This document shows, in pieces, positions 1 to 64,000 of a DNA stretch of 64,000 nucleotides. Under the pieces are notes generated by a model. It was not told where the DNA came from. It worked only from the letters and a program-made list of their open reading frames with translations, and searched no databases. A program made the position numbers and the translations under genes. The first letter of the stretch is position 1. Each line of letters begins with the position of its first letter. The stretch comes from Tetraselmis striata. Lineage: Eukaryota; Chlorophyta; Chlorodendrophyceae; Chlorodendrales; Chlorodendraceae. Location: NCBI GenBank assembly GCA_006384855.1, contig VCJN01001017.1:1-64000 (forward strand), read 5' to 3'.

Positions 1-53
1 ACCATATGAGCTGTATCTGGAGTGTGAATGGCTTGTTAGGCATGTTTGTGCGC

Positions 54-3000
54 TTATTGTACCAGCAAACGCACACAACCCTCGCCTTCTCGCATGTCCG
101 TAGGGGTGCGTGTGGACACACCGGCCACATGGGCGCCGCACTTGAGGGCCGGGAAGCCCTTGACGGGGTGCTGGATGAAAGCGGACGCGGCGCCCACCGC
201 CACCGCGCCGTACTTGCAGAGGGCTCCCGCAGCACAGCGGCCAGCACGGCTGGGGGCGGTCCCGCCGCGGCCAGCGCCGCGGCCATCGGCAGGGCGCCCG
301 TACGCTTCGTGGTCCGAGACGCACAGCGTGCCGCCGGAGGTGAGGCGCGGCGGCGGCGTCCACCTGCGCCACGGGGCGGCGAGTTCCCCGATCAGTGGCG
401 GCCGGGTTCAGGGCTTGTGGCCCCTAGGCCCCTAGGGTTTAGGGTTGTAGCCCCTAGGCCCCTAGGGTTTAGAATTGTGGCACCTAGGCCCCTAGGGTTT
501 AGGGTTGTAGCCCCTAGGCCCCTAGGGTTTAGAATTGTGGCCCCTAGGACCCTAGGATTTAGGGTTGTGGCCCCTAGGCCCCTAGGGTTTAGAATTGTGG
601 CCCCTAGGAACCTAGGGTTTAGAATTGTGGCCCCTAGGCGTGTACCGCAGTGTCAGCAACCTGTGGCAAAATAAGGGCATCTACATTTACAGGGCAACGC
701 AGTCCGGATCATCCATCAGGGGTCAGGGGGCGATACCAGGGGGCGCGAGCAATCTCAAGCCCGGGACACAGACGACCTAGACATTGCGAAACAAGACGCC
801 CTGAGCAGGCGTGCCATGTTGTGCCAAGAGGGCTTGTGGGAACCGCACATCCATGTATTGAGGTACTGTGTGCCGGATAGTGTGCCGAGTTTCCTGCAAT
901 GTATTTTAGGATGGATACGGAACATGCCGGCACTGTATCATGGTAACGAAGAGAGGGTCAATCCCGTTCACTTCCCTTGAACACACGCCGGTCGCTCGTC
1001 CCCGTCAGCCCCCAGTCCCCCAGTTTCAGTGGCCACTGAGTAGCGCGGGGTGGAAGGGCCGGCGGGGCAGGGCAGCGGTCGGTGTCTGCGGGCAGCTCAT
1101 GGGGATGCTGCTGCTGTGGCTGGGCAGAGCCTGGCGTACCTGCACCCGTGGCTATCCGGAAAATAACACAGCTACTGATCACGCGACGGAGGGAGGCGGA
1201 GATTGGAAATGAAAGACGATGCGCCAGAAGCTTGAGCTGTAATCGCACTATGTGTTCCCTATTATGGATAAGGATGGCAGGCCCTAAGAACAACCCAGTC
1301 TGAGCGGCGGAGAGCAGCAGGCTAGCAGGTTGTGATCCACTTCAATTTCGATTTTACCTGCACCCGGAAGTCGGCGCTGCCATCCGCGCCGCCCGCCAGC
1401 GGGCGCACCCACGCGCCGGCGCCCTTGGCCGCGTAGACGATGACGCCGCCCTCCACCGCACGCGGCTGCGCACTGCCCACCGCAAGCACCGGCAGCGACC
1501 AGTTGGGCATCCCCATGACGCCCACCACCGCCTCGCCGCCCTCGACAAAGGCGAGCCCCACTGCACGGGAACAAACGAGAAGCCAGCCCAGCGCTCAGGC
1601 TACACCATTGGCGTAACTGCAACCCTCTTTGACCCTCTGCATGCGCCTCAATGTAGCTCAATGTAGCCTCAGCTATCCTTGGAGCTGGAGAGTATTCAAG
1701 GTAAGCAAGTCGGCGCCGTTTGTTCTCCAAGTCAGCAGAGGCGTCGACAAGAGTAGACACGTGCCCTATCCACAGTACGCCGTCGGCAGGCTGGCGCGAG
1801 GGCGTGCCGCCGGCGCCTCACCGGTGTACTGGCACGCGCCGCCCTTGAGGAAGCCGACAGTCCCGTCGATGGGGTCCAGGATCCAGTGGCGGTCGGCGCG
1901 GCCGTCGTGCCCCCCGGCGTCAATGGCCGCCAGCACCTGCCGGCACCCGCTCGGCGCCGCGGGTCACAAACGCCGGACCTGTTGCCCCCCCCCCCCCCCC
2001 CCACTCCCCCTCCCGCCACACCGACCCGCCGGTGCACCCGCCCCACACTTTCACCCAGCACCCTGTCCACCATCGCTTGGCGCCCCCACGGCAGCGCCAC
2101 TCGGCACACAAGCAAGGCCGCTCACCTCCTCCTCGCCCAGGCTGCCCATGCCGCTGCGGGCTGTTACAGCCTCCAGTACGGCGGGAAGGACGGTGTCCTG
2201 GCCCTGTGAGGTCAGCGGGTGGCCCGGCTTCAGGGAAGTAGGCCACCTTTGCCAAGGGAAGTAGGCCTAACACACCGCCCCCCCTGGATTGTCCACCTAG
2301 CTGGCAGCATCTGGGCGCTCTGCAGGCTCACTCACCTGCTGCTCGCGCAGCTCCGCGGCGTCCTCCTCTGCCACGAGCGGCTCCCCACAGCCAGCAGCCT
2401 GGCCAGCAGGACAGCGCTCAGCCCTCCCTGTAAGCTCCAGTCGCAATGCCCCCGCCCCCCCCCCCCCCCCCTCCCGCTTCTCCGCCTCCCCTTATAAAGT
2501 TCCCCGCGCGCCCCCTCCCGTTCCCCAGGCGCGCCTCCCTTCATCTGCGCAGAGCCTCGACCACCTCACCTGGAGCCGAAGCGCCACCACCGCCTGCACC
2601 GCAAAGTCTGCCACGGTCACGGGCGTGCGGTCCTCCTTCTCAAGGCGGTCCGCCCCCGCCTCGCGCTCCGCCCAGCTCGCGCGCACGTCGGTGCACACCC
2701 CGCAGGCCCTGCGCAACCGCACAACACCACGACTTCGCTGAGACCTCCAGGGAGGGCAGGCGGGTGTGCGCCAGGCAGCATGTGAGCTCATATTCATTGG
2801 CTATGGAGCAGGCGCACAGGCATTATCGTATGGCCATTGCATCTAAAACATGGACAAGTACATCACAGTACGACGTATATATACTCACGCACATAATAGG
2901 CATAGTCCATATATCCATAATAACAGAGGTATCACAAACAACCACTTTGTTGAATTTCTGTTACACTATATGCATAGCTTTGATCATCATGCCATCATTT

Positions 3001-3231
3001 ACATAATCGTGTCTGGAAAATGGGGCGCCAATGCCCATAGGCCCCAATGCCCGGTCCGTGCCCTGCTTCTGTCCCGCCTGGCTGCTTGTTGCAGGGCATG
3101 CGCCGCATGGCAGCGGTCCACCACCTCCCCCACCTTTGCATGGCGTCCAGGGCAGCGGCGAGGTGCGGATGGCTGTCCAATGGCGGTGGCGCAGTGTGAG
3201 GGACGGCCTCGGGCGTGCCTCTGGCTGCCAT
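54..3231 (-). CDS. SAL1: 3'(2'),5'-bisphosphate nucleotidase (SAL1/HAL2 family), 3' part degraded or partial
   Basis: This enzyme hydrolyses 3'-phosphoadenosine 5'-phosphate (PAP) to AMP, removing the by-product of sulfotransferases; it is a Mg-dependent, lithium-sensitive member of the inositol monophosphatase superfamily. Proposed exons on the minus strand are 3231-3134, 2732-2570, 2398-2336, 2203-2126, 1936-1822 and 1560-1358, all with GT-AG borders and consistent phase. Visible motifs are DRTPVTVADFAVQAVV, LVAEEDAAELR, the metal-binding WILDPIDGTVGFLKGG, and VGLAFVEGGEAVVGVMGMPN. The C-terminal region reads as CKYGAVAVGAASAFIQHPVKG at about 100-260, in a frame that does not join cleanly to its upstream part; either an indel or decay is present. 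The expected final glycine-rich segment is missing or lies beyond the window edge. The first exon is the least certain: it was chosen because it restores phase. A telomere-like minisatellite lies in the last intron. Confidence 0.8.
421..642. repeat. 30-bp minisatellite with telomere-like core
   Basis: About seven and a half tandem units of 30 bp, each built on CCCCTAGGCCCCTAGGGTTT followed by AGGGTTGTAG or AGAATTGTGG. Units alternate between the two endings, which suggests higher-order amplification of a 60-bp dimer. The core contains TTTAGGG, the telomere repeat of plants and many green algae. Because the unit is a multiple of three it stays open in frame, but no gene is implied. Confidence 0.9.
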
Positions 3232-3655
3232 GCTGCGAACAATGACTAGCTGCCGCGACGTCCAGAGCAGCCTGCTAGTCACCAGTACGCCCACGTTGTC
3301 ACGGACGCAGGAGGAGCACAATCGGCAGGCGCAAAGGGGAGAAGGAGAAGGAGAGTTGGGGGGGGGGGGGGGGGGGGGGGGGGGGTCACCTGCGGTTCTC
3401 TGCCCCCCGGGAACATCCAGATAGGTACCGGTACCTGGGCTGCACCCGCGTGTTCCACGGCACGGCAGGCGCTAATCTTTGCCCGGCACACGAAAGGGGT
3501 AGTACAGCGGCTTCGGCGGCTGCAGGATGGCAACAGGCCGCCATCGCCGGAGGGAGAGCGCAGCGTAGTAGTTGCTCGCACAATTCTGCCGCTACGACGC
3601 TGATGTATGTGCGCTAGCCGGCTTGGCGACGGAAGGGGGGAGTGGGAATATGGAG

Positions 3656-3691
<36 letters not shown>

Positions 3692-4672
3692 GGGGGGGTC
3701 GTGTGAGCGACGGAAGGGGGGAGTGACGACAGGACGGTGAACACAATCCTGTAGCAGGCGCACCGCAGTCACATCGAGCAATATGCATACCAGGTGCCTG
3801 GTACATACATATAATTATTATTGTTCGGTAATATATTGTTTTAGGTGTAAATAACTTAAATATAATAGGTTTAAGGTACGATTACATTCTGTTCATAATA
3901 TTGTACCTTTGAGAAATCGTAGAATATTTAAAGTGCGTTTACTAATTCTCGGTCGATGTTTGTTTTCCCGCTCGTTAGGACTGGCAACAGCCGATGCTGA
4001 AACTGCTACGGTGATACCCTCGCAGACCCGCTGCGTCTCTGCGCCTCTTCGCCGCCTGGTAGGGCACGGACCCGCCTGGACGTCTGGGCCGGGCTGATAC
4101 AGTAGGTGCGTGCGACTGACATGGTTTGATCGCGGAACTCCCCCGCCGGTCGCTTCATCCCATCCACCAGCACGAGACCGCAGCGTTCTGACTCACCCGT
4201 AAACCGCAGTTGCTACACAGGAAGTCACAGCGCTTGAGCCAGAGTCTACCTCCGCGAAGGCCTGTGGCGCCGCTCGCCACGGACGTGCGCCTCGACGGTG
4301 CGCCCAGCGCAAGCCCCCCCCCCCCCCCCCCCCCGGCCCGTCTCGGAACGCTGACCAAAAGACCGCAACGTGGGTTGTTCAACCTGTTCACGGCCCCTTT
4401 CTGCGGCAGTTACCTGCGCTGCCCTACGTATCACATCAACGCTTGGCAGCAGGGGCTACAGCCGTCAGCAGAACACGCCCCCGAAGGAGGTCTCGCTGAG
4501 GCAGCGCGCCTTCTGGCCGTGCATTATTCGCTTTCGCCGTGCGGAGTAGATCCCGGCCCAACCTGCCGGCTGAACCCCCCCCCCCCTCCCCCCCCCTCCT
4601 CCCCCTTCCCCGCGCGGGCGCGTGGTCCCGATCTGGCCGCCCCCCCCGCGCAGCCCGGGCTCGAACCGTATA
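3232..4672. other. Divergent intergenic region between SAL1 and eIF4B
   Basis: The region between two oppositely oriented 5' ends should hold both promoters. It contains a G run at 3358-3385 (about 28 bp), a G run at 3657-3690 (about 34 bp), a C run at 4314-4334, and an AT-rich stretch at about 3805-3960. No convincing coding exon was recognised. A minus-strand stretch around 3470-3590 reads open with a protein-like composition but has no homology I can name. Confidence 0.5.
3657..3690. repeat. Long poly-G tract
   Basis: One of the two longest homopolymers in the window, about 34 consecutive G followed by A and seven more G. Such tracts recur in most genes here. Confidence 0.95.
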
Positions 4673-6556
4673 ATGTCAGGCCAGACCGATGGCGCCGCGG
4701 CGGATGCGGAGCCGCTGGCCACCGCCTTCGAGGCTCTGACGACCGCGATGTCCTCTCAAGCGCACGACTGGGCCGACGACGAGGACGAGGGTGCGCCCCG
4801 AGGAACCCCCCTCCCCCGGGAAGAAAAAGTGCCGGGTGGAAGTGAGGGGGTATCTCCTGCAGCTGGGGCGGAGGGGTGAGCGCGCGCCCGCTCGCCGCGC
4901 CCACGGATGCGCAGGCCTGCCACCAGCGGACATCTACGCGGGCATCCTTCCCGAGGAGGTGGTGGACGAGTTGGACGCCAAGGTGGGAGAGCTCCCTGAG
5001 GATGCGCCGCTGGAGGTGTCCATCAAGAACTGCCCCCCCTTCCTCAACCAGGGCCACGTGCACCACCTCTTTGAGGGCCTGCAGGCAAGCACGGCCCCCT
5101 CCCTGGCCTGCCCCACCCCTGCGCCCCGGTCCACGGGTACTGAATAATGCCCCCCCCCCCCCCCCCCCACCACTCTGACCCCTTGCTGTGCGCTCACCCC
5201 CGGGCGGCCAGATATCCGACGTGCGCATGGTGCGGCACAGCGGGGAGTCGGGCAAAGGCAAGGGCAAGCAGGTGTTTGTGGCGTTTGCCAGCCGGCACTC
5301 GCTTGCTGCCGCGCTGCACCGCACCGGCGAGGTGACCCCCCCCCCCCCCCCCCCCCCCTTCCCCCCGCTCCCTATTCTCTCTCCCTTCCCCGTGTCCCCC
5401 TGTTTTATCCTTGTGGGAGCTGCAGTGCAGTGTAGGCAAACCTTGTCGATGAGCCCCCTCCACCCCCCCTCCTCCCCTTCCCCTTTTGCGGACCCATGGG
5501 ACTCTGCAGTGCATCGGATACAAGGAGATCGAGGTGGTGCTGGCGGCGGAGGACCCCGACTACGTGCCTCCCGCGCCTGTTGCAGGTACCCCCCTCTCCC
5601 CCCATGTACAGCCCTGGGATCCGCAGTCTGCCTGGCCCGCATTGGTGTGGCCCGTCTGACCTGCCACCGTGGTTGCGCTGCGCTGTGCCACTCCCTGCAG
5701 AGCCGCCGGCAGGGGGTGAGCCGCCACCGCCGCCCTATGGAGGGGAGGGCCCGGCGGGGCATGGTCCGCCGCCCGGCGGCCGCCGACCCGACCACGGCCC
5801 GCCTGGGGCATACGGCGGGTGCGCCCTTTCTCCCAAGCTCCCCCCCCCCCCCCCCCTCCCCTACACCAGGGACAGCCATTCTGCGATTGTGTTGTTGGCT
5901 GCCCAGGAGTTGGATCTCTCACGAATCTCCCCGAGCATTCCTGCCGCGCTCATGGCGCTGGGAGTTGCACCGCACTCAATGGAATTTCACTGAAAATCAG
6001 TCCCAAGTTCCTCTTGAATACCTACAAATAACAACGGATGTCTTCAGACTCTCCCACCCACCCGCTGTGGGCAGCCACCTCGGGCTCCTGGGCGCTGCCC
6101 TCCATCCTCCCCTGCCACCTCGCCCGGCTGACGCTGTCCTTGTGCCTGCAGGCCGCCACTGCCGCGAGGTGGCGGTGGACCCGGGTACTACGACGATCGG
6201 CGCGGGCCGCCCCCGGGTCCGTCCGGGCCGCCGCGCGGGCCCGGCGGGCCGCGCCCCCCTTTTGACATGCCGCACGGAGGAGGAGGAGGAGGGCCCCCCA
6301 GGTGCGCCGCGTAGCTTCTTCTGTTCGGGGTCGAGGGGCTCAGAGGAACCCCGGGGGGGAGGAGGGGGGGGGGGGGGGGGGGGGTAAGCGTTATGCCGTA
6401 GTTGGCACATGAGCGCAGTTTTGCCTCGGTTCAATGGACTTCAGCTCAGTTCAGCTCAATGGAGGTCTGGGTGCAGTACAGTTTGGCATCAGCCCTGAAG
6501 CTCCGCCAGGCAGGAAGCTCCTGTGGAACTCAGCCACCGGTGGCATACACGCTAAA

Positions 6557-6587
<31 letters not shown>

Positions 6588-9500
6588 ATGGCCGGCGCAG
6601 AGGCTACGGCGGGCCGCCGCCCTACGGTGCCGGCCCGCCCGGCGGCTTCCGGGACGGGCCGCCGGGGCCACGCCGCATGTCCAACGAGTATGGGCAGCCG
6701 GGAGGGCCGCCCAGGTGAGCCCCCCCTTCACCCTTCACCCGTTTCTGGTGCAGCCGCGCGGGAGATCAGTCCACGCAGGGGGGGAGGGTAGGCAGGGAGA
6801 GGCGAGCGGATGGGTGTGGGGAAACTTGTGTGTGGGTGTGTGAGGGGGGGGTAATGGGGTCGGAAGCAGTATGCCATACTCTCAGATCACTTCACCAGAA
6901 TCCAGTCCAGAGTTTATCTTGAAGTCCATTTTGGACCGCGCGAATTCGGTATGAATGGGCCGAGAGGCGGGGGGGGGGGGGGGGGGGGGCAGATTAGAAA
7001 ATGGTATCTAGTCGGAGGCTGTCAGTCGCGCTGACCCCCCTGTTGCACGGCACCCCCCTGTCCGCAGGCACTTTGATGACCGCCACGGCCCCGGGCCCGG
7101 CGGCTTTGGCGGCCGCCCCGGGCCGGGTGGCTTCCAGGAGCACAGGGGCCCGCCGGGCGGCTACCACGCGGGGTCGCCCCCGCCTCACATGCCACGCAAC
7201 TCACCGCCCATGGGCGCGGGCCACCTGTCGGGGCCGCCGCCCTCGGAGCGCCCGCGCCTCAAGCTCGCGCCCCGGAGCAAGCCCCTGGACGCGGAGAGCG
7301 GGTGCCCCCCCCCCCCCCCTTTCCACACACACACTCTCTCTCTCTCTCTCTCTCTCTCGATTCCTCCATCCTATTACTTCCCTGATGGACTCGGATTGTG
7401 CGCCTGATTCCATTCAACTCGATGGGAATTCATTTTCCTGACCTCATGTCCATCGGAACTGGATACTCCGGAATTTCTGGAATGGTTGGGATTCCGGAAT
7501 TTGTTTTTCTGGGATATTTGGGGATTCCGGCGCTAAGTTTGCATGTCGCGAACAGACGGCTGCAAGGGCCCCTTTGCGAGCAGCCCCCCACCCCACCCAG
7601 CGGAACTTCACCAATGGCACACACCCAGTCCCCACGCTCGCGGTGTATTGTCGCTCCTGACCGATCTGGCGCCGGCATGAGTTGAAGCCACGCCTTTGTG
7701 ATTGTGCGTTTGTGTTTGCCGCCCCGCAGGCCCGCGCCCTCAGCCCACAGCTCTGGGAAGCCCAACCCCTTCGGGTCCGCCAAGCCGGTGGACACCGCCG
7801 CCAAGGTGCGGAGCGCGCCTCCCGCCCCGGGTGTGGCGGCTGTCCAGGCCTGCAGTGGGTTTGTTTTTGGTTTCATAGCCGGGAAACTTGAACACAGAGG
7901 ATTCGATAACGACGATGCGTGCGATTACACCCAAACCCTAAAACAAAACCTAATGTCCACCGTATACTCCCAACCCACAAATCCAAGCCAAACAGATCCA
8001 AGCCAAAACACAGAAGACAGGTTTAGGGTTTTAGGGTTAGGTTTTAGTATCTTTTTCTAAACCCTAAACTCTTACCCAGCCCCCACATTGCAACAAATTC
8101 CAAGCCAACAGATCCCAACAGATCGCACGACTTCGCCCTGCGGTTGCCCTCCTGTATGCCGTTGCCCGCGCCGCCGGAGTTCGAACCACGAACCTGCGGA
8201 ATAGCGGCCGATTGCCGGGGCCGCCGGGAACGTGCAGCCGCATCTGCCGCCACCGGACATTGTCACCGGGCTGTAGACATGCGCGCCCAATAGCGACCAG
8301 CGAATTGCGCTCGGGCCTTGAGAGACCCGGAGGCAAATGACTTGGCATCTGCTGGATGCGAGCGGTGTCTCCCCTGAGTTGGCCCAGCGCTGGGACCCGT
8401 GTTGCCATGACATTGACTGGATGGGATGGGATGGGATGGGATGGGATGGGATGGGATGGGATACGGATGGGATACGGATGGGATACAGATGGGGTGGGAT
8501 GGGATGGGATGGGATACGGATGGGGTGGGATGGGATGGGATACGGATGGGATTTGATGGGATGGGATGGGATGGGATGGGATGGGATGGGATACGGATGG
8601 GATGGGATGAGGTGGGATATGGATGGGATGGGATGGGATGGGATGGGATACGAATGGGATGGGATGGGATGGGATTTTTTGGGATGAGATACAGATGGGA
8701 TTTTTTGGGATGAGATTTGATGGGATGGGATGGGATATGGATGGGATGGGATGGGATGGGATACAGATGCGATGGGATGGGATGGGATGGGATGGGATGG
8801 GATGGAATGCGATGGGATGGGATACGAATGGGATGGGATGGGATTTTTTGGGATGAGATACAGATGAGATTTTTTGGGATGAGATTTGATGGGATGGGAT
8901 GGGATGGGATACAGATCGGGTGGGATGGGATGGGATGGGATGGGATGGGATACGGATGGGATGGGATGGGGGGTTGTCACAGGTCTGAATTCAGTAGCCC
9001 AAAATCAACCCCCCCCCCCAACACACACCCACACACCCCCACCTGTACTCTAGCTGCCACGTGCGTGTCCACCTCTCACCTCGTCCTACTGTGCCCTGCG
9101 CCCCGTGCCCCCGACCAGCTGGCGGAGCTGGACAAGAAGGAGCACGCGCGCGAGGTGGGCGCCGCTGGCCTGATCCCCACAGGCACATAAACGCGGAGAC
9201 GAGCGCGGACACATTCGCACCCACGCACACCCAGGATGCACACCTCACACGGCTGCGCCACACTGCTCCAACCCTCCCCAATGTTCCAGACGCCCCCGGT
9301 CTCACGCAGCGCGAACCTGTGCGGGTTGAGGATACTCTCGACTGGTGCTGTCCGCACACCGTGTTTGGTCCGAAGTAAGCGTGAAGAATGGTAGCAGTAC
9401 TTGTCATGTTCCGTCGAACGTCGCCATGCTTTCATGCACACCTACTGCTGGCGCCCACTCTCATGCTGCATAGATGGAACATCTGGGGGAGCATGCATGT

Positions 9501-9922
9501 GTACGCATGTGACCTATGGACAGACACACCCCTGCCCGCATGCGGTGCATAGTGGGGCGGGGGGGGGGGGGGGGGGGTAGGTGTATTTGGTGAACGAGAG
9601 TGATCTTGCTGCCGACTGTGGCTCTCCTCCCCCTCGCTCCTGTGGCTGCATTGGCATGCGGCTGACCCCGGTTCCCCGGCGGCGTGGCCTCAGGGCGAGA
9701 AGCCGCCGCACGCGCACTCCAAGCTGGTGGACGGCGGACAGCTGGGGGAGGTGCACTCGGCGCTGGTCGACCCGCCCTCCGCCAGGCAAGGCTGGGCCAC
9801 ACCCCTTCTTCCCTCCTCTCCCGCCCGCTCGCTGCCTGCGGTAAGTGCGAGCGAGCATATGCTCTCGGCCGGGCCTGACCGGTGCCTGGGCGCCGCTGCG
9901 TGACATCAGGGCGGACCAGTGA
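4673..9922 (+). CDS. EIF4B: Eukaryotic translation initiation factor 4B (eIF4B), 12 exons
   Basis: eIF4B stimulates the eIF4A helicase during ribosome recruitment to mRNA in the cytoplasm. Exons: 4673-4790, 4915-5084, 5212-5331, 5510-5585, 5701-5818, 6152-6301, 6601-6714, 7068-7301, 7730-7805, 9119-9154, 9694-9785, 9910-9922; phases agree throughout and the sum is 1317 nt (438 aa). An RRM spans exons 2-4 (about residues 74-145: VSIKNCPPF as RNP2, KGKQVFVAF as RNP1). Exons 5-8 encode a Pro/Gly/Arg/Tyr-rich low-complexity region. The hallmark is RPRLKLAPRSKPLD followed by KPNPFGSAKPVDTAAK, very close to the conserved eIF4B signature IFGGAKPVDTAAR. Introns 2 and 11 use GC donors. Intron 9 carries telomere-like motifs and a large GGGAT array. 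A TGTAA signal lies at 10117. The start ATG opens the acidic N-terminus (DWADDEDEG). Confidence 0.88.
6557..6584. repeat. (TG)n microsatellite in eIF4B intron 6
   Basis: About 14 uninterrupted TG dinucleotides ending some 16 bp before the exon 7 acceptor, so they could act as part of the polypyrimidine-poor 3' splice region. Confidence 0.9.
7333..7358. repeat. (CT)n microsatellite in eIF4B intron 8
   Basis: About 13 CT dinucleotides just after a CA run and a poly-C run at the 5' side of intron 8. Confidence 0.9.
7932..8068. repeat. Interstitial telomere-like motifs in eIF4B intron 9
   Basis: Degenerate CCCTAAA-type units (around 7935-7950 and 8058-8068) and TTTAGGG-type units (around 8020-8045) occur in both orientations within about 130 bp. 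They resemble the TTTAGGG telomere repeat but are not a clean array. Confidence 0.7.
8418..8972. repeat. GGGAT pentanucleotide satellite in eIF4B intron 9
   Basis: About 555 bp of near-continuous TGGGA repeats interspersed with variant blocks such as TACGGATGGGA and ATTTTTTGGGATGAGA. The variant blocks recur in the same order (for example at about 8675-8730 and 8845-8900), showing segmental duplication of longer units. Open frames on both strands are artefacts of the five-base repeat. Confidence 0.95.
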
Positions 9923-10116
9923 TGGAGGAGCAGCACCCCTCGGAGCCTCAGGCGGCGGAGCTCCAGCAGCCGTCACCCACCGCCCGGGACCGCTGCGGCC
10001 GAGTGATGCAGGCGGCCTGTCCCGGGGTGGCAAGGGAGAGGGGGTGGGGAGGGGGGCAGAGAAAACGTGGTGCATGTCCGGCAGTCGGTTTTGACGGCTC
10101 GTGTTCTCTCCCCGCG

Positions 10117-10121
10117 TGTAA
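10117..10121 (+). terminator. TGTAA polyadenylation signal of eIF4B
   Basis: TGTAA, the usual chlorophyte polyadenylation signal, lies about 195 bp after the eIF4B stop codon. Confidence 0.5.
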
Positions 10122-10324
10122 CGACCTCCTCCTCCTGCACGGCCCAGAGGCGTGACATGGGCTGACCACGACTGAAGTCAGGCCGCCTGGGCGGTCGGGC
10201 CAAAGATTTATAGATTGCATGCTGTACACCAGAATGCACACATCTGGGCGTGATGTGGACACTTGTTGGGGTGTCAGCGACGCTGTAGTATACAGTCACA
10301 GCAGACGAGCGCTCGCGCTACACT

Positions 10325-10910
10325 GCCTGACAGGGGTGACGCGTAGAGGGGGTCATAAGTGCAGCGGTGCAGTGACAGATGTTCATGTAGCCTGCCACTC
10401 AACTCAGAGGCTTGTATCGCAGCGTGTTATGCATGGGATAGGCGCGCGGGCATTGGGGTTAGGGCCCGAGTTTAGTCATACCCTGGTCGCCCCCCGTTGT
10501 GCACATTCTCCGGTCGACGTACTCACCAAACACACTCCCGGGCAGACTCCGTGGCGTTTGCCCCCCCCCCCCCCCCCCTAACAAACCCGCCCATGGCTTG
10601 TACTCTATGTCCTTTGTAGCGAACGACCGTAATGCCCACCATGTTGTCACTGTTACTCTACCGACCTGGCAACCCGCGCCTCGCTGGCCTGCAGAGTGTC
10701 GCAGTGCTCGTAGACATGCGAACCACACAGGTTTGATGATAACGTGAGCATTCTGGCGATCCTTCAACTAATCAGTGCGATGTAGAGATGAAAGTAGTTG
10801 ACATAGTATCTGTTTTAGGCTGGCCAGATAGAGTGTGAATGCGTGCTGAATACACAGCAATACCGAGTAGGGACGAATGCATACTTAGCATCGCAGCCGC
10901 TAAACATTAG
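10325..10910. repeat. Dispersed repeat, copy 1
   Basis: Aligns by eye with 21008-21602 in the same orientation. Shared blocks include CACACTCCCGGGCAGACTCC, a following poly-C run, the CCTTTGTAG.GAACGAC segment, and GAGTAGGGACGAA.GCATACT near the end. Similarity is roughly 75-80 percent with indels. It encodes no recognised protein, so it is probably a non-autonomous mobile element. Confidence 0.75.
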
Positions 10911-12257
10911 GCAGGTCCGATTTAATTTTATGTCTTAGAACCCCCCCCCCCCCCCCCCCCCCCCTCTACTTTATTTATGTTGATCTCACAGTACTTAGTA
11001 GAACATGCCCAAAGTTGCATAATAACTACCACTGGCATGACTTTTTTTAATGGTTTCAATGCATGGCTGTGTGCAGAAGGGTGTTCCCTGCCATATGCAA
11101 GCATAAAATGGAGAGGGGTTCGGGCACTTTTTGGAACCATCACCATATTACAGTCAGCATCATGACAAACCAACCATACGGTGGCCTATCCACCCCTCCA
11201 TGTAGTGCTGTGATGCTGCCAAGCTGCTGTATGCCTGGCCTGGACATTAAAGACTTTCCGTGCGTTCTCTGGACGCTATCCGCGTAACCAACACAGTATA
11301 TTCACGGCGGCGGTGCGGGGCTGAGCCCCAGCCGCTCATGCACCGCTCCCAGCCGCCAAGTACTGCTTAAGTACGTGAACATAAAGTTGAGGCCACTTAC
11401 AAAGGGAACCCCCCCCCCCCCCCCCGCTCTGTTTCTCCGGAAAGTAGAGTACTGAAACATAACATTAAATCGGACCTGCCTTATTCATTGCATGTTGAAT
11501 ATTGCTTATTATGGCAGCGGTTGTGGAGAGCATGCGTTATATGCGGGGGTCGCGCACATGCAAATGTGTGCTTGTGAGCGATTGAGCGCGTTGATGCTTT
11601 GTGGCTGCTGGCGGGGGGCTCTCGGGCAGAGCCCAGGAGTCATCTTGAACAATACCCTGCATACGTATTAAACCGGCATGCAAAAACATGTTTGATACCG
11701 TCAGATATTTTATTCATGGGCCCCGGCGCGCGCCCACCACGCCGGCGCCGGTCACCACGCCAGCGCCCACCGCGCCAGCTCCGGTCACCACCACCCCGCT
11801 ATTACGCTGCACTACACGCGTCAAAGGAAGTGAACGGGTGTTGATCAGGGTTGTGCGTAACCTCATTTTGAGCTGAATTTAACAGAACTTAATTTCGCCA
11901 AGTTCAGTTAAGTTCCGCTTAACAACGGAACTTTACTGAAGTTCTGTTTGCCGGTGAAGAGTGTCGCGGGACATTGCTTACGTCGACCAGCTTACGCCGA
12001 AACGGCCGAAGTTCCGCAGCTTCCGCAGTTATCGGTACATTTCACCCGTACTGCGCGTGCATATGGATACCGGATTGGATACCGGAAATACACTACTACT
12101 GGGACAGGTTTACTGATGTATTCTTTATACGGCTGATATACTACTCTCTCTCGTATACCGTAGCGACCAGTATGTTAACTACTACTACGCGGGCGCGCCC
12201 ACATCCAGCAATTTAACTCGTCGTACAGTGGGCCGCGGCAGCCAGAGCGGCAATTGA

Positions 12258-12554
12258 ACGCTCCCAGGGAGGGAATACAGCGCCACAGGGAGCCGCCGGT
12301 GCTGCACGGTCCTCCGCTTCAGTATCATTCGTCGACGTGTTTGCATCGATGGTGACATACCAGATGCCGAGCCGGAGAACGCCGAGGACAAGGCACTGGA
12401 GGCCGAAGTGAAGACGGAGCTCGTGAGATTCCGTGTGCATGCCACCTGCCCCATCACCAGTGAGGAGGACCTGAAGCGGATCAGCGTGCGTGCTGGAATG
12501 GTTGAAGCTCAATGCGTCAAGATGGGCGCGGGCACTTTATTCTCACAAAATTAG
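12258..12554 (+). pseudogene. Open coding-like fragment without a start codon
   Basis: The plus strand is open for 98 codons after a TGA, with no in-frame ATG before a late internal Met. The C-terminal part is coding-like in composition: an acidic stretch PDAEPENAEDKALEAEVK, then VRFRVHATCPITSEEDLKR and a stop at 12552-12554. I do not recognise the family. It may be a final exon whose upstream exons are lost, or a fragment carried by a repeat. It lies about 100 bp from the end of the decayed recombinase element. Confidence 0.3.
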
Positions 12555-12659
12555 TTTGCATGTGTATGTGCATGTGCAACACCAACTAGCCCATCATTAA
12601 TAATGCAGACGGATATACTTCTCAATGTCGTGCTCATGGCTGCAGTTTCCCCGTCATGG

Positions 12660-12879
12660 CGAGTCTAGCGCGTCTTGTGGGGGGGGAGCCAGCCGAACAA
12701 AAGCGCCGCGGCGCGGGTAGGAAGAGTTGTCGGGTCGATGTAGTCGTTGATAACTGCAGAATTGCGGGCCCAATAATCGCCCCAGTGGCGGATTTTGTTT
12801 AAGGGCGCACCTGCCGCGTTTGCGCCAGACGCCACGCTTTTTCGTAAGCAAGAGTGCGAGGTCCACACGAACCCTTCGG

Positions 12880-12913
<34 letters not shown>

Positions 12914-14200
12914 CGATTGATGCGGCCGACGGCCCGCTTGAGCCAGTTGCCGAGGGTGACGGCGTTCCACATAAGGGGCGGGGTAGCCTTGTCACCGTGG
13001 AGCGCCCGGAATCAATCAGGTTGCTTGGCGGTGGGGGATGCTGCCCGGAACGCTGCGTCGCGGTAGGCGGCGAAGCGGCGGAGAAGGGCTGTCCACGCGG
13101 GCACGGTGGTGGCGGGGATTTGAAGTAGGGGCTTGAACCCGTCTCAACGCTTGCGATGTCCCCACTTCTTGCGCGGTTGACGAAGAGGGTGATGTTGTGG
13201 GTGTCCACGGCCATGTCGATGAGTCGGCAGGAGACGCTGGACTCACCATGGGAGTAAAACATAAATGTTGAACACACCGTGGCGCCCTCGTGGAGGATGG
13301 CCCCGAAGCTGGAGGTGGTCATGGGAAGGGTAGCAAGGTCGTTGAGGATGTCGGTGATGGCGTCGCATGGAAGGGGGCGCGCTGCAGCTCCTCGCTAGTC
13401 TTGAGCTGACGGATTTGAAGCGCGCGCTTCATGCCGTTGATGGCCGGGCCGGTGCCCGCAGCGTGATCCCGACGGGTATGACGCAGGAAGGTGTTGATAA
13501 CCGAGAGGTAGGGTTGCAGAGAGCCGGCGCAAATGGTGCCGCGCTCCGCAATCCAGGCGATGTACCGGACGCAGGTATACTCGGTGCACTCCATCAGGCG
13601 GGAGATGCCTTCTTCGTCGATGCAGAACTCGGCGAAGAGGCGAATCTTGCCTTCGTAATTGGAGTAGGTGCTGGCCGTGAGCGAAGTAGTTAGCAGGTCG
13701 AGCACCCTGGCGCCCCAGTCGTCCGTGCCGCAGAGGGCCTTGATGTTGGCTCGCATAAGCTCGCTCCAGGGGGCCTTCGCTTTGGCGTCGGCGATGGAGT
13801 AGGTAGGTGTCTTCTTAGCACGGTGGACGGGCCGGAACGCTCCGTGCGCCGCTGCCGGGTTCGCTGCGGCCGAGAATGACGCCCGCCGGGTGGTGACAAA
13901 AAGGCCGGGTGTAGCACCAAGTTGATGCCAACAGGAGGGCATGGCACTGTAGCCGCTGATCTCGTAGCCAGCGTCGCGGGCGAACATGGCTCGTCTGGTT
14001 GTCCACAAGCGGCCGCTGTGCGGCCGACGGACACCGAGGGTTTTCGGGGCAGGTCGGGTGGGCCGCGCCAGTAAGAGAGTCCGTGTAGACTCGCGATGTG
14101 GAAGAACATAGTATAGGGGCGGAAGGGTTGGCCCCGGCGAGGGTAGGGGGAAGATGATGGCTCGCGCAGGAAGGTCAGCGGTGAGGGAGTCCCGCTCATG
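12660..14200 (-). pseudogene. Broken tyrosine recombinase (element copy 2)
   Basis: The minus strand encodes, across several frames, a protein clearly related to the intact recombinase at 34504-36009. Shared stretches are SLQPYLSVINTFLRHTRR (compare SLQPYLSAINTFFELH), MAVDTHNITLFVNRARSGD (compare VDTYNITLQIYREKGRA), GANAAGAPLNKIRHWGD and NDYIDPTTLPTRAAALLFGW. The reading frame shifts at several places, and a 31-base poly-C (sense strand) sits at 12882-12912 just before the HxxR motif, replacing a short Pro-Pro codon run of the intact gene. The catalytic Tyr (NDYIDP) is still present, but the protein cannot be made as one chain. Confidence 0.8.
12882..12912. repeat. Homopolymer expansion inside the recombinase gene
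   Basis: A 31-base G run on the plus strand (poly-C in the gene's sense). The equivalent site in the intact copy is a seven-base C run at about 35746-35752; the third copy has a 26-base run at 60291-60316. Confidence 0.9.
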
Positions 14201-14220
14201 CCGACGACTCCAGTGTAGCG

Positions 14221-15228
14221 TTATTTGGAAGGCATGCCCTTAGGCGTGCCCTCGAAACGTAGCTGCATGGGGTCGGCACGGCAGAGCACTCCATCATTTG
14301 GCCGTGTCGACCGCCGTGGGGGCCTCAGCTTTCGCCTTGCCCTTACCGGAGTCCTTGGTGACGTCTTTTGCGAAGGTGGCTCGTATCGCCACCGCCTCGC
14401 ACCCCGGGCGCGTAGTTTTGAAGTTTCCGCGGCTGCCGCCGCCGCCGTCTCCATCGCAGTCGTTGCGCCGGAGGGCGCCGCCGAAGCGCCAACGAGCGGT
14501 GGTTTTCGCGGCGCTAGCGATGTGGCATCGTAGACGCGGTCCTTGTAGAGCTCCCGTAGCTCGGTGAACTCGGGCGACCCCAACATATGAGTAATGGGGC
14601 GGAGGTAGCGCTCCCGCACGACGCCGAGAGCAAAGGTGTCGCCGTGGTGCATCTGCGTATCCGAGTACTTGCGGAGGTAGGCCAGGCGGAACCGATGGCC
14701 GTCGTCGATGGCTATCATGATGTGGACGATGGCCTCGAGCCGCTGCCCGAAGGCCGGCGTGATCCGGTCGGTGACGCATGCCGCCGCCAGTAGCTTACGC
14801 ATCACAACAGCCGAGCCAGCAATGAAAGCCCGGTAGGACGGAGCGTGGTAGTACTCATCCGTTGCCGGTTGAAGACGAGGGTTACCAAACATGTACTGGA
14901 GCACGTGGTCGAGGGCGATGGGGAAGAGCTCCGGTCGTCACAGACTGTCGGGAGGCATTCCGTTCTCGAAACCGGTCAAAGCCGTAGCGAGGGCGGTTTT
15001 ACAATCAAGATAATGTGGTTCGCTCAAAGGGGCGAAGGGCGCACGGACGCTCCGGGCGGTCCCGACCACCGGCGATGGACTCGTTCCCGCCCGGAATGGC
15101 GTCCTTTTCATCGGCGGCATCCGGCGGCAGTAGAGGATGGGTTGGTGAAGAACCTGCAAAGCCGCTCTTGGATGAGTTGCTTCAATCTTTATGGTGTCTT
15201 CCGCCTCACGTCCCGACACACCCGACAA
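14221..15228 (-). pseudogene. ORF1 of the decayed recombinase element (copy 2)
   Basis: Upstream of the recombinase on the same strand. The 227-codon frame at 14904-14221 contains HRFRLAYLRKYSDTQMHHGD and PEFTELRELYKDRVYDA, matching FRFRLAFLRRLNEIKRVHGD and FGDLMRDYERRVFEA of the intact ORF1 at 33473-34348. The start region continues in another frame to about 15228. ORF1 ends within about 25 bp of where the recombinase begins, so there is no room for a reverse transcriptase between them. The C-terminus is rich in Arg/Lys, suggesting nucleic-acid binding. Function unknown; gag-like by position. Confidence 0.7.
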
Positions 15229-15459
15229 CCGACGCCTTGCCGGCGTCGACCATCTTGAGCGGTGGGTGAGCCGTGGCCATACATGGCAAAGGGTCCGTCA
15301 GGCAGTGAGCTGCGTGGAGGAGAGAGAAACGAAGAGCCTCGGCTTGAGCTGGTCATGTAGCAGCAACGAGAGCGGAGGGTGGAAGGTTTAGTACCGCCGT
15401 TTCGGGGGGCCTGAGCACTCTGCACTACGGTCCAAAACCGCGAGTTAGTGTTGTGCGGG

Positions 15460-15715
15460 CAGGAGTTGGTGCCAGCACAAAACTAAGAGAGTGGTCTAGC
15501 CTAGCGGACGATGATGGTTTTATAAGATTTGATGGGTACGGGGGTGACCGCTGTTTTCGCTGCGGTCTGCACGCCAAGTGCCGTAAATATCGGCTTCTCA
15601 GTGCTGAAGCACCACGACTGCCCGTGGTTGATCATTGGCGAGGCGCATAGATCGCGGGCAGCTGGTGTTGATAACACCCGCATACCCTAGGTGCAGGGAG
15701 GGAAAAAGGAAAACC
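15460..15715. repeat. Terminal direct-repeat region of element copy 2
   Basis: Similar in order and orientation to 59660-59950: AGCACAAAAC, GTGGTC, TAGCGGACG.TGATGGTTTT, ATAAGAT, GGGTGACC, and the end block ACACCCGCATACCCTAGG. Here it lies 5' of ORF1; at 59.66 kb it lies 3' of the recombinase. That is the arrangement expected of a direct terminal repeat. Confidence 0.65.
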
Positions 15716-15850
15716 CCCCCAAGAACACAGATCTAAACAAAATCCTTGCGCATCGTCTCTACGATGGCCGTGTAGGCAGCGATCCACTTCCGGAAAGCTC
15801 TAATCCTTACAGCAGGCAGTACGAGTAGCAACTGGCGCCTAGCGCTTGTA

Positions 15851-17208
15851 TATACACCCCTCCACGTAAGTCCGGGTTTTGCATTTTTCGATCGGAAAGT
15901 GCATGCATGGGCGAGGATAACGCTGGCTGCATGTGCATACATGCTATCTACAGTGGGAATAGTTCGGGCGAACGCCTATCGCGCGCTTTATACCCACCCG
16001 CGCGACAACACGACCATTTGTGGGCGCCCTTAAAAAACGCGAAATCATTGCATGATGCGTTGGCTCTAGAAAATTGTGGGTTGCGCCCGCAACCGTCCAA
16101 GCCTATGGACATAGCGGCACTCGTCGCACCAAACTCGGTGAATACGGGCCTTGGCATAAGCTGCACACACCGTGCGTGTAGGCCACTGAAAGCATGTCGC
16201 TACGGGCACGACGTGACACCCCAACGACAAGTTGGCCACTGTGGGGACGGAGCAATTTTGGGGTGAAAATGCTGATGTTTCCGTGGCGAACGCACGTAGG
16301 AGAGGCGCTCGATGGCCCCCTTGGCGTAGGGCGATGCTCTACTATGGGGCCGCGTGGTGGAATGTCAGTTACACCGTTTCGTAGGCGGGGTGGCGCGGTA
16401 GGGGCGTGGACTTTAATTAATATGGAATTCCTTGAAAAATGCTGTGGAAAATGGCATTTTGGCTGGTAGATGTGTGTATCGCTAGGAGGCGGCACATGCC
16501 AAGCGTTGGTGATCCGTGGTCATCCACGCACATAACGCTCTCGCACAACCGAGTATGGGGCGTAGGCACGCACATGGCGCAAAGCCACGCGCCCGACATG
16601 GGTGGGCACATGAGGCAATGAGGGGCAACTTGAATTATCATCTTTGGGGATTTTTTTCCGGGGCCCCAAAAAAATCGAATTTTTGATTTTGGAAGATTGG
16701 TTTCGACGCAGATTTGAACGAGAAATTGCGTGGTATTTTTCAAAAAATTTCTGAGCAAACCCCGAGAAGTTATATCGTTTTAAAGCCAAGGGGGTGTTGC
16801 TGAGCGTGGCCAACACTGATGCCATGTTAGTATCGCGACATGTACTAGCCGCCGCCCACACGGCTGCACCCCAACCAAATGCGCCCGGGCCCCTCGCCAA
16901 TATGTTTCCTCACGCGTTCATGACCATCCCGCCGTTTTTGGTTGTCTATTCACGCGCGTCGGCGTGTGCGTGATACCGACCATGGTTTTGGTGCAGTTGC
17001 AGGCGACGCCCATCCACGCACCAAGTGCAGCGTGACACCCTAGTCAAAGGTCTTAAAGCTTCGGTTTGAGCCACTCGTCATGCAGGTCTTATAAACCCCT
17101 CTGAGATTCCAGGATTTCATCTCATATACCCTACGTTCAGGTACCCTAGACTTCTGAAGTCTCGAGACTGCCGAAAAGGGACCCCAAACTTATGTGGAGG
17201 GGTGTATA
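15851..17208. mobile_element. Non-autonomous element with ~26-bp terminal inverted repeats
   Basis: The left end (15851-15876) begins TATACACCCCTCCAC; the right end (17183-17208) is its inverted copy, with about 23 of 26 positions matching. Both ends abut TATA/TA-rich flanks, compatible with a TA-type target duplication that I cannot delimit exactly. The 1.36-kb interior has no credible transposase and contains an AT-rich snap-back segment around 16640-16690. A third copy of the terminus occurs alone at 23033-23054. Confidence 0.65.
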
Positions 17209-17739
17209 TTAGATACGCCAGCACGTACGCCGGCGCAGTTGAAGGGCCCCACCGAGTAGGGCCCGTTGTCGGGGTTATTTCGGAGTGACCCCACGCCATG
17301 ACGAAACGCCATGATCCCACGTAGGTGCTCGGCAGGTAGACCCCCGCCAGGCACCACAAGGTGCAACTGTGGCCTGGCAAGGTGTGGGTGGCCGCGCACC
17401 TACTTGGGAACAAGTCGAAAACCGCACCCACAGGTTGGTGGCTGATATCGCTATCATATACGTTCGGTATTAATCCGTGCAGATACGACAACCGCCGCGA
17501 GCGCGCCCCGCCAGTTGTGCGGGCAAATCGTTGTCATCGGCAGCATATCGGCGTCAAAACTACCTTGGCAGTCGCGTCCCTGCCGCACACCCCCTGGAAA
17601 CCTCATACGGCTACTTTAAGGCTATTGGTCGTGTGGATATGACGATCGGACTGGCGATCGCCGCATCTCGCACACTCCACCGCGACGGCGGACGCGGGGC
17701 GGAAGAGCTTCAGTAAGCGAGAAATATGAGCGCGCAGCA

Positions 17740-17790
17740 CGCTCAGTATGAACTTTTTGGTTACAGGGAGAGCGTCCAGAGAATGCACGC
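17740..17790. repeat. Short dispersed motif (inverted copy)
   Basis: Carries the inverse complement of a motif at 41705-41750 that includes TTCTCTGGACGCTCTCCCT and AACCAAAAAGTT. Partial copies lie at 11250-11285 and 47692-47728. Confidence 0.6.
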
Positions 17791-18553
17791 TCAGCAGTCG
17801 TGGGCTCGACTACCGCGCGACCACCTGCCTGTACATCGCTACCTGTACATCGCGTGGTAGGAGCTGGTTCGTTAATGATTCGGATGCTTTCCGGGTAGAC
17901 ATGGGCCCCACCCCCCACCGCGACACACGTTTCACACACGTCGTCTGATCGGGAACGGGAGCGCAATCGGTTCCTCCTTCGTAGTTACAGTATGTACGCG
18001 TTATGATACCGCACTGTAACTAAACAACAAAATCTGGATGAGGGAGAATATTCTCCTATGTAGGGCGGTTATTACGGACGGCATTACGTCATGCATTACG
18101 TCATGCATGAGTACGGATATCCGGGTACTCGTATCATCGCGTTTGCGGCGGGAATAAAGAACCTACCCGCGTCCTGGCTGCACGGGTTGAGACGGTTGCA
18201 TCCCCGAGACCGACAGACCGTTGCGTCTCCATCTCCTGTGGCCAAGCCTTAAGCTGCCTCCGGCTCCATGTCGTCCAGAACGCAACGTCCTATAACCCAG
18301 CCTTAAGCAGCCCCCTCCGGCCTCCGCTCCGCGCCCCCGTCTCCTTGAGGAGTCAACGCTGGCGGTGGGGAGACAGCGCCGGTGGAGACAACTGCGACAG
18401 CAGGCAAATTTTCACCCAGGCGCGTCGAGGCGCAGGCCTGGGAGGGTTCGGTGAGGCTCGTCATCGCGAGGTGCAGCGAAGCCTCGACGGCGAAACCCTT
18501 CATCGACTCTGAGCGACTTCTCTGCACTCCCGCGAGGGCTGCTTTACAACACA
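17791..18553. other. Upstream region of the Trx-hemerythrin gene
   Basis: Non-coding as far as I can see. It contains a perfect tandem duplication of a 12-bp unit at 18081-18104 with ACGTCA cores, and GC-rich sequence close to the gene. The last 170 bp are open in another frame but show no recognisable protein. Confidence 0.45.
18081..18104. promoter_or_regulatory. Tandem TTACGTCA (bZIP/CRE-like) sites
   Basis: Two perfect copies of GCATTACGTCAT directly adjoin each other, each with a TTACGTCA core of the kind bound by bZIP factors. They lie about 450 bp upstream of the candidate selenoprotein start. Binding is an inference. Confidence 0.4.
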
Positions 18554-19768
18554 ATGGCGCGCTCCGCTCCCATCGGGGACGGCCTGGTCCTGGTCCAACA
18601 CAACAAGCGCGACAGTCCGACATCGCACGCGGTGCACCTGCGGGACCTCTCGGCGGGGCGGCCCTGCGTGCTGCACCTCTACACCGGCTGAGGCGGCTGC
18701 TGGCCCTGCGCGCAGCAGATGGACCGCTGGGCAGCCTCCCTGCCTGGTGTCGCGTTCGTCTGCGTCAGCTGCGCGGGGCCAGCGCTCGCCGTTGCCTTCC
18801 GGGACCGCCTGGGGCTGAGGCACTGCCACAACGCCTACGTCGCCTCGGAGAAGCACATGCCGGAGTGGGGCCAGCTGGGCTGCAACGGCTTCATTGTGTT
18901 GGACGCTGACATGCGGGTGGTTTGTCCAGCCACAGAGGCGTTCCTGGACGTGGGCCCAGATCGTGCGTTCCCCCACGTCGAGTCCATCCTCGAGCGTCTG
19001 CTTCAGAGTGAGACCCACCAGGGGCGCGAGAAGGAGGAGGAGGAGGAGGAGCAGCAGCAGCAGCGCACTACTGGGGGCTGTTCTACGGGGCGCTGCGAGC
19101 TTCCCGTCAAAAGGAGCGCACCGCTATCAGATCCTGAGCGTGGGAGGGATATTGCAGCCAACAAGGCTTCATCGGCAGAGGACAGCGCTGACAGCGCCTC
19201 GGCCGATTGTGATAGCGATCACAGCCCTGGAGCGGGCTCTGACGTCGCCTCGGCCAACGCCCTGCTCGAGATCCATGCAACCGGCGTCAAGGCAATGGAT
19301 GCCGAACACGACGAGTGCGCCTCTGCCCTCCAAGCCCTTCAGGAGCACCGATCCCGTACTGCCTTACGCTTGGCTTTGGACTGCGTCAGCCGCCACTTTG
19401 CCCACGAGGAGCGGGTGCTGGACACCACCATCTGGGCGAACGCCGCAGCCCTGGATCAGCGAGATGGCGGCAGGCAGCTCCCAGGGGCAGAGCAGGCAGA
19501 TGTGTTGCCAGACATCCCTGCCAAAGCTCCGGCTCGTGGCTTCTCGGCGGAGAGCAGCGCCCGCCGCAGCCACTTTGCCGACCATGCCCGGATGCTGCGT
19601 GCGATGGCGGAGCAGCTCGAAGCGCTGGCAGCCGCAGGCAAGCTGGAGGAGGCTCCGGCGCTGGAGCCCGCGTTTGTGGACAAACTACTGAGCGACTTTG
19701 TGGCCCATGCGAACATGTACGATGCTGCCTACGCCGGCGGAGTCATTGACCCTGCCTGCGACATCTAG
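18554..19768 (+). CDS. Candidate selenoprotein: thioredoxin-like domain fused to hemerythrin domain
   Basis: A single-exon frame of 404 residues opens at an ATG in good context (ACAATGG) and is interrupted only by TGA at 18689-18691 (residue 46). The N-terminal domain (about residues 1-150) is thioredoxin-like, with strand VLHLYTG, then U-G-G-C-W-P-C, giving overlapping UxxC and CxxC redox motifs at the expected end of the first strand. An acidic/Gln linker (about 158-172) and a Ser/Asp-rich segment follow. The C-terminal domain (about 236-395) is hemerythrin: all seven canonical iron ligands are present, H252 (AEHDE), H281 and E285 (HFAHEE), H340 and H344 (HFADH), H385 and D390 (HANMYD). Reading the TGA as a stop would leave 45 residues and separate the intact redox motif. 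A SECIS element follows in the 3' UTR. Likely role: thiol redox chemistry coupled to di-iron sensing or binding of oxygen or peroxide. No organelle signal seen. Confidence 0.85.
18689..18691 (+). other. In-frame UGA, predicted selenocysteine codon
   Basis: TGA at codon 46, with high coding quality continuing in the same frame on both sides (LHLYTG before, GGCWPCAQQMDRW after). Selenocysteine three residues before a Cys gives the UxxC pair typical of redox selenoproteins. Confidence 0.8.
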
Positions 19769-19826
19769 CTGGCATTGCGCCCCCTGCTGCTGCACCTTCT
19801 GCTGCTGCTGCTCCTTAATTGCTCCA

Positions 19827-19911
19827 CAGCTGCTTTCCACATGATGGCAACCCTTGAAAACCGGGCATGAGTCCCTGGTAGGGGTTGCCTGAGTACAGTC
19901 CAAAGCAGCTG
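19827..19911 (+). promoter_or_regulatory. Type II SECIS element
   Basis: All eukaryotic SECIS elements can be traced. Helix I is CAGCTGCTTT (19827-19836) paired with AAAGCAGCTG (19902-19911), a perfect 10-bp inverse. After an internal loop comes the quartet ATGA (19841-19844) opposite TGA (19890-19892), giving the G-A/A-G non-Watson-Crick core. Helix II is GGCAACCC (19846-19853) with GGGTTGCC (19882-19889), eight perfect pairs. The unpaired AA lies in TTGAAAA (19854-19860), 12 nt after the quartet, the normal spacing. A mini-stem CCGGG (19861-19865) with CCTGG (19874-19878) makes it form 2. It begins 58 nt after the stop codon and precedes a TGTAA signal. Confidence 0.88.
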
Positions 19912-19964
19912 CCCACATGCGCAGCAGCAGTAGCAGCAGTGCCAGGGATGCAGCAGCGCCCACA

Positions 19965-19969
19965 TGTAA
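19965..19969 (+). terminator. TGTAA polyadenylation signal of the Trx-hemerythrin gene
   Basis: TGTAA about 55 bp beyond the SECIS and about 200 bp after the stop codon, which places the SECIS inside the predicted mRNA. Confidence 0.55.
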
Positions 19970-20299
19970 TCAGGCAATTGCCGAGTCCTGATAACAGCAG
20001 TGCACTTGCGCTAGTTTTCTTATATTATTATTTCGCGCGCAGCCGCAGACAATCGTACGGGTACCGGTACGAATCCGCCGCTGCATCTCGCGCGTATATA
20101 GTCCTTAACACAGTATCCTCATGTTCGTACGTAATCCTTAGCCGTAGACTTCCCAATTTCTACGGATCGAGATCTGCGCACGGCCTCGCGAGGCACAGAT
20201 GATATCAGCATCAAATCTGCAGATGGCCTCGCGAGCCGCAGACGAGATGTTATGTAAGCTCGTCTTACTTCGCGCCCTGTGAATTTCAAAACGGGGCGT

Positions 20300-20598
20300 C
20301 ACGGCCCGCTCGCCCGCGGTGCCAAGGCAGCCGGCCATCGCGCCGATGCCTCGTTCGAACTTATGAAATAGCAGCGGACAGCCCGACCCGCAGTCAAACC
20401 TCCCCCCTCGCCGGCCCGTGGCAGTCCCCGCCGCGGACGAAGGCGGCTGATCCGTGGCGCAATCGGGCGCAAACTCGCTCGTCGAAGAGGAGCGCGGCCG
20501 CGAGGATGGGCCCCGCCGAGGACAGCGAAGCACCGCCGCCTCAGGGCGGTCACAGCGGCGGCTCCACCAACCCTCGCGAGCTTAGAGAAGACGGCCAT
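20300..20598 (-). CDS. Possible small ORF with presequence-like N-terminus
   Basis: A 99-codon minus-strand frame begins MAVFSKLARVGGAAAVTALR, arginine- and alanine-rich with no acidic residue early on, like a mitochondrial presequence. An overlapping frame from 20533 reads FDCGSGCPLLFHKFERG and also looks protein-like, so a splice or indel may join them. No family recognised; it may be spurious. Confidence 0.2.
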
Positions 20599-20924
20599 GG
20601 TAGGGCGGACGGGCCTTAGCTCCTGGGGAGGCGTGTGGGACGTGCAGGGATGAGGTTGGCGGGGGCAGATGCTTTCCGGCTTCGGGCGGCTGGCAAATGT
20701 TAAATGTCGCCAAGGCGACGCCTCCAGAAGTTTCTGACGATACCAGATGCCGTAGACCGCCTGAATTGGCGGAATCCGTACGGGCAGCCCGTACAAGTAC
20801 GTGTGATAATCTGCGGCTGCGAGCATAATACCAGACTTAGCCTTAGCGTCAACCTTCATGAGTAGGGGATATTAAAGAGCCCTGATAGCTAGTCTTATTT
20901 CAAAACGCGGTGTCTCCCTGCCCT

Positions 20925-21602
20925 AACTGCAACGTGCGTGTCCGCCCCTCACCCGCCCTACTGTGCCGTGCACCCCGTGCCCGGTGGTTTAAATGGCAGA
21001 CAAGAACCCGCTCCACCTACCTGACTGGGGTAACATGTAGACGGAATCACAGGTGGAGCGGTGCGATGGGGGGCGGTGTTCATTCAGCGTGGCACCCAAC
21101 TCGGAGGCGTGTACCACAGGGGGTTACCTAAATTGGGATGGATGCGCCCGCCATCGGGGTTTGGATCCGAGTTAAGTCAAACCCTGGGCGGCCCACATTG
21201 TGCACGTATTCTCCGGTCTAATGGCACTGGGCACACTCCCGGGCAGACTCCGTGGCATTCCCCCCCCCCCCCCCCCCCTCACCAACCCGGCCCTGGCTGG
21301 TCCTCTATGCCCTTTGTAGGGAACGACAATAATGCGCACCGTGTGCTCCTCGTTATTCCAGAGACGCGGCAACCAGCACCTACCTGGCCCACGGAATGTC
21401 ATCTTAGTGCTCGTTGACAGTGCTTACCTCACGAGTACCGTGACAACATGAGCATTTCGGCGATCTGCCAGCTAACAAGTGCGCTGTAGAGGTGAGAGTA
21501 GTCGCCATAGTAAATATGTGGAGAGAGAGTATACGCTTTGAATGACCCCTCAATGACGAGTAGGGACGAACGCATACTACGTAGCGCAGCCGCTAAACAA
21601 TC
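20925..21602. repeat. Dispersed repeat, copy 2, with an eIF4B-intron-like head
   Basis: From about 21008 it matches 10325-10910. Its first ~60 bp (20925-20983) instead match eIF4B intron 9 just upstream of exon 10 (9054-9112): shared blocks are ACGTGCGTGTCC, CTCACC and CCTACTGTGCC.TGC.CCCC. Either this copy has captured a gene fragment, or the intron carries a piece of the repeat. Confidence 0.7.
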
Positions 21603-22079
21603 ATCTCATACATGATTATATACAACTACCGCCAGCTGTAGCGTATCATTGTCACACACGGCAGTGGGCAGTTGCTCTCGTGGACCGCCTCGCCGCCGCC
21701 GTATCATCCCAGAAGTGAGCAGACAGAACTGCTTGTCCCGGTAGCATACTATATCCCTACTCGATGTAGTATGTAAGAGCGAATAGATCCGCCATATTAC
21801 ACATCATCTACTTGAGTACTTGACACGCATACATGAAGCAGCAGGGTGCTGCCATGGAGCCGAACGGTGCATGCACAGCAGCACGCCCGAGATGGAAGAA
21901 TGTCACCCATCGGCCTCGGAAGCTCCGTGGAGCACCCCACCTCCAAGGCAGTCCGTATCGTGTGCTGCTGCTCAAATGTAGTACACCTCCATGATGACGC
22001 CTGACATATCATGGCAACCCCGCCAGTTATATGTGCATGCAAAAAACCATTCCATCCGGCGCCGCCGCACCCGTATGTG

Positions 22080-22400
22080 GAGTATTACCGTACTTACAAA
22101 CTATATGCCATAGTTAAGATGGTAAGCTGTCTAGCTTATTATTATACCTATCATTATTGTTTTTTATGTGAAAGCGGCCTATAAAATATAATTGTCAGCA
22201 GCAGTCGATTGCCTGTTCGAAATTATTATCACCATACATTTATATGTGTACATATGCATGTATGTATGTACCATCAACATTGTAATCTCAGCGGCTATAT
22301 AAATGTATAAATGTCAAATATACATTTATATTATTTATACATACATACATGTATATGCATATATATTTGTATGTATGTATGTATCTCTAACTATGGCTTA
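22080..22400. other. AT-rich island with palindromic ATGT/ACAT runs
   Basis: Strikingly AT-rich relative to the surrounding sequence, with repeated TATGTATG and its inverse around 22230-22385. Nothing coding seen. Confidence 0.7.
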
Positions 22401-23032
22401 TAATAATGATGTGCCATGGGCATGTAGCTATCATGACAGGACGACGTGACATTGCATTGCACTACTACTATTGGAAGCCTCGCCTGCAGCAAGGAGGCTG
22501 CGAGAACCCTTGGATGGCGGCGCATGGAACGATTACAACAATATATGTCCCAATTTTCAAGCTTGATTAATTTGCCCCTGCTAAACGAGCGGAATCTATA
22601 TACAGGGCTTGTCCCATACCCATACTAGGCGGCTTGTTTCAATACCCTAGTTGCCATACCAAGGATGGCGTAGGACTAATATATACATCAGGGGCAATTG
22701 TGTCCGCCCATACGCCTACTTGCTACATTAACTAAATACATATCGGAGCATGCCCCTAAGCAATGGAGAGAGAGAGAGAGAGAGAAACCGCCTTACATGG
22801 AGCTGTAGGGCATCATGAGGGCATCACCTAAGCAATGTATGAATTGTATGTTATATGTTTTGAAGCGCGCTACTGCCACTACACGTAACATTGCTTCTGC
22901 ATGTGAAAGAAAATGCCGAGTAGGGCAAGGACTGCCGCATCGTGAGTCGCTGAAAATATCGGGTCTGATGCGCGCTACCAGCACAGCGTATTTCCCCCCA
23001 GCCGTACATGCTGCACGTCACCGCGAAATTCA

Positions 23033-23054
23033 TACTTATGTGGAGGGGTGTAGT
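23033..23054. repeat. Lone terminal repeat of the 15.85-kb TIR element family
   Basis: ACTTATGTGGAGGGGTGTAG matches the right terminus of the element at 15851-17208. No convincing left partner was found within the preceding 2 kb. Confidence 0.5.
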
Positions 23055-23601
23055 ATTATTGTATGTTAGGCAATGCATATAAGAATAGTAGCATATGAGG
23101 TAGTAAATAAATAGCACCATCTGTGGTACGACCATAATATATAGTACTAACTAGTTCACTATCATGGCACAATAATATTCAATCGCGCTGCCTGTCCTAC
23201 TATACCCCCCCCCCCCCCCCACCACCACCCAAAATGCGCGCCACTCTCTACATTGGAGTATCTATATACTGGCGCCCTAGATGTCATCAACGGGAATGGG
23301 TATCTGTCTTTCTCGTTTTCCAGTACTTATAAGTTATCAGAAGGCCATTATTGATGCCTTCCGATGCCTTCCTTTGCTATTCGGGTATCATGCTCCCATT
23401 TCAAAATGTGAGAGCTTTGGTGTTTGGGCTGGGGCTCGCTCGGCTTTCACGCATTACCTTGGGCCGTGGGCCGACAACGCGGTGCTGTCGATGTCGTGGG
23501 GAAGCGGCCATAGAGATCATGGATTTGTCAGTACCTCTGATGCGTCCGCCCCGACTGTTATAATAGTTTTCCTGCATTGCCCGGTGCGATGCTTGCGCAG
23601 G

Positions 23602-23606
23602 TTACA
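23602..23606 (-). terminator. TGTAA polyadenylation signal of the CobW gene
   Basis: TGTAA on the minus strand, about 24 bp beyond the stop codon. Confidence 0.5.
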
Positions 23607-23629
23607 TATCCCATTCGTACGTGCGACCA

Positions 23630-26600
23630 CTAGGTCAGCTTGGGGTGCTTGGGGTCGGGCTTGGCCCCCCAGTTCTGCTCGTACTTCTGCATCTCCTCGT
23701 CTGTCAGCAGCGCGCTGTCCAGCTGCTTGCCGATGGCATCCTGGGGCGCGGGAAGGGGGCAGGCACTCGGGCCGATAAGAGAACGGAGCAAGCCGAGGTG
23801 AGGTGGTTCAGTTAGGCGTGCTTTATTGCTTGGCCTACATTTCCATCATTTGGTGGGTCAGGCAGGCATAGGGCATCATCGTTGGGTGGCGGGAGGGATT
23901 AACAGCCTGTAAATGCTTATTATTGGGCTCTTGTATTATGAAAACTTCCACCATTCCACCATTCCCTGTCGATAACTACACTCGGAAGAATGCACTCTGA
24001 CAACATGGATGCAATTCAATAGGTTGACTACTTAAGTTTGCCATGACAAGGGCGTATCTATTACCCACCCCCCCTCCCCCCCAAAACACACACACACACA
24101 CACACACGTGCTCACCTCGCTCATCTTGACGCCGATGAAGACAATCTCCTGGCGCCGGTCACCCCATTTGCCCTCCGTATCAAAGTCGCCTGCGGCAGCA
24201 ATGTCACACTCTCAGACCCCACAGCTCATTGCGGTCCCACTGAAACTGGGAAGAAGGGAATGTCTGGGGAGGGAGCGGCGGCGGGGGGAGAGGGGGGGGG
24301 GGGGGGGGGGGGGAAGAGGTCATGGACTGGGGTATGATCAGGGTGATGGTGTGATAAACGCACCGAGGATGACGCCGCGCTGCGCGGGGTCCTCCGGCCA
24401 GTCCTCCTCGTCAACGGCGGACCACCAGTCGCCCTCGTCGCGAATCTCAAAGTGCTGCCCGGCGTGGCTCCAGTAGAACGCGGTCGCGTGGCTGTTTGAC
24501 ATCCACACAAAGCCCTTGGAGCGCAGCACCTGCCCGCAGCAAGGGTTTGATGGAAATATGGGGAGGAGGTACGGGTGTGCAGTCAGGTTACGGAGCTCCC
24601 CCAACCGCTCAGATTACCGGCATAAACGTTAAACCTGGCTTCTACTGGGGGCCGACGGGCTTCGTGAGAGAGGTGAGTGGGCACGCTCATAAACCCTGAA
24701 AACAAACCCTAAAGCTCAGAACGCCACAGGTATGACTTGACTTTACACCGCCTCAAAGCCTGAAGCAACCATTCAGATGCAAGATACCGTTATGCTCTTT
24801 GGGTGACCTGTGCGACAAGGCCCTACCGACGAGCGGAAGCGGAGACAGCTTCAATAATCTACACCCCCAGCGGGTGCTCACAGTGCCCACGAAAGCTGCA
24901 CGGCCTGAAGATAGCCACGAGACAACGTGGACCCGTGACAACCCGGAGTAGCAAGCCCTAAGCAGCAAGGCTAACAAACACTTGCAAAGCCCTGAAAACA
25001 TTTTTCCACCCTACAGCTGAGCAGACAATCACCGGGCCCTTGAATCTCCGACTGCAAGCCCTAAATAAGCCCTAGGACGAAGCTTAAAACTCTGAGCAGG
25101 CCACCGTTGCCTGCTGAAAGTTAGGCATCAAAGTGACGACGCCTAAACGTTGAGCACATGCGCACAGGCGGCTCACAACAAGGCAGCCCCGGAGCGCCCT
25201 ACATTACTTACCGACTTGATGGGGCTGTCGCCTGCTGCCGGGGCGACCTCGGTGTTGGTGGAGACCGGTAGCCACTTGAGGACCAGGTCCTGTGGGGCGC
25301 AGCCATGCGTCAGCAGCTGTGGCAGACACTGCACCACCAGGCCATCCATCAGCAGAACAAGCCGGAGAAGGTAAGGAGGGAGGCAGGCGTCGAGGCGTCG
25401 AGGTGCAACATGGTGGGGGGGGGGGGGGGGGGGTATGATCGCATGTGTGAGTGACGACATGCCAACGGGGTGCGGTCACTACATGATATGCAAACGAGCA
25501 GCATGGCTATGCAACCCAATCCGGTGCCATCCCCGGCACCGCAAGCCTGCACACCAATATTCCCCTGAGCCCTTGTAGTAGGCGCTGTGTTGATGCTCTG
25601 CCATGAGACCCAGGGTGCCGTGATAGTCGGGTGGGGAGGGGTAACGTCGTCAACGTAGGGATGCAAACTAGCCCTTTGCTGCTGCCTATATTTAAGGCCC
25701 CGCCCTCTGCCCGTCTGTCCGTCTGCTTCTCGTACATATCGAACACATAAATGGACGAACATCGTATACCTATTGGCAGATGCCCCCACAGCTGCCCACG
25801 TGACACGCACTGACATGCAGGGTTGAAAGTAACCAGAGGACCCAGGATGGGTAGGCAAAAAAGGTGCTTAGTATCCGCAGCATGTCGTACAAGCTCGAAT
25901 AGATGCAGCAAAGGGCAAGGCAGCACAGAGCGCAGGAGTAGTAGCAAGAGGATGAGGGACAGGGAGAGGGGGGAAAAGAGGGGGAGGGGGGAGGGGGGGG
26001 GGGGGGGGCACTGCCGCGGACCTTGAGGCGCTGCGGGTGGAATGGCCTCCGCCGAGAATACACAAAGTTGTGAATGCCAAAGCGCGTGGCCGCGGTCGTG
26101 GCGTCCTTATTGCCGTGGCTGTGCCCATGCCCATGCTCATGCTCATGCTCATGACCGTGGCCATGGCTGTGCTCATGCTCATGACCGTGGCCGTGGCCGT
26201 GGTCGTGGCCGTGCTCCTGGCAGTCAGGCTCGACGCACTTGCCATCCTCGCCATGTCCGTGGTGGTGGTGGTTGTGGCCGTCGTCATGGTGATGATGGTG
26301 ATGATCATCCGTGCAGTGCGGGTCGGGGCACTGCTTGTCTTCTTTGCCACCCTCCACCGCCGCCTCCGCCAGTACAGCGGCCACAGCACCTGATCACAGC
26401 GCAGCCTCCGGCCCTCAGCACTCAGCCAGCGGCGGCACCTTAGAGAGCCCAAGGGGGGAGGGGGAGGAGATGACAGGGGGGGGGGGGGGCGCGCACCGCG
26501 GTGCTGCCCCTCCGTGTTGAGGTGCGCCACCAGGGCGGGGCGGCCTGGCCCCAAATACCGAATCCACGTTCACGCGGCCTCGCTCCGCTGCCACTACCTG

Positions 26601-28256
26601 CGCCGTACCGTCATGCTGTCATCATCCATCCAGCATGTCACCCTCATTGGGAACGGTGCTGCAGCAACAAGGGAAAGCTACCAGGCGGAAGAGGACCAAG
26701 GATGGTAAGGAGAATGGGAAAGAGGGCGGCAGGAGGTGTGGGAAGTGGGACAGAGAGAAATGAGGGTCATTGCCAGTCCGATCCAAGGGGTGAAAAAAAG
26801 GTTGGGAAGGGGGGGGGGGGGGGGGGGGGGTTGTGCCTGCGCCAGGGGGTTGAGCGCTGCGGTGATGGCCTTGAGGTTGTCCAGCATGGCGGCCTGACGC
26901 AGCTGGTCCGTCTTGTTCAGCACGATGACGTCCGCGCACCTGAAGCGCAGGCTGGGTTAGTAATTAGATGTGGAGCCCGCATAGGCTGTCCCCTCTATGC
27001 TTGCATGCTCTCCTTCTAGCACATGCCATGCGTTCAGTGAGGGCGACTGTCCTTGAGAACAGTGAAGATGCCGATGAGCGGCTGATGCTGCAACGTGGAG
27101 GAGCAGTATGTTTGGTGATTGGTGATCTTTGATGCTGCTGATGCTCATGATCCTGGTGGCTGTCGTTTCACTGACTGTCGACCCGCGCGATCCGTCTGGG
27201 ATTGGGACGTACTCGATCTGCTCCACGAGCAGGTCCACCACCGGCTGCATGCCGCCGCCCTCGCCGAGATCCGGCCGCGCCGCAAGCGGGGCGCGCGTGG
27301 AGTAGTCCGTGATGAAGGTGGCGCTGTCCACAACGGTGACGAGGCTGTCCAGCGCGATGCGCGCCAGTAACGGGTGGCCCTCCGCCTCAGCGTCCGCAAA
27401 CGCCTCGCGGATGTTCTTGGGCTCCGCCACACCGCTGTTCTCCAGGATGAACCTGCGTGAGCGTGGCAGGATTTCAGTAGTTATTTAGCCCGAATCGGAT
27501 CTTATTGTACATTATGTGTGAATCCACCATTGCTCAGCCCTTCACTCCCACTTTCATACATTGCCATATGCAAGCAGGATACCCCCTCTCCTGAAAGAAA
27601 TGCATCAGCCTGAATACAGACTGAATTGCAGCCCAGATTCAGTGCCCACCCCCCCTCCGAATTCCCGGCGCAAGGACCTGCCTGTCAAAGGGTGTGCCCT
27701 TCGAGTCCATCAGCTTGATGAGCTGCTCGAAGGAGGCGAACAGCTCATCCTGCACGCTGCAACCTGCATATATCCATGCCGGCCCGGCTGTCAGCGGGGC
27801 GGCAAGGGTACGGCGGGACATCGAAAACCGACAATATATTCGGCGGCTCACATGCGCATCCGTTGGCGAGCTCCACCGTCTCCGCAAGGTCCGCGGTGGT
27901 CTTGCTGCCGCCTTCCGCGCTGGCGTCGGCCTTGGCGCGGTCGTTGCGCACCAGCTTGGCGTCGATGTTGACGGCCGCGACGTCGTTCACGATGCAGCCA
28001 ATCTTCTGCTGCGTGTTCTCCAGCACGTGCCGAAGAAGCGTTGTCTTGCCTACCGTGCCGACAAGCCGAGACGGGAGGGGGGCAGGAGGCGGGGGGGGGG
28101 GGGGGGGGGCGACAGAGCCCCAGGCGGGCGCATCAGCATCCGCACTGCGGCTACCGGTCAAAGCTACCGGCCCGCAGGAATGTCCGACAGCGGCCCCACA
28201 CCTGCGCCCAGGAAGCCGCTGAGCATTGTCACGGGAATCTTGGCGGCCTCCGCCAT
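23630..28256 (-). CDS. CobW/COG0523 (ZNG1-like) metallochaperone GTPase with His-rich segment
   Basis: G3E-family P-loop GTPase of the type that delivers metal ions, mainly zinc, to client proteins. Eleven exons: 28256-28202, 28049-27852, 27763-27682, 27452-27213, 26939-26837, 26597-26531, 26389-26022, 25289-25212, 24529-24364, 24189-24116, 23740-23630; the sum of 1542 nt gives 513 aa with all phases matching. The Walker A motif GFLGAGKTT is split by intron 1. The metal-binding CxCC motif (NGCACC) is formed across intron 2. NKTD (residues about 200-203) is the guanine-specificity motif. Exon 7 encodes a segment of about 75 residues dominated by His with Gly/Asp/Glu (DDHHHHHHDDGHNHHHHGHG), then TRFGIHNFVYSRRRPFHPQR, which opens the CobW C-terminal domain (WSHAGQHFEIRDEGDWW). 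Introns 3 and 5 use GC donors. Several introns hold 13-22-base C runs in sense. Confidence 0.92.
24087..24107. repeat. (CA)n microsatellite in CobW intron 10
   Basis: About ten CA dinucleotides just past the exon 10 donor, read as (TG)n in the gene's sense. Confidence 0.85.
26120..26330 (-). repeat. His-codon-rich low-complexity coding segment
   Basis: Part of CobW exon 7. CAT/CAC codons alternate with GGC, GAG and GAC in repeating blocks, so the DNA is a degenerate tandem repeat; HGHGHEHEHS-like units recur. Expected to buffer or sense Zn, Ni or Co ions. Confidence 0.85.
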
Positions 28257-29411
28257 GTTGGTATCGACGAGAATTTTCTGGCTGTCGATCGTGGCTGTCT
28301 GCGGTGTGTACTGCGCGGCGGTGTCGCGATCCCGCGTTCGCGGTTCAGGACCGGGGCAAACACGCGTCGAAATTCCTGAATATTCCTAACTGTGCGTGTT
28401 TGCTGTGGTTCTGGGTACGAGCGGGCGGCGTATTATGGGTAGGGCGGCGTCCGGGCGCCGGCTTTGAGGCGCAACAAGGGACGGCGCCGACGGCAGATCG
28501 CGCACCGCCGAAGCAGCGAGCACCGCGAGATCTGGGCACCGCCAGCATCAAGCAGCAGCAGCAGCTCGCCGTGATGATGACATCGACGATGATGATGATC
28601 AGCAGCAGTACGGGTACTGGTATCTGGTACTGCAGGTGTGCTGCGCCGTCGGCGCGCGTGCCGCGCGCCTTGCTTGAATCCGCCAGCGTGGCCGTCGTCG
28701 CGGCAGGATGCGCAGCAGGCGGTAGGGGCCTAGTTATGCTCGCTCAAGTCAAGCGGACGAGGCGACCATCCCCTGAATCCAGTGGCATCGCTATTCGTAC
28801 CAGCATCGGCAAATAGAAAAGACGGGGAGGCCGATGGGGACTGTGGGAGCGCAGGTGCACGTGTTATAGTGCAGCCATCGGAGGTCGCGTACGTACAGCA
28901 GGGAGTTCTGATGTGCGCGGGAATTTATCTATTACAGCTACTTTGTGGAGCGGTATATTTTGCTCCAGTCGGCGATGCTGGATATATAAATAATTTCATC
29001 ATATATGCGCGCTACTACGTTGATGACGACGATGATGCGCGACATTATATGATCATATGATGATGCGATAGATACATCATACATGAATCCTTAATTAAAT
29101 ATACATATAATAATGTGACGTGCTGATGCTGCGATAAGGATTCGACGATGACTACGATTTGAAGCATCAATACCTCTTGTTATGTTATCATTATACAAAT
29201 TAACAATGGCAACACTGCCGCCATGTGCAGACAATTGAAACGTAGGCCACATGAAATGGAACGGCGCAAATTGAGTTAGGCCATGCGGCGCACGGCAGAA
29301 ACTGCTGCTACAAGTCTGGGCGCAGCAAATGTATTTGCCAGTGCGATGTCTCCCCAACTGGCTGCCCACATCCAGTGAGGGGCTTAACTGCAAACAGGGT
29401 GATGCGCCTAC
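28257..29411. other. Intergenic region between CobW and FMO
   Basis: It holds the CobW promoter side. There are trinucleotide-rich patches (CAGCAG near 28550-28565, GATGAT near 28575-28600) and AT-rich sequence from about 28940 to 29210. No gene recognised. Confidence 0.45.
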
Positions 29412-32400
29412 TCACTCCGCCCTGCCGCCTACCACCACAGGCGCAGCATCTGCCGACGCACTATGAGCCTCCAGCCAGCTCGCAAACTCCTCGCCAGCCG
29501 CTGCAACAAGGGCCGAGTCCTCCTGGTGGTCGCGGTACACCTCTGGGTTGGTGCGCTTGTTCTTCGAGTTGGCCAGGTACATCTCGCGCCGCCAGGCCGG
29601 CAGGTGCGGCACGTCCCCGCAGTAGTCGGCCATCCGGTTGATGTAGTCCCACTGCTTGTCCTTCATTTCGTGCACGTAGCGCCCCGGGACACCCGCCTCG
29701 TCCGCCGCGCGGTAGAACGCCTCCGTCTGCTCCACAATCTGGCAGGTTGCACGGATAGACACCATCAGAAGCGACACGACACGAGCAGCAACGCCATTTG
29801 CAAGACATCTGTAACCTCTGCCTCCCAGCAAGTCGCCATCCCGAGTGCCACCAAAGCAGTGCAGCCAGTCCTACCAACACCAAGACTGAAAGCAGTGATA
29901 GCCCATGCTAGGTGGCCGGTAGATACATGGACATAACCTGCAGCGGGTCGCAGGTGGCTTACGTCCTGTGGCAGCGGTGCCCGGCCGGACAGCGCCCTGG
30001 CCACCCACTTGGACTGCATGTGGAACAGGTGGAACGCCACTACGTTGAAGGGCAGCCCGATGAACGCGAGGCGCGGCGCCAGCTGGGGCACAAACACTTG
30101 CTGCCAGGGTGGGCGGGCAGCGGGGGTAGGCGGGGAGTCAGCACATCCCCGAGGTACGGGTATAACCCCTGCGAATGCACCACAGCGCATCTGCTGCATA
30201 CTGCTGAGCGCCGAGTATAAACTGAAAAAAACTTTATAAACAGCATATAAACTGGTGATCATACAGAGTGGAGCTGAGCATGTTGGCTTGTAGGTCATGC
30301 ATGCATGGCGGCCTTCTTCATGCGACGAGAATACGTCACCCCTCGCAAGGGAACAGTGGGTTGGCGTGAAGTTCAGCACCTCGTACAGGGGCTCCACGCG
30401 CCCCTTGTCAACGGATACCACGCCCGCGTCACGCAGGAAGGGGAAGTTGTACTTGTAGCCGGTGCAGTACAGTACCACGTCCACGCCGTCCGCAGTCATG
30501 CCGCCCTCAAACTCCACCGAGCCGTCTGCATCCAGCCGGCAGAGATTGTTGCGTCGGTACATGTTGCCTTTTGGGCCGAATGGCGTGGTGTCCTGTGCCC
30601 AGGCCGGGTTCTGCGAGGGAGCACAGGGCATCGAAAGCTGATATACACATCCATGCATTTGCACATACATGTATGCACACCCGCAAAAGATCCATCACTG
30701 GGTGTAACATACTGGTGCCGACGCACATATAATAACCCGAAATGTAATCCTTAATTGGAGTTGGCTTGCATGTAAGACGCGATTCGCATCCGCTCTTATT
30801 TTGTCTGTGTCTGACCTCTGATCGGTTTGGCAGGTTTGTGTTCACAGCATTCTTACAGTCTCACCGGCACCCATATTGACACATGTTAGATAATAGCAAG
30901 CACTACAAAGTAATGGCTCACTAATGACAATGAAGTATTTGTATCAGAGTCTAGTAAGATAGGATACCAGATACTGCAGTGCCATGATGATTTTGCCATT
31001 CAAAGTCGTGCGAACCTGCCACTTTTTGGCGCTCAGGTAGACGCGGTCCGCAACGGTGGCGACCTCCCGGCTGATGTCCTCCCCCGAGGACTGTGCACCC
31101 ACGACCACCACCACCTTCCCTGCGAAGCTGGCCGGGTTGCGGTAGTTGTGCGCGTGCATCTGCGTGCCTGGCCAGGAATCTGAGCCCGGCAGCGGCGGGT
31201 CTGGCAGGTTGGGCAGGCTGTAGTGCCCGTTTGCAACAACGAGCGCGTCAAAGTGCTCCGAGGAGGGTGTTGCGTCGTTGGCATCCTGCGCCACCCCTGT
31301 GCTGGCCGCTGATGGCGAGCAGGCATGTGTGGCGGAGTCAGGTTGCTTGTGATGGTGTGAGGCACTACCGTTATGGCATCGCTGAGGAGGGTGTAGGGTG
31401 GGGAGCGTGATGGCGTACGCTGATGCACGATCTCCCAGCCGGTGCAGGCAGGCGCGGAGGCGCCGTCTGCGCTGGGCTCCAGCAGCGGGAGAGCCTGGAG
31501 AACCTGGCGCTCGTAGCGGATGACCTCCTCCAGGCAGTGCCGGCGGGCGTACTCCTGCAAGTAGACCAGCACCTGCCCCCACACACACAGGGGCGCTAGA
31601 GCGGGTGAGGCGATTGTTGCTGGCTAGGGGTGGATGGTTGCTGTTGTGAAAGGTGTGTGTATGTGTGGGGGGGGGGGGGGGGGGGGCAGCCCCACCTCCT
31701 CATGGCCGCAGAAGCGGCGGGTGTCAATGGAGCGGCCGGCCATAGCCTCAGGGATGAAGGGCATGTCCAGGTAGGACATGACCTCGCGGGGGAGGTTTGT
31801 TCGCAGGCTCTCGTACATGGAGGAGTGCACCAAGCTGCGGCCAGCGTCCGCACCTAGCGGGTCCGACTCCGTGTTGGGGTCCAGCACCCAGACGCCGCCC
31901 AGGCTGTCAGACGCCTCAAAAACGGTCAAGCGGTGCCCCTCCGCCAGCAACTCCCGCGCCATCACCAGCCCCGACGCACCTGCACCAACCACCGCCTGCC
32001 GCAGCATGCCAGGGCCACTCAGGCGCCAGCCTATTTCCCGGACAGCGGGTTAAGCCACTAACGTGTGGGGTGCTCTAATATTGCCATACATACCATGAAG
32101 TAGTATTGGCATATTTCCATTACTTGCCATTATAGTTATGTGTCTGACCACACTATGCATTGGGCACAGGATCAAACATGGCGAATATTAATCGTCATGA
32201 TTTGTAAAAAGAAATGGAAGTCCATACAAGGGTGCAGCATATAAAGTACATATGTGAGGGCTTGCTTCTGGTTGTCCTCATTGTGGCGCCCTTGCCAAGC
32301 ACGTGCGCCCGCCGTACCACGTTCATGCTGCAACCGGCGTCCTGCGCCATAGCGGCGCACCGTAGGCCGCGCCTAGCCAGACCACCCGCCGGGGCCTGCG

Positions 32401-32491
32401 CCACATTAACCCGCGCGAGCGTGCCCACCACCGGCAAGCGAACCACTGGCCGGCAGCACACCAGCCCCGCCGCGCCATGCAGCGCGAGCAT
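29412..32491 (-). CDS. Flavin-containing monooxygenase with N-terminal targeting-like leader
   Basis: FAD- and NADPH-dependent monooxygenase of the FMO/YUCCA-like family. Seven exons: 32491-32318, 31995-31696, 31572-31419, 31296-31016, 30610-30380, 30100-29963, 29738-29412; 1605 nt, 534 aa, phases consistent. Exon 1 encodes a 58-residue leader rich in Ala, Arg and Val with few acidic residues (LVCCRPVVRLPVVGTLARVN), resembling a plastid or mitochondrial transit peptide, and ends CSMNV, which joins directly to AVVGAGASGL, the FAD GxGxxG fold. The FMO-type PGTQMHAHNYR and the NADPH-binding VVVGAQSSGEDI follow, then DVVLYCTGYKYNFPFL. An in-frame Met at 32007 could also start the protein, but would leave the FAD strand with an unusual MLRQ beginning formed from intron sequence. 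Substrate unknown: the family oxidises N or S atoms. Confidence 0.9.
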
Positions 32492-33172
32492 GCCTGCCGC
32501 TCCGTCCCGGGAGGGCAGGAGGGCAACACTCCCCGCCGGCTGTGTTGGCAGTCACGAGGGGGGTGAGTGCTTGCGAGGCTCGGACGCAGCGAGATATGTG
32601 TTGTTGGCTCCCTCTGGCAAGTGTGGCGTCGGTGGTCAGGTGGGCGAGCATCAATCGATCAATTGCGGCGCACACCTGCCGCTGCCTTCTGAGGAGTGAC
32701 TTGCTATATACTGGAGGGAGCATATTCGCGTTTAAAAACAAGCATTCTGAGTAGTTTCGTGGCTATGTAGAAGAGATTCCGTCCACATGCCGCCATTATT
32801 AACACACGTTATAGCCGCTATCGCCATGTACGTGTACTCGCGATTACCGCCCGTGTACGAGTATAGGGTAAATCCTCGTATATAGGGAATAGTCGCTATC
32901 TACCCTGTACTACAGGTACTCGGATGGGTCCAGATTAAATAAACGAAAAATCTATCTGCACGCACTAAAATAAAAGCTAGCCCTGTCTAGCCGGAGAAGG
33001 AAATGCTCCAGGGCAATAAATCACGATGACGATGACAGTTATTATGACGATGATAACGGCCAAAACGCCGCTCGTACTGCTCGCACGGGCGGAGTTTTTC
33101 GCTATTTTATAAAGTAATTAGTCGCTATGGAGATTCAGGTAAAGATACTTGAAAAACTTTGCTAGTGCAATT
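32492..33172. other. Intergenic region between FMO and the recombinase element
   Basis: GC-rich near the FMO start, AT-richer from about 32740. No gene, repeat or motif recognised. Confidence 0.4.
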
Positions 33173-33359
33173 ATGATCTAAACTAGTTTATGGGGTTTCC
33201 ATCCTTGACCTAACCGCTTTTCAGCTACAAGTGCTGCGCAGTGGTACGGGAACTAGTAACTGTTGTTGCGCCCTTGTTGGGTGCAGCACGAGTAGACATA
33301 AAAGCAGCCAGAACAGCTGAGCCTGCCATCTTCCAGTTTTCGCTGCGTTCCACGCAGCG
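33173..33359 (+). repeat. A1 direct repeat of the recombinase element
   Basis: 187 bp beginning ATGATCTAAACTAGTTTATG; about 99 percent identical to 36088-36274 (differences at one base in GTGCTGCG/GTGTTGCG and one in CGCTGCG/CGCTGGG). Confidence 0.97.
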
Positions 33360-33472
33360 ATGTAAAAACTGTCTCGTAACCCGTTGCGAGCAAGGTCACC
33401 CCAGGTTGTTCAAGACCACACCCGGCTCGCCACCCGAGTGTGATATTCTCGTCCGTACGTCCGTGCGTTACT

Positions 33473-34348
33473 ATGTCAGATGGAGAAGAACCCGTCGCTG
33501 AGCCGACGTTGCAGTCGCTGAACGCAGATATGAGGGCCCAGTCTTCATTACTGCGAGAGCTGGCTACAGCTGTGGCACAATTGACGGCTCGTGATCGCGT
33601 TGTTGATGGAGAAGGGGCACATGGCTCCGGCTCAGGGCAGCGCTTCGCGAGACAGCCGACAGGCAGCGGGGGAGCCGCAGAGCGCCCCGACTTGCTAGAG
33701 CTAGCCCAGAGCGGCCGTGTCGGAGCAAAATCCGTGAGTGCCGAGGATGATTACCTCGCGGTGCCAGAGCTACTGCAGAGAGCAGAGTCTGGTTACGAGG
33801 CCGTTCGACCGGTCAGCCGAGTGCCTGGACTTTTCCCTTTGAGCACCGACCTAACGAACGAGTACCTCAAGCAGGATGACCGGCGTCTGCCGGCCCAGGA
33901 GGAGTACTTGTGGATGTCGTGTTTCGGGGCCCACATGGCCGCCCTTTTCGTGGCGCTCGACGAGCTACTACCCTACGTCCCTTCCAACAACCAAGACTTC
34001 ACCCCCTACCTCGCGAGAGCCCGGAACCATGCCGAGGCCATCGACAAGGCGTTTCGGTTTCGTTTGGCTTTCCTACGGAGGCTAAATGAGATCAAGCGTG
34101 TGCACGGTGACCAAGGTGTTCTGGATGTGCTGCGAGCCCAGCATTTTCAGCCTGCTTCGGAGCATCTGGGTTCCGCGATCTTTGGGGACCTCATGCGAGA
34201 CTACGAGCGTCGTGTCTTCGAGGCGACCGTTGCCAGCAGCGCCAAGGCGACCGCTACTTCTCGAGTGGCGGCTGCAGCTGCAGGTCGCGGACGTGGGCGA
34301 GGACGTGGCGGTGGACGTGGACGTGGTCGCGAAGGTGAGCACGAGTGA
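33473..34348 (+). CDS. Element ORF1 protein with RG-rich tail
   Basis: 291 residues from the ATG at 33473 (an in-frame ATG at 33440 lies just upstream but gives no better match). The N-terminal third is Glu/Gln/Leu-rich and probably helical. The core (about 115-265) contains LFPLSTDLTNEYL, FRFRLAFLRRLNEIKRVHGD and DLMRDYERRVFEA, all conserved in the decayed relative at 14.2-15.2 kb. The last 25 residues are almost pure Gly/Arg (GRGRGRGRGGGRGRGR), typical of nucleic-acid binding. The position before the recombinase suggests a gag-like or DNA-binding accessory role; no known domain recognised. Confidence 0.75.
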   Translation: MSDGEEPVAEPTLQSLNADMRAQSSLLRELATAVAQLTARDRVVDGEGAHGSGSGQRFARQPTGSGGAAERPDLLELAQSGRVGAKSVSAEDDYLAVPELLQRAESGYEAVRPVSRVPGLFPLSTDLTNEYLKQDDRRLPAQEEYLWMSCFGAHMAALFVALDELLPYVPSNNQDFTPYLARARNHAEAIDKAFRFRLAFLRRLNEIKRVHGDQGVLDVLRAQHFQPASEHLGSAIFGDLMRDYERRVFEATVASSAKATATSRVAAAAAGRGRGRGRGGGRGRGREGEHE

Positions 34349-34503
34349 CGGTGTGGGGCGCCGTTCGTCGGAGCTGCAGGAGCCTTGCGAGGCCACCTTT
34401 CGGTGACCGCCGCAAGACGCACCCTTGCAGCTCAACGGCGGGATGAGCGCCCTGTGTCAGGACCTGACCCCCCACCTTACAGACTTCATTTAGACCTTCC
34501 TCG

Positions 34504-36009
34504 GTGCGGCGCTTCTTACAACTACAGCCGAGTGCGGCTCAACCATCCGCACACCTGCACATGGCGGCTCAACCATCCGCCTTTCTTACAACCCCATTTC
34601 TGCGATCGTCGGTTGTTACACTACGAGTTACAACCGGTTCGCAACGACCAAGTTTCGCGCGTGTACGTTACGCACGGGACAGGCGCTATGAGCGCGAAGG
34701 GCGCGCGGGGCGGCCCTCCTACCTGAACCTAGCCCCGCAAACCCGTACTGGAGCTACTGCAAACCCGTCCAGCAACTACCGGCCAACCGCCGGGAACCTA
34801 ACCGTTGCTGCCGAGTACTTTGCAAACAGTAGCCGTGCTGGTGGCACTCTGTCAGTAAAACGACGCACTTACGTAATCGACGAGCCCGCAGCTGTCGCTC
34901 CGTGGGCTGCGTCACTGCGATCCCGACTACAGGACGCGTTCGGCTCAGACGAGCTAGGCCAGCGGACGCTCGACCTGCTCTCCAGCTCCCTCAGCGCTCA
35001 GACCCTCAAGAGCTACGCCGGCAGGTTGGCTCAGTTCGCTGAGTTCTGCCACGACTCCGAGAACATCAGCCCGCTAGAGGCGACTACTGCTACTGTTGTT
35101 CGGTACGTTGCCTGGATCGGGGAGCGAGGGCATATCGCAGCTAAGTCGCTGCAGCCCTATCTGTCTGCCATCAACACCTTCTTCGAGCTGCACAACCTCG
35201 TCCCGATCGCCAAGGACAGCCTACACCTCACTTCGGCAAGACGTGGGTTAATGTTACGTCAGCGTCGACTGGACGCTGCCCCTTTGCGTGTCCCTCTGCC
35301 TGCGGATGTAGCTTACCGCTTCGTCTCAAAGGCCGAGCTAATTGTGTCTGCTCCTTACCCAGAGTCCCACCTCGACTACCGAGCCCTCTTGGCCTCGGTT
35401 GTCAACTTCCTGTTCTTTGCCAGGGGCCTTACTGGCGTCTCCTGTCGAGTGCAAGATGTGCATGTCGACACCTACAACATCACCTTGCAGATCTACCGCG
35501 AGAAGGGTCGCGCCGGCCGGCGGGGACCTCACGACCTGCGCGTACTTCTCCTTCCAGTGTCCGAGCACCCTCGAGTGGCACGTCTCTTGCGCTACTTCAT
35601 CGACAACGTCCAGTCTGTCCCCCTGGTTACTGTTGGCTTGGCTACCTCCAGCTTCTGGGCTGTCAATGTGGCTGAGCAGTCGAAACCTTGGACTGCGGCT
35701 ACGATGTCAGACAGGTTGTCTACAGCAGTCAACCTAGTCAACGCTGCCCCCCCTGCTGGCACTTCCTGGACTTCACACAGTCTACGCAAGGGCGCAGCCT
35801 CTGCAGCAAACGCCATTGGAGCGCCACTGTCCCACATCCGCTACCAGGGCGGTTGGGCCACTAACTCTGATGTCGTTCTGGACTACATCGACCCCAACGT
35901 TCTTCCTTCTCCTGGCGCGTGGTTCTTCTTTGGACACATCGCCCCCCTCCGCCACTTCCAAGTCCAACAGGACTCCGCAGCGGTGGCCTTCCCAGTGCCT
36001 CCTTCATGA
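34504..36009 (+). CDS. Tyrosine recombinase of the DIRS/Crypton type
   Basis: 501 residues from the first ATG; the true start may be later since residues 1-80 are low-complexity. An N-terminal SAM-like core-binding domain (about 130-260) includes SLQPYLSAINTFFELH. The catalytic domain (about 290-470) has the Arg in FLFFARGLT (R307), a hairpin Lys in YREKGRAGRRG (K335), HSLRKG giving H425 and R428, W451 in GGWATN, and the nucleophile Y461 in LDYIDP. All active-site positions of the family are intact. It follows ORF1 by 155 bp, in a different frame. Expected to integrate a circular intermediate without target duplication. Confidence 0.9.
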   Translation: MRRFLQLQPSAAQPSAHLHMAAQPSAFLTTPFLRSSVVTLRVTTGSQRPSFARVRYARDRRYEREGRAGRPSYLNLAPQTRTGATANPSSNYRPTAGNLTVAAEYFANSSRAGGTLSVKRRTYVIDEPAAVAPWAASLRSRLQDAFGSDELGQRTLDLLSSSLSAQTLKSYAGRLAQFAEFCHDSENISPLEATTATVVRYVAWIGERGHIAAKSLQPYLSAINTFFELHNLVPIAKDSLHLTSARRGLMLRQRRLDAAPLRVPLPADVAYRFVSKAELIVSAPYPESHLDYRALLASVVNFLFFARGLTGVSCRVQDVHVDTYNITLQIYREKGRAGRRGPHDLRVLLLPVSEHPRVARLLRYFIDNVQSVPLVTVGLATSSFWAVNVAEQSKPWTAATMSDRLSTAVNLVNAAPPAGTSWTSHSLRKGAASAANAIGAPLSHIRYQGGWATNSDVVLDYIDPNVLPSPGAWFFFGHIAPLRHFQVQQDSAAVAFPVPPS

Positions 36010-36062
36010 CTTGGCGCTACCCCTTCTCCGTCAATCCACCGCTCTCTCCGTTCGCTCAAGAC

Positions 36063-36089
36063 TGGCAAAACCAGACTCAACTTTGAAAT
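36063..36089 (+). repeat. B1 direct repeat
   Basis: 27 bp starting TGGCAAAACCAGACTCAACT, identical to 36368-36394, and overlapping the start of A2 by two bases. Confidence 0.95.
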
Positions 36090-36274
36090 GATCTAAACTA
36101 GTTTATGGGGTTTCCATCCTTGACCTAACCGCTTTTCAGCTACAAGTGTTGCGCAGTGGTACGGGAACTAGTAACTGTTGTTGCGCCCTTGTTGGGTGCA
36201 GCACGAGTAGACATAAAAGCAGCCAGAACAGCTGAGCCTGCCATCTTCCAGTTTTCGCTGGGTTCCACGCAGCG
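36088..36274 (+). repeat. A2 direct repeat
   Basis: Second 187-bp copy of A1, immediately after B1. Confidence 0.97.
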
Positions 36275-36367
36275 CCCCCCCTGACTCCGTTTTCCCTCCA
36301 CGCTTTTCGCTAAACCTTCCTGCCAATTTCGGCTCTTGAATGTGTAAAAAAGCCTGCACGACCTTTT

Positions 36368-36394
36368 TGGCAAAACCAGACTCAACTTTGAAAT
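36368..36394 (+). repeat. B2 direct repeat, right end of the element
   Basis: Identical to B1; the sequence after it (CCACGCG) is taken as host flank. Confidence 0.9.
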
Positions 36395-36789
36395 ACCACG
36401 CGTGCTGATTTCCCCGCGCTGGTTTACGATTGCTGCTGCTGCTACCCGTCGCTCGTCCCGCCCGGCGCGCTCACGTGCGCTGTCGTCAAGCCGCCGCGCG
36501 CGCTACAGGGGGCAGTCGCAGCACGTCAGGCCGCCGTTTCGTCGTCGGACCGTCCGATGGTCGGCGCGCTGCCATCGATAGAAAGCGCGGGAGCTCGCCC
36601 CTGCCGGCGCCGCACTGCTTGTCAGAGGCCAAGGCTGCTCCCGGTGCTCGATGCGTGATGAAATCTTGCACAGCGAGGGGCTTGACGCGTTGTCGAATGT
36701 ACGGATAGCGCCTCAAGCAAGGCAGCCCCGAGTGGAAGCGGAAGGCGGCCAGCAGAACAGCACGAGGTCGAGACCGGCGCGACCATATA

Positions 36790-38049
36790 ATGCGCGCGCA
36801 TTCGCAGTCGACTACGCTTCGCCTGCTGGCCGCGCTGCTGCTGGCCGCCCTGCTGGCCAGCCGGTTGCTGCTGCCACGTAGCGAGTCGCCGACCGGCAGC
36901 GCCGGGGCCGCCGTGCTGCATCGTGCCGATTCTTGGGCGGTGCCGGGATACTTCCAGCACCTGCTGGATGGGGTGGGCGGCGAGGCGGTGGGCGACGTCG
37001 GAACGCTGGACTGCGCGCGCGCCCAGCGCGAGGGCGGCTGGCCGCAGCCGAGATCCGGCCCGAGCAGCGAGGATCCGACGCCGATGTACGTGCTGGCGCT
37101 GGGTGCCGAGGGCACGGGACACCACGCGTTGCAGTCACTGCTCCGAGGACTGCCCCACAGGCACTTTCGCTACGAGCCGAACCTCCACCTCGCCGCACCT
37201 AGCAAGCAGTATACGGTGAGCGCTTACGGCTGCAAGCCCGAATCCCCTACCCACCTATTGTGTACTGGCCATCAGGGCCTGATCCGCCTCGCTATCCCAT
37301 GTCGCTAGACGCTCAGCGCGCAGGTGCTGCTGCGCCGCATCATGGAGGGACTGGCCAACAGCAGTGCCCCCTCGGCCCCCGGCGAGCGCCCCCTCATCCT
37401 CGACTCGCAGCACTCGTGCCCCTTTGGGCAGCCCCGCGCGGTCATGCGCTGCCCGGACGTGGTGCACCTGCTGCGTCTGCACGAGCAGGGCGCACTAGAG
37501 CTGCGTGTGGTGCTCCTGGCGCGCGACCCGGTGGACGCCGCGCTGTCCGCGCTGCGCCGTGGCTTTGCGCTCGGCGGCGATGCTGGGGAGGAGCTGCGCA
37601 CCCTGGAGTTCAGCCTTAGCCAGCTGGAGCATCTCTACCGGCTGCTGCCGTGTGAACTCAAGTTCTTCCTGCCCTTTCGGCTGCTGGTGGCCAAGCCGCC
37701 CGACCTGCCCGCCCGGCTGGCAGCCTTCCTGGGGTTGGGACAGCATGGGGAGGCCGCCGTCCGCGCCAACATGGCGGCGGAGCGCTGGCGGCCCCGCCCA
37801 GACAGCGCTGCCCCCGCCACCGGCTCCGCACCCGGCCCCAATAAGCCAGATTCACCGCTGGACCGCCTTGACATGTGCCGGGCTGGGGGCGTGGCGGGGA
37901 CGGCGTGCGAGGCGATGCTGCGACAGGTGGCCGCCAGCCACTTTGGGCCGCGCCGCCGCATGTGGCCCATACTGTCCACCCTCACCGGCGCCGGCGCATG
38001 GGGCACACCCGCCGCCCCATCGCAAGCACCACCTCGCAACAGCCATTGA
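36790..38049 (+). CDS. Golgi-type sulfotransferase-like type II membrane protein
   Basis: Two exons, 36790-37215 and 37324-38049, 383 aa. A signal anchor at residues 10-28 (LRLLAALLLAALLASRLLL) follows a short cytoplasmic N-terminus, as in Golgi carbohydrate sulfotransferases. The PAPS-binding loop is seen as LALGAEGTGHHALQSLL (about 102-118) and the 3'-phosphate-binding element as VVLLARDPVDAALSALR (about 203-220, RDP plus a Ser). No acceptor specificity can be read. PAP, the product of such enzymes, is the substrate of the SAL1 gene at the left end of the window. The fold assignment rests on the two motifs and topology; a divergent P-loop enzyme is the alternative. Confidence 0.72.
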
Positions 38050-38946
38050 AGGGCAGCTGCGTGGTTGAGCAATCCGAACCTAGGTGCGCTCACAGCATCG
38101 CGGTGCTGGCTGTGCTCGAGGTGCGCCGTTTACTCAACCACGAGACTGGTCAACGTATCCGGGTAATGGTGGCAGCCGAGATCATACAGAGCACTGCGCG
38201 GGGTGCCCCGGTTGTGATGCGGTCACAACCCGATGTGGGCGCCCCCGCTGCGGGCTGTCACTCATCCGCTGCACCGCGTGACAGCGCGATTCATGTGGCT
38301 GCGCAGCTGCCCGGACCTCCAGCAACTCTCACTCACCAGCGCCAATGACAGCCTGGCACGATCAATGCACTTGCTGCTGCCGTCTACAATGGACCTCAGA
38401 TGGATATGCCCTACAAGCTCAGAAACCCCATTGTTCCTCTTAATGTACTTATAGTCGCCACCATGGACCTTTCGCCGTGATGATTGTGACTCAGCGGCTA
38501 AACTGATACCGCCCTTCCCTTCTGCTAGCATGCACTGCCACGATCCCCCCCCCTGGGGACCAGAATAAACCCATGAGAATGGAGAACAGTTTTGAAATTG
38601 AATAACACGCCAACTTGCCGCTCTCCTCTCCGCTGCTCAAGCCGGCATGCCCTCCGGGTCCGCCAATTGGCTGCACCCTGACCGTCTTACTGTCCGCGAA
38701 CTGTAGGCCGATGTCCCAATGATACGCTCTGGGGCACCATACTTGGCAGCCCCTACCAGCCAATACCAGCATAGGGACGAAGCCCTTGTGAGAGCTAACA
38801 GAGGGTAGGTTATGCCCTTGACGCGTTATGTTTGTGATAGTGTGGGCCTGGGCCAGAGTGTGGCCGCTCCGGTCGTCCCTTCCAGGCTCCCCCCCTGCCA
38901 CGCGCTGTGAAAACGTGGCTTGCTTCCCGCTTCTCTTTGGTGACCC
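38050..38946. other. Intergenic region between convergent sulfotransferase and GT29 genes
   Basis: Holds both 3' ends. No TGTAA is evident close to either stop codon and no gene is recognised. Confidence 0.4.
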
Positions 38947-41290
38947 TCACCCATGCATCGTCAGCTTGCCCGCCGCCTGCAGCATCTGGTAGATCTGCGC
39001 CTCCTGCGCAAAGGGGTGCACGTCCTCGCGACCCGGCTTGGGGCGCTCGTGGTCGTAGTAGTGCGGCCACGCCTGCTTGTCGAAGTAGTCGGTCGCGGCG
39101 AAGCCAAAGACGTGCACGTGGCGGCACAGCCGCAGCGCGAGCAGGATCCCGGTGATGCCCTGCGGCCAGGAAGGGCCACCCAGCGAGCGGGGGGCACTCA
39201 GTAGGGGGCAGCTCTGCCCCTCAACGTGAAACGCCGGTGGCCTATCCACCCGACGCAGTGCCCCATGTAGCAAAGGTCCATGCATATGTGTGTGAGGTGC
39301 GGTCCACCCAGAGCGACACACAACGACAGACACTTTCGGCAGCCGGGAATGACCGCCAACCCTACTAAGCAAGCCCTAGCGCCGGGTTGCCATAAGGAGG
39401 ACTATTTTGTTTATATGTACAAAGGGGGAGGGGGGGGGGGGGGGGGGTTACAGAGGAGGGCTTCTCCCCCGCGCGGCTAACCCATTCCCAGGCGTGGCAG
39501 ATGAGCTCCGGGTCCATCACAAACGCCAGCATCTCCCCGGGCGGCCGCTTCATCCAGCTCTTCACCCAGTGCCGGATCGCCAGGTCACGTAGCTCGGAAA
39601 TGACCATTTCGCCAGGCTGAACGCACACCGTACAAGCCCTCAGCCTCTTTGCAACAAACACATATGGGCAGGCGGCACAGCGGCAGGCGGCAGGCGGCAC
39701 AGACGGTGTGCACACACCGGCGGCACGCACCTGCTTAGGGCCAGTGTAAGGCCCGTTAAACAGGCGGATGGTGGACTTGGTGCCGACATGCTTCTCAAAT
39801 CGCTTGGTTGGGCCGTTATTAAAGCGAATGACGATGTCGCACGAGTCGATCTCGTTCTGCCAGTACTGCTCCCTGAGTTTGGCAGGCAGGGGACAAGGCG
39901 ATGGGTCAGGGTGAAGTGGGGGGGGGGGGGGGGGGGGGGGTGCTCCGGCTTAAGTGCTCGCGCGCCACCATCACCAGTGACAGCTGGAAACACTGCACAC
40001 CCTGCCCACCATCCCCTGCCCCTTGCCTGCCAGCCCCGGGACAACAGGGCAATGCCCCACCTGAGCTTGCCCGAGTTTCCCACCACCGCGCATAGCGGCT
40101 CCTCCTCGGGGCCCTTCCCGGTCGGCACCATGAACTCACAGCCTGCCTTCTTGTACTTGGAGGTCTGTACCCCGAGAGGGCAGAGAAGGGGGGGGGGGGG
40201 GGGGGTGGTGAGGGTGCAATCTAGGCTGAGGGCACGAGCCGCCAGGGTGAAAGGCACTGCGCCTATCGCAACACAGAGAGCCATGGCAGGGTGGAGATAC
40301 CTTCCAGCATGGGCTGTCCTCCACCGCTTTGGCAAGCAACGGCAGCGAGATGCGGCGCACGGGCAGTGTGTGGTTGATGTTGGGCGAGGATGCCTTAATC
40401 TCCTGCAAAGGGCCGGGAAGGGGCGGATCAGTGGCGCATCAATATGGAACATTGGTGGCCGCGGGTAATCATGTATGCTTCGCTGGCAGGCTGGCCGGTA
40501 GCTGCGCACCCCCCACGTCTTGAAGCCCATTGTGGTGGTTCCACCGCAGGAGATGCGCGCCATCTTTCCCAGCCGAGGCAGCGTCAGGATGGGCTCCTGC
40601 TTGGTTTTCAAATCCTCCCAGAGCTTCTGGTACTTGGGCTCCAGCGGCGTCACCTCCCGGCTCTGCGGGATGTCTACCTTCACTGGTGGGTCGTACGACT
40701 TTGGCGGCGGGTCTGCCCGGCGCGTTGTCTTCGCTGCAGGGGGATCCTCCCCAGCCTCACCCTCCTCGCTCTCCTCGTCCTCACCCTGTTGAGCCGAGTG
40801 CCGAGCCAAAACGACTCTCAGTAATCATCTGCTCAAGGCACATACGGACATGACTGCTGGACATGGTGGTGCTGCAAAGTGCACGAATTCATGCAGAGGT
40901 GTTGGGTGCGAGAGGGGCACACAGGAGCGAGAGCAGGCTGGCAGGCCAGACCTCAGGTTCTTCCATAACCTGCTCACCCGCTGCTTGCTGGCGGTCTGCT
41001 TCTGCCTGCTCAGCGGCGCGCCTGAGTGGCGACGGCTTCAATTCTCCCAAAGCAGATTCGCTATGTGCGACCCCTCCATTCACCCGGGCCTCCAAGCCCA
41101 CGCGCTTTCCGACGCCCTCCGTCTCGCTCATGCTGCTGTACAGGAGGTAGAGGACCCCGAAGATCACTGCCATGTTGATGGCCACCAGGACGGGCGCCGA
41201 GGAGAGGCGCGCCAGTGGCCCCTCCCCCAGCCGCGGCCGCCGCCTCACCTTGCTGGTGGGCAGAACCGCCTGCCGCCCTGTGGAGAACAT
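38947..41290 (-). CDS. GT29 sialyltransferase-like glycosyltransferase
   Basis: Seven exons: 41290-40970, 40785-40510, 40402-40301, 40164-40061, 39872-39731, 39616-39482, 39159-38947; 1293 nt, 430 aa, phases consistent. Type II membrane topology: a basic N-terminus, then a signal anchor (APVLVAINMAVIFGVLYLLY, about residues 34-52). Sialylmotif L is recognised in LCAVVGNSGKL (about 257-267) and IDSCDIVIRFNNGP (about 276-289); motif S in GITGILLALRLCRHVHVFGF (361-380); motif VS in WPHYYDHE (about 391-398), including the catalytic His. A stem with an acidic patch (QGEDEESEEGEAGED) links anchor and catalytic domain. Plant and algal GT29 members need not use sialic acid; Kdo or another sugar is possible. 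Introns contain C runs in sense. Confidence 0.88.
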
Positions 41291-41957
41291 CGCAGCGGCG
41301 TGCTTCTGATGTGGAGGTCACTCGCTACCGCGCCGGGAGCTGACAGGGTGTGGCGCTCCCAGCAGCATGCCTGTGGCCCAACTGCCCCGTTGGTCACCTA
41401 TTGCCACCCTGCATGTCCCTCCCGCCGCCGCCCCCGCCTCGTGTCGCGCTGGCGAGAGCGCTGCTGCTCAATGATGTGCCAGCTCGCTGCCCGACCCCCA
41501 TGCGTGGAAGGGCGTGAGCTCTGCGGTAAGAGGCGGCGAAATGCGTGGCAGGACACGGCTCCCTACCCTGACGTTCATAGTCAGAGGTACCGGCATCTGG
41601 CTCGTTCTAGCGCCAGGTCTCCAGCTTCGCGCGCCCCTTGTAATCCTGACTGATACCTGCACAAATGTAGGGTTCTGCTAAATGTAGGCTTTTTCCTTCC
41701 CCAGTACTTTGTGTGCATTCTCTGGACGCTCTCCCTATAACCAAAAAGTTAGGTGCACAGATACGGTACCGTCCTCTGCTGAGCGCTGAGCGGCTGAGCG
41801 GCTGAGCGGCTGAGCGCGCGCTGCAGACGTTCGGCCTGACGATGTACGCTGCCTTCGCGACTATATAAATTATTAGTACTGCCCCGCGGGGCCCGGAAAA
41901 GTAATAAGCAGGTCCATCTAATCCCTATCCCGTACGGGTACGAGCACTAGCGGAGGA
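41291..41957. other. Upstream region of the GT29 gene
   Basis: Includes a (GCTGAGCG)n-like short tandem repeat at about 41778-41815 and a dispersed motif at 41705-41750 shared with 17740-17790. No gene recognised. Confidence 0.45.
41705..41750. repeat. Short dispersed motif (forward copy)
   Basis: Contains TTCTCTGGACGCTCTCCCT then ATAACCAAAAAGTT; inverse copy at 17740-17790 and partial copies at 11250-11285 and 47692-47728. Confidence 0.6.
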
Positions 41958-43323
41958 TTGCGCGTCACCTCATCTCCTTTTACGGCCACTCCTCTTGGAG
42001 TTGGTACTGATGGTGAGGCCGCCTCTGCTGCGCAGCAATTGCTTCCTATCGGTGGTACGAGTACTGCCAATACCGTTACTACATGCGCTTTTGTAGCTCT
42101 GAAGATACCGTCGCCGGGCGAATTAGTGGCACACCCTCCGTCAGCAGCGACTGTTTCCCTCCCAGAATCGCTGCCAGGTTCTACCGCTCCGCCCTCGGGT
42201 AAGGGTTCGGGTGCGACCTCCGATGATCAACCCACGACCATGGTTGTCCAACGCCACCTCAGCGGTGCGATTCGCTTGCGTGACTACGTGGCCCTCGATC
42301 TCAGCTTCCAACGTACTGGTGCAGCGGCCTCGCGACTTGACACCACGCGCCTATACGGCGCGTGCGGGCCGGGCTCCCTATCGCTTTTCCAGTCGGATCA
42401 CGAGTCCGCCCGCAAGATTCCCCATGCTGCTTACTCGGCCGCCGCTGCGCGGGTACTGGGCCTTTGCCCGCGCGGAGGTTCCGCGCTTGACACTTGCCAT
42501 GGCCCCACGTGTGGTATTGATCCCTTATGGCTTCGCTCTACGGATGGCTCGAACCGGAGCGCTACGGATTTCATCGTGGATCATCTACCCATATGCCCCG
42601 TAGCGAACTACAAGCACCGCATGCATACCGCTTTGAAGAATCTGTGGGCATCTGTGGCAATTGATGCGGGGGCGGTGCTTGACCGGGACCGCTCGGGAGC
42701 CGGCGACTTGACCCTTGAGACGAGTGGGCTGCGCCCGGCAGACCGCTCGCGGCCGTCGGACCTGACGCTGGCGGGGGGGGGGGGGGGGGGGGGGGGCGTG
42801 CGATTACATGATCGACTTCGCGTGCGTGTCCTCCACGACCCCCACTTGGAGCAACGACCCCCGCCGGTGCATCCCGGGAATCGCGGCGACCGAGGCGGAG
42901 CATGCTAAGTCGGCAGCGGACCGGGCGTCTTCCGCCCCAGTGCAGGGTGTTCACCGGTACTACCCTTTTGTGGTTGAGGACCGCGGCCGTCTCGGGAAGT
43001 CCGCTTTGACGGTGGTCTCCATCTTCGCGGTGCTGTTGGATGTGCGCAACTTCCCTTGCGGTCCTTCCGCCCCGACCTCTTGCTTTCTTCGTGGTCAATC
43101 CGTTCAGGCACTTCGGAACTTTGTCGCCAACCAACCTGCGCTGAGTTCCGCCGTCACCTGTCGCGCACACGGCGGGGGCTGTTGCAGCGGGTCTCGGCTT
43201 GCGTGCATGGTACCTTGGGCGGAATTCTCTCTGCCGGTGTGCAGATGGCCAAGTCTGATGCGTGTGCTCGTGCCCACTCTGTGTCTTCTCATGTTACTGC
43301 TTCCACCCCGCAGTCGTTGTAGA
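41958..43323 (+). pseudogene. Decayed retroelement ORF, C-terminal part
   Basis: The 316-codon frame from 41958 and a second frame from about 42795 together read like the C-terminal end of a retroelement polyprotein: HRMHTALKNLWASVAIDAGA, ETSGLRPADRSRPSDLTL, then after a 23-base G run CDYMIDFACVSSTTPTW, AEHAKSAADRASS, HRYYPFVVEDRGRLGKSA. The pattern of RPAD, an Asp-containing strand, an Ala/Lys helix and a PFVVED.GRLG strand is seen at the C-terminus of several non-LTR and unclassified eukaryotic retroelements. Frame changes at the G run (42774-42796) and the absence of a visible reverse transcriptase domain show decay. Confidence 0.5.
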
Positions 43324-44159
43324 GGACCTTTCTGATTGCCTTTTATTTTGGTGATTTCCGATATCGCTCGCCTTCTGCTGCTAGCTCATGTAAATCTAAT
43401 CCATGTCCATCGTCAACTTCGGAGCTGTGGTGACAGTGCGTGTGGCGGCGAAATAATGTTTTGGAAGGGAAGGAAAAAAGGCTGCGCGCGTCGCGCGCTC
43501 TCCGCTTTCAGGCGGCGTTATTATGACGATTAATTTAACTAATAATTTTAGTAACGCTTCCCGACGGCAGCTGCTGCGACAGCTGAACCAGCTGAAGAAG
43601 CGTTGCCGCCCTCCAACGGGCACACAACCGCAGGAGTGGCGGAAGAGGAATATCAAACGACACTAAGTCAGGGGCTAGTGGGCCGCGGGGGTCGTAGGAG
43701 CCTCGGCTATCCCACTACAAAATTACAAATAGTTTGGAGGTATGCAAGATTTTCCGACTTTTTAATCGCTCCCGCCCACCTCGTCCTACGCGAATTAAGC
43801 TAGAGGAGTAGGATTCAGGTCTAAGGTAGCGACTATTGGCTGCTCTTTGATAATACCGAATATCGATGGAGCTAGAGCCGGCACCTCTGACTAGCTAAAA
43901 GTACTGTGCGGCAGTGGCCACTTCGAGCAAATAACACAATAGTGTATATTGTGTTTACATCTCAATTGAGCCCACCCCCTCCAAAAGAAGGAAAGTTTGC
44001 CCAAGGACATCGGCCGAAGCCACCCCAGCACTTGACCTCTCGCGCCAACTGGAGTCGTAGGTATGGCATAGCCCCTAGACCATCATTGCGTCATTCGAAG
44101 CCCGAAGGGCTAATGCATCAACCAGCAGGTAAACTCGGGACACGCGGGGCCGACATTGC

Positions 44160-44236
44160 CGAAGTACATCGACCACGAATCGAACCCGGGACCTCTCGCA
44201 TTAGAGACGACCGCTCAACCGAGCGGATAGGGAATG
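44160..44236 (-). tRNA. tRNA-like sequence, probably pseudogene or SINE head
   Basis: On the minus strand, a 7-bp acceptor-like pairing (GTACATT with GATGTAC), a D-arm-like CCGCTC/GAGCGG hairpin, an anticodon-arm-like CTCT/AGAG hairpin, and a T-arm with GGGTTCGATTC (B-box) follow in the right order. The anticodon loop is one base short and the T stem has a mismatch, so a functional tRNA is doubtful. Confidence 0.35.
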
Positions 44237-44695
44237 TACCGCGGGGGGCGTATGCAACGACCGTACTTGTACGAGCGAGCGACGCCCGACGAGAAGCATA
44301 AGACGGGTTGTTAATACGACCGCGTATGAATGACACTCCCGTCCGTGCAGTGTCATCATCCTCGTACTAGTCGTATAGCGACTGTTGTATTAGTGCGTAC
44401 AAGTATTAATGATAGCATACATATTGTCAGATCGACGTAGTCATCTAGAGGGTTACGGTACATTAGCTATGTTGTCATGCGCACGACCCCCAGAGGTCGG
44501 CGCACGGACTAGGGCATACCGGCCCGCACCAGCACCGAGACCTGAGGGATCCACCCTCGGGCAACGGCACTCTCTGCTTTGCGCTCGCCACAACCGGCTC
44601 GCGCAATTGCAGTCTTGACTCGTCTAGCAGTCGAGCGAGCATAGTGACAACATACTCTATGCCCACTCGGACCCGAGCGCCTCACCTTGATGTTG

Positions 44696-44728
44696 GGAAA
44701 CCCCAATAAACTAGTTTAGATCATTTCA
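44696..44728 (-). repeat. Fragment of the recombinase-element B1/A2 junction
   Basis: The minus strand reads TGAAATGATCTAAACTAGTT and on through TATTGGGGTTTCC, matching the B1-A2 junction (36083-36115) with one inserted base. The flanks do not match the intact element, so this is a diverged relative or an excision scar. Confidence 0.75.
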
Positions 44729-47700
44729 GTACGCGCTGCCCCATCGCCCGTGAGCCCTGCGCTCCCGGCCGGGGAGCTAATGATACTTAGGCCAGTCACC
44801 ACCAGCTCGCCTGCGACCTTCGTCCAGCTCGCGGCCTTCGGCAGCGGCTTCGCGGACTTGTGCGCGCGAGGGTCGCAGAGGCCGATCAAGTCCGCACCGA
44901 GGTTCATTTTCACAGCATTGAGTCGTCGTGCCACGCACATGCGTGACATCATCGGCATCGATAGACAACCCCGCCTTGGTAGTGATTTTACCGACTTAAG
45001 CTGCTTTCGGTTCTTGCCATGGCTGTGCGGCTAGGACGTCTTCGGGCGGCGATGCGTACGCGGTATGGAATTAGAGCTAATTAAAAGGGTCCCCGTTGGG
45101 GGGGGGGGGGGGGGGGGGTCAACACCCGAATAAGCTGAGTCGCACTACACGCTTTCGTGGGCTCCCGCAATGGAGAACCCTCTCGCAGTAGTTAACTCTT
45201 GAGGCTAGGTGGGGCGGACGCGCTCGGTACCATTGCATGGCCGATGCTCGCCATGGTGTCAACGTCGACAGCTACGTCTACAGCAACAAATCGGCGCGGA
45301 CGGAGGAGGACGTCCGTACGTGTGGTCAGGACACGGGCGATTGCCGTCCTGCAAGACCCTTCGACTCGGTCCGCGGGTCCTCGCAGCATGGAATCATGAC
45401 ATTGACGGTCGTTGCGCGTGGTGGGTTTTCCGAAACTACCTGCGTAATTGGCCCGTTCCGGGGATGGCGCCGCTCATGCGCATGTTTTTGAGATGGCTTG
45501 TTACCCTCGCCTTAACCGTGCCGCAACAACTTTTGTTGTGGGTGCGGTGGGAAGCGTTTGCCCGGCTTGGTCCGTCGCGTTTCGTCCGACGCTTTCTAAT
45601 GCAACGTCTTCGTCACAGGGACAACGACAACATGGAGTTGCTCGCCGGGGAGCAGCTCTACAATCTGGCGTGCTAGACGTCTCGTGGTGCCCGCAACTGC
45701 CGTTTTCCAGCTTTTAGTTTGGAACATCGGGGGCCGTCGTTCGTGCAGCAGCGGCGGCAGCGCCTCGCCACAACCCCCGTCCCGACGACACGGGCATCGT
45801 TACGGCCCGGAGTCGGCTGTCAGAGCCTCTACGCCGCCCAACCCGTTCCCGACTTATTCCCGACAACTCACCTTCGACATCACGAGCTGTCCGCCGGGGG
45901 GCAGCTCCGCCAATAAGCGCAACATGTGTGTTTCGTGCGTTGCGTCATCGTAGGCCTGCGAATTGCGAGCTCGTGGTCGGCAGCCGTCGCTAGTGCAGCA
46001 GCGGCGGCCGCCTCGCCACACTCCGCGAAGCGAGGCCCGCGACGACTACTTACCGAGTCGGCGGGTCTTCTACGGCGTCGCCAGCAACCGACCCCGACAC
46101 ACATCAAAATTGTTATTACACGACCACACTGGGCGCCTTGCTTGTGCCCGTGCTTCGATGAGTTATGCGTTTCAGGTCCCGCCTCTCATGCGAGGCGGCG
46201 GGACGACCGCCGCTGGTCGTGATGGCACCGACCGTACAATGCCGTCGTCGCGCGGGGTCACGTGTCCACCCATGCTCGTAATGTACACCCCCGGTACATG
46301 TGCATGCTAGTTAGTCACGTCGCGTACAACGTAACCTGCTCCACCTATACTATCGCACGGCTCCCGACTCCCGCCTCGCGACAAAGAGAGCAAGGGCGCG
46401 TAACGCGGCAGCGGGCGGAGTTGCTTGCGCATCGAGCATTGCAACAGAGAATATAACAAAATGACCGAAAGCGGCTATGTAGCGAGTAAGGGTAAGTTGC
46501 GCGGTGCTCGATCGTCGCAGAGGTGGTAGCACTTTGTTAATATTACTTGCCAGCGGTGGACATGCGCAACGCGGCCAGCCCTGCGGACGGGCGGGGCTCA
46601 AAACACGCGAGCTTGCCGAGTCGTCTCGGCGACAATAACATCCTCCGTGCTGCGACATGCACACGGTCGCTCGAAGGGCTTGATGACCGTGTCAGATTCT
46701 GGAGAAGCTGTGAATGCACTTCGGCGCCGATAGTTACGGACCGTAGTGACGGGTGCTGGTGATGCACTCCACGTACGAGAGCTGCGTCGCGCCGCTCTCG
46801 TGACGCCGTACACACGGGATCGGATCGCTAGCGAGCGACTGCTGGCGACGGGCATCACCGACCGCATGCACCCGACCATCAGCACGCAACAATTCAAGGA
46901 GGGTAGTTAAACTATATGCCGATGTATGGGTGCTCTTGGTGGCAGCATGTTGATAGGTGCGACTCCCGAGGGTGGGTGCTACCGCCCGTGTTGAAAGCTA
47001 AGGGCACCTACGTTGCTGACCACCCATTTTCACCCCCACCACTTGGGCGACCTCCATGACCCGCATAATGCATGACCGCCGTTGACCCCACAATGATGGC
47101 CACACCTAGATATGGTTCATGCCTAGGGCTTGGCCAAGTATGGCTGGTGTCGGTTGAGTTGCTTCACGCTGGCGGGTGATGTGCGCCGTGGCAGCGCAAA
47201 ATGTGTTGATGAAAACATGGCCAGATGGCGTTATTAACTCGCTACATCCTACGACTGTTGCTGCGCTACTTTACTGTCGGCGTAGGGTAGATATAATGAT
47301 TTACAAAAGGATAGTACCCGTACTCGTACTCGTAGTGTGAAATACAAAAAGTCCAGTGACAAATCCACCGCGCTGAAAGCTGTGCAAATAAAAATCAACA
47401 CAAGCCGCTTAAAAGCGGCCCGCATGATGCATGAGTGATGCGAGACCGATTCAGAGTCCGGGACACGCACGCGCACGTGTGTCATGGTACGGGTTTCACT
47501 GTCATCAGACTATACAGAAGACCTCTCAATCCCTACAGAAGACCTCTCAATCCTCTCAAATCCTTCATCGCCGACGAGTACGACCTGCAGCAGCACGGCG
47601 GCTGCAAGAAGGCTCGTCGCCGAAGTTAACCTCGGCCGGGAAGCGAATTATCAAAACCGTCATCTTTACATCCATTTTGAAAGTAATGGATGTAACCTCT

Positions 47701-48866
47701 CCCTGTAACCAAAAAGTTCAATTTGAAAGTCGTATCCCCATAATTTTGAATTTCAAAATACCATAAACCGCGCCCTTCCACTACCACTGTTAATACCGGG
47801 CATCACGTGACAGTACGAGGCAGCGACCCTGCTACCAACGGTGAAAAATTGCCAGCGCATTGCCAGCTGGATTTCCCTAAATCCTGGAAGTATCCGGACT
47901 GCAGGCAAAGTGATGATAAAATACGCGATATGGGATCGACGATCACTGGTCGCTATCCTATCCGAACCTGCTGCGGCACGGTACGAATTGTTAAGGATTA
48001 TTCTGCAGAGCAGAATAATATCCATCCGAGGTAAGCAGCGACATCATTCCTGTACTACGCAAGTAATCGAGTTTAAATAGCGGTACAAGTCCGAGGTACA
48101 GGTATCGGCTCGTAAGGATCTTATTTATATAGCAATTACCAGAAAATTGCTAGGACCAGTTTAGGTACGTGCACGTACTGTCAGACTGTACTCGTGTGAA
48201 TTACAATAAAAGGCCAGTGACAAATAATGCACCGCTGAAAGCATTACTAGGAAACGTGTCCAGTACTGTACTCGTATAATCCTCGTACATACGATTGAGC
48301 ATCGGGCGGCTGCTCATCCGGCGGTATGATACGGGTACTGGCGCGACAAACTCATCGGACCCGCCGATAATGGGCGGGAGCCACGGGCTGCGGATATGGA
48401 CGGCTTCCCTCCCAACCGGCATGGCATATTAGCCTCCGCATTCCTCAGCGCGGGCAGCACAAGCCAGACAAGCCACTCACACCTCGCAACCTGCAGCCGC
48501 CGCAACCGCTACCTAATCGCCAGCCCAACCTCCACCTGCACTACAGGTGTATCAAAACGAGACGCGCTGAACAACCTGAAGTTGGCAACATAACGCGTGC
48601 GTGCTTCCATTTGATCTGGAAAAGCGACGAGTCCGAATAAAAGGACGCCACGAGCCGCAACCTACCTACCACTTTCGACACCGCCGCTCAACCAACGCCC
48701 TGGTTTCCGACGCGCCCACTGTCCGCTTGCCAAACACATCTTCGCATCCCAGACATCTTCTCTGTGCCGCACCAGGAAGGTCCACGATATACAACAAGCT
48801 CCGCCCGACCTCCCGGGCCCAGCAACATTCCTTCGAAATTTGAAAATAATTCAGCGGTTCGGTACG

Positions 48867-49193
48867 ATGTCGCCAGCTGTCGTGGTGGCGGACCAGACGA
48901 AGCGCCAGGAAAGCCCCAAGATGATGGTTAAGAAGGCCCGTGCTGACGCGAACCCCGTCGATAAGATTTCCCGGGAAGGCGGCGTGAAGAAGGCCAGCAG
49001 CAAGCCCAAGTCAGCCGCTCTTCTGGCACTGATCAACGCCCCGGCGCCCTCCACGACGGCGGTTTTGCCGCCGCCGCCCTTCCCGCTATTTGTGCCCGCG
49101 GGAGGCAAGGAGAATTCGCCGCGCAGCTGCACGTGGCGGCCAAGGCGGGTGGACACTGCCGCTCTGTTTCAGCGCCCGCTGATCCGGCTGTGA
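48867..49193 (+). CDS. Hypothetical Lys/Pro-rich small protein with KEN-type motif
   Basis: 108 residues in one exon. Codon use is strongly coding-like (Lys almost always AAG, third positions mostly G or C), and a TGTAA signal lies 136 bp after the stop. The N-terminal half is basic (KMMVKKARADANP, KKASSKPKSAALLALI), followed by PPPPFPLF and AGGKENSPRS. KEN followed by Ser-Pro resembles an APC/C degron next to a CDK site, which would fit a cell-cycle-regulated protein, but this is inference from a short motif. It converges with LCMT1. No family recognised. Confidence 0.5.
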   Translation: MSPAVVVADQTKRQESPKMMVKKARADANPVDKISREGGVKKASSKPKSAALLALINAPAPSTTAVLPPPPFPLFVPAGGKENSPRSCTWRPRRVDTAALFQRPLIRL

Positions 49194-49328
49194 TGAATAC
49201 CACTGGCATCATCCCGCCAAGGACCCCATTAATTCATATTTCTAGCTAGCACTCTCAACTCAGCACCCACACAGGACAGCACACAGGCCCCGCGCGCCGC
49301 GTGGTTAGTATCTCAGTGCTCTGCGACA

Positions 49329-49333
49329 TGTAA
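49329..49333 (+). terminator. TGTAA polyadenylation signal of the small Lys/Pro-rich gene
   Basis: TGTAA 136 bp downstream of the stop codon; it is followed within 100 bp by the oppositely oriented signal of LCMT1. Confidence 0.45.
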
Positions 49334-49428
49334 CACCGCAACCGACCCGCCCACCAGGGCTAGGAAGCATGAGCAGCCAAACAGCGCATGCCAATACACT
49401 GTAAATCATGGCATTCAAAGCACCCCTG

Positions 49429-49433
49429 TTACA
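49429..49433 (-). terminator. TGTAA polyadenylation signal of LCMT1
   Basis: TGTAA on the minus strand about 126 bp after the proposed LCMT1 stop. Confidence 0.45.
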
Positions 49434-49558
49434 TGCCCCCCCCGGCAGTGGAGCGCCACTGGCAAAGCATGCAACAGTCGGCATACATGCAGCGTCCCTG
49501 ACTCTTTAGTCATGTACAGCAGCGCTCGCCCGCTGGAGTTTAAAGTCTCTCTGGCTAT

Positions 49559-51172
49559 CTAGTCTGCATTGGGGAGGCAACCTGCAGGCAGGGCGCCGCT
49601 TGGGGGCGGAGCAGCAGCAGCTCGCTTGAACCCAAAATCACGAAACAAGCCCTGCCCACAAAACAGCGCGGAAGCACGCAATGTCAGTTTCATCAGATAA
49701 GCATGACACATGCAAAGATTTGAAGTGCTTTGGCTCTGCACCGCAGGGTATGACATGTCACTGGCAGTCAGCCAGCACAACATCTAGCAGCGGTGCACGC
49801 CAGGCACGCGTAGATGGCGCCGTTGTGGGGAAACAGGGGTAAGGAAATTCTAGGCAGGGGCGGGGTGGGGCCGCGGAGAGACCTGGGCGTCGTTAATGCC
49901 GCATGTTATGCAGTAATGCTCCTGCATCAGGGTAAGAAAGGGGCGCAAACCATGCTTCAGACGTCAGCAGATACAATACCATATAGGTGGGGTAGGGAAA
50001 GGGGCGGAATTGTGGGGGGAGGGGGGGGGGGGGGGGGGGGCGGGGCGAGGGCCGATGACAGGCATGCAGTGGTTGCAGGTAGGCTCCCTGGGGCGTGCGC
50101 GCACAAAGTGCAGGCAGCGCGGACCTGGATCATGTGCCACTCCTCAAACTCGTCAAAGATCTCCAGCCGCTCGATGCGCCGCAGGTCGGCCTTGTCCAGA
50201 AAGTCGCGGTAGATGGCGTCCATGGAGAGCGACTCGGCGCGGGCCCCAGCCGGCGCGCAGGAAGCGCTGCCGGTGAGCTTCCAACGTCGGCGTGGCCTCG
50301 ATGCCCTTGAGAGGGCAGCCGCGACTCTGCCGGCGGCCAGCCAACCATGTCACGGAGCATCAGCTCGCTGGTGCTCAAGGATGCTATAAACATACAGCAC
50401 GGCCGTATGCTCGGCTACACATGTGATCCATACATGCGTGAACCATGCGGCCGTCTGCTGTGGGGCACGCGAATGCCAAGGCCATCAAGCAGCAGCCCAT
50501 GGCACAGAAATCAACTCCAAATGAGACATAACTATCGTAACAATTCTGTGGAATGTTTCAAGCCTTCGCCCTCTAGGCCCTAGATGGCAGGTATTACATC
50601 ACAGAAAGAGGGGCGTCTCGCAGCTGGTCCCAATCCCTTGGCGCTTCCCAGATCAGCAATGCACAACAGAGGGCGGGTGTTCCCCTTCGCACCTCGAGGT
50701 TAATGAGCATCTGCTGCCCAAACGCGTCGTCCGGGTGTATCTGCTCGTAGACGACAAACACCGCGTCCGGCAGCGTCCGGCCCGCCCAGTTCACGAGCTC
50801 CTGGCTGTACTTTGGCTCCATGTAGACCAGCACGCACTCGGATAGGACCAGCGTGGGCACACTGCAGGAGAGCCATGACAGGGACATCAGCCCCTTCAGC
50901 TCCTATCTTCCCATCGCAGGTAGTTCTCCGCAGGCTGCCCTGCCAGAGCCAGCCAGTCAGCCCGCCCTCCCCCTGATGATCCTGTGAAGCGCCATCAGAC
51001 CCATCCAGCCATCCCCAGCCCAGAAACGCCATGCCGCACCTGGGGTCAAAGCCGTTATCCCGCAGTGCGGCCTCGAAGGCGCCTATGTCCCGGAGGTCTC
51101 CTGGCATCAGGCAGTAGCTATCTGACACAATGCTCCCCGTCTCTGCAGACAAGGTAGAGATGTGTGGGTAAT

Positions 51173-51207
<35 letters not shown>

Positions 51208-52115
51208 GGGGGGAGTAAGTGGTTGCATCCATTGATGTGTATGCCGGCGTAGAGCGGCATGGGCCCATCCCCCACCTGTGTCCACAGCAGGGTCAGCGCC
51301 GGCCAGTGAGAGCATGGCCGGCGTCTGTGAGACGATGGAGGCCTTGGTCTTGGTAACCTGCCAGCGCGGCCGTGCGCACCGTCATCAGCGAGGCAGCACT
51401 GTGGTGCCCGATGTTACTGGCATCAGCTGCAGGCTCCACTCACCACGGGGAAGTCTATCTCGTAATAGCGATGCGGCGCTAGCCCGCAGCTTGCAGGTTG
51501 AAGTAGAGTGTGTCGTAGCCCGCGCCCAGCGACAGCACCTGCTTCTTCACCGCCGGCTCCGTGACGCCCTTGCCGTCGCTGCGCACGCCAAGGAACTGCA
51601 CCACCAGCTCCTGCAGCGCCGCGGCCCGGGAGTAGTAGCCTGGGGGAGGCCGGGAGGGGCAAGATGTCTAAACACCGATTGGCAACGAGCTCGCCCCTCT
51701 GCCCACACACACACCACAACGCCCCAGGTCTGCTCACTCCCTCTCTTAGACAGTCATATTTTGGCACCGTCAACATATGCATGCAGCTGCCGTGTGTTCA
51801 TGTTCTGTCAAGCCGGCAGACCGACGGCCCGTTGCTCACCCCTGTTGATAAGCGGCGAGCGGCGGCTACGCTTGGTGACAAAATACTTGATGAAGTCGTC
51901 TTTGAAGTAGCCCAGCTGCACGCACGACCTGCGCATCATTTGGTGTGCCGTCAGCTTTGCTGTCTACCCAGAACTGTGGGATATGAGAGGAAGGGAAGAG
52001 AGGGCGGGGGGGGGGGGGGGGGGGGGGGGGGGGCGCACAGCTTGCTTATCTGCGCGTCGTCGTTGGTGCCCTGCACCGACTGGTCACTCCCCCCGGGAGG
52101 CGCCAGGCGCCGCAT
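49559..52115 (-). CDS. LCMT1: Leucine carboxyl methyltransferase 1 (PP2A methyltransferase)
   Basis: SAM-dependent enzyme that methylates the C-terminal Leu of the PP2A catalytic subunit in the cytosol. Exons: 52115-52039, 51928-51840, 51639-51444, 51357-51276, 51142-51040, 50861-50693, 50326-50125, 49921-49883 and probably 49651-49559. Motifs: VQGTNDDAQISKL at the N-terminus, FIKYFVTKRSRRSPLINRGY, SAM motif SLGAGYDTLYF, YYEIDFPV, LVLSECVLVYMEP and VVYEQIHPDDAFGQQM, all LCMT1 hallmarks. Two single-base frame breaks occur: one G too few in a GGG run of exon 3 (about 51480) and one G too many in a GGGG run of exon 7 (about 50248). They compensate in length, and all splice phases fit once they are ignored, so homopolymer sequencing error is more likely than a pseudogene. 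The last exon is the least certain. Introns have 28- and 34-base C runs in sense. Confidence 0.88.
51173..51206. repeat. 34-base homopolymer in LCMT1 intron
   Basis: Poly-G on the plus strand, poly-C in the gene's sense; equal longest with the run at 3657. Confidence 0.95.
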
Positions 52116-54471
52116 CGTGCCTGTTCTCTATCGCCAGGCGAGGAGGTGTTTCTGGACGATAGTACAGATGGGGGAAGGGAAAGCTCTCGGGGCGAAAGAT
52201 ACCGCAGCGCCGGCAGGCTACAGTCGATGCACAACTACTAGTACCCCGTGCGGAAGACGCGTGCGTTGTTTGCTGAATGTGCAGGAGGCGAACGAGCAGG
52301 GATACCCAGTACCTGGCGTATTGAGAGTCCCCGGTTAGTGGAAATATGCTCTCCACGACGCCCGTCACTCGTCACTCCGTCAAAGGTGTTGCACATCAGC
52401 GTGCTGCGCTGTTTTTATATGTATCGCTGATGCTGCGCAGCGACTTCCCGCGTACCAGTACGACCGGTCACGACGGATACCGGCGTATGGTCGCTAGGTG
52501 CGTGCGGATTGGTATACGCGGGGTTATCCGACGTATTAATTCGTACGACGGATTGCGTTCAGAACGACGAGAATAGAGGAGAAATCCATCCGTCACTGGA
52601 ACGACTATTCGATTTCGTGAATGCTAAGTGGTATCATCATGGCGGTATGTAGCGCTAGTCAAAGCACTATGATGACGCGCGCGTAGTCATAGCAATACTA
52701 CAATGACGCGCGCGCGCTCTTCCTCCCCCTGCCTCAACTGCTGTGGCGCGCCGCCCCGCGAGCGCTGTTGCCCACTAAGGATTAAAACCAGCGTTCGGAT
52801 AAGTTCTACCGAGTCATGGAGTACATGATGCCGATCCATGAAAGTAGTCCGTATTTTTATACGGGGTAGGGGAAAATGAGGAAGCTGCGGCAGACAATTT
52901 ACCCCAAATATGATGTGCAAAGGACATGGATGAGACAACAGCTACGACGAACAAGACGTCTGTCAGGCAAGCGGGCGTCAGCGGGTGGCTACTGCGTTAA
53001 CAGACGAGAAAGTTACCACCAGGGTATATAGATTCTACTTGAGACTCGCGCTGAGCAGCTGTAGCGAGTAAAGCGAATTGTAGATGGGAATGGACGAGGT
53101 AACACCTGACTGCTGCGCGGGTACATACACTGTAACACGGTCTGGTGTACACTACACCCCCATATCCCTACTCTACATATGAGTACCCTGGTAGTCTATG
53201 CTCCATGCTGCTGAGAACTGGCTTGCTAAGTAACACCGTGGCGTGTAACTTATATATGATGAGTAGCAATTCACTACGATGACACAACATAAATAGCACA
53301 AATCATGCAAGTGCCAATATATCTTGCAGCATCAGCGCCTCATATATACCAATACCTGCTGCTGCTTATATGAATGTATGTGCATACTTGTGTATGATGA
53401 GGCCTTAATATATCAGCAATAAGCATGTGAGCAGTTGGGCGGAGCACGGCTAGGGTCTCGTCTGGGCGTGCTCGCGCCGCCGAAAAGTCGTTGATGATGA
53501 GCCCGCTCCAGGACGAGGCTAGGCAGGCCGGGAATCGCACGAGAGGGGTGGCAGATGGTGAATAATACATGCAGATCTGGCTGCAAGAGGAAATGCTGGG
53601 CGCTGCCAGCACCGCGCCTGCTGAACTGGATCACACCGCCACATTTATGCAATACTAATATCTAATAAGAAATAAATAACATCGTGCGATGCTTGATTGG
53701 TAGCACCCCACCAGCAAGACGCCCCAAGTGACAAACAATTGCACTGTGAAGCCCGTGGTGAAGAATTTCCATGCTCATCCGCTGATGTGGCGCCATGAGC
53801 ATGATGACTTCATGCGAAATGGGGCGGAACCAGCGTTGAAGCAGTACTGATTGAACTGATAATATTTGGAAATAGTCTTCATCTGCCTGCGAGGGCAAGG
53901 GTGGGGGCGCGCATCAGGGCGCGCTGAGCCTGACATCACTCAGACAGCCTGGTGGCGCTCCCCGCGCAGCATCTGGGCTTCCGGCTGGAGACCTCCACGC
54001 TGCCAGGGCGCTGGACGGCCATGCGGCAGCGCCCGGGCCGAGCTGCTGCGCATCGGCCACTCGATGGACCTCGCCGTGCTCGCGCTGCACCACCCCCACC
54101 TGCTTTCCAGACTTGTATCAAGTACCCGAATGAGTACCTGCTCGACACAATTAGATAATGGTAGTCCTAATCTCATGCAAGCACTCCCAAGTGCATTGCT
54201 GTATACACATAGTCGCTATGAGTGCTCCGGACAGGCACGCTGCATGATGGCAGTTGACACTTCGCACAAATATCATCAAACTGGTTTCTCACTGCCTCGC
54301 TCTGGAAGAGAGCAGTGTCAGCGTGGGTACCGTCTGACACGCGACACGACGAAGGACAATATTGCTGCACAAAGCGCAGTCCCGATTCACATTCTTGTGT
54401 GCCAACCAGGCCAGATAAAAGGTGTGTGTGTGCAGAAAACGTCGCACAGGAATAGAGGCGTGCCTGTGAAA
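52116..54471. other. Intergenic region between LCMT1 and GLG1
   Basis: Mostly without recognisable features. A short plus-strand stretch at about 54035-54120 reads ELLRIGHSMDLAVLALHHPH in a protein-like way, but no family was recognised and flanking frames close; it may be an exon relic. Confidence 0.4.
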
Positions 54472-54476
54472 TTACA
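54472..54476 (-). terminator. TGTAA polyadenylation signal of GLG1
   Basis: TGTAA on the minus strand about 97 bp past the GLG1 stop codon. Confidence 0.45.
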
Positions 54477-54572
54477 GGGCCTATTATTTTACCATGCTGC
54501 TGAGGCACGCCGTACATCCCCTATCGCCGCAGATACACAGGCATTCCCTCCTGATGAATGCTTTGTCAGCGT

Positions 54573-57558
54573 CTAAATGTCCCCAGATTTGTACACCATG
54601 TTGTAGGGCTTGTAGTCGCCGCTGTAGCGCTTGTACCCGTAGAAGCCCACAAAGGCAACCAGCGTAATGAGCGCCATGACGCTGGCAAGTGCCACCCAAC
54701 CAGTCAGCGTGATCATGGAAGATCCACTGGCCTGGGGGTTGATCAGCTGCGCCGACTGCGCCAGCTTCTGCATCTCAGCCAACTGACCAGCCAAGTAGGT
54801 GGTGCTGCCAGAGCCGTTCAGGAGCGCAATTGCGTCCTTGGGGGCAGCCACACTCACAAGGCGCTTGCAGTCGGGCTTGAGGGGCTTCTCCTCTGCAAGG
54901 CGGCGTGACAGGCAGCGTCCCACAGCGCCAATGGAGAAGATGCCACGGCTCTTGTTGCCCTTGGGACAGTAGGCCTGGACGTCCTCATCGCAAGCGGAGG
55001 TGAGGTGGGAGGAATCCTTGTAGGCCCACAGGGCCATGCGTACGCTGCGGCTCATCTCATTCTGGCAAGTCTCGCCGGTCTGTTCGAAGTTCTTGACCAG
55101 GCACAGCAGCACGGCAGCATTCTCGTGGGCGCGGCCTTTGGCGTCGGAGCAGATGGTGTCCACCTCATTCAGGCACTCGTGGCTGACACCGTAGTCCAGC
55201 TGCCAGTTCTCCTGCATGCGCGTCTGGCGCTTCTCAACCTCAGAACGGCAGCTCGTGGAGAAGTCGGGCTTGGCCATGTTCTCCTGCAGGCACTTGAAGA
55301 CGCGGCCCTTGCCAGGCTTGACGTTCTTGCAGAACACGCTGCGCTCCTCAGAACAGAGTTTGCTCAGCTTGGGCTGCAGGTCAGTGCTCTCACTCTCGAT
55401 CTTCTCAAGCTTCAGCTCCTCTGCAGCGCACGCCTCGCTGATCTTGGCACGGTTCTCGCGCAAGCATGCATGCACACGGCCTTCACCGGGCTCAACAGTG
55501 TCGCAGAACTCCTCCACGTCCATGCGGCAGGCCTCGGCCAGGATGATGTCGTTGCGGAAAGTCGTTGACCTCCATCTTCTCAAAGTAGGTGACCTCCTTC
55601 TTGCACTCATCACTGTTGATCTTCTCCTTCTTCTCAGTCAGGCAGCGCAGCACAGTGCCACCACAGGCATGGCCCAGGAAGGGAGAGCAGTCGTCGGCGC
55701 AGAGCTCATCAATGTCAAGCTCGCAGGCCATGTTGAGGCGGTAATTGAGGCGGTAGTCTTCGTTCTCGCGGTTCTCATCACGGCTGATCTCCTCCTTGCA
55801 CTCGGTGCTCATGTCGGGGTCATCAATCTTGTTCTGCAGGCAGCGAATGACGCGGGCATGGCCATGGGGAACGTCCTTGCAGAACAGCTTGGCCTCAGCA
55901 GAGCAAGCCATCTTCAGCGGGTACTTGAAGTCAATGTCCTCAGCAAAGCGAACCTCCTGGTCGAACAGGGTGGCGCGGCACTCATAGGTGAGCTCCTCAC
56001 GCTGGTCCTGCAGGCAGCGGATGACCCGCGCTGAACCAGGGGTTACACCCTCACAAAGACGGGTGCGGTCCTCGAAGCAGGCGTCAGCTAGAGGCTCATC
56101 GAAGCGGATGTCCTCAGCTGCACGCTCAGTCAGCTTCTTGACCTGCTTCTGGCAAGCAGGGACCTGGAGATCCTCCTTGTAGTCCTGCAGGCACTGGATC
56201 ACGCGCGCATCGTAGCCAGCAATGCTGTCCAGGCTGTCCTTCTCATAACCGCAGATCTCGTCAATGTCCTGACGGCACAGCTCACGCAGGTGCACATCCA
56301 GACGGAAGTCCTCTGCACGGCGCTCCATCATCTCCTCGAAGTGGGTCTTGCAATCAGCGCTAAACTCCGGATCGTTGCGATTCTCCTCCAGGCAGTCCTT
56401 GACCTGAGCGTTGCCGTACTTCTTGTTGTTGCAGAACTTCTTCTTGTCGTTCAGGCACGCATTGTACAAGACAACATTAAGGCGCAGGTCATCCGCGTTC
56501 TCAACCTCCTGGCGGAAAAGCTCCTCCTGACAATCCCAAGAGAGACGGGCACGCTGCTCGCGCTGCATAACATGCGCGGAAAATGTATAAGCGCAGCGCC
56601 AATCAGCAGAGATTCCGTAGATGGGCACAACTTGGTGGTGAAAACAAGTTCATGTGAATGTCCGTACCAAGCACTCCTGGATGCGGCCACCGCCAGGCTT
56701 TACATCGGCGCACAAAACGTCGGCATCAGCGCTGCACATGTCAGAGAGCATGACATCCATGGCCATGTCGTCGGCGGCTTCAACCTGGGTCTTCTGGATC
56801 TCATCCTTGCACTTCTCAGTCAGGCGGTCCTTGACCTCACGAAGGCAGGTGATGACAGCGCCCTCCTCGGGGTACAGGTTGCTGTCGTCACAGAACTTCT
56901 CCACATCCTTCTTGCAGGCAGTGGCTGTGCAGCAAGATAGAACTGTCAGCTAGTGTGATAAATTCAGGAATGTGTGCAGTATCCCCCCTTCCTCTGGAAA
57001 TCAAAGCTGTCTCAGGAGGATGCTCACCCAGGGCAATGTTCTTGTTGATGTTGGAAGCACGGTCTGCCTTGAAATCACGCAGCTCAAGCTTGCAGTCCTC
57101 GGAGACCTTGCGCCCATCCACATTGCCCTCCTCCTCGTTCTCAATCTGCTTTGTCAGGCAGTCAGACAGACGGCCTTCCCCAGGCATGACGTCCACACAG
57201 AAGTGGTCGATGTCCGAACCACAGTTCCCTGTGAAAGGAAGGCAATGATGATGAAAACGAGCAAGTTCATTTAGACGATGACAAGACTTGACCAAGAAAG
57301 TTAGACCTGGTTACGGCACGGAGAGGCGCAAATGTGCTTACCGGTAGTGGCTACGTCCGCGTCGCCGTTCGCCAACTCGGCGGGCGGCGCCTCAGGAATG
57401 ATGTCCGACACGACCGGAGAGTACGCTTCCTCCCGGAACTCCTGCGCCTCCTCGGCCTCCTGCAGCTTCTCCTGAAGCTCCTTCCCTGAGTCTGCCACCG
57501 CGCCGCCAGCCAGCAGAAGCAGGCACAAGGCGGCGACGGCCCAAGTGGTCCGCGCCAT
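54573..57558 (-). CDS. GLG1: Golgi apparatus cysteine-rich protein 1 (GLG1/ESL-1 family)
   Basis: Type I membrane glycoprotein of the Golgi; animal homologues bind growth factors and selectins in the secretory pathway. Exons: 57558-57342, 57228-57028, 56924-56668 and a very long 56562-54573; about 887 aa. It has a signal peptide (TTWAVAALCLLLLAGGAVAD), then tandem GLG1 repeats of about 55-65 residues, each with the pattern C...D(V/I)..(F/L)C..V.PG.GR(V/I)..CL (examples: VDVMPGEGRLSDCL, CKDVPHGHARVIRCL, CKNVKPGKGRVFKCL). Near the C-terminus lies a transmembrane helix (TLTGWVALASVMALITLVAF) and a tyrosine-rich tail ending YKSGDI. One extra T in a TTT run at 55558-55560 breaks the frame between two perfectly good halves; this is probably a sequencing error. 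Confidence 0.9.
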
Positions 57559-59650
57559 CGTGTCGAACTTTTCCTTGACTACTGGTCCTAGTGCACCTGT
57601 GGAAGGCAGCCGCCGAGGAGGGACTGTGGTCAGCGCACATACGCAAGGAGATACGGGAAATGGACAACCGGAAAATCTGCCGCGGACTAGATCTTGGCTC
57701 GGACGCCGGTGATCTGTCCGGCGACCAGCGTGTCCGTGCAGTGCCCGCCAGCACAAGGGGCGTGGGGCGCGCGCGACGCAGCTTATGTCAACAGCCGCGC
57801 GCCTACTCGGCGAGGCTCCCAGGTCGGGTCACGCCCCACCGGTGTGGCCCGCGCGAGGTCGGCGCCATGGACAGGTGTGGCTATCAGGTGTAAGGATTAC
57901 GGAACGCGGTGGTGGAGGGCGTTGAATGCCTCGAGGGCTGGTGCGATTAGGCCGCTGCTGCCACCCCTTCCAGGTGAGGGGGAGGGGCTAGTATCATATT
58001 TTCGCTCGCCCTCGCCACACGCTCGAACACCACTGACCGCGTACTGAGATATCCAGGGCACCCTCACCCGACCCCAGTGTAATGTCGTTCAGGGCAGGTG
58101 CACGGGAAGTCGCACCCTTCGCGCGAAGTCAGCGGGGACGGGCGCAGGCTGGTTGCTCCGCGACTGGGTCGCAGGCAGTTGGTGGTGGGGGACTCGAGCC
58201 GCGGGAAATAGTCTGCCGGGCCGCTGGCGGCAGGCGGACCGTCTGGTCGCGTTCGAAAGTACGGCGCGAATGTGGCGGTCCGGCCATCACGAGCCGGCAA
58301 AGCAGTTGCCAAACGGCGGCAAATAAGACATGATATACTGATTCGATGGTTGAATAATAGGTTACGACAGTGCTGTGGTAATGGTCAACGACCGCCGCGC
58401 GCTTCTCCAGACGGAACCGAAAAGGGACAAAAGCGGACAAAATGGCTGCGCGGACGCCACCCCGACAGGGGAACGCAGTGCCGGTCAGTTGAAGCTAGAT
58501 CACGGGCTCAAGCGACCAGGCAGGCGGAGAGATGCACAGTTCGCGAGAGAAGACGACTCGTACCGTAGCAAAATCTATGCGGGACAAAGATAACGGATCT
58601 GCCTTGCTGTGCCGCCTACCTGAAAGCCCGTGAGCCAGGGGCGTATAAGGGGGGCATGCAGCCGCTAGAGCCGAGTACCGGCGAAGCGATTATGTGATGA
58701 TGTGAAATATGGACCAACCGATTGTGCCCCGCATCCTCTTCCTGCACTCCCCCTCATACTAATAGACAGCCTCCCTTTTACCATTAGGATCGCATGATTA
58801 TACCGGCTCTGGCCTGGGATGCGGTCAATCGGCCACAGGGTCGGGATTTCTATGTACGGCGACTGCGCGTCAGCGCGGGTGCACTGTCAGGGGAGCTCGC
58901 AACGGTCACAACAAGAACACCGGTAGCTACCGCTGCCAGGCAGGACATCCGCAGCAAGGAAGAACGGCGCGGGGGGGGGGGGGGGGGGGGGGGGTAGTCT
59001 GGTGGAGGAGAGTGCAAAGATTGCGTGAGGAGGGGGTGCGCACCAGGGGAGGTGCAGCGACCGGCTCGCTACGAGTGGGTGCGGGTCGGCGAAGGTGCGT
59101 GTTCTGCGCGACCTGCGTCAGGTGTCAGGTTTGACTGCCGCCGGTGCCGGCTTCCTGCTGGACCCTGATGACTGCAGGACCCGCGCCGTCCCGCCACCCC
59201 GCCCGCCCGGCCCGCCCCGGCCGGCCGCCCATGTCGCCGCCTGCGCTTATTGCTTTGGTATCATTTATATGAATTAGTATTATTCTGGTATCATCATTAG
59301 AGTATCATAACTGGCCATTGTTACTATTGCAATGGGTATGAGGCGGGTATGTTACTAAAGCGTCATTTACAGCTGTTTCCGCAATGTTCTCGTTGAAAAA
59401 ACGCCCACTGAGCGTTTTGTGATACCGGAGTACATGTGTTGATTGACGACGATGGAGATGCCACCGCCATCACAGCAATATTGACGAGGGTACAGGTACC
59501 CTGTAGCGGCGGCGTGCCCCGCGCGCGCGCGTAACACTAGTTACAAAAAAAAAACTACTAGTTCCAGTACGCGTCCTGGTACTGTACCCGCAGGCTTGGT
59601 TACACTGAAAGGGTGGGTGGGGCGGACTGGAGGAAAAAAAGGGGACGGAG
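57559..59650. other. Upstream region of GLG1 and unassigned sequence
   Basis: GC-rich near the GLG1 start, then mixed. It contains a G run at 58971-58994 and an A run near 59543. ORFs of 60-117 codons occur on both strands without recognisable homology. Confidence 0.4.
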
Positions 59651-59659
59651 GGGGGCGGG

Positions 59660-59950
59660 CAGGAGGCGCCAGCACAAAACAAAGAAAGTGGTCCCATCTA
59701 GCGGACGGTGATGGTTTTATAAGATCGACGGGTACTAGGGTGACCATTTTTTTGTCCAGTGCGGCACGCAAAGTGCCGTGCTACGCATTGCGTTCATTCA
59801 AGCACCAGCAAGGTTGCCCGTACATGCATGCGATTGCTATATATATGTGGCCGCCATTTCAAACTTTGGCGTGGTGTGGAGGCCGCGGGCAGCGGGTGTC
59901 GACACCCGCATACCCTAGGGTTGGAGGAGGGAAAGGAAGCCCCAAGAGCA
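59660..59950. repeat. Terminal direct-repeat region of element copy 3
   Basis: Related to 15460-15715 in the same orientation, and ends GTGTCGACACCCGCATACCC. It lies downstream (3') of the decayed recombinase at 60.0-62.4 kb. Confidence 0.65.
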
Positions 59951-59999
59951 CAGCTCCAAACATTTGAAAGGGAGGTAGGCAAGGGAGATTTGCCACCTC

Positions 60000-62370
60000 G
60001 GTCTTCCGTAAGATATGCGGAGAGGGCGATGAGGCGGCGCCCGACGTAGCGGTGGCGCTACTGAAAAGGCTGCGGAGCACCACCGTGGGAGAGAGCCAGT
60101 CGAACAGAAGCGCGGCGGCGCGGGTGGGAAGCGTAGTCGAGTCTATGTGCTCGTTGATTACTGCAAAATTGCGGGCCCATCCGCCGCGGTAGCGGGTTTT
60201 GTCCAAGGGCGCACGCACGCATGTTATTGCCTTTGCGCCCGACGCGCCGCGCCCTTCCGCAAGGAGTGCGAGGTCCACACGAAGCCTTTCGGGGGGGGGG
60301 GGGGGGGGGGGGGGGGCTGATTGATGCGCCCAACGGCCCGCTTGAGCTAGTCGCCGGCGAGGGTAGCGGCATTCCACGTGAGGGGAGGGGTAGCGCCGTC
60401 GCCAGGGGGAGCGCCAGAATCGGTCGGGTTGCTTGGCGGAGGGGAGAGCCCGGAACGGCACGATGAAGCGGCGCAAGAGGAATGTCAAAGCGGGCACGGT
60501 GGTGGCAAGGATTTGGAGTAGGGGCTTGAACCCCTATCGACGCTTGATGCGATGGCCCGCCTTCTCTCATCGGTTGACGAAGCAGAGGGTGATATGGCGT
60601 AGGCATCGACGGTCATGTCCTGAAGCCGGCATGCAAGAGACGCTAGACTTTCATCCACGGGAGTAAAACATTAACGAACACACGGCAGCGCCGTCGCGAA
60701 GGATGATGCCGTAGTCGGCGATTGATGACGTGATGACATCGCTGATGAGCTCGCAGGGCATGGAGTAGGCGCGCCGATGCTCCTTGTCGGTGGTGAGTTG
60801 GCGGAGCTGGTGCGCTCGCTTCATGTCGATGATTGCTGGCCCGGTTGCCAGGGCGTCGTTGCGACCGGTATGACGCAGGTAGGTGTTCATGGCAGAGTTA
60901 GGACTGCAATAGAGCCAGCACCGATGATGGTGCCCCACTCCGCGATCCAGGCGAGGTAGCGGACGCACGTCGTCGCCTCGGTGCAGCCCGGAAGGGAGAT
61001 GCCTTCCTCGTCGATGAAGTAGTATCCCCCCTTGCCAAGCATCAACTGTATATTGGCCCATTATGAGCCCTCACCTTCGTTTCCGGCCGCGCCCTTCCAA
61101 GTGTCATACGTGAACACGACATCATGCGTGGGGGGAGCCCTAAGTGGCGTTTGTTGGGCTCTCGTCGTAAAAGCCATACGTGTGCGTGTCATTGTTCAGG
61201 ATTAATAATGAATTTGATAACCCAACGTCGCGAGGGCACGAATTTTTATATCGCACGTATATGCGTTCTATCTGTACGGATGCACGCCAAGAGTTAGCTC
61301 TACCATCGTAGAGCACATTCACAAAGGCGCGCTCTCCCCACCGTCGGCATGCAAGCAAGTGAGCAGTTCCCGCAAAACGGCCAATGCGATAAAGGCTTGC
61401 TCCAAAGCCAGTCCCCCTACCTACATCTGCTATCCGCATTCATCAATGCGCCCTTGGTAGAGCCGGGCTTCAGTCCATACTGGGCAGGGGTGCAACCCCC
61501 GAGTCAGCGGGTGGGTCCATATGGTCACCTGCTAGGGAATCGTCCAGGGTATGTGGTAGGGTCGGCCATCAATACGCTCCCATATTCTGCTATTGGGCTG
61601 CGCCTAGCGGGCCCCTAAGCCGGGGAAATCCGCCCGCGCGGGGCGAGTACATCGCCTTTGTATCGGGATGCGGGTCGCGCGGTACGCCAATGTACTAGGG
61701 TTTGTAGGAGAACCTAAAAATATTTGCATCGCCCCCCCCCCCCCCTCCCTACCCGCCCCCTCGGTATATCTCCACCGAGGGGCCCGGCAGGTAGGGTTCG
61801 AACCTGCACAGAGCGGAATTACGAGCGTAACAATCAGGCCCCCCCTCCACCACCCATCACATCTCAAGCCGTTGATGAATATTCTAAGCTAATTATATCA
61901 TAAAAATGCGCCACTGTACCACTCGGCGGTCGGCGCCGCCGGTGCTGACGTGGCGATATGGACAGATACGTACATGTCAAGACTTATGAGGGTGACTACT
62001 GTAGATAGGCGGCTTCGTGGAGCGACGGACGCGCCGGAACGCACCGTACGCCGCCACGGGGTTGGTCGACGGCGTCGGTCGGGTGGTGACTACGACAGGG
62101 TCATGTGTAGCACGAAGGTGATGCCATGAGGTGGGGTGTTATAGCCGCCCACCTCGTAGCGGGCTTCCCGCGAGTACCTTGTTCGGCGGCCGCGCGCGAG
62201 AGAGAGTTGTGCGAGCGGCGGGCAAAGAATGTTAGCGCGGCAGGTCGAGATGGGCCGAATGGGCGCGCCAAAAAGGGGTAGTCGGTGTAGATTCGCGATG
62301 TAGAAGGACAGGTTGAAGCCGGAGGGGTTGACTCGGGCAAGGGTAGTGGGAGGACGACGACCCGGACATG
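60000..62370 (-). pseudogene. Decayed tyrosine recombinase (element copy 3) with nested insertion
   Basis: The minus strand matches copy 2: GRNDALATGPAIIDMKRAHQ (compare RRDHAAGTGPAINGMKRALQ), INEHIDSTTLPTRAAALLFDW (compare INDYIDPTTLPTRAAALLFGW). The catalytic Tyr is replaced by His (NEHID), so the enzyme would be dead even if translated. The N-terminal portion lies at about 62000-62370, and the part between it and 61060 is replaced by roughly 900 bp of unrelated sequence where copy 2 has about 195 bp. A 26-base C run (sense) sits at the same site as in copy 2. Confidence 0.75.
61062..61990. mobile_element. Sequence nested inside recombinase copy 3
   Basis: About 900 bp with no counterpart in copy 2, splitting homologous flanks. 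It contains a C run at about 61731-61744 and a B-box-like GGGTTCGAACC at about 61794-61804. No transposase or clear termini seen, so its nature is unknown. Confidence 0.4.
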
Positions 62371-62985
62371 CGTGTGGGAGTCCCTACGGCACCTTATCCC
62401 AACGGTACCTTATCGTCAAATAGAAAAATTGTTCCATATCGAACACGCTCCGCAGTAGATGAATGTTATGTACACTGGACTCGAAAATATACGTTTGTTC
62501 CGGCGCTCAAAAAAGCTTTTACGTGAGTGCGATCAATGACAAGAGCCCCGCGCGCTCTCCCGCCCGCAATGCACCCTGCCCCAACACCAACTCGGCGACA
62601 GTAGTGCCATGGAGCTGGCCATCTTGCCGAGACGAGGGAGCAGCAACATCGAAAGTCTCCACGGTACATTGTAGTACTTGGTCATATGCCCATGTCGAGC
62701 CTTTGACATGCGGCGCTAAGGGCACATGTACCGAATGTACATCCAAACGAAATCGGGCGGTAGGAATCGTACCGGGCACGACCCGCAATGCATAGCGCCT
62801 CCAACTCAGCACCCAACCGAAAATCTGGCTTTGCTCGGTCCATAGCCGCCTGTAGGGACCCTACAAATGGGTACCTAACACACATGACTAGGCATGATGG
62901 CCCTATATTGGCAGCTTGTTTTGGCTTCGGCTGCCGATGGACGCGGCTACAGGCAGCGTCCGTGAATTCCCATGAGTAAAACTCG
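62371..62985. other. Sequence between recombinase copy 3 and the satellite
   Basis: No recognisable gene. Two overlapping minus-strand ORFs (62885-62682 and 62812-62519) are open but show no family signature. Confidence 0.35.
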
Positions 62986-64000
62986 CAAATCTACCGGGCG
63001 GGGGCGGCTAGCCGATGCGCGCAGTCGCGTGCAAATAGCACTGAGCAGTTCATTTAGGCGCGGGCAAGACTATGCGCCATTTTTTTGCTACTCGTCGTAT
63101 GCCCGCGGGTGTAGCACGCGGTTTTGGTACGGTGGTTGCGAGGGCCGAGACGAGCAAGCTTGGGGGCGCCCTCCAGTGACGCAATCGCGCGCACTCAAGC
63201 ACTTCTTGAGACCGCGGAGTAATACCCGCATATCTACCGGGCGAGTCGGCTTGACGATGCGCAGTCGGGCGCAAATAATGCTAGAAATATTGTTCATGTG
63301 TTGACGATATTGTGCGACAGATTGTCGCTACTCGTCGTAAGGCGCGCGGCGGGAGTAGCTTGCAGCGGTCGTACGGCGTCATCGACGCTGCAGCGGCGAG
63401 CAATAAGCATGCGCGAGATCTCCCGCGGCGCAATCGCGCGCACTCAAGCACTTTGCTACCACGGAGTAATACCCGCATAACTATCGGGCGGGGCGGTTAG
63501 CCGATGCGCAGTCGGGCGCAAGTAGCTCCGAACAAATTACTTGTGTGCGGACGAGATTGTGCCCGTGATTTTAGCTACTCGAAAGGCGGTGGGCGTAGTA
63601 TGCAGCGGTCGTACGCCGGCAGCGACGCTGCGGCGGCGGGCAAGCCTGCGCGAGATCTCCCGCGGCGCAATCGCGCGCACTCAAGCACTTGCTATCACAA
63701 AGTAACACCCGCATATCTATCGGGCGGGGCGGCTAGCCGATGCGCAGTCGGGCGCAAGTAGCGCTGAACATATTGCTCGCGTGCGGACGACATTGTGCGC
63801 GATATTATTGGCGCTACTCGTTTGGCGGTGGGTCTAGTATGCAGCGGTACTATACGGCGTCATCGACGTCGCTGCGGCGGCGGGCACGCATGTGCGGCCG
63901 CCTACCCGTGGCGCAATCGCGCGCACTCAAGCGCTTGTTGAACCCGCGGGGTAATACTCGCATATCTACCAAGCGGGGAGCTAGCCGATGAGCAGTCGTG
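62986..64000. repeat. ~244-bp tandem satellite, continuing past the window edge
   Basis: At least four units. The landmark GCATATCTACCGGGCG (or close variants) starts at about 62986, 63228, 63475, 63711 and 63960, giving periods of 242, 247, 236 and 249 bp. Each unit also carries GCAATCGCGCGCACTCAAGC and GATGCGCAGTCGGGCGCAA. Unit divergence is moderate (roughly 75-85 percent by eye). No coding function. Confidence 0.92.

What the first reader, a model, noticed from the sequence alone, without database searches (positions are those of the whole stretch)
18554..19911. A selenoprotein of a kind I do not know: thioredoxin-like domain, in-frame UGA and SECIS
Seen directly: one long frame interrupted by a single TGA placed exactly three residues before a Cys in a redox motif, and a 3' UTR hairpin that satisfies every part of the eukaryotic type II SECIS model (10-bp helix I, ATGA/TGA quartet, 8-bp helix II, AA at 12 nt, mini-stem). 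The joint chance of both is very small. Green algae are known to be selenoprotein-rich, but I do not recall this protein among named families.
Basis: partly seen in the sequence, partly recalled or inferred. Interest (0 to 1): 0.95.

Follow-up and report, generated by a model that had tools for sequence, protein, structure and literature searches.

The report
Selenium thioredoxin fused to hemerythrin
This gene, probably from an alga, encodes a selenium-containing thioredoxin-like protein joined to an iron-binding hemerythrin domain; a 2020 survey appears to mention the family in one sentence, but the database copies examined here are almost all cut in two at the selenium codon.

Summary
At 18554-19768 (+) one 404-codon frame carries a single TGA (codon 46, 18689-18691). 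A SECIS hairpin begins 64 bases after the TAG stop (19832-19906; Rfam SECIS_1, 32.7 bits, under the gathering score of 35).

The protein is a thioredoxin-fold domain, a Cys-containing linker and a hemerythrin domain with all seven diiron ligands. The Sec aligns with the nucleophilic Cys of thioredoxin CGPC, giving U-G-G-C-W-P-C.

The stop is conserved. Of 129 relatives other than the window's own copy, 118 are models that begin at the first Met after the TGA. Of 101 short upstream relatives, 93 end at the residue before the Sec position. Five show Trp there, as expected if TGA was read by genetic code 4. No Cys form was seen among those listed.

The family seems already in print: Jiang et al. 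2020 record a hemerythrin domain in the algal 'TlpA' selenoprotein. It fits by description; sequences could not be compared. Function is inferred: a selenol redox centre working with a diiron O2/peroxide site. I file it as a new member of a known kind.

The parts
18554..19768 (+). Coding sequence, single exon, 404 residues with Sec at 46, TAG stop
   Evidence: homology on both sides of the TGA
18689..18691 (+). TGA codon 46, read as selenocysteine
   Evidence: stop at the same place in relatives
18689..18709 (+). Redox motif U46-G-G-C49-W-P-C52; U-G-G-C aligns without gaps with thioredoxin C-G-P-C
   Evidence: alignments (profile of five sequences, four of which show W at this place)
18554..19018 (+). 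Thioredoxin-fold domain, about residues 1-155 (DsbE/TlpA-, peroxiredoxin- and deiodinase-like fold)
18869..18889 (+). G106-Q-L-G-C110-N-G112 loop; all but residue 111 identical in 77 of 77 sequences of alignment A2; C110 in 130 of 130 relatives
19079..19096 (+). Linker motif C176-S-T-G-R-C181, similar motifs in several relatives
19244..19747 (+). Hemerythrin domain, about residues 231-398; ligands H252, H281, E285, H340, H344, H385, D390
19827..19911 (+). SECIS element, type II shape, in the 3' UTR (Rfam match 19832-19906)

Best explanation
The gene encodes a selenoprotein. Ribosomes read UGA at codon 46 as selenocysteine, directed by the 3' UTR SECIS. This gives a two-domain redox protein: a thioredoxin-fold domain whose nucleophilic Cys is replaced by Sec (U46-G-G-C49), joined by a Cys-containing linker to a hemerythrin diiron domain. 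Shown by computation: the open frame, homology on both sides of the TGA, the SECIS, a stop at the same place in relatives, the predicted folds of both domains, and the diiron ligand set. Inferred: that the residue is Sec; that Sec46 and Cys49 form a selenenylsulfide recharged by the cell's thioredoxin or glutathione system; and that the selenol removes peroxide, or supplies electrons to work done at the diiron site, which binds O2, peroxide or NO or senses iron and oxygen. Probability of Sec insertion about 0.95; of selenol-diiron cooperation about 0.45; of peroxide or O2 rather than NO or iron sensing about 0.3. The confidence given below is for the identity (Sec thioredoxin-hemerythrin protein), not for the activity.
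For: SECIS_1 match over the full model and the only SECIS-like site my scanner found in the window. Residues 6-45, before the TGA, are homologous to the start of full-length relatives, in one BLASTP alignment that runs on past position 46 (A3), so the TGA lies inside one conserved protein. Of 129 relatives besides the window's own copy, 118 begin at the Met aligned with M56, 2 begin one or two residues before it, 4 begin further downstream, 4 read through with W, and 1 has a different N terminus up to a few residues before M56. Of 101 short upstream proteins besides the window's own, 93 end at the residue before the Sec position. Five pairs of such halves share the same longest-contig length (1679170, 993534, 5485, 2110, 1654, in which I compared 84 of 102 upstream and 42 of 130 downstream rows). 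P0158 stops where P0132, identical over the 49 residues before it, reads W: code 4 reads TGA as W. U-G-G-C aligns gaplessly with thioredoxin C-G-P-C. The five ligands H252, H281, E285, H340 and H344 are present in 127 of 130 relatives; the other three proteins (P0074, P0075, P0076) lack most or all of the domain, P0074 and P0076 because the sequence ends. H385 is present in 92 and D390 in 93 of 130, most of the rest being gaps. An integrase-like ORF in the same window ends in TGA, weak support for TGA as a normal stop here.
Confidence: 0.88

Rival explanations
1. The TGA is a nonsense mutation or a real stop, and the functional protein starts at M56 (a hemerythrin with a truncated thioredoxin fold) as databases annotate it.
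For: 118 of 129 database relatives are annotated to start there.
Against: The residues before the TGA are conserved and end at the same place in 93 of 101 upstream relatives; a start at M56 would remove the first strands and the active site of the fold; a SECIS lies 3'.
Confidence: 0.03
2. UGA is decoded as Trp (variant nuclear code) or by plain readthrough, without selenium.
For: Five relatives show W at this place.
Against: Trp would sit where thioredoxin has its nucleophilic Cys; one W protein is identical over the 49 residues before the site to a relative that stops there; an integrase-like ORF in the window ends in TGA; the SECIS would be unexplained.
Confidence: 0.03
3. A Sec protein, but the hemerythrin half is a structural or iron-sensing module that does not exchange electrons with the selenol.
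For: The long low-confidence linker (pLDDT under 50 at 185-224) allows independent domains.
Against: The fusion is present in 127 of 130 relatives of differing linker, although the search queries themselves contained the hemerythrin domain and so favour such proteins.
Confidence: 0.4

Closest known systems
Algal TlpA selenoprotein (Jiang et al. 2020, BMC Genomics, PMC7539508)
   Same: Sec-containing, thioredoxin-like, carries a hemerythrin domain, found in algae; about 80% of members Sec-containing according to the paper.
   Different: Identity is by description only. The passages of the main text that I saw give no sequence or motif for TlpA, and supplements could not be opened. In those passages oxygen binding is suggested without an experiment.
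'Thioredoxin-fold / thioredoxin-like' selenoprotein of Ostreococcus and Thalassiosira (Lobanov et al. 2007, PMC2375036)
   Same: Thioredoxin-fold selenoprotein in marine unicellular algae.
   Different: The main text holds neither 'hemerythrin' nor 'TlpA', so it may be another protein.
TlpA/DsbE/ResA thiol-disulfide oxidoreductases
   Different: Sec instead of the first Cys, a further Cys52, an invariant G-Q-L-G-C-x-G loop without Pro at residue 111, and the hemerythrin fusion.
Iodothyronine deiodinase
   Different: 14% identity in the structural alignment; it did not appear in the sequence searches of the PDB; peroxiredoxins and TlpA-like proteins score alike.
Hemerythrin / myohemerythrin
   Same: Four-helix fold and all seven ligand positions.
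   Different: Fused to a Sec thioredoxin domain; a long insert, about residues 297-331, between the second and third ligand helices.

Membership tests
Eukaryotic selenoprotein | In-frame UGA inside a conserved coding frame | tested here: met
Eukaryotic selenoprotein | SECIS element in the 3' UTR | tested here: met
   (score 32.7, under Rfam's gathering score of 35, but every core feature present)
Eukaryotic selenoprotein | UGA conserved in orthologues | tested here: inconclusive
   Stop at this codon in most relatives; that it is TGA follows only from five W readings; no relative DNA seen
Eukaryotic selenoprotein | Sec machinery (tRNA-Sec, eEFSec, SBP2, SecS, SPS) in the same genome | not tested
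   The genome search unanswered
Eukaryotic selenoprotein | Selenium present in the protein | not testable with these tools
   needs 75Se or mass spectrometry
Algal TlpA selenoprotein (Jiang 2020) | Sec + thioredoxin-like domain + hemerythrin domain, as the paper describes it | tested here: met
Algal TlpA selenoprotein (Jiang 2020) | Sequence similarity to the published members | not testable with these tools
Thioredoxin fold, CxxC oxidoreductase | Fold and redox pair at the start of the first active-site helix | tested here: met
   helix 47-62 follows U46; UGGC aligned with CGPC; fold match
Thioredoxin fold, CxxC oxidoreductase | cis-Pro loop | tested here: inconclusive
   No Pro at residue 111 (S, N, K, R or G) in 130 relatives; that this is the cis-Pro place is my inference; coordinates not inspected
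Hemerythrin | Seven diiron ligands (His5, Glu, Asp) | tested here: met
   fold; the ligand pattern itself is recalled
Hemerythrin | Pfam PF01814 at its gathering score | tested here: inconclusive
   window protein 20.7 against 25.3; 70 of the 77 members of A2 match at E 0.01 or better

The most novel reading that the evidence does not exclude
A selenol-driven diiron enzyme: the Sec thioredoxin domain feeds electrons to, or clears peroxide from, a hemerythrin diiron centre in the same chain, forming an O2-, peroxide- or NO-handling enzyme that combines selenium and iron chemistry in haptophytes and diatoms. None of the passages and listings seen here describes such an enzyme activity.
Probability: 0.3. 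Interest if true: 0.75.

Novelty: new member of a known kind. Interest (0 to 1): 0.45.

Why it matters
The database models examined here are almost all cut into two unrelated-looking pieces at this codon (a short peptide and a 'hemerythrin-like' protein). Surveys of algal hemerythrins or thioredoxins that rely on such models would miss the Sec active site. Placing the Sec at the nucleophilic position of thioredoxin CGPC, with an invariant extra Cys loop and a complete diiron site, makes a coupling of selenium and iron chemistry in marine algae testable with one recombinant protein.

Tried and rejected
Rfam at gathering thresholds: nothing in the window; the SECIS appears only with the E-value setting. 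phmmer of the protein against PDB sequences gave only chance or repeat matches; the five-sequence profile did find thioredoxins and myohemerythrin. Scans of viral contigs and genome contigs with profile A1 found no relative, so no DNA of relatives was available for a SECIS covariation test. Reading the five W proteins as true Trp orthologues was considered and rejected because one of them equals, over the 49 residues before the site, a protein that stops there; for the other four this rests on analogy. The Phaeodactylum low-iron hemerythrin gene (PMC5156380, one passage) carries a CHY zinc finger, so it is another protein. The 12 passages on Aureococcus selenoproteins that I saw (PMC5917014; 'hemerythrin' was not a search term there) name thioredoxin-domain proteins but no hemerythrin. 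PMC6627142 holds no 'hemerythrin' (passages). Literature was searched (listings). Organism: not established. A tree of 77 sequences puts the window with P0003-P0005 (support 0.985); that group is sister to the branch with the named haptophytes (0.864) and far from Nitzschia.

Alignment A2 holds P0001 and 76 of the 130 relatives, chosen by me; P0074, P0075 and P0076, which lack most or all of the hemerythrin domain, were not among them, so the 77-of-77 figures apply to A2 alone and one search gives the figures for all 130. One search found 260 proteins but listed 120; the other 140 were not seen.

Full report
What is in the sequence. A 404-codon frame runs from ATG 18554 to TAG 19768 and contains a single TGA at codon 46. 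The nearest upstream in-frame stop is at 18452 and the start context is ACACAATGG. The 3' UTR hairpin folds with z -4.19. It matches Rfam SECIS_1 over the whole model with 32.7 bits, E 8.4e-5 in a 401-base stretch and 0.013 in the whole window, though below the gathering score of 35. My own SECIS scanner, whose criteria I set after seeing the hairpin, finds only this site on both strands, with 0.13 on average in 100 random sequences from a first-order Markov model of the window.

Is the TGA inside one protein? The residues before it are homologous to the start of relatives: BLASTP alignments to P0111 and P0115 begin at residue 6 and run on past position 46, with small gaps. Motifs such as P-[IV]-G-D and V-x-x-[FL]-Y lie before the TGA, and G-G-C-x-P-C-A after it.

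Conserved stop in relatives. Two protein searches (the second listed 120 of 260 hits) gave 130 distinct proteins including the window's own truncated model P0002. In one search, 119 of 130 (118 of 129 without P0002) start at the Met aligned with M56, the first Met after the TGA. Two start one or two residues before it, four further downstream, one has a different N terminus up to a few residues before M56, and four (P0110, P0111, P0114, P0115) read through and show Trp at the Sec position. A third search with only the N-terminal region (E up to 10) gave 102 short proteins, one of them the window's own 45 residues. In one search, 93 of the other 101 end at the residue before the Sec position (64 of them in HFYDGG); this count includes a few weak matches such as P0233 (E 5.8). 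The remaining eight are one W reader (P0132), four that run into other sequence near that place, and three others. The length limit of the search favours short pieces, but it does not fix where they end. Five N- and C-terminal halves have the same longest-contig length (84 of 102 against 42 of 130 rows compared). P0158 stops where P0132, identical over the 49 residues before it, reads Trp: this is what code 4 makes of TGA. No form with Cys at this place was seen among the proteins listed; this is not a full survey.

How it probably works. Sec insertion is supported by direct sequence evidence. The rest is inference from the domains: a selenol at the thioredoxin nucleophile, resolved by Cys49 and perhaps shuttled through Cys52, Cys110 or the linker cysteines, acting together with an O2- or peroxide-binding diiron site. 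Whether the diiron site is a sensor, a carrier or a catalytic partner cannot be told from sequence.

What is known. Jiang et al. 2020 (PMC7539508; outline, passages and section 5 seen) survey 137 algae, report 42 selenoprotein families, name TlpA among them with 80% of its members in Sec form, and state in one sentence that a hemerythrin domain is found in it. This fits the present protein; sequences could not be compared. Lobanov et al. 2007 (PMC2375036; passages) list a thioredoxin-like selenoprotein in Thalassiosira and a thioredoxin-fold one in Ostreococcus, and do not use the word hemerythrin. In the listings I saw no title or abstract start reporting an experiment on the fused protein. 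I therefore call it a new member of a known kind. What is added here is the position of the Sec in the fold, the full ligand set, and the finding that nearly all of the database models examined are split at this codon.

Limits. No DNA of relatives was available, the own genome could not be searched (tool unanswered), and the organism is not identified. Named relatives are Calcidiscus, Haptolina, Prymnesium and Diacronema (haptophytes) and Nitzschia (diatom). In a quick tree the window groups with three unnamed proteins (0.985), next to the branch with the haptophytes (0.864).

Noticed in passing
54573-56649 (-): Two long ORFs overlapping at their ends with 3 and 5 Cys-rich repeats (Pfam PF00839, E 1.8e-32 and 8.8e-56): a Golgi apparatus protein 1-like gene (that name is recalled).
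   Followed up: partly
34468-36009 (+) and 13319-14239 (-): Tyrosine-recombinase-like ORFs (Phage_int_SAM_1, below cut-off in the second; the first also Phage_integrase below cut-off), probably parts of mobile elements.
   Followed up: partly
29765-31699 (-): Two ORFs matching parts of a flavin-binding monooxygenase-like gene (FMO-like), separated by stops, probably introns.
   Followed up: no
8419-8970: A 5-base tandem array (GGATG, about 107 copies) that makes long ORFs on the minus strand.
   Followed up: no
63180-63998: A 236-base tandem repeat of 3.4 copies at the window end.
   Followed up: no
relatives P0178, P0185, P0192, P0203: Four upstream relatives run on into unrelated residues right at or near the Sec codon, which may mean an intron at that place in some species.
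   Followed up: no
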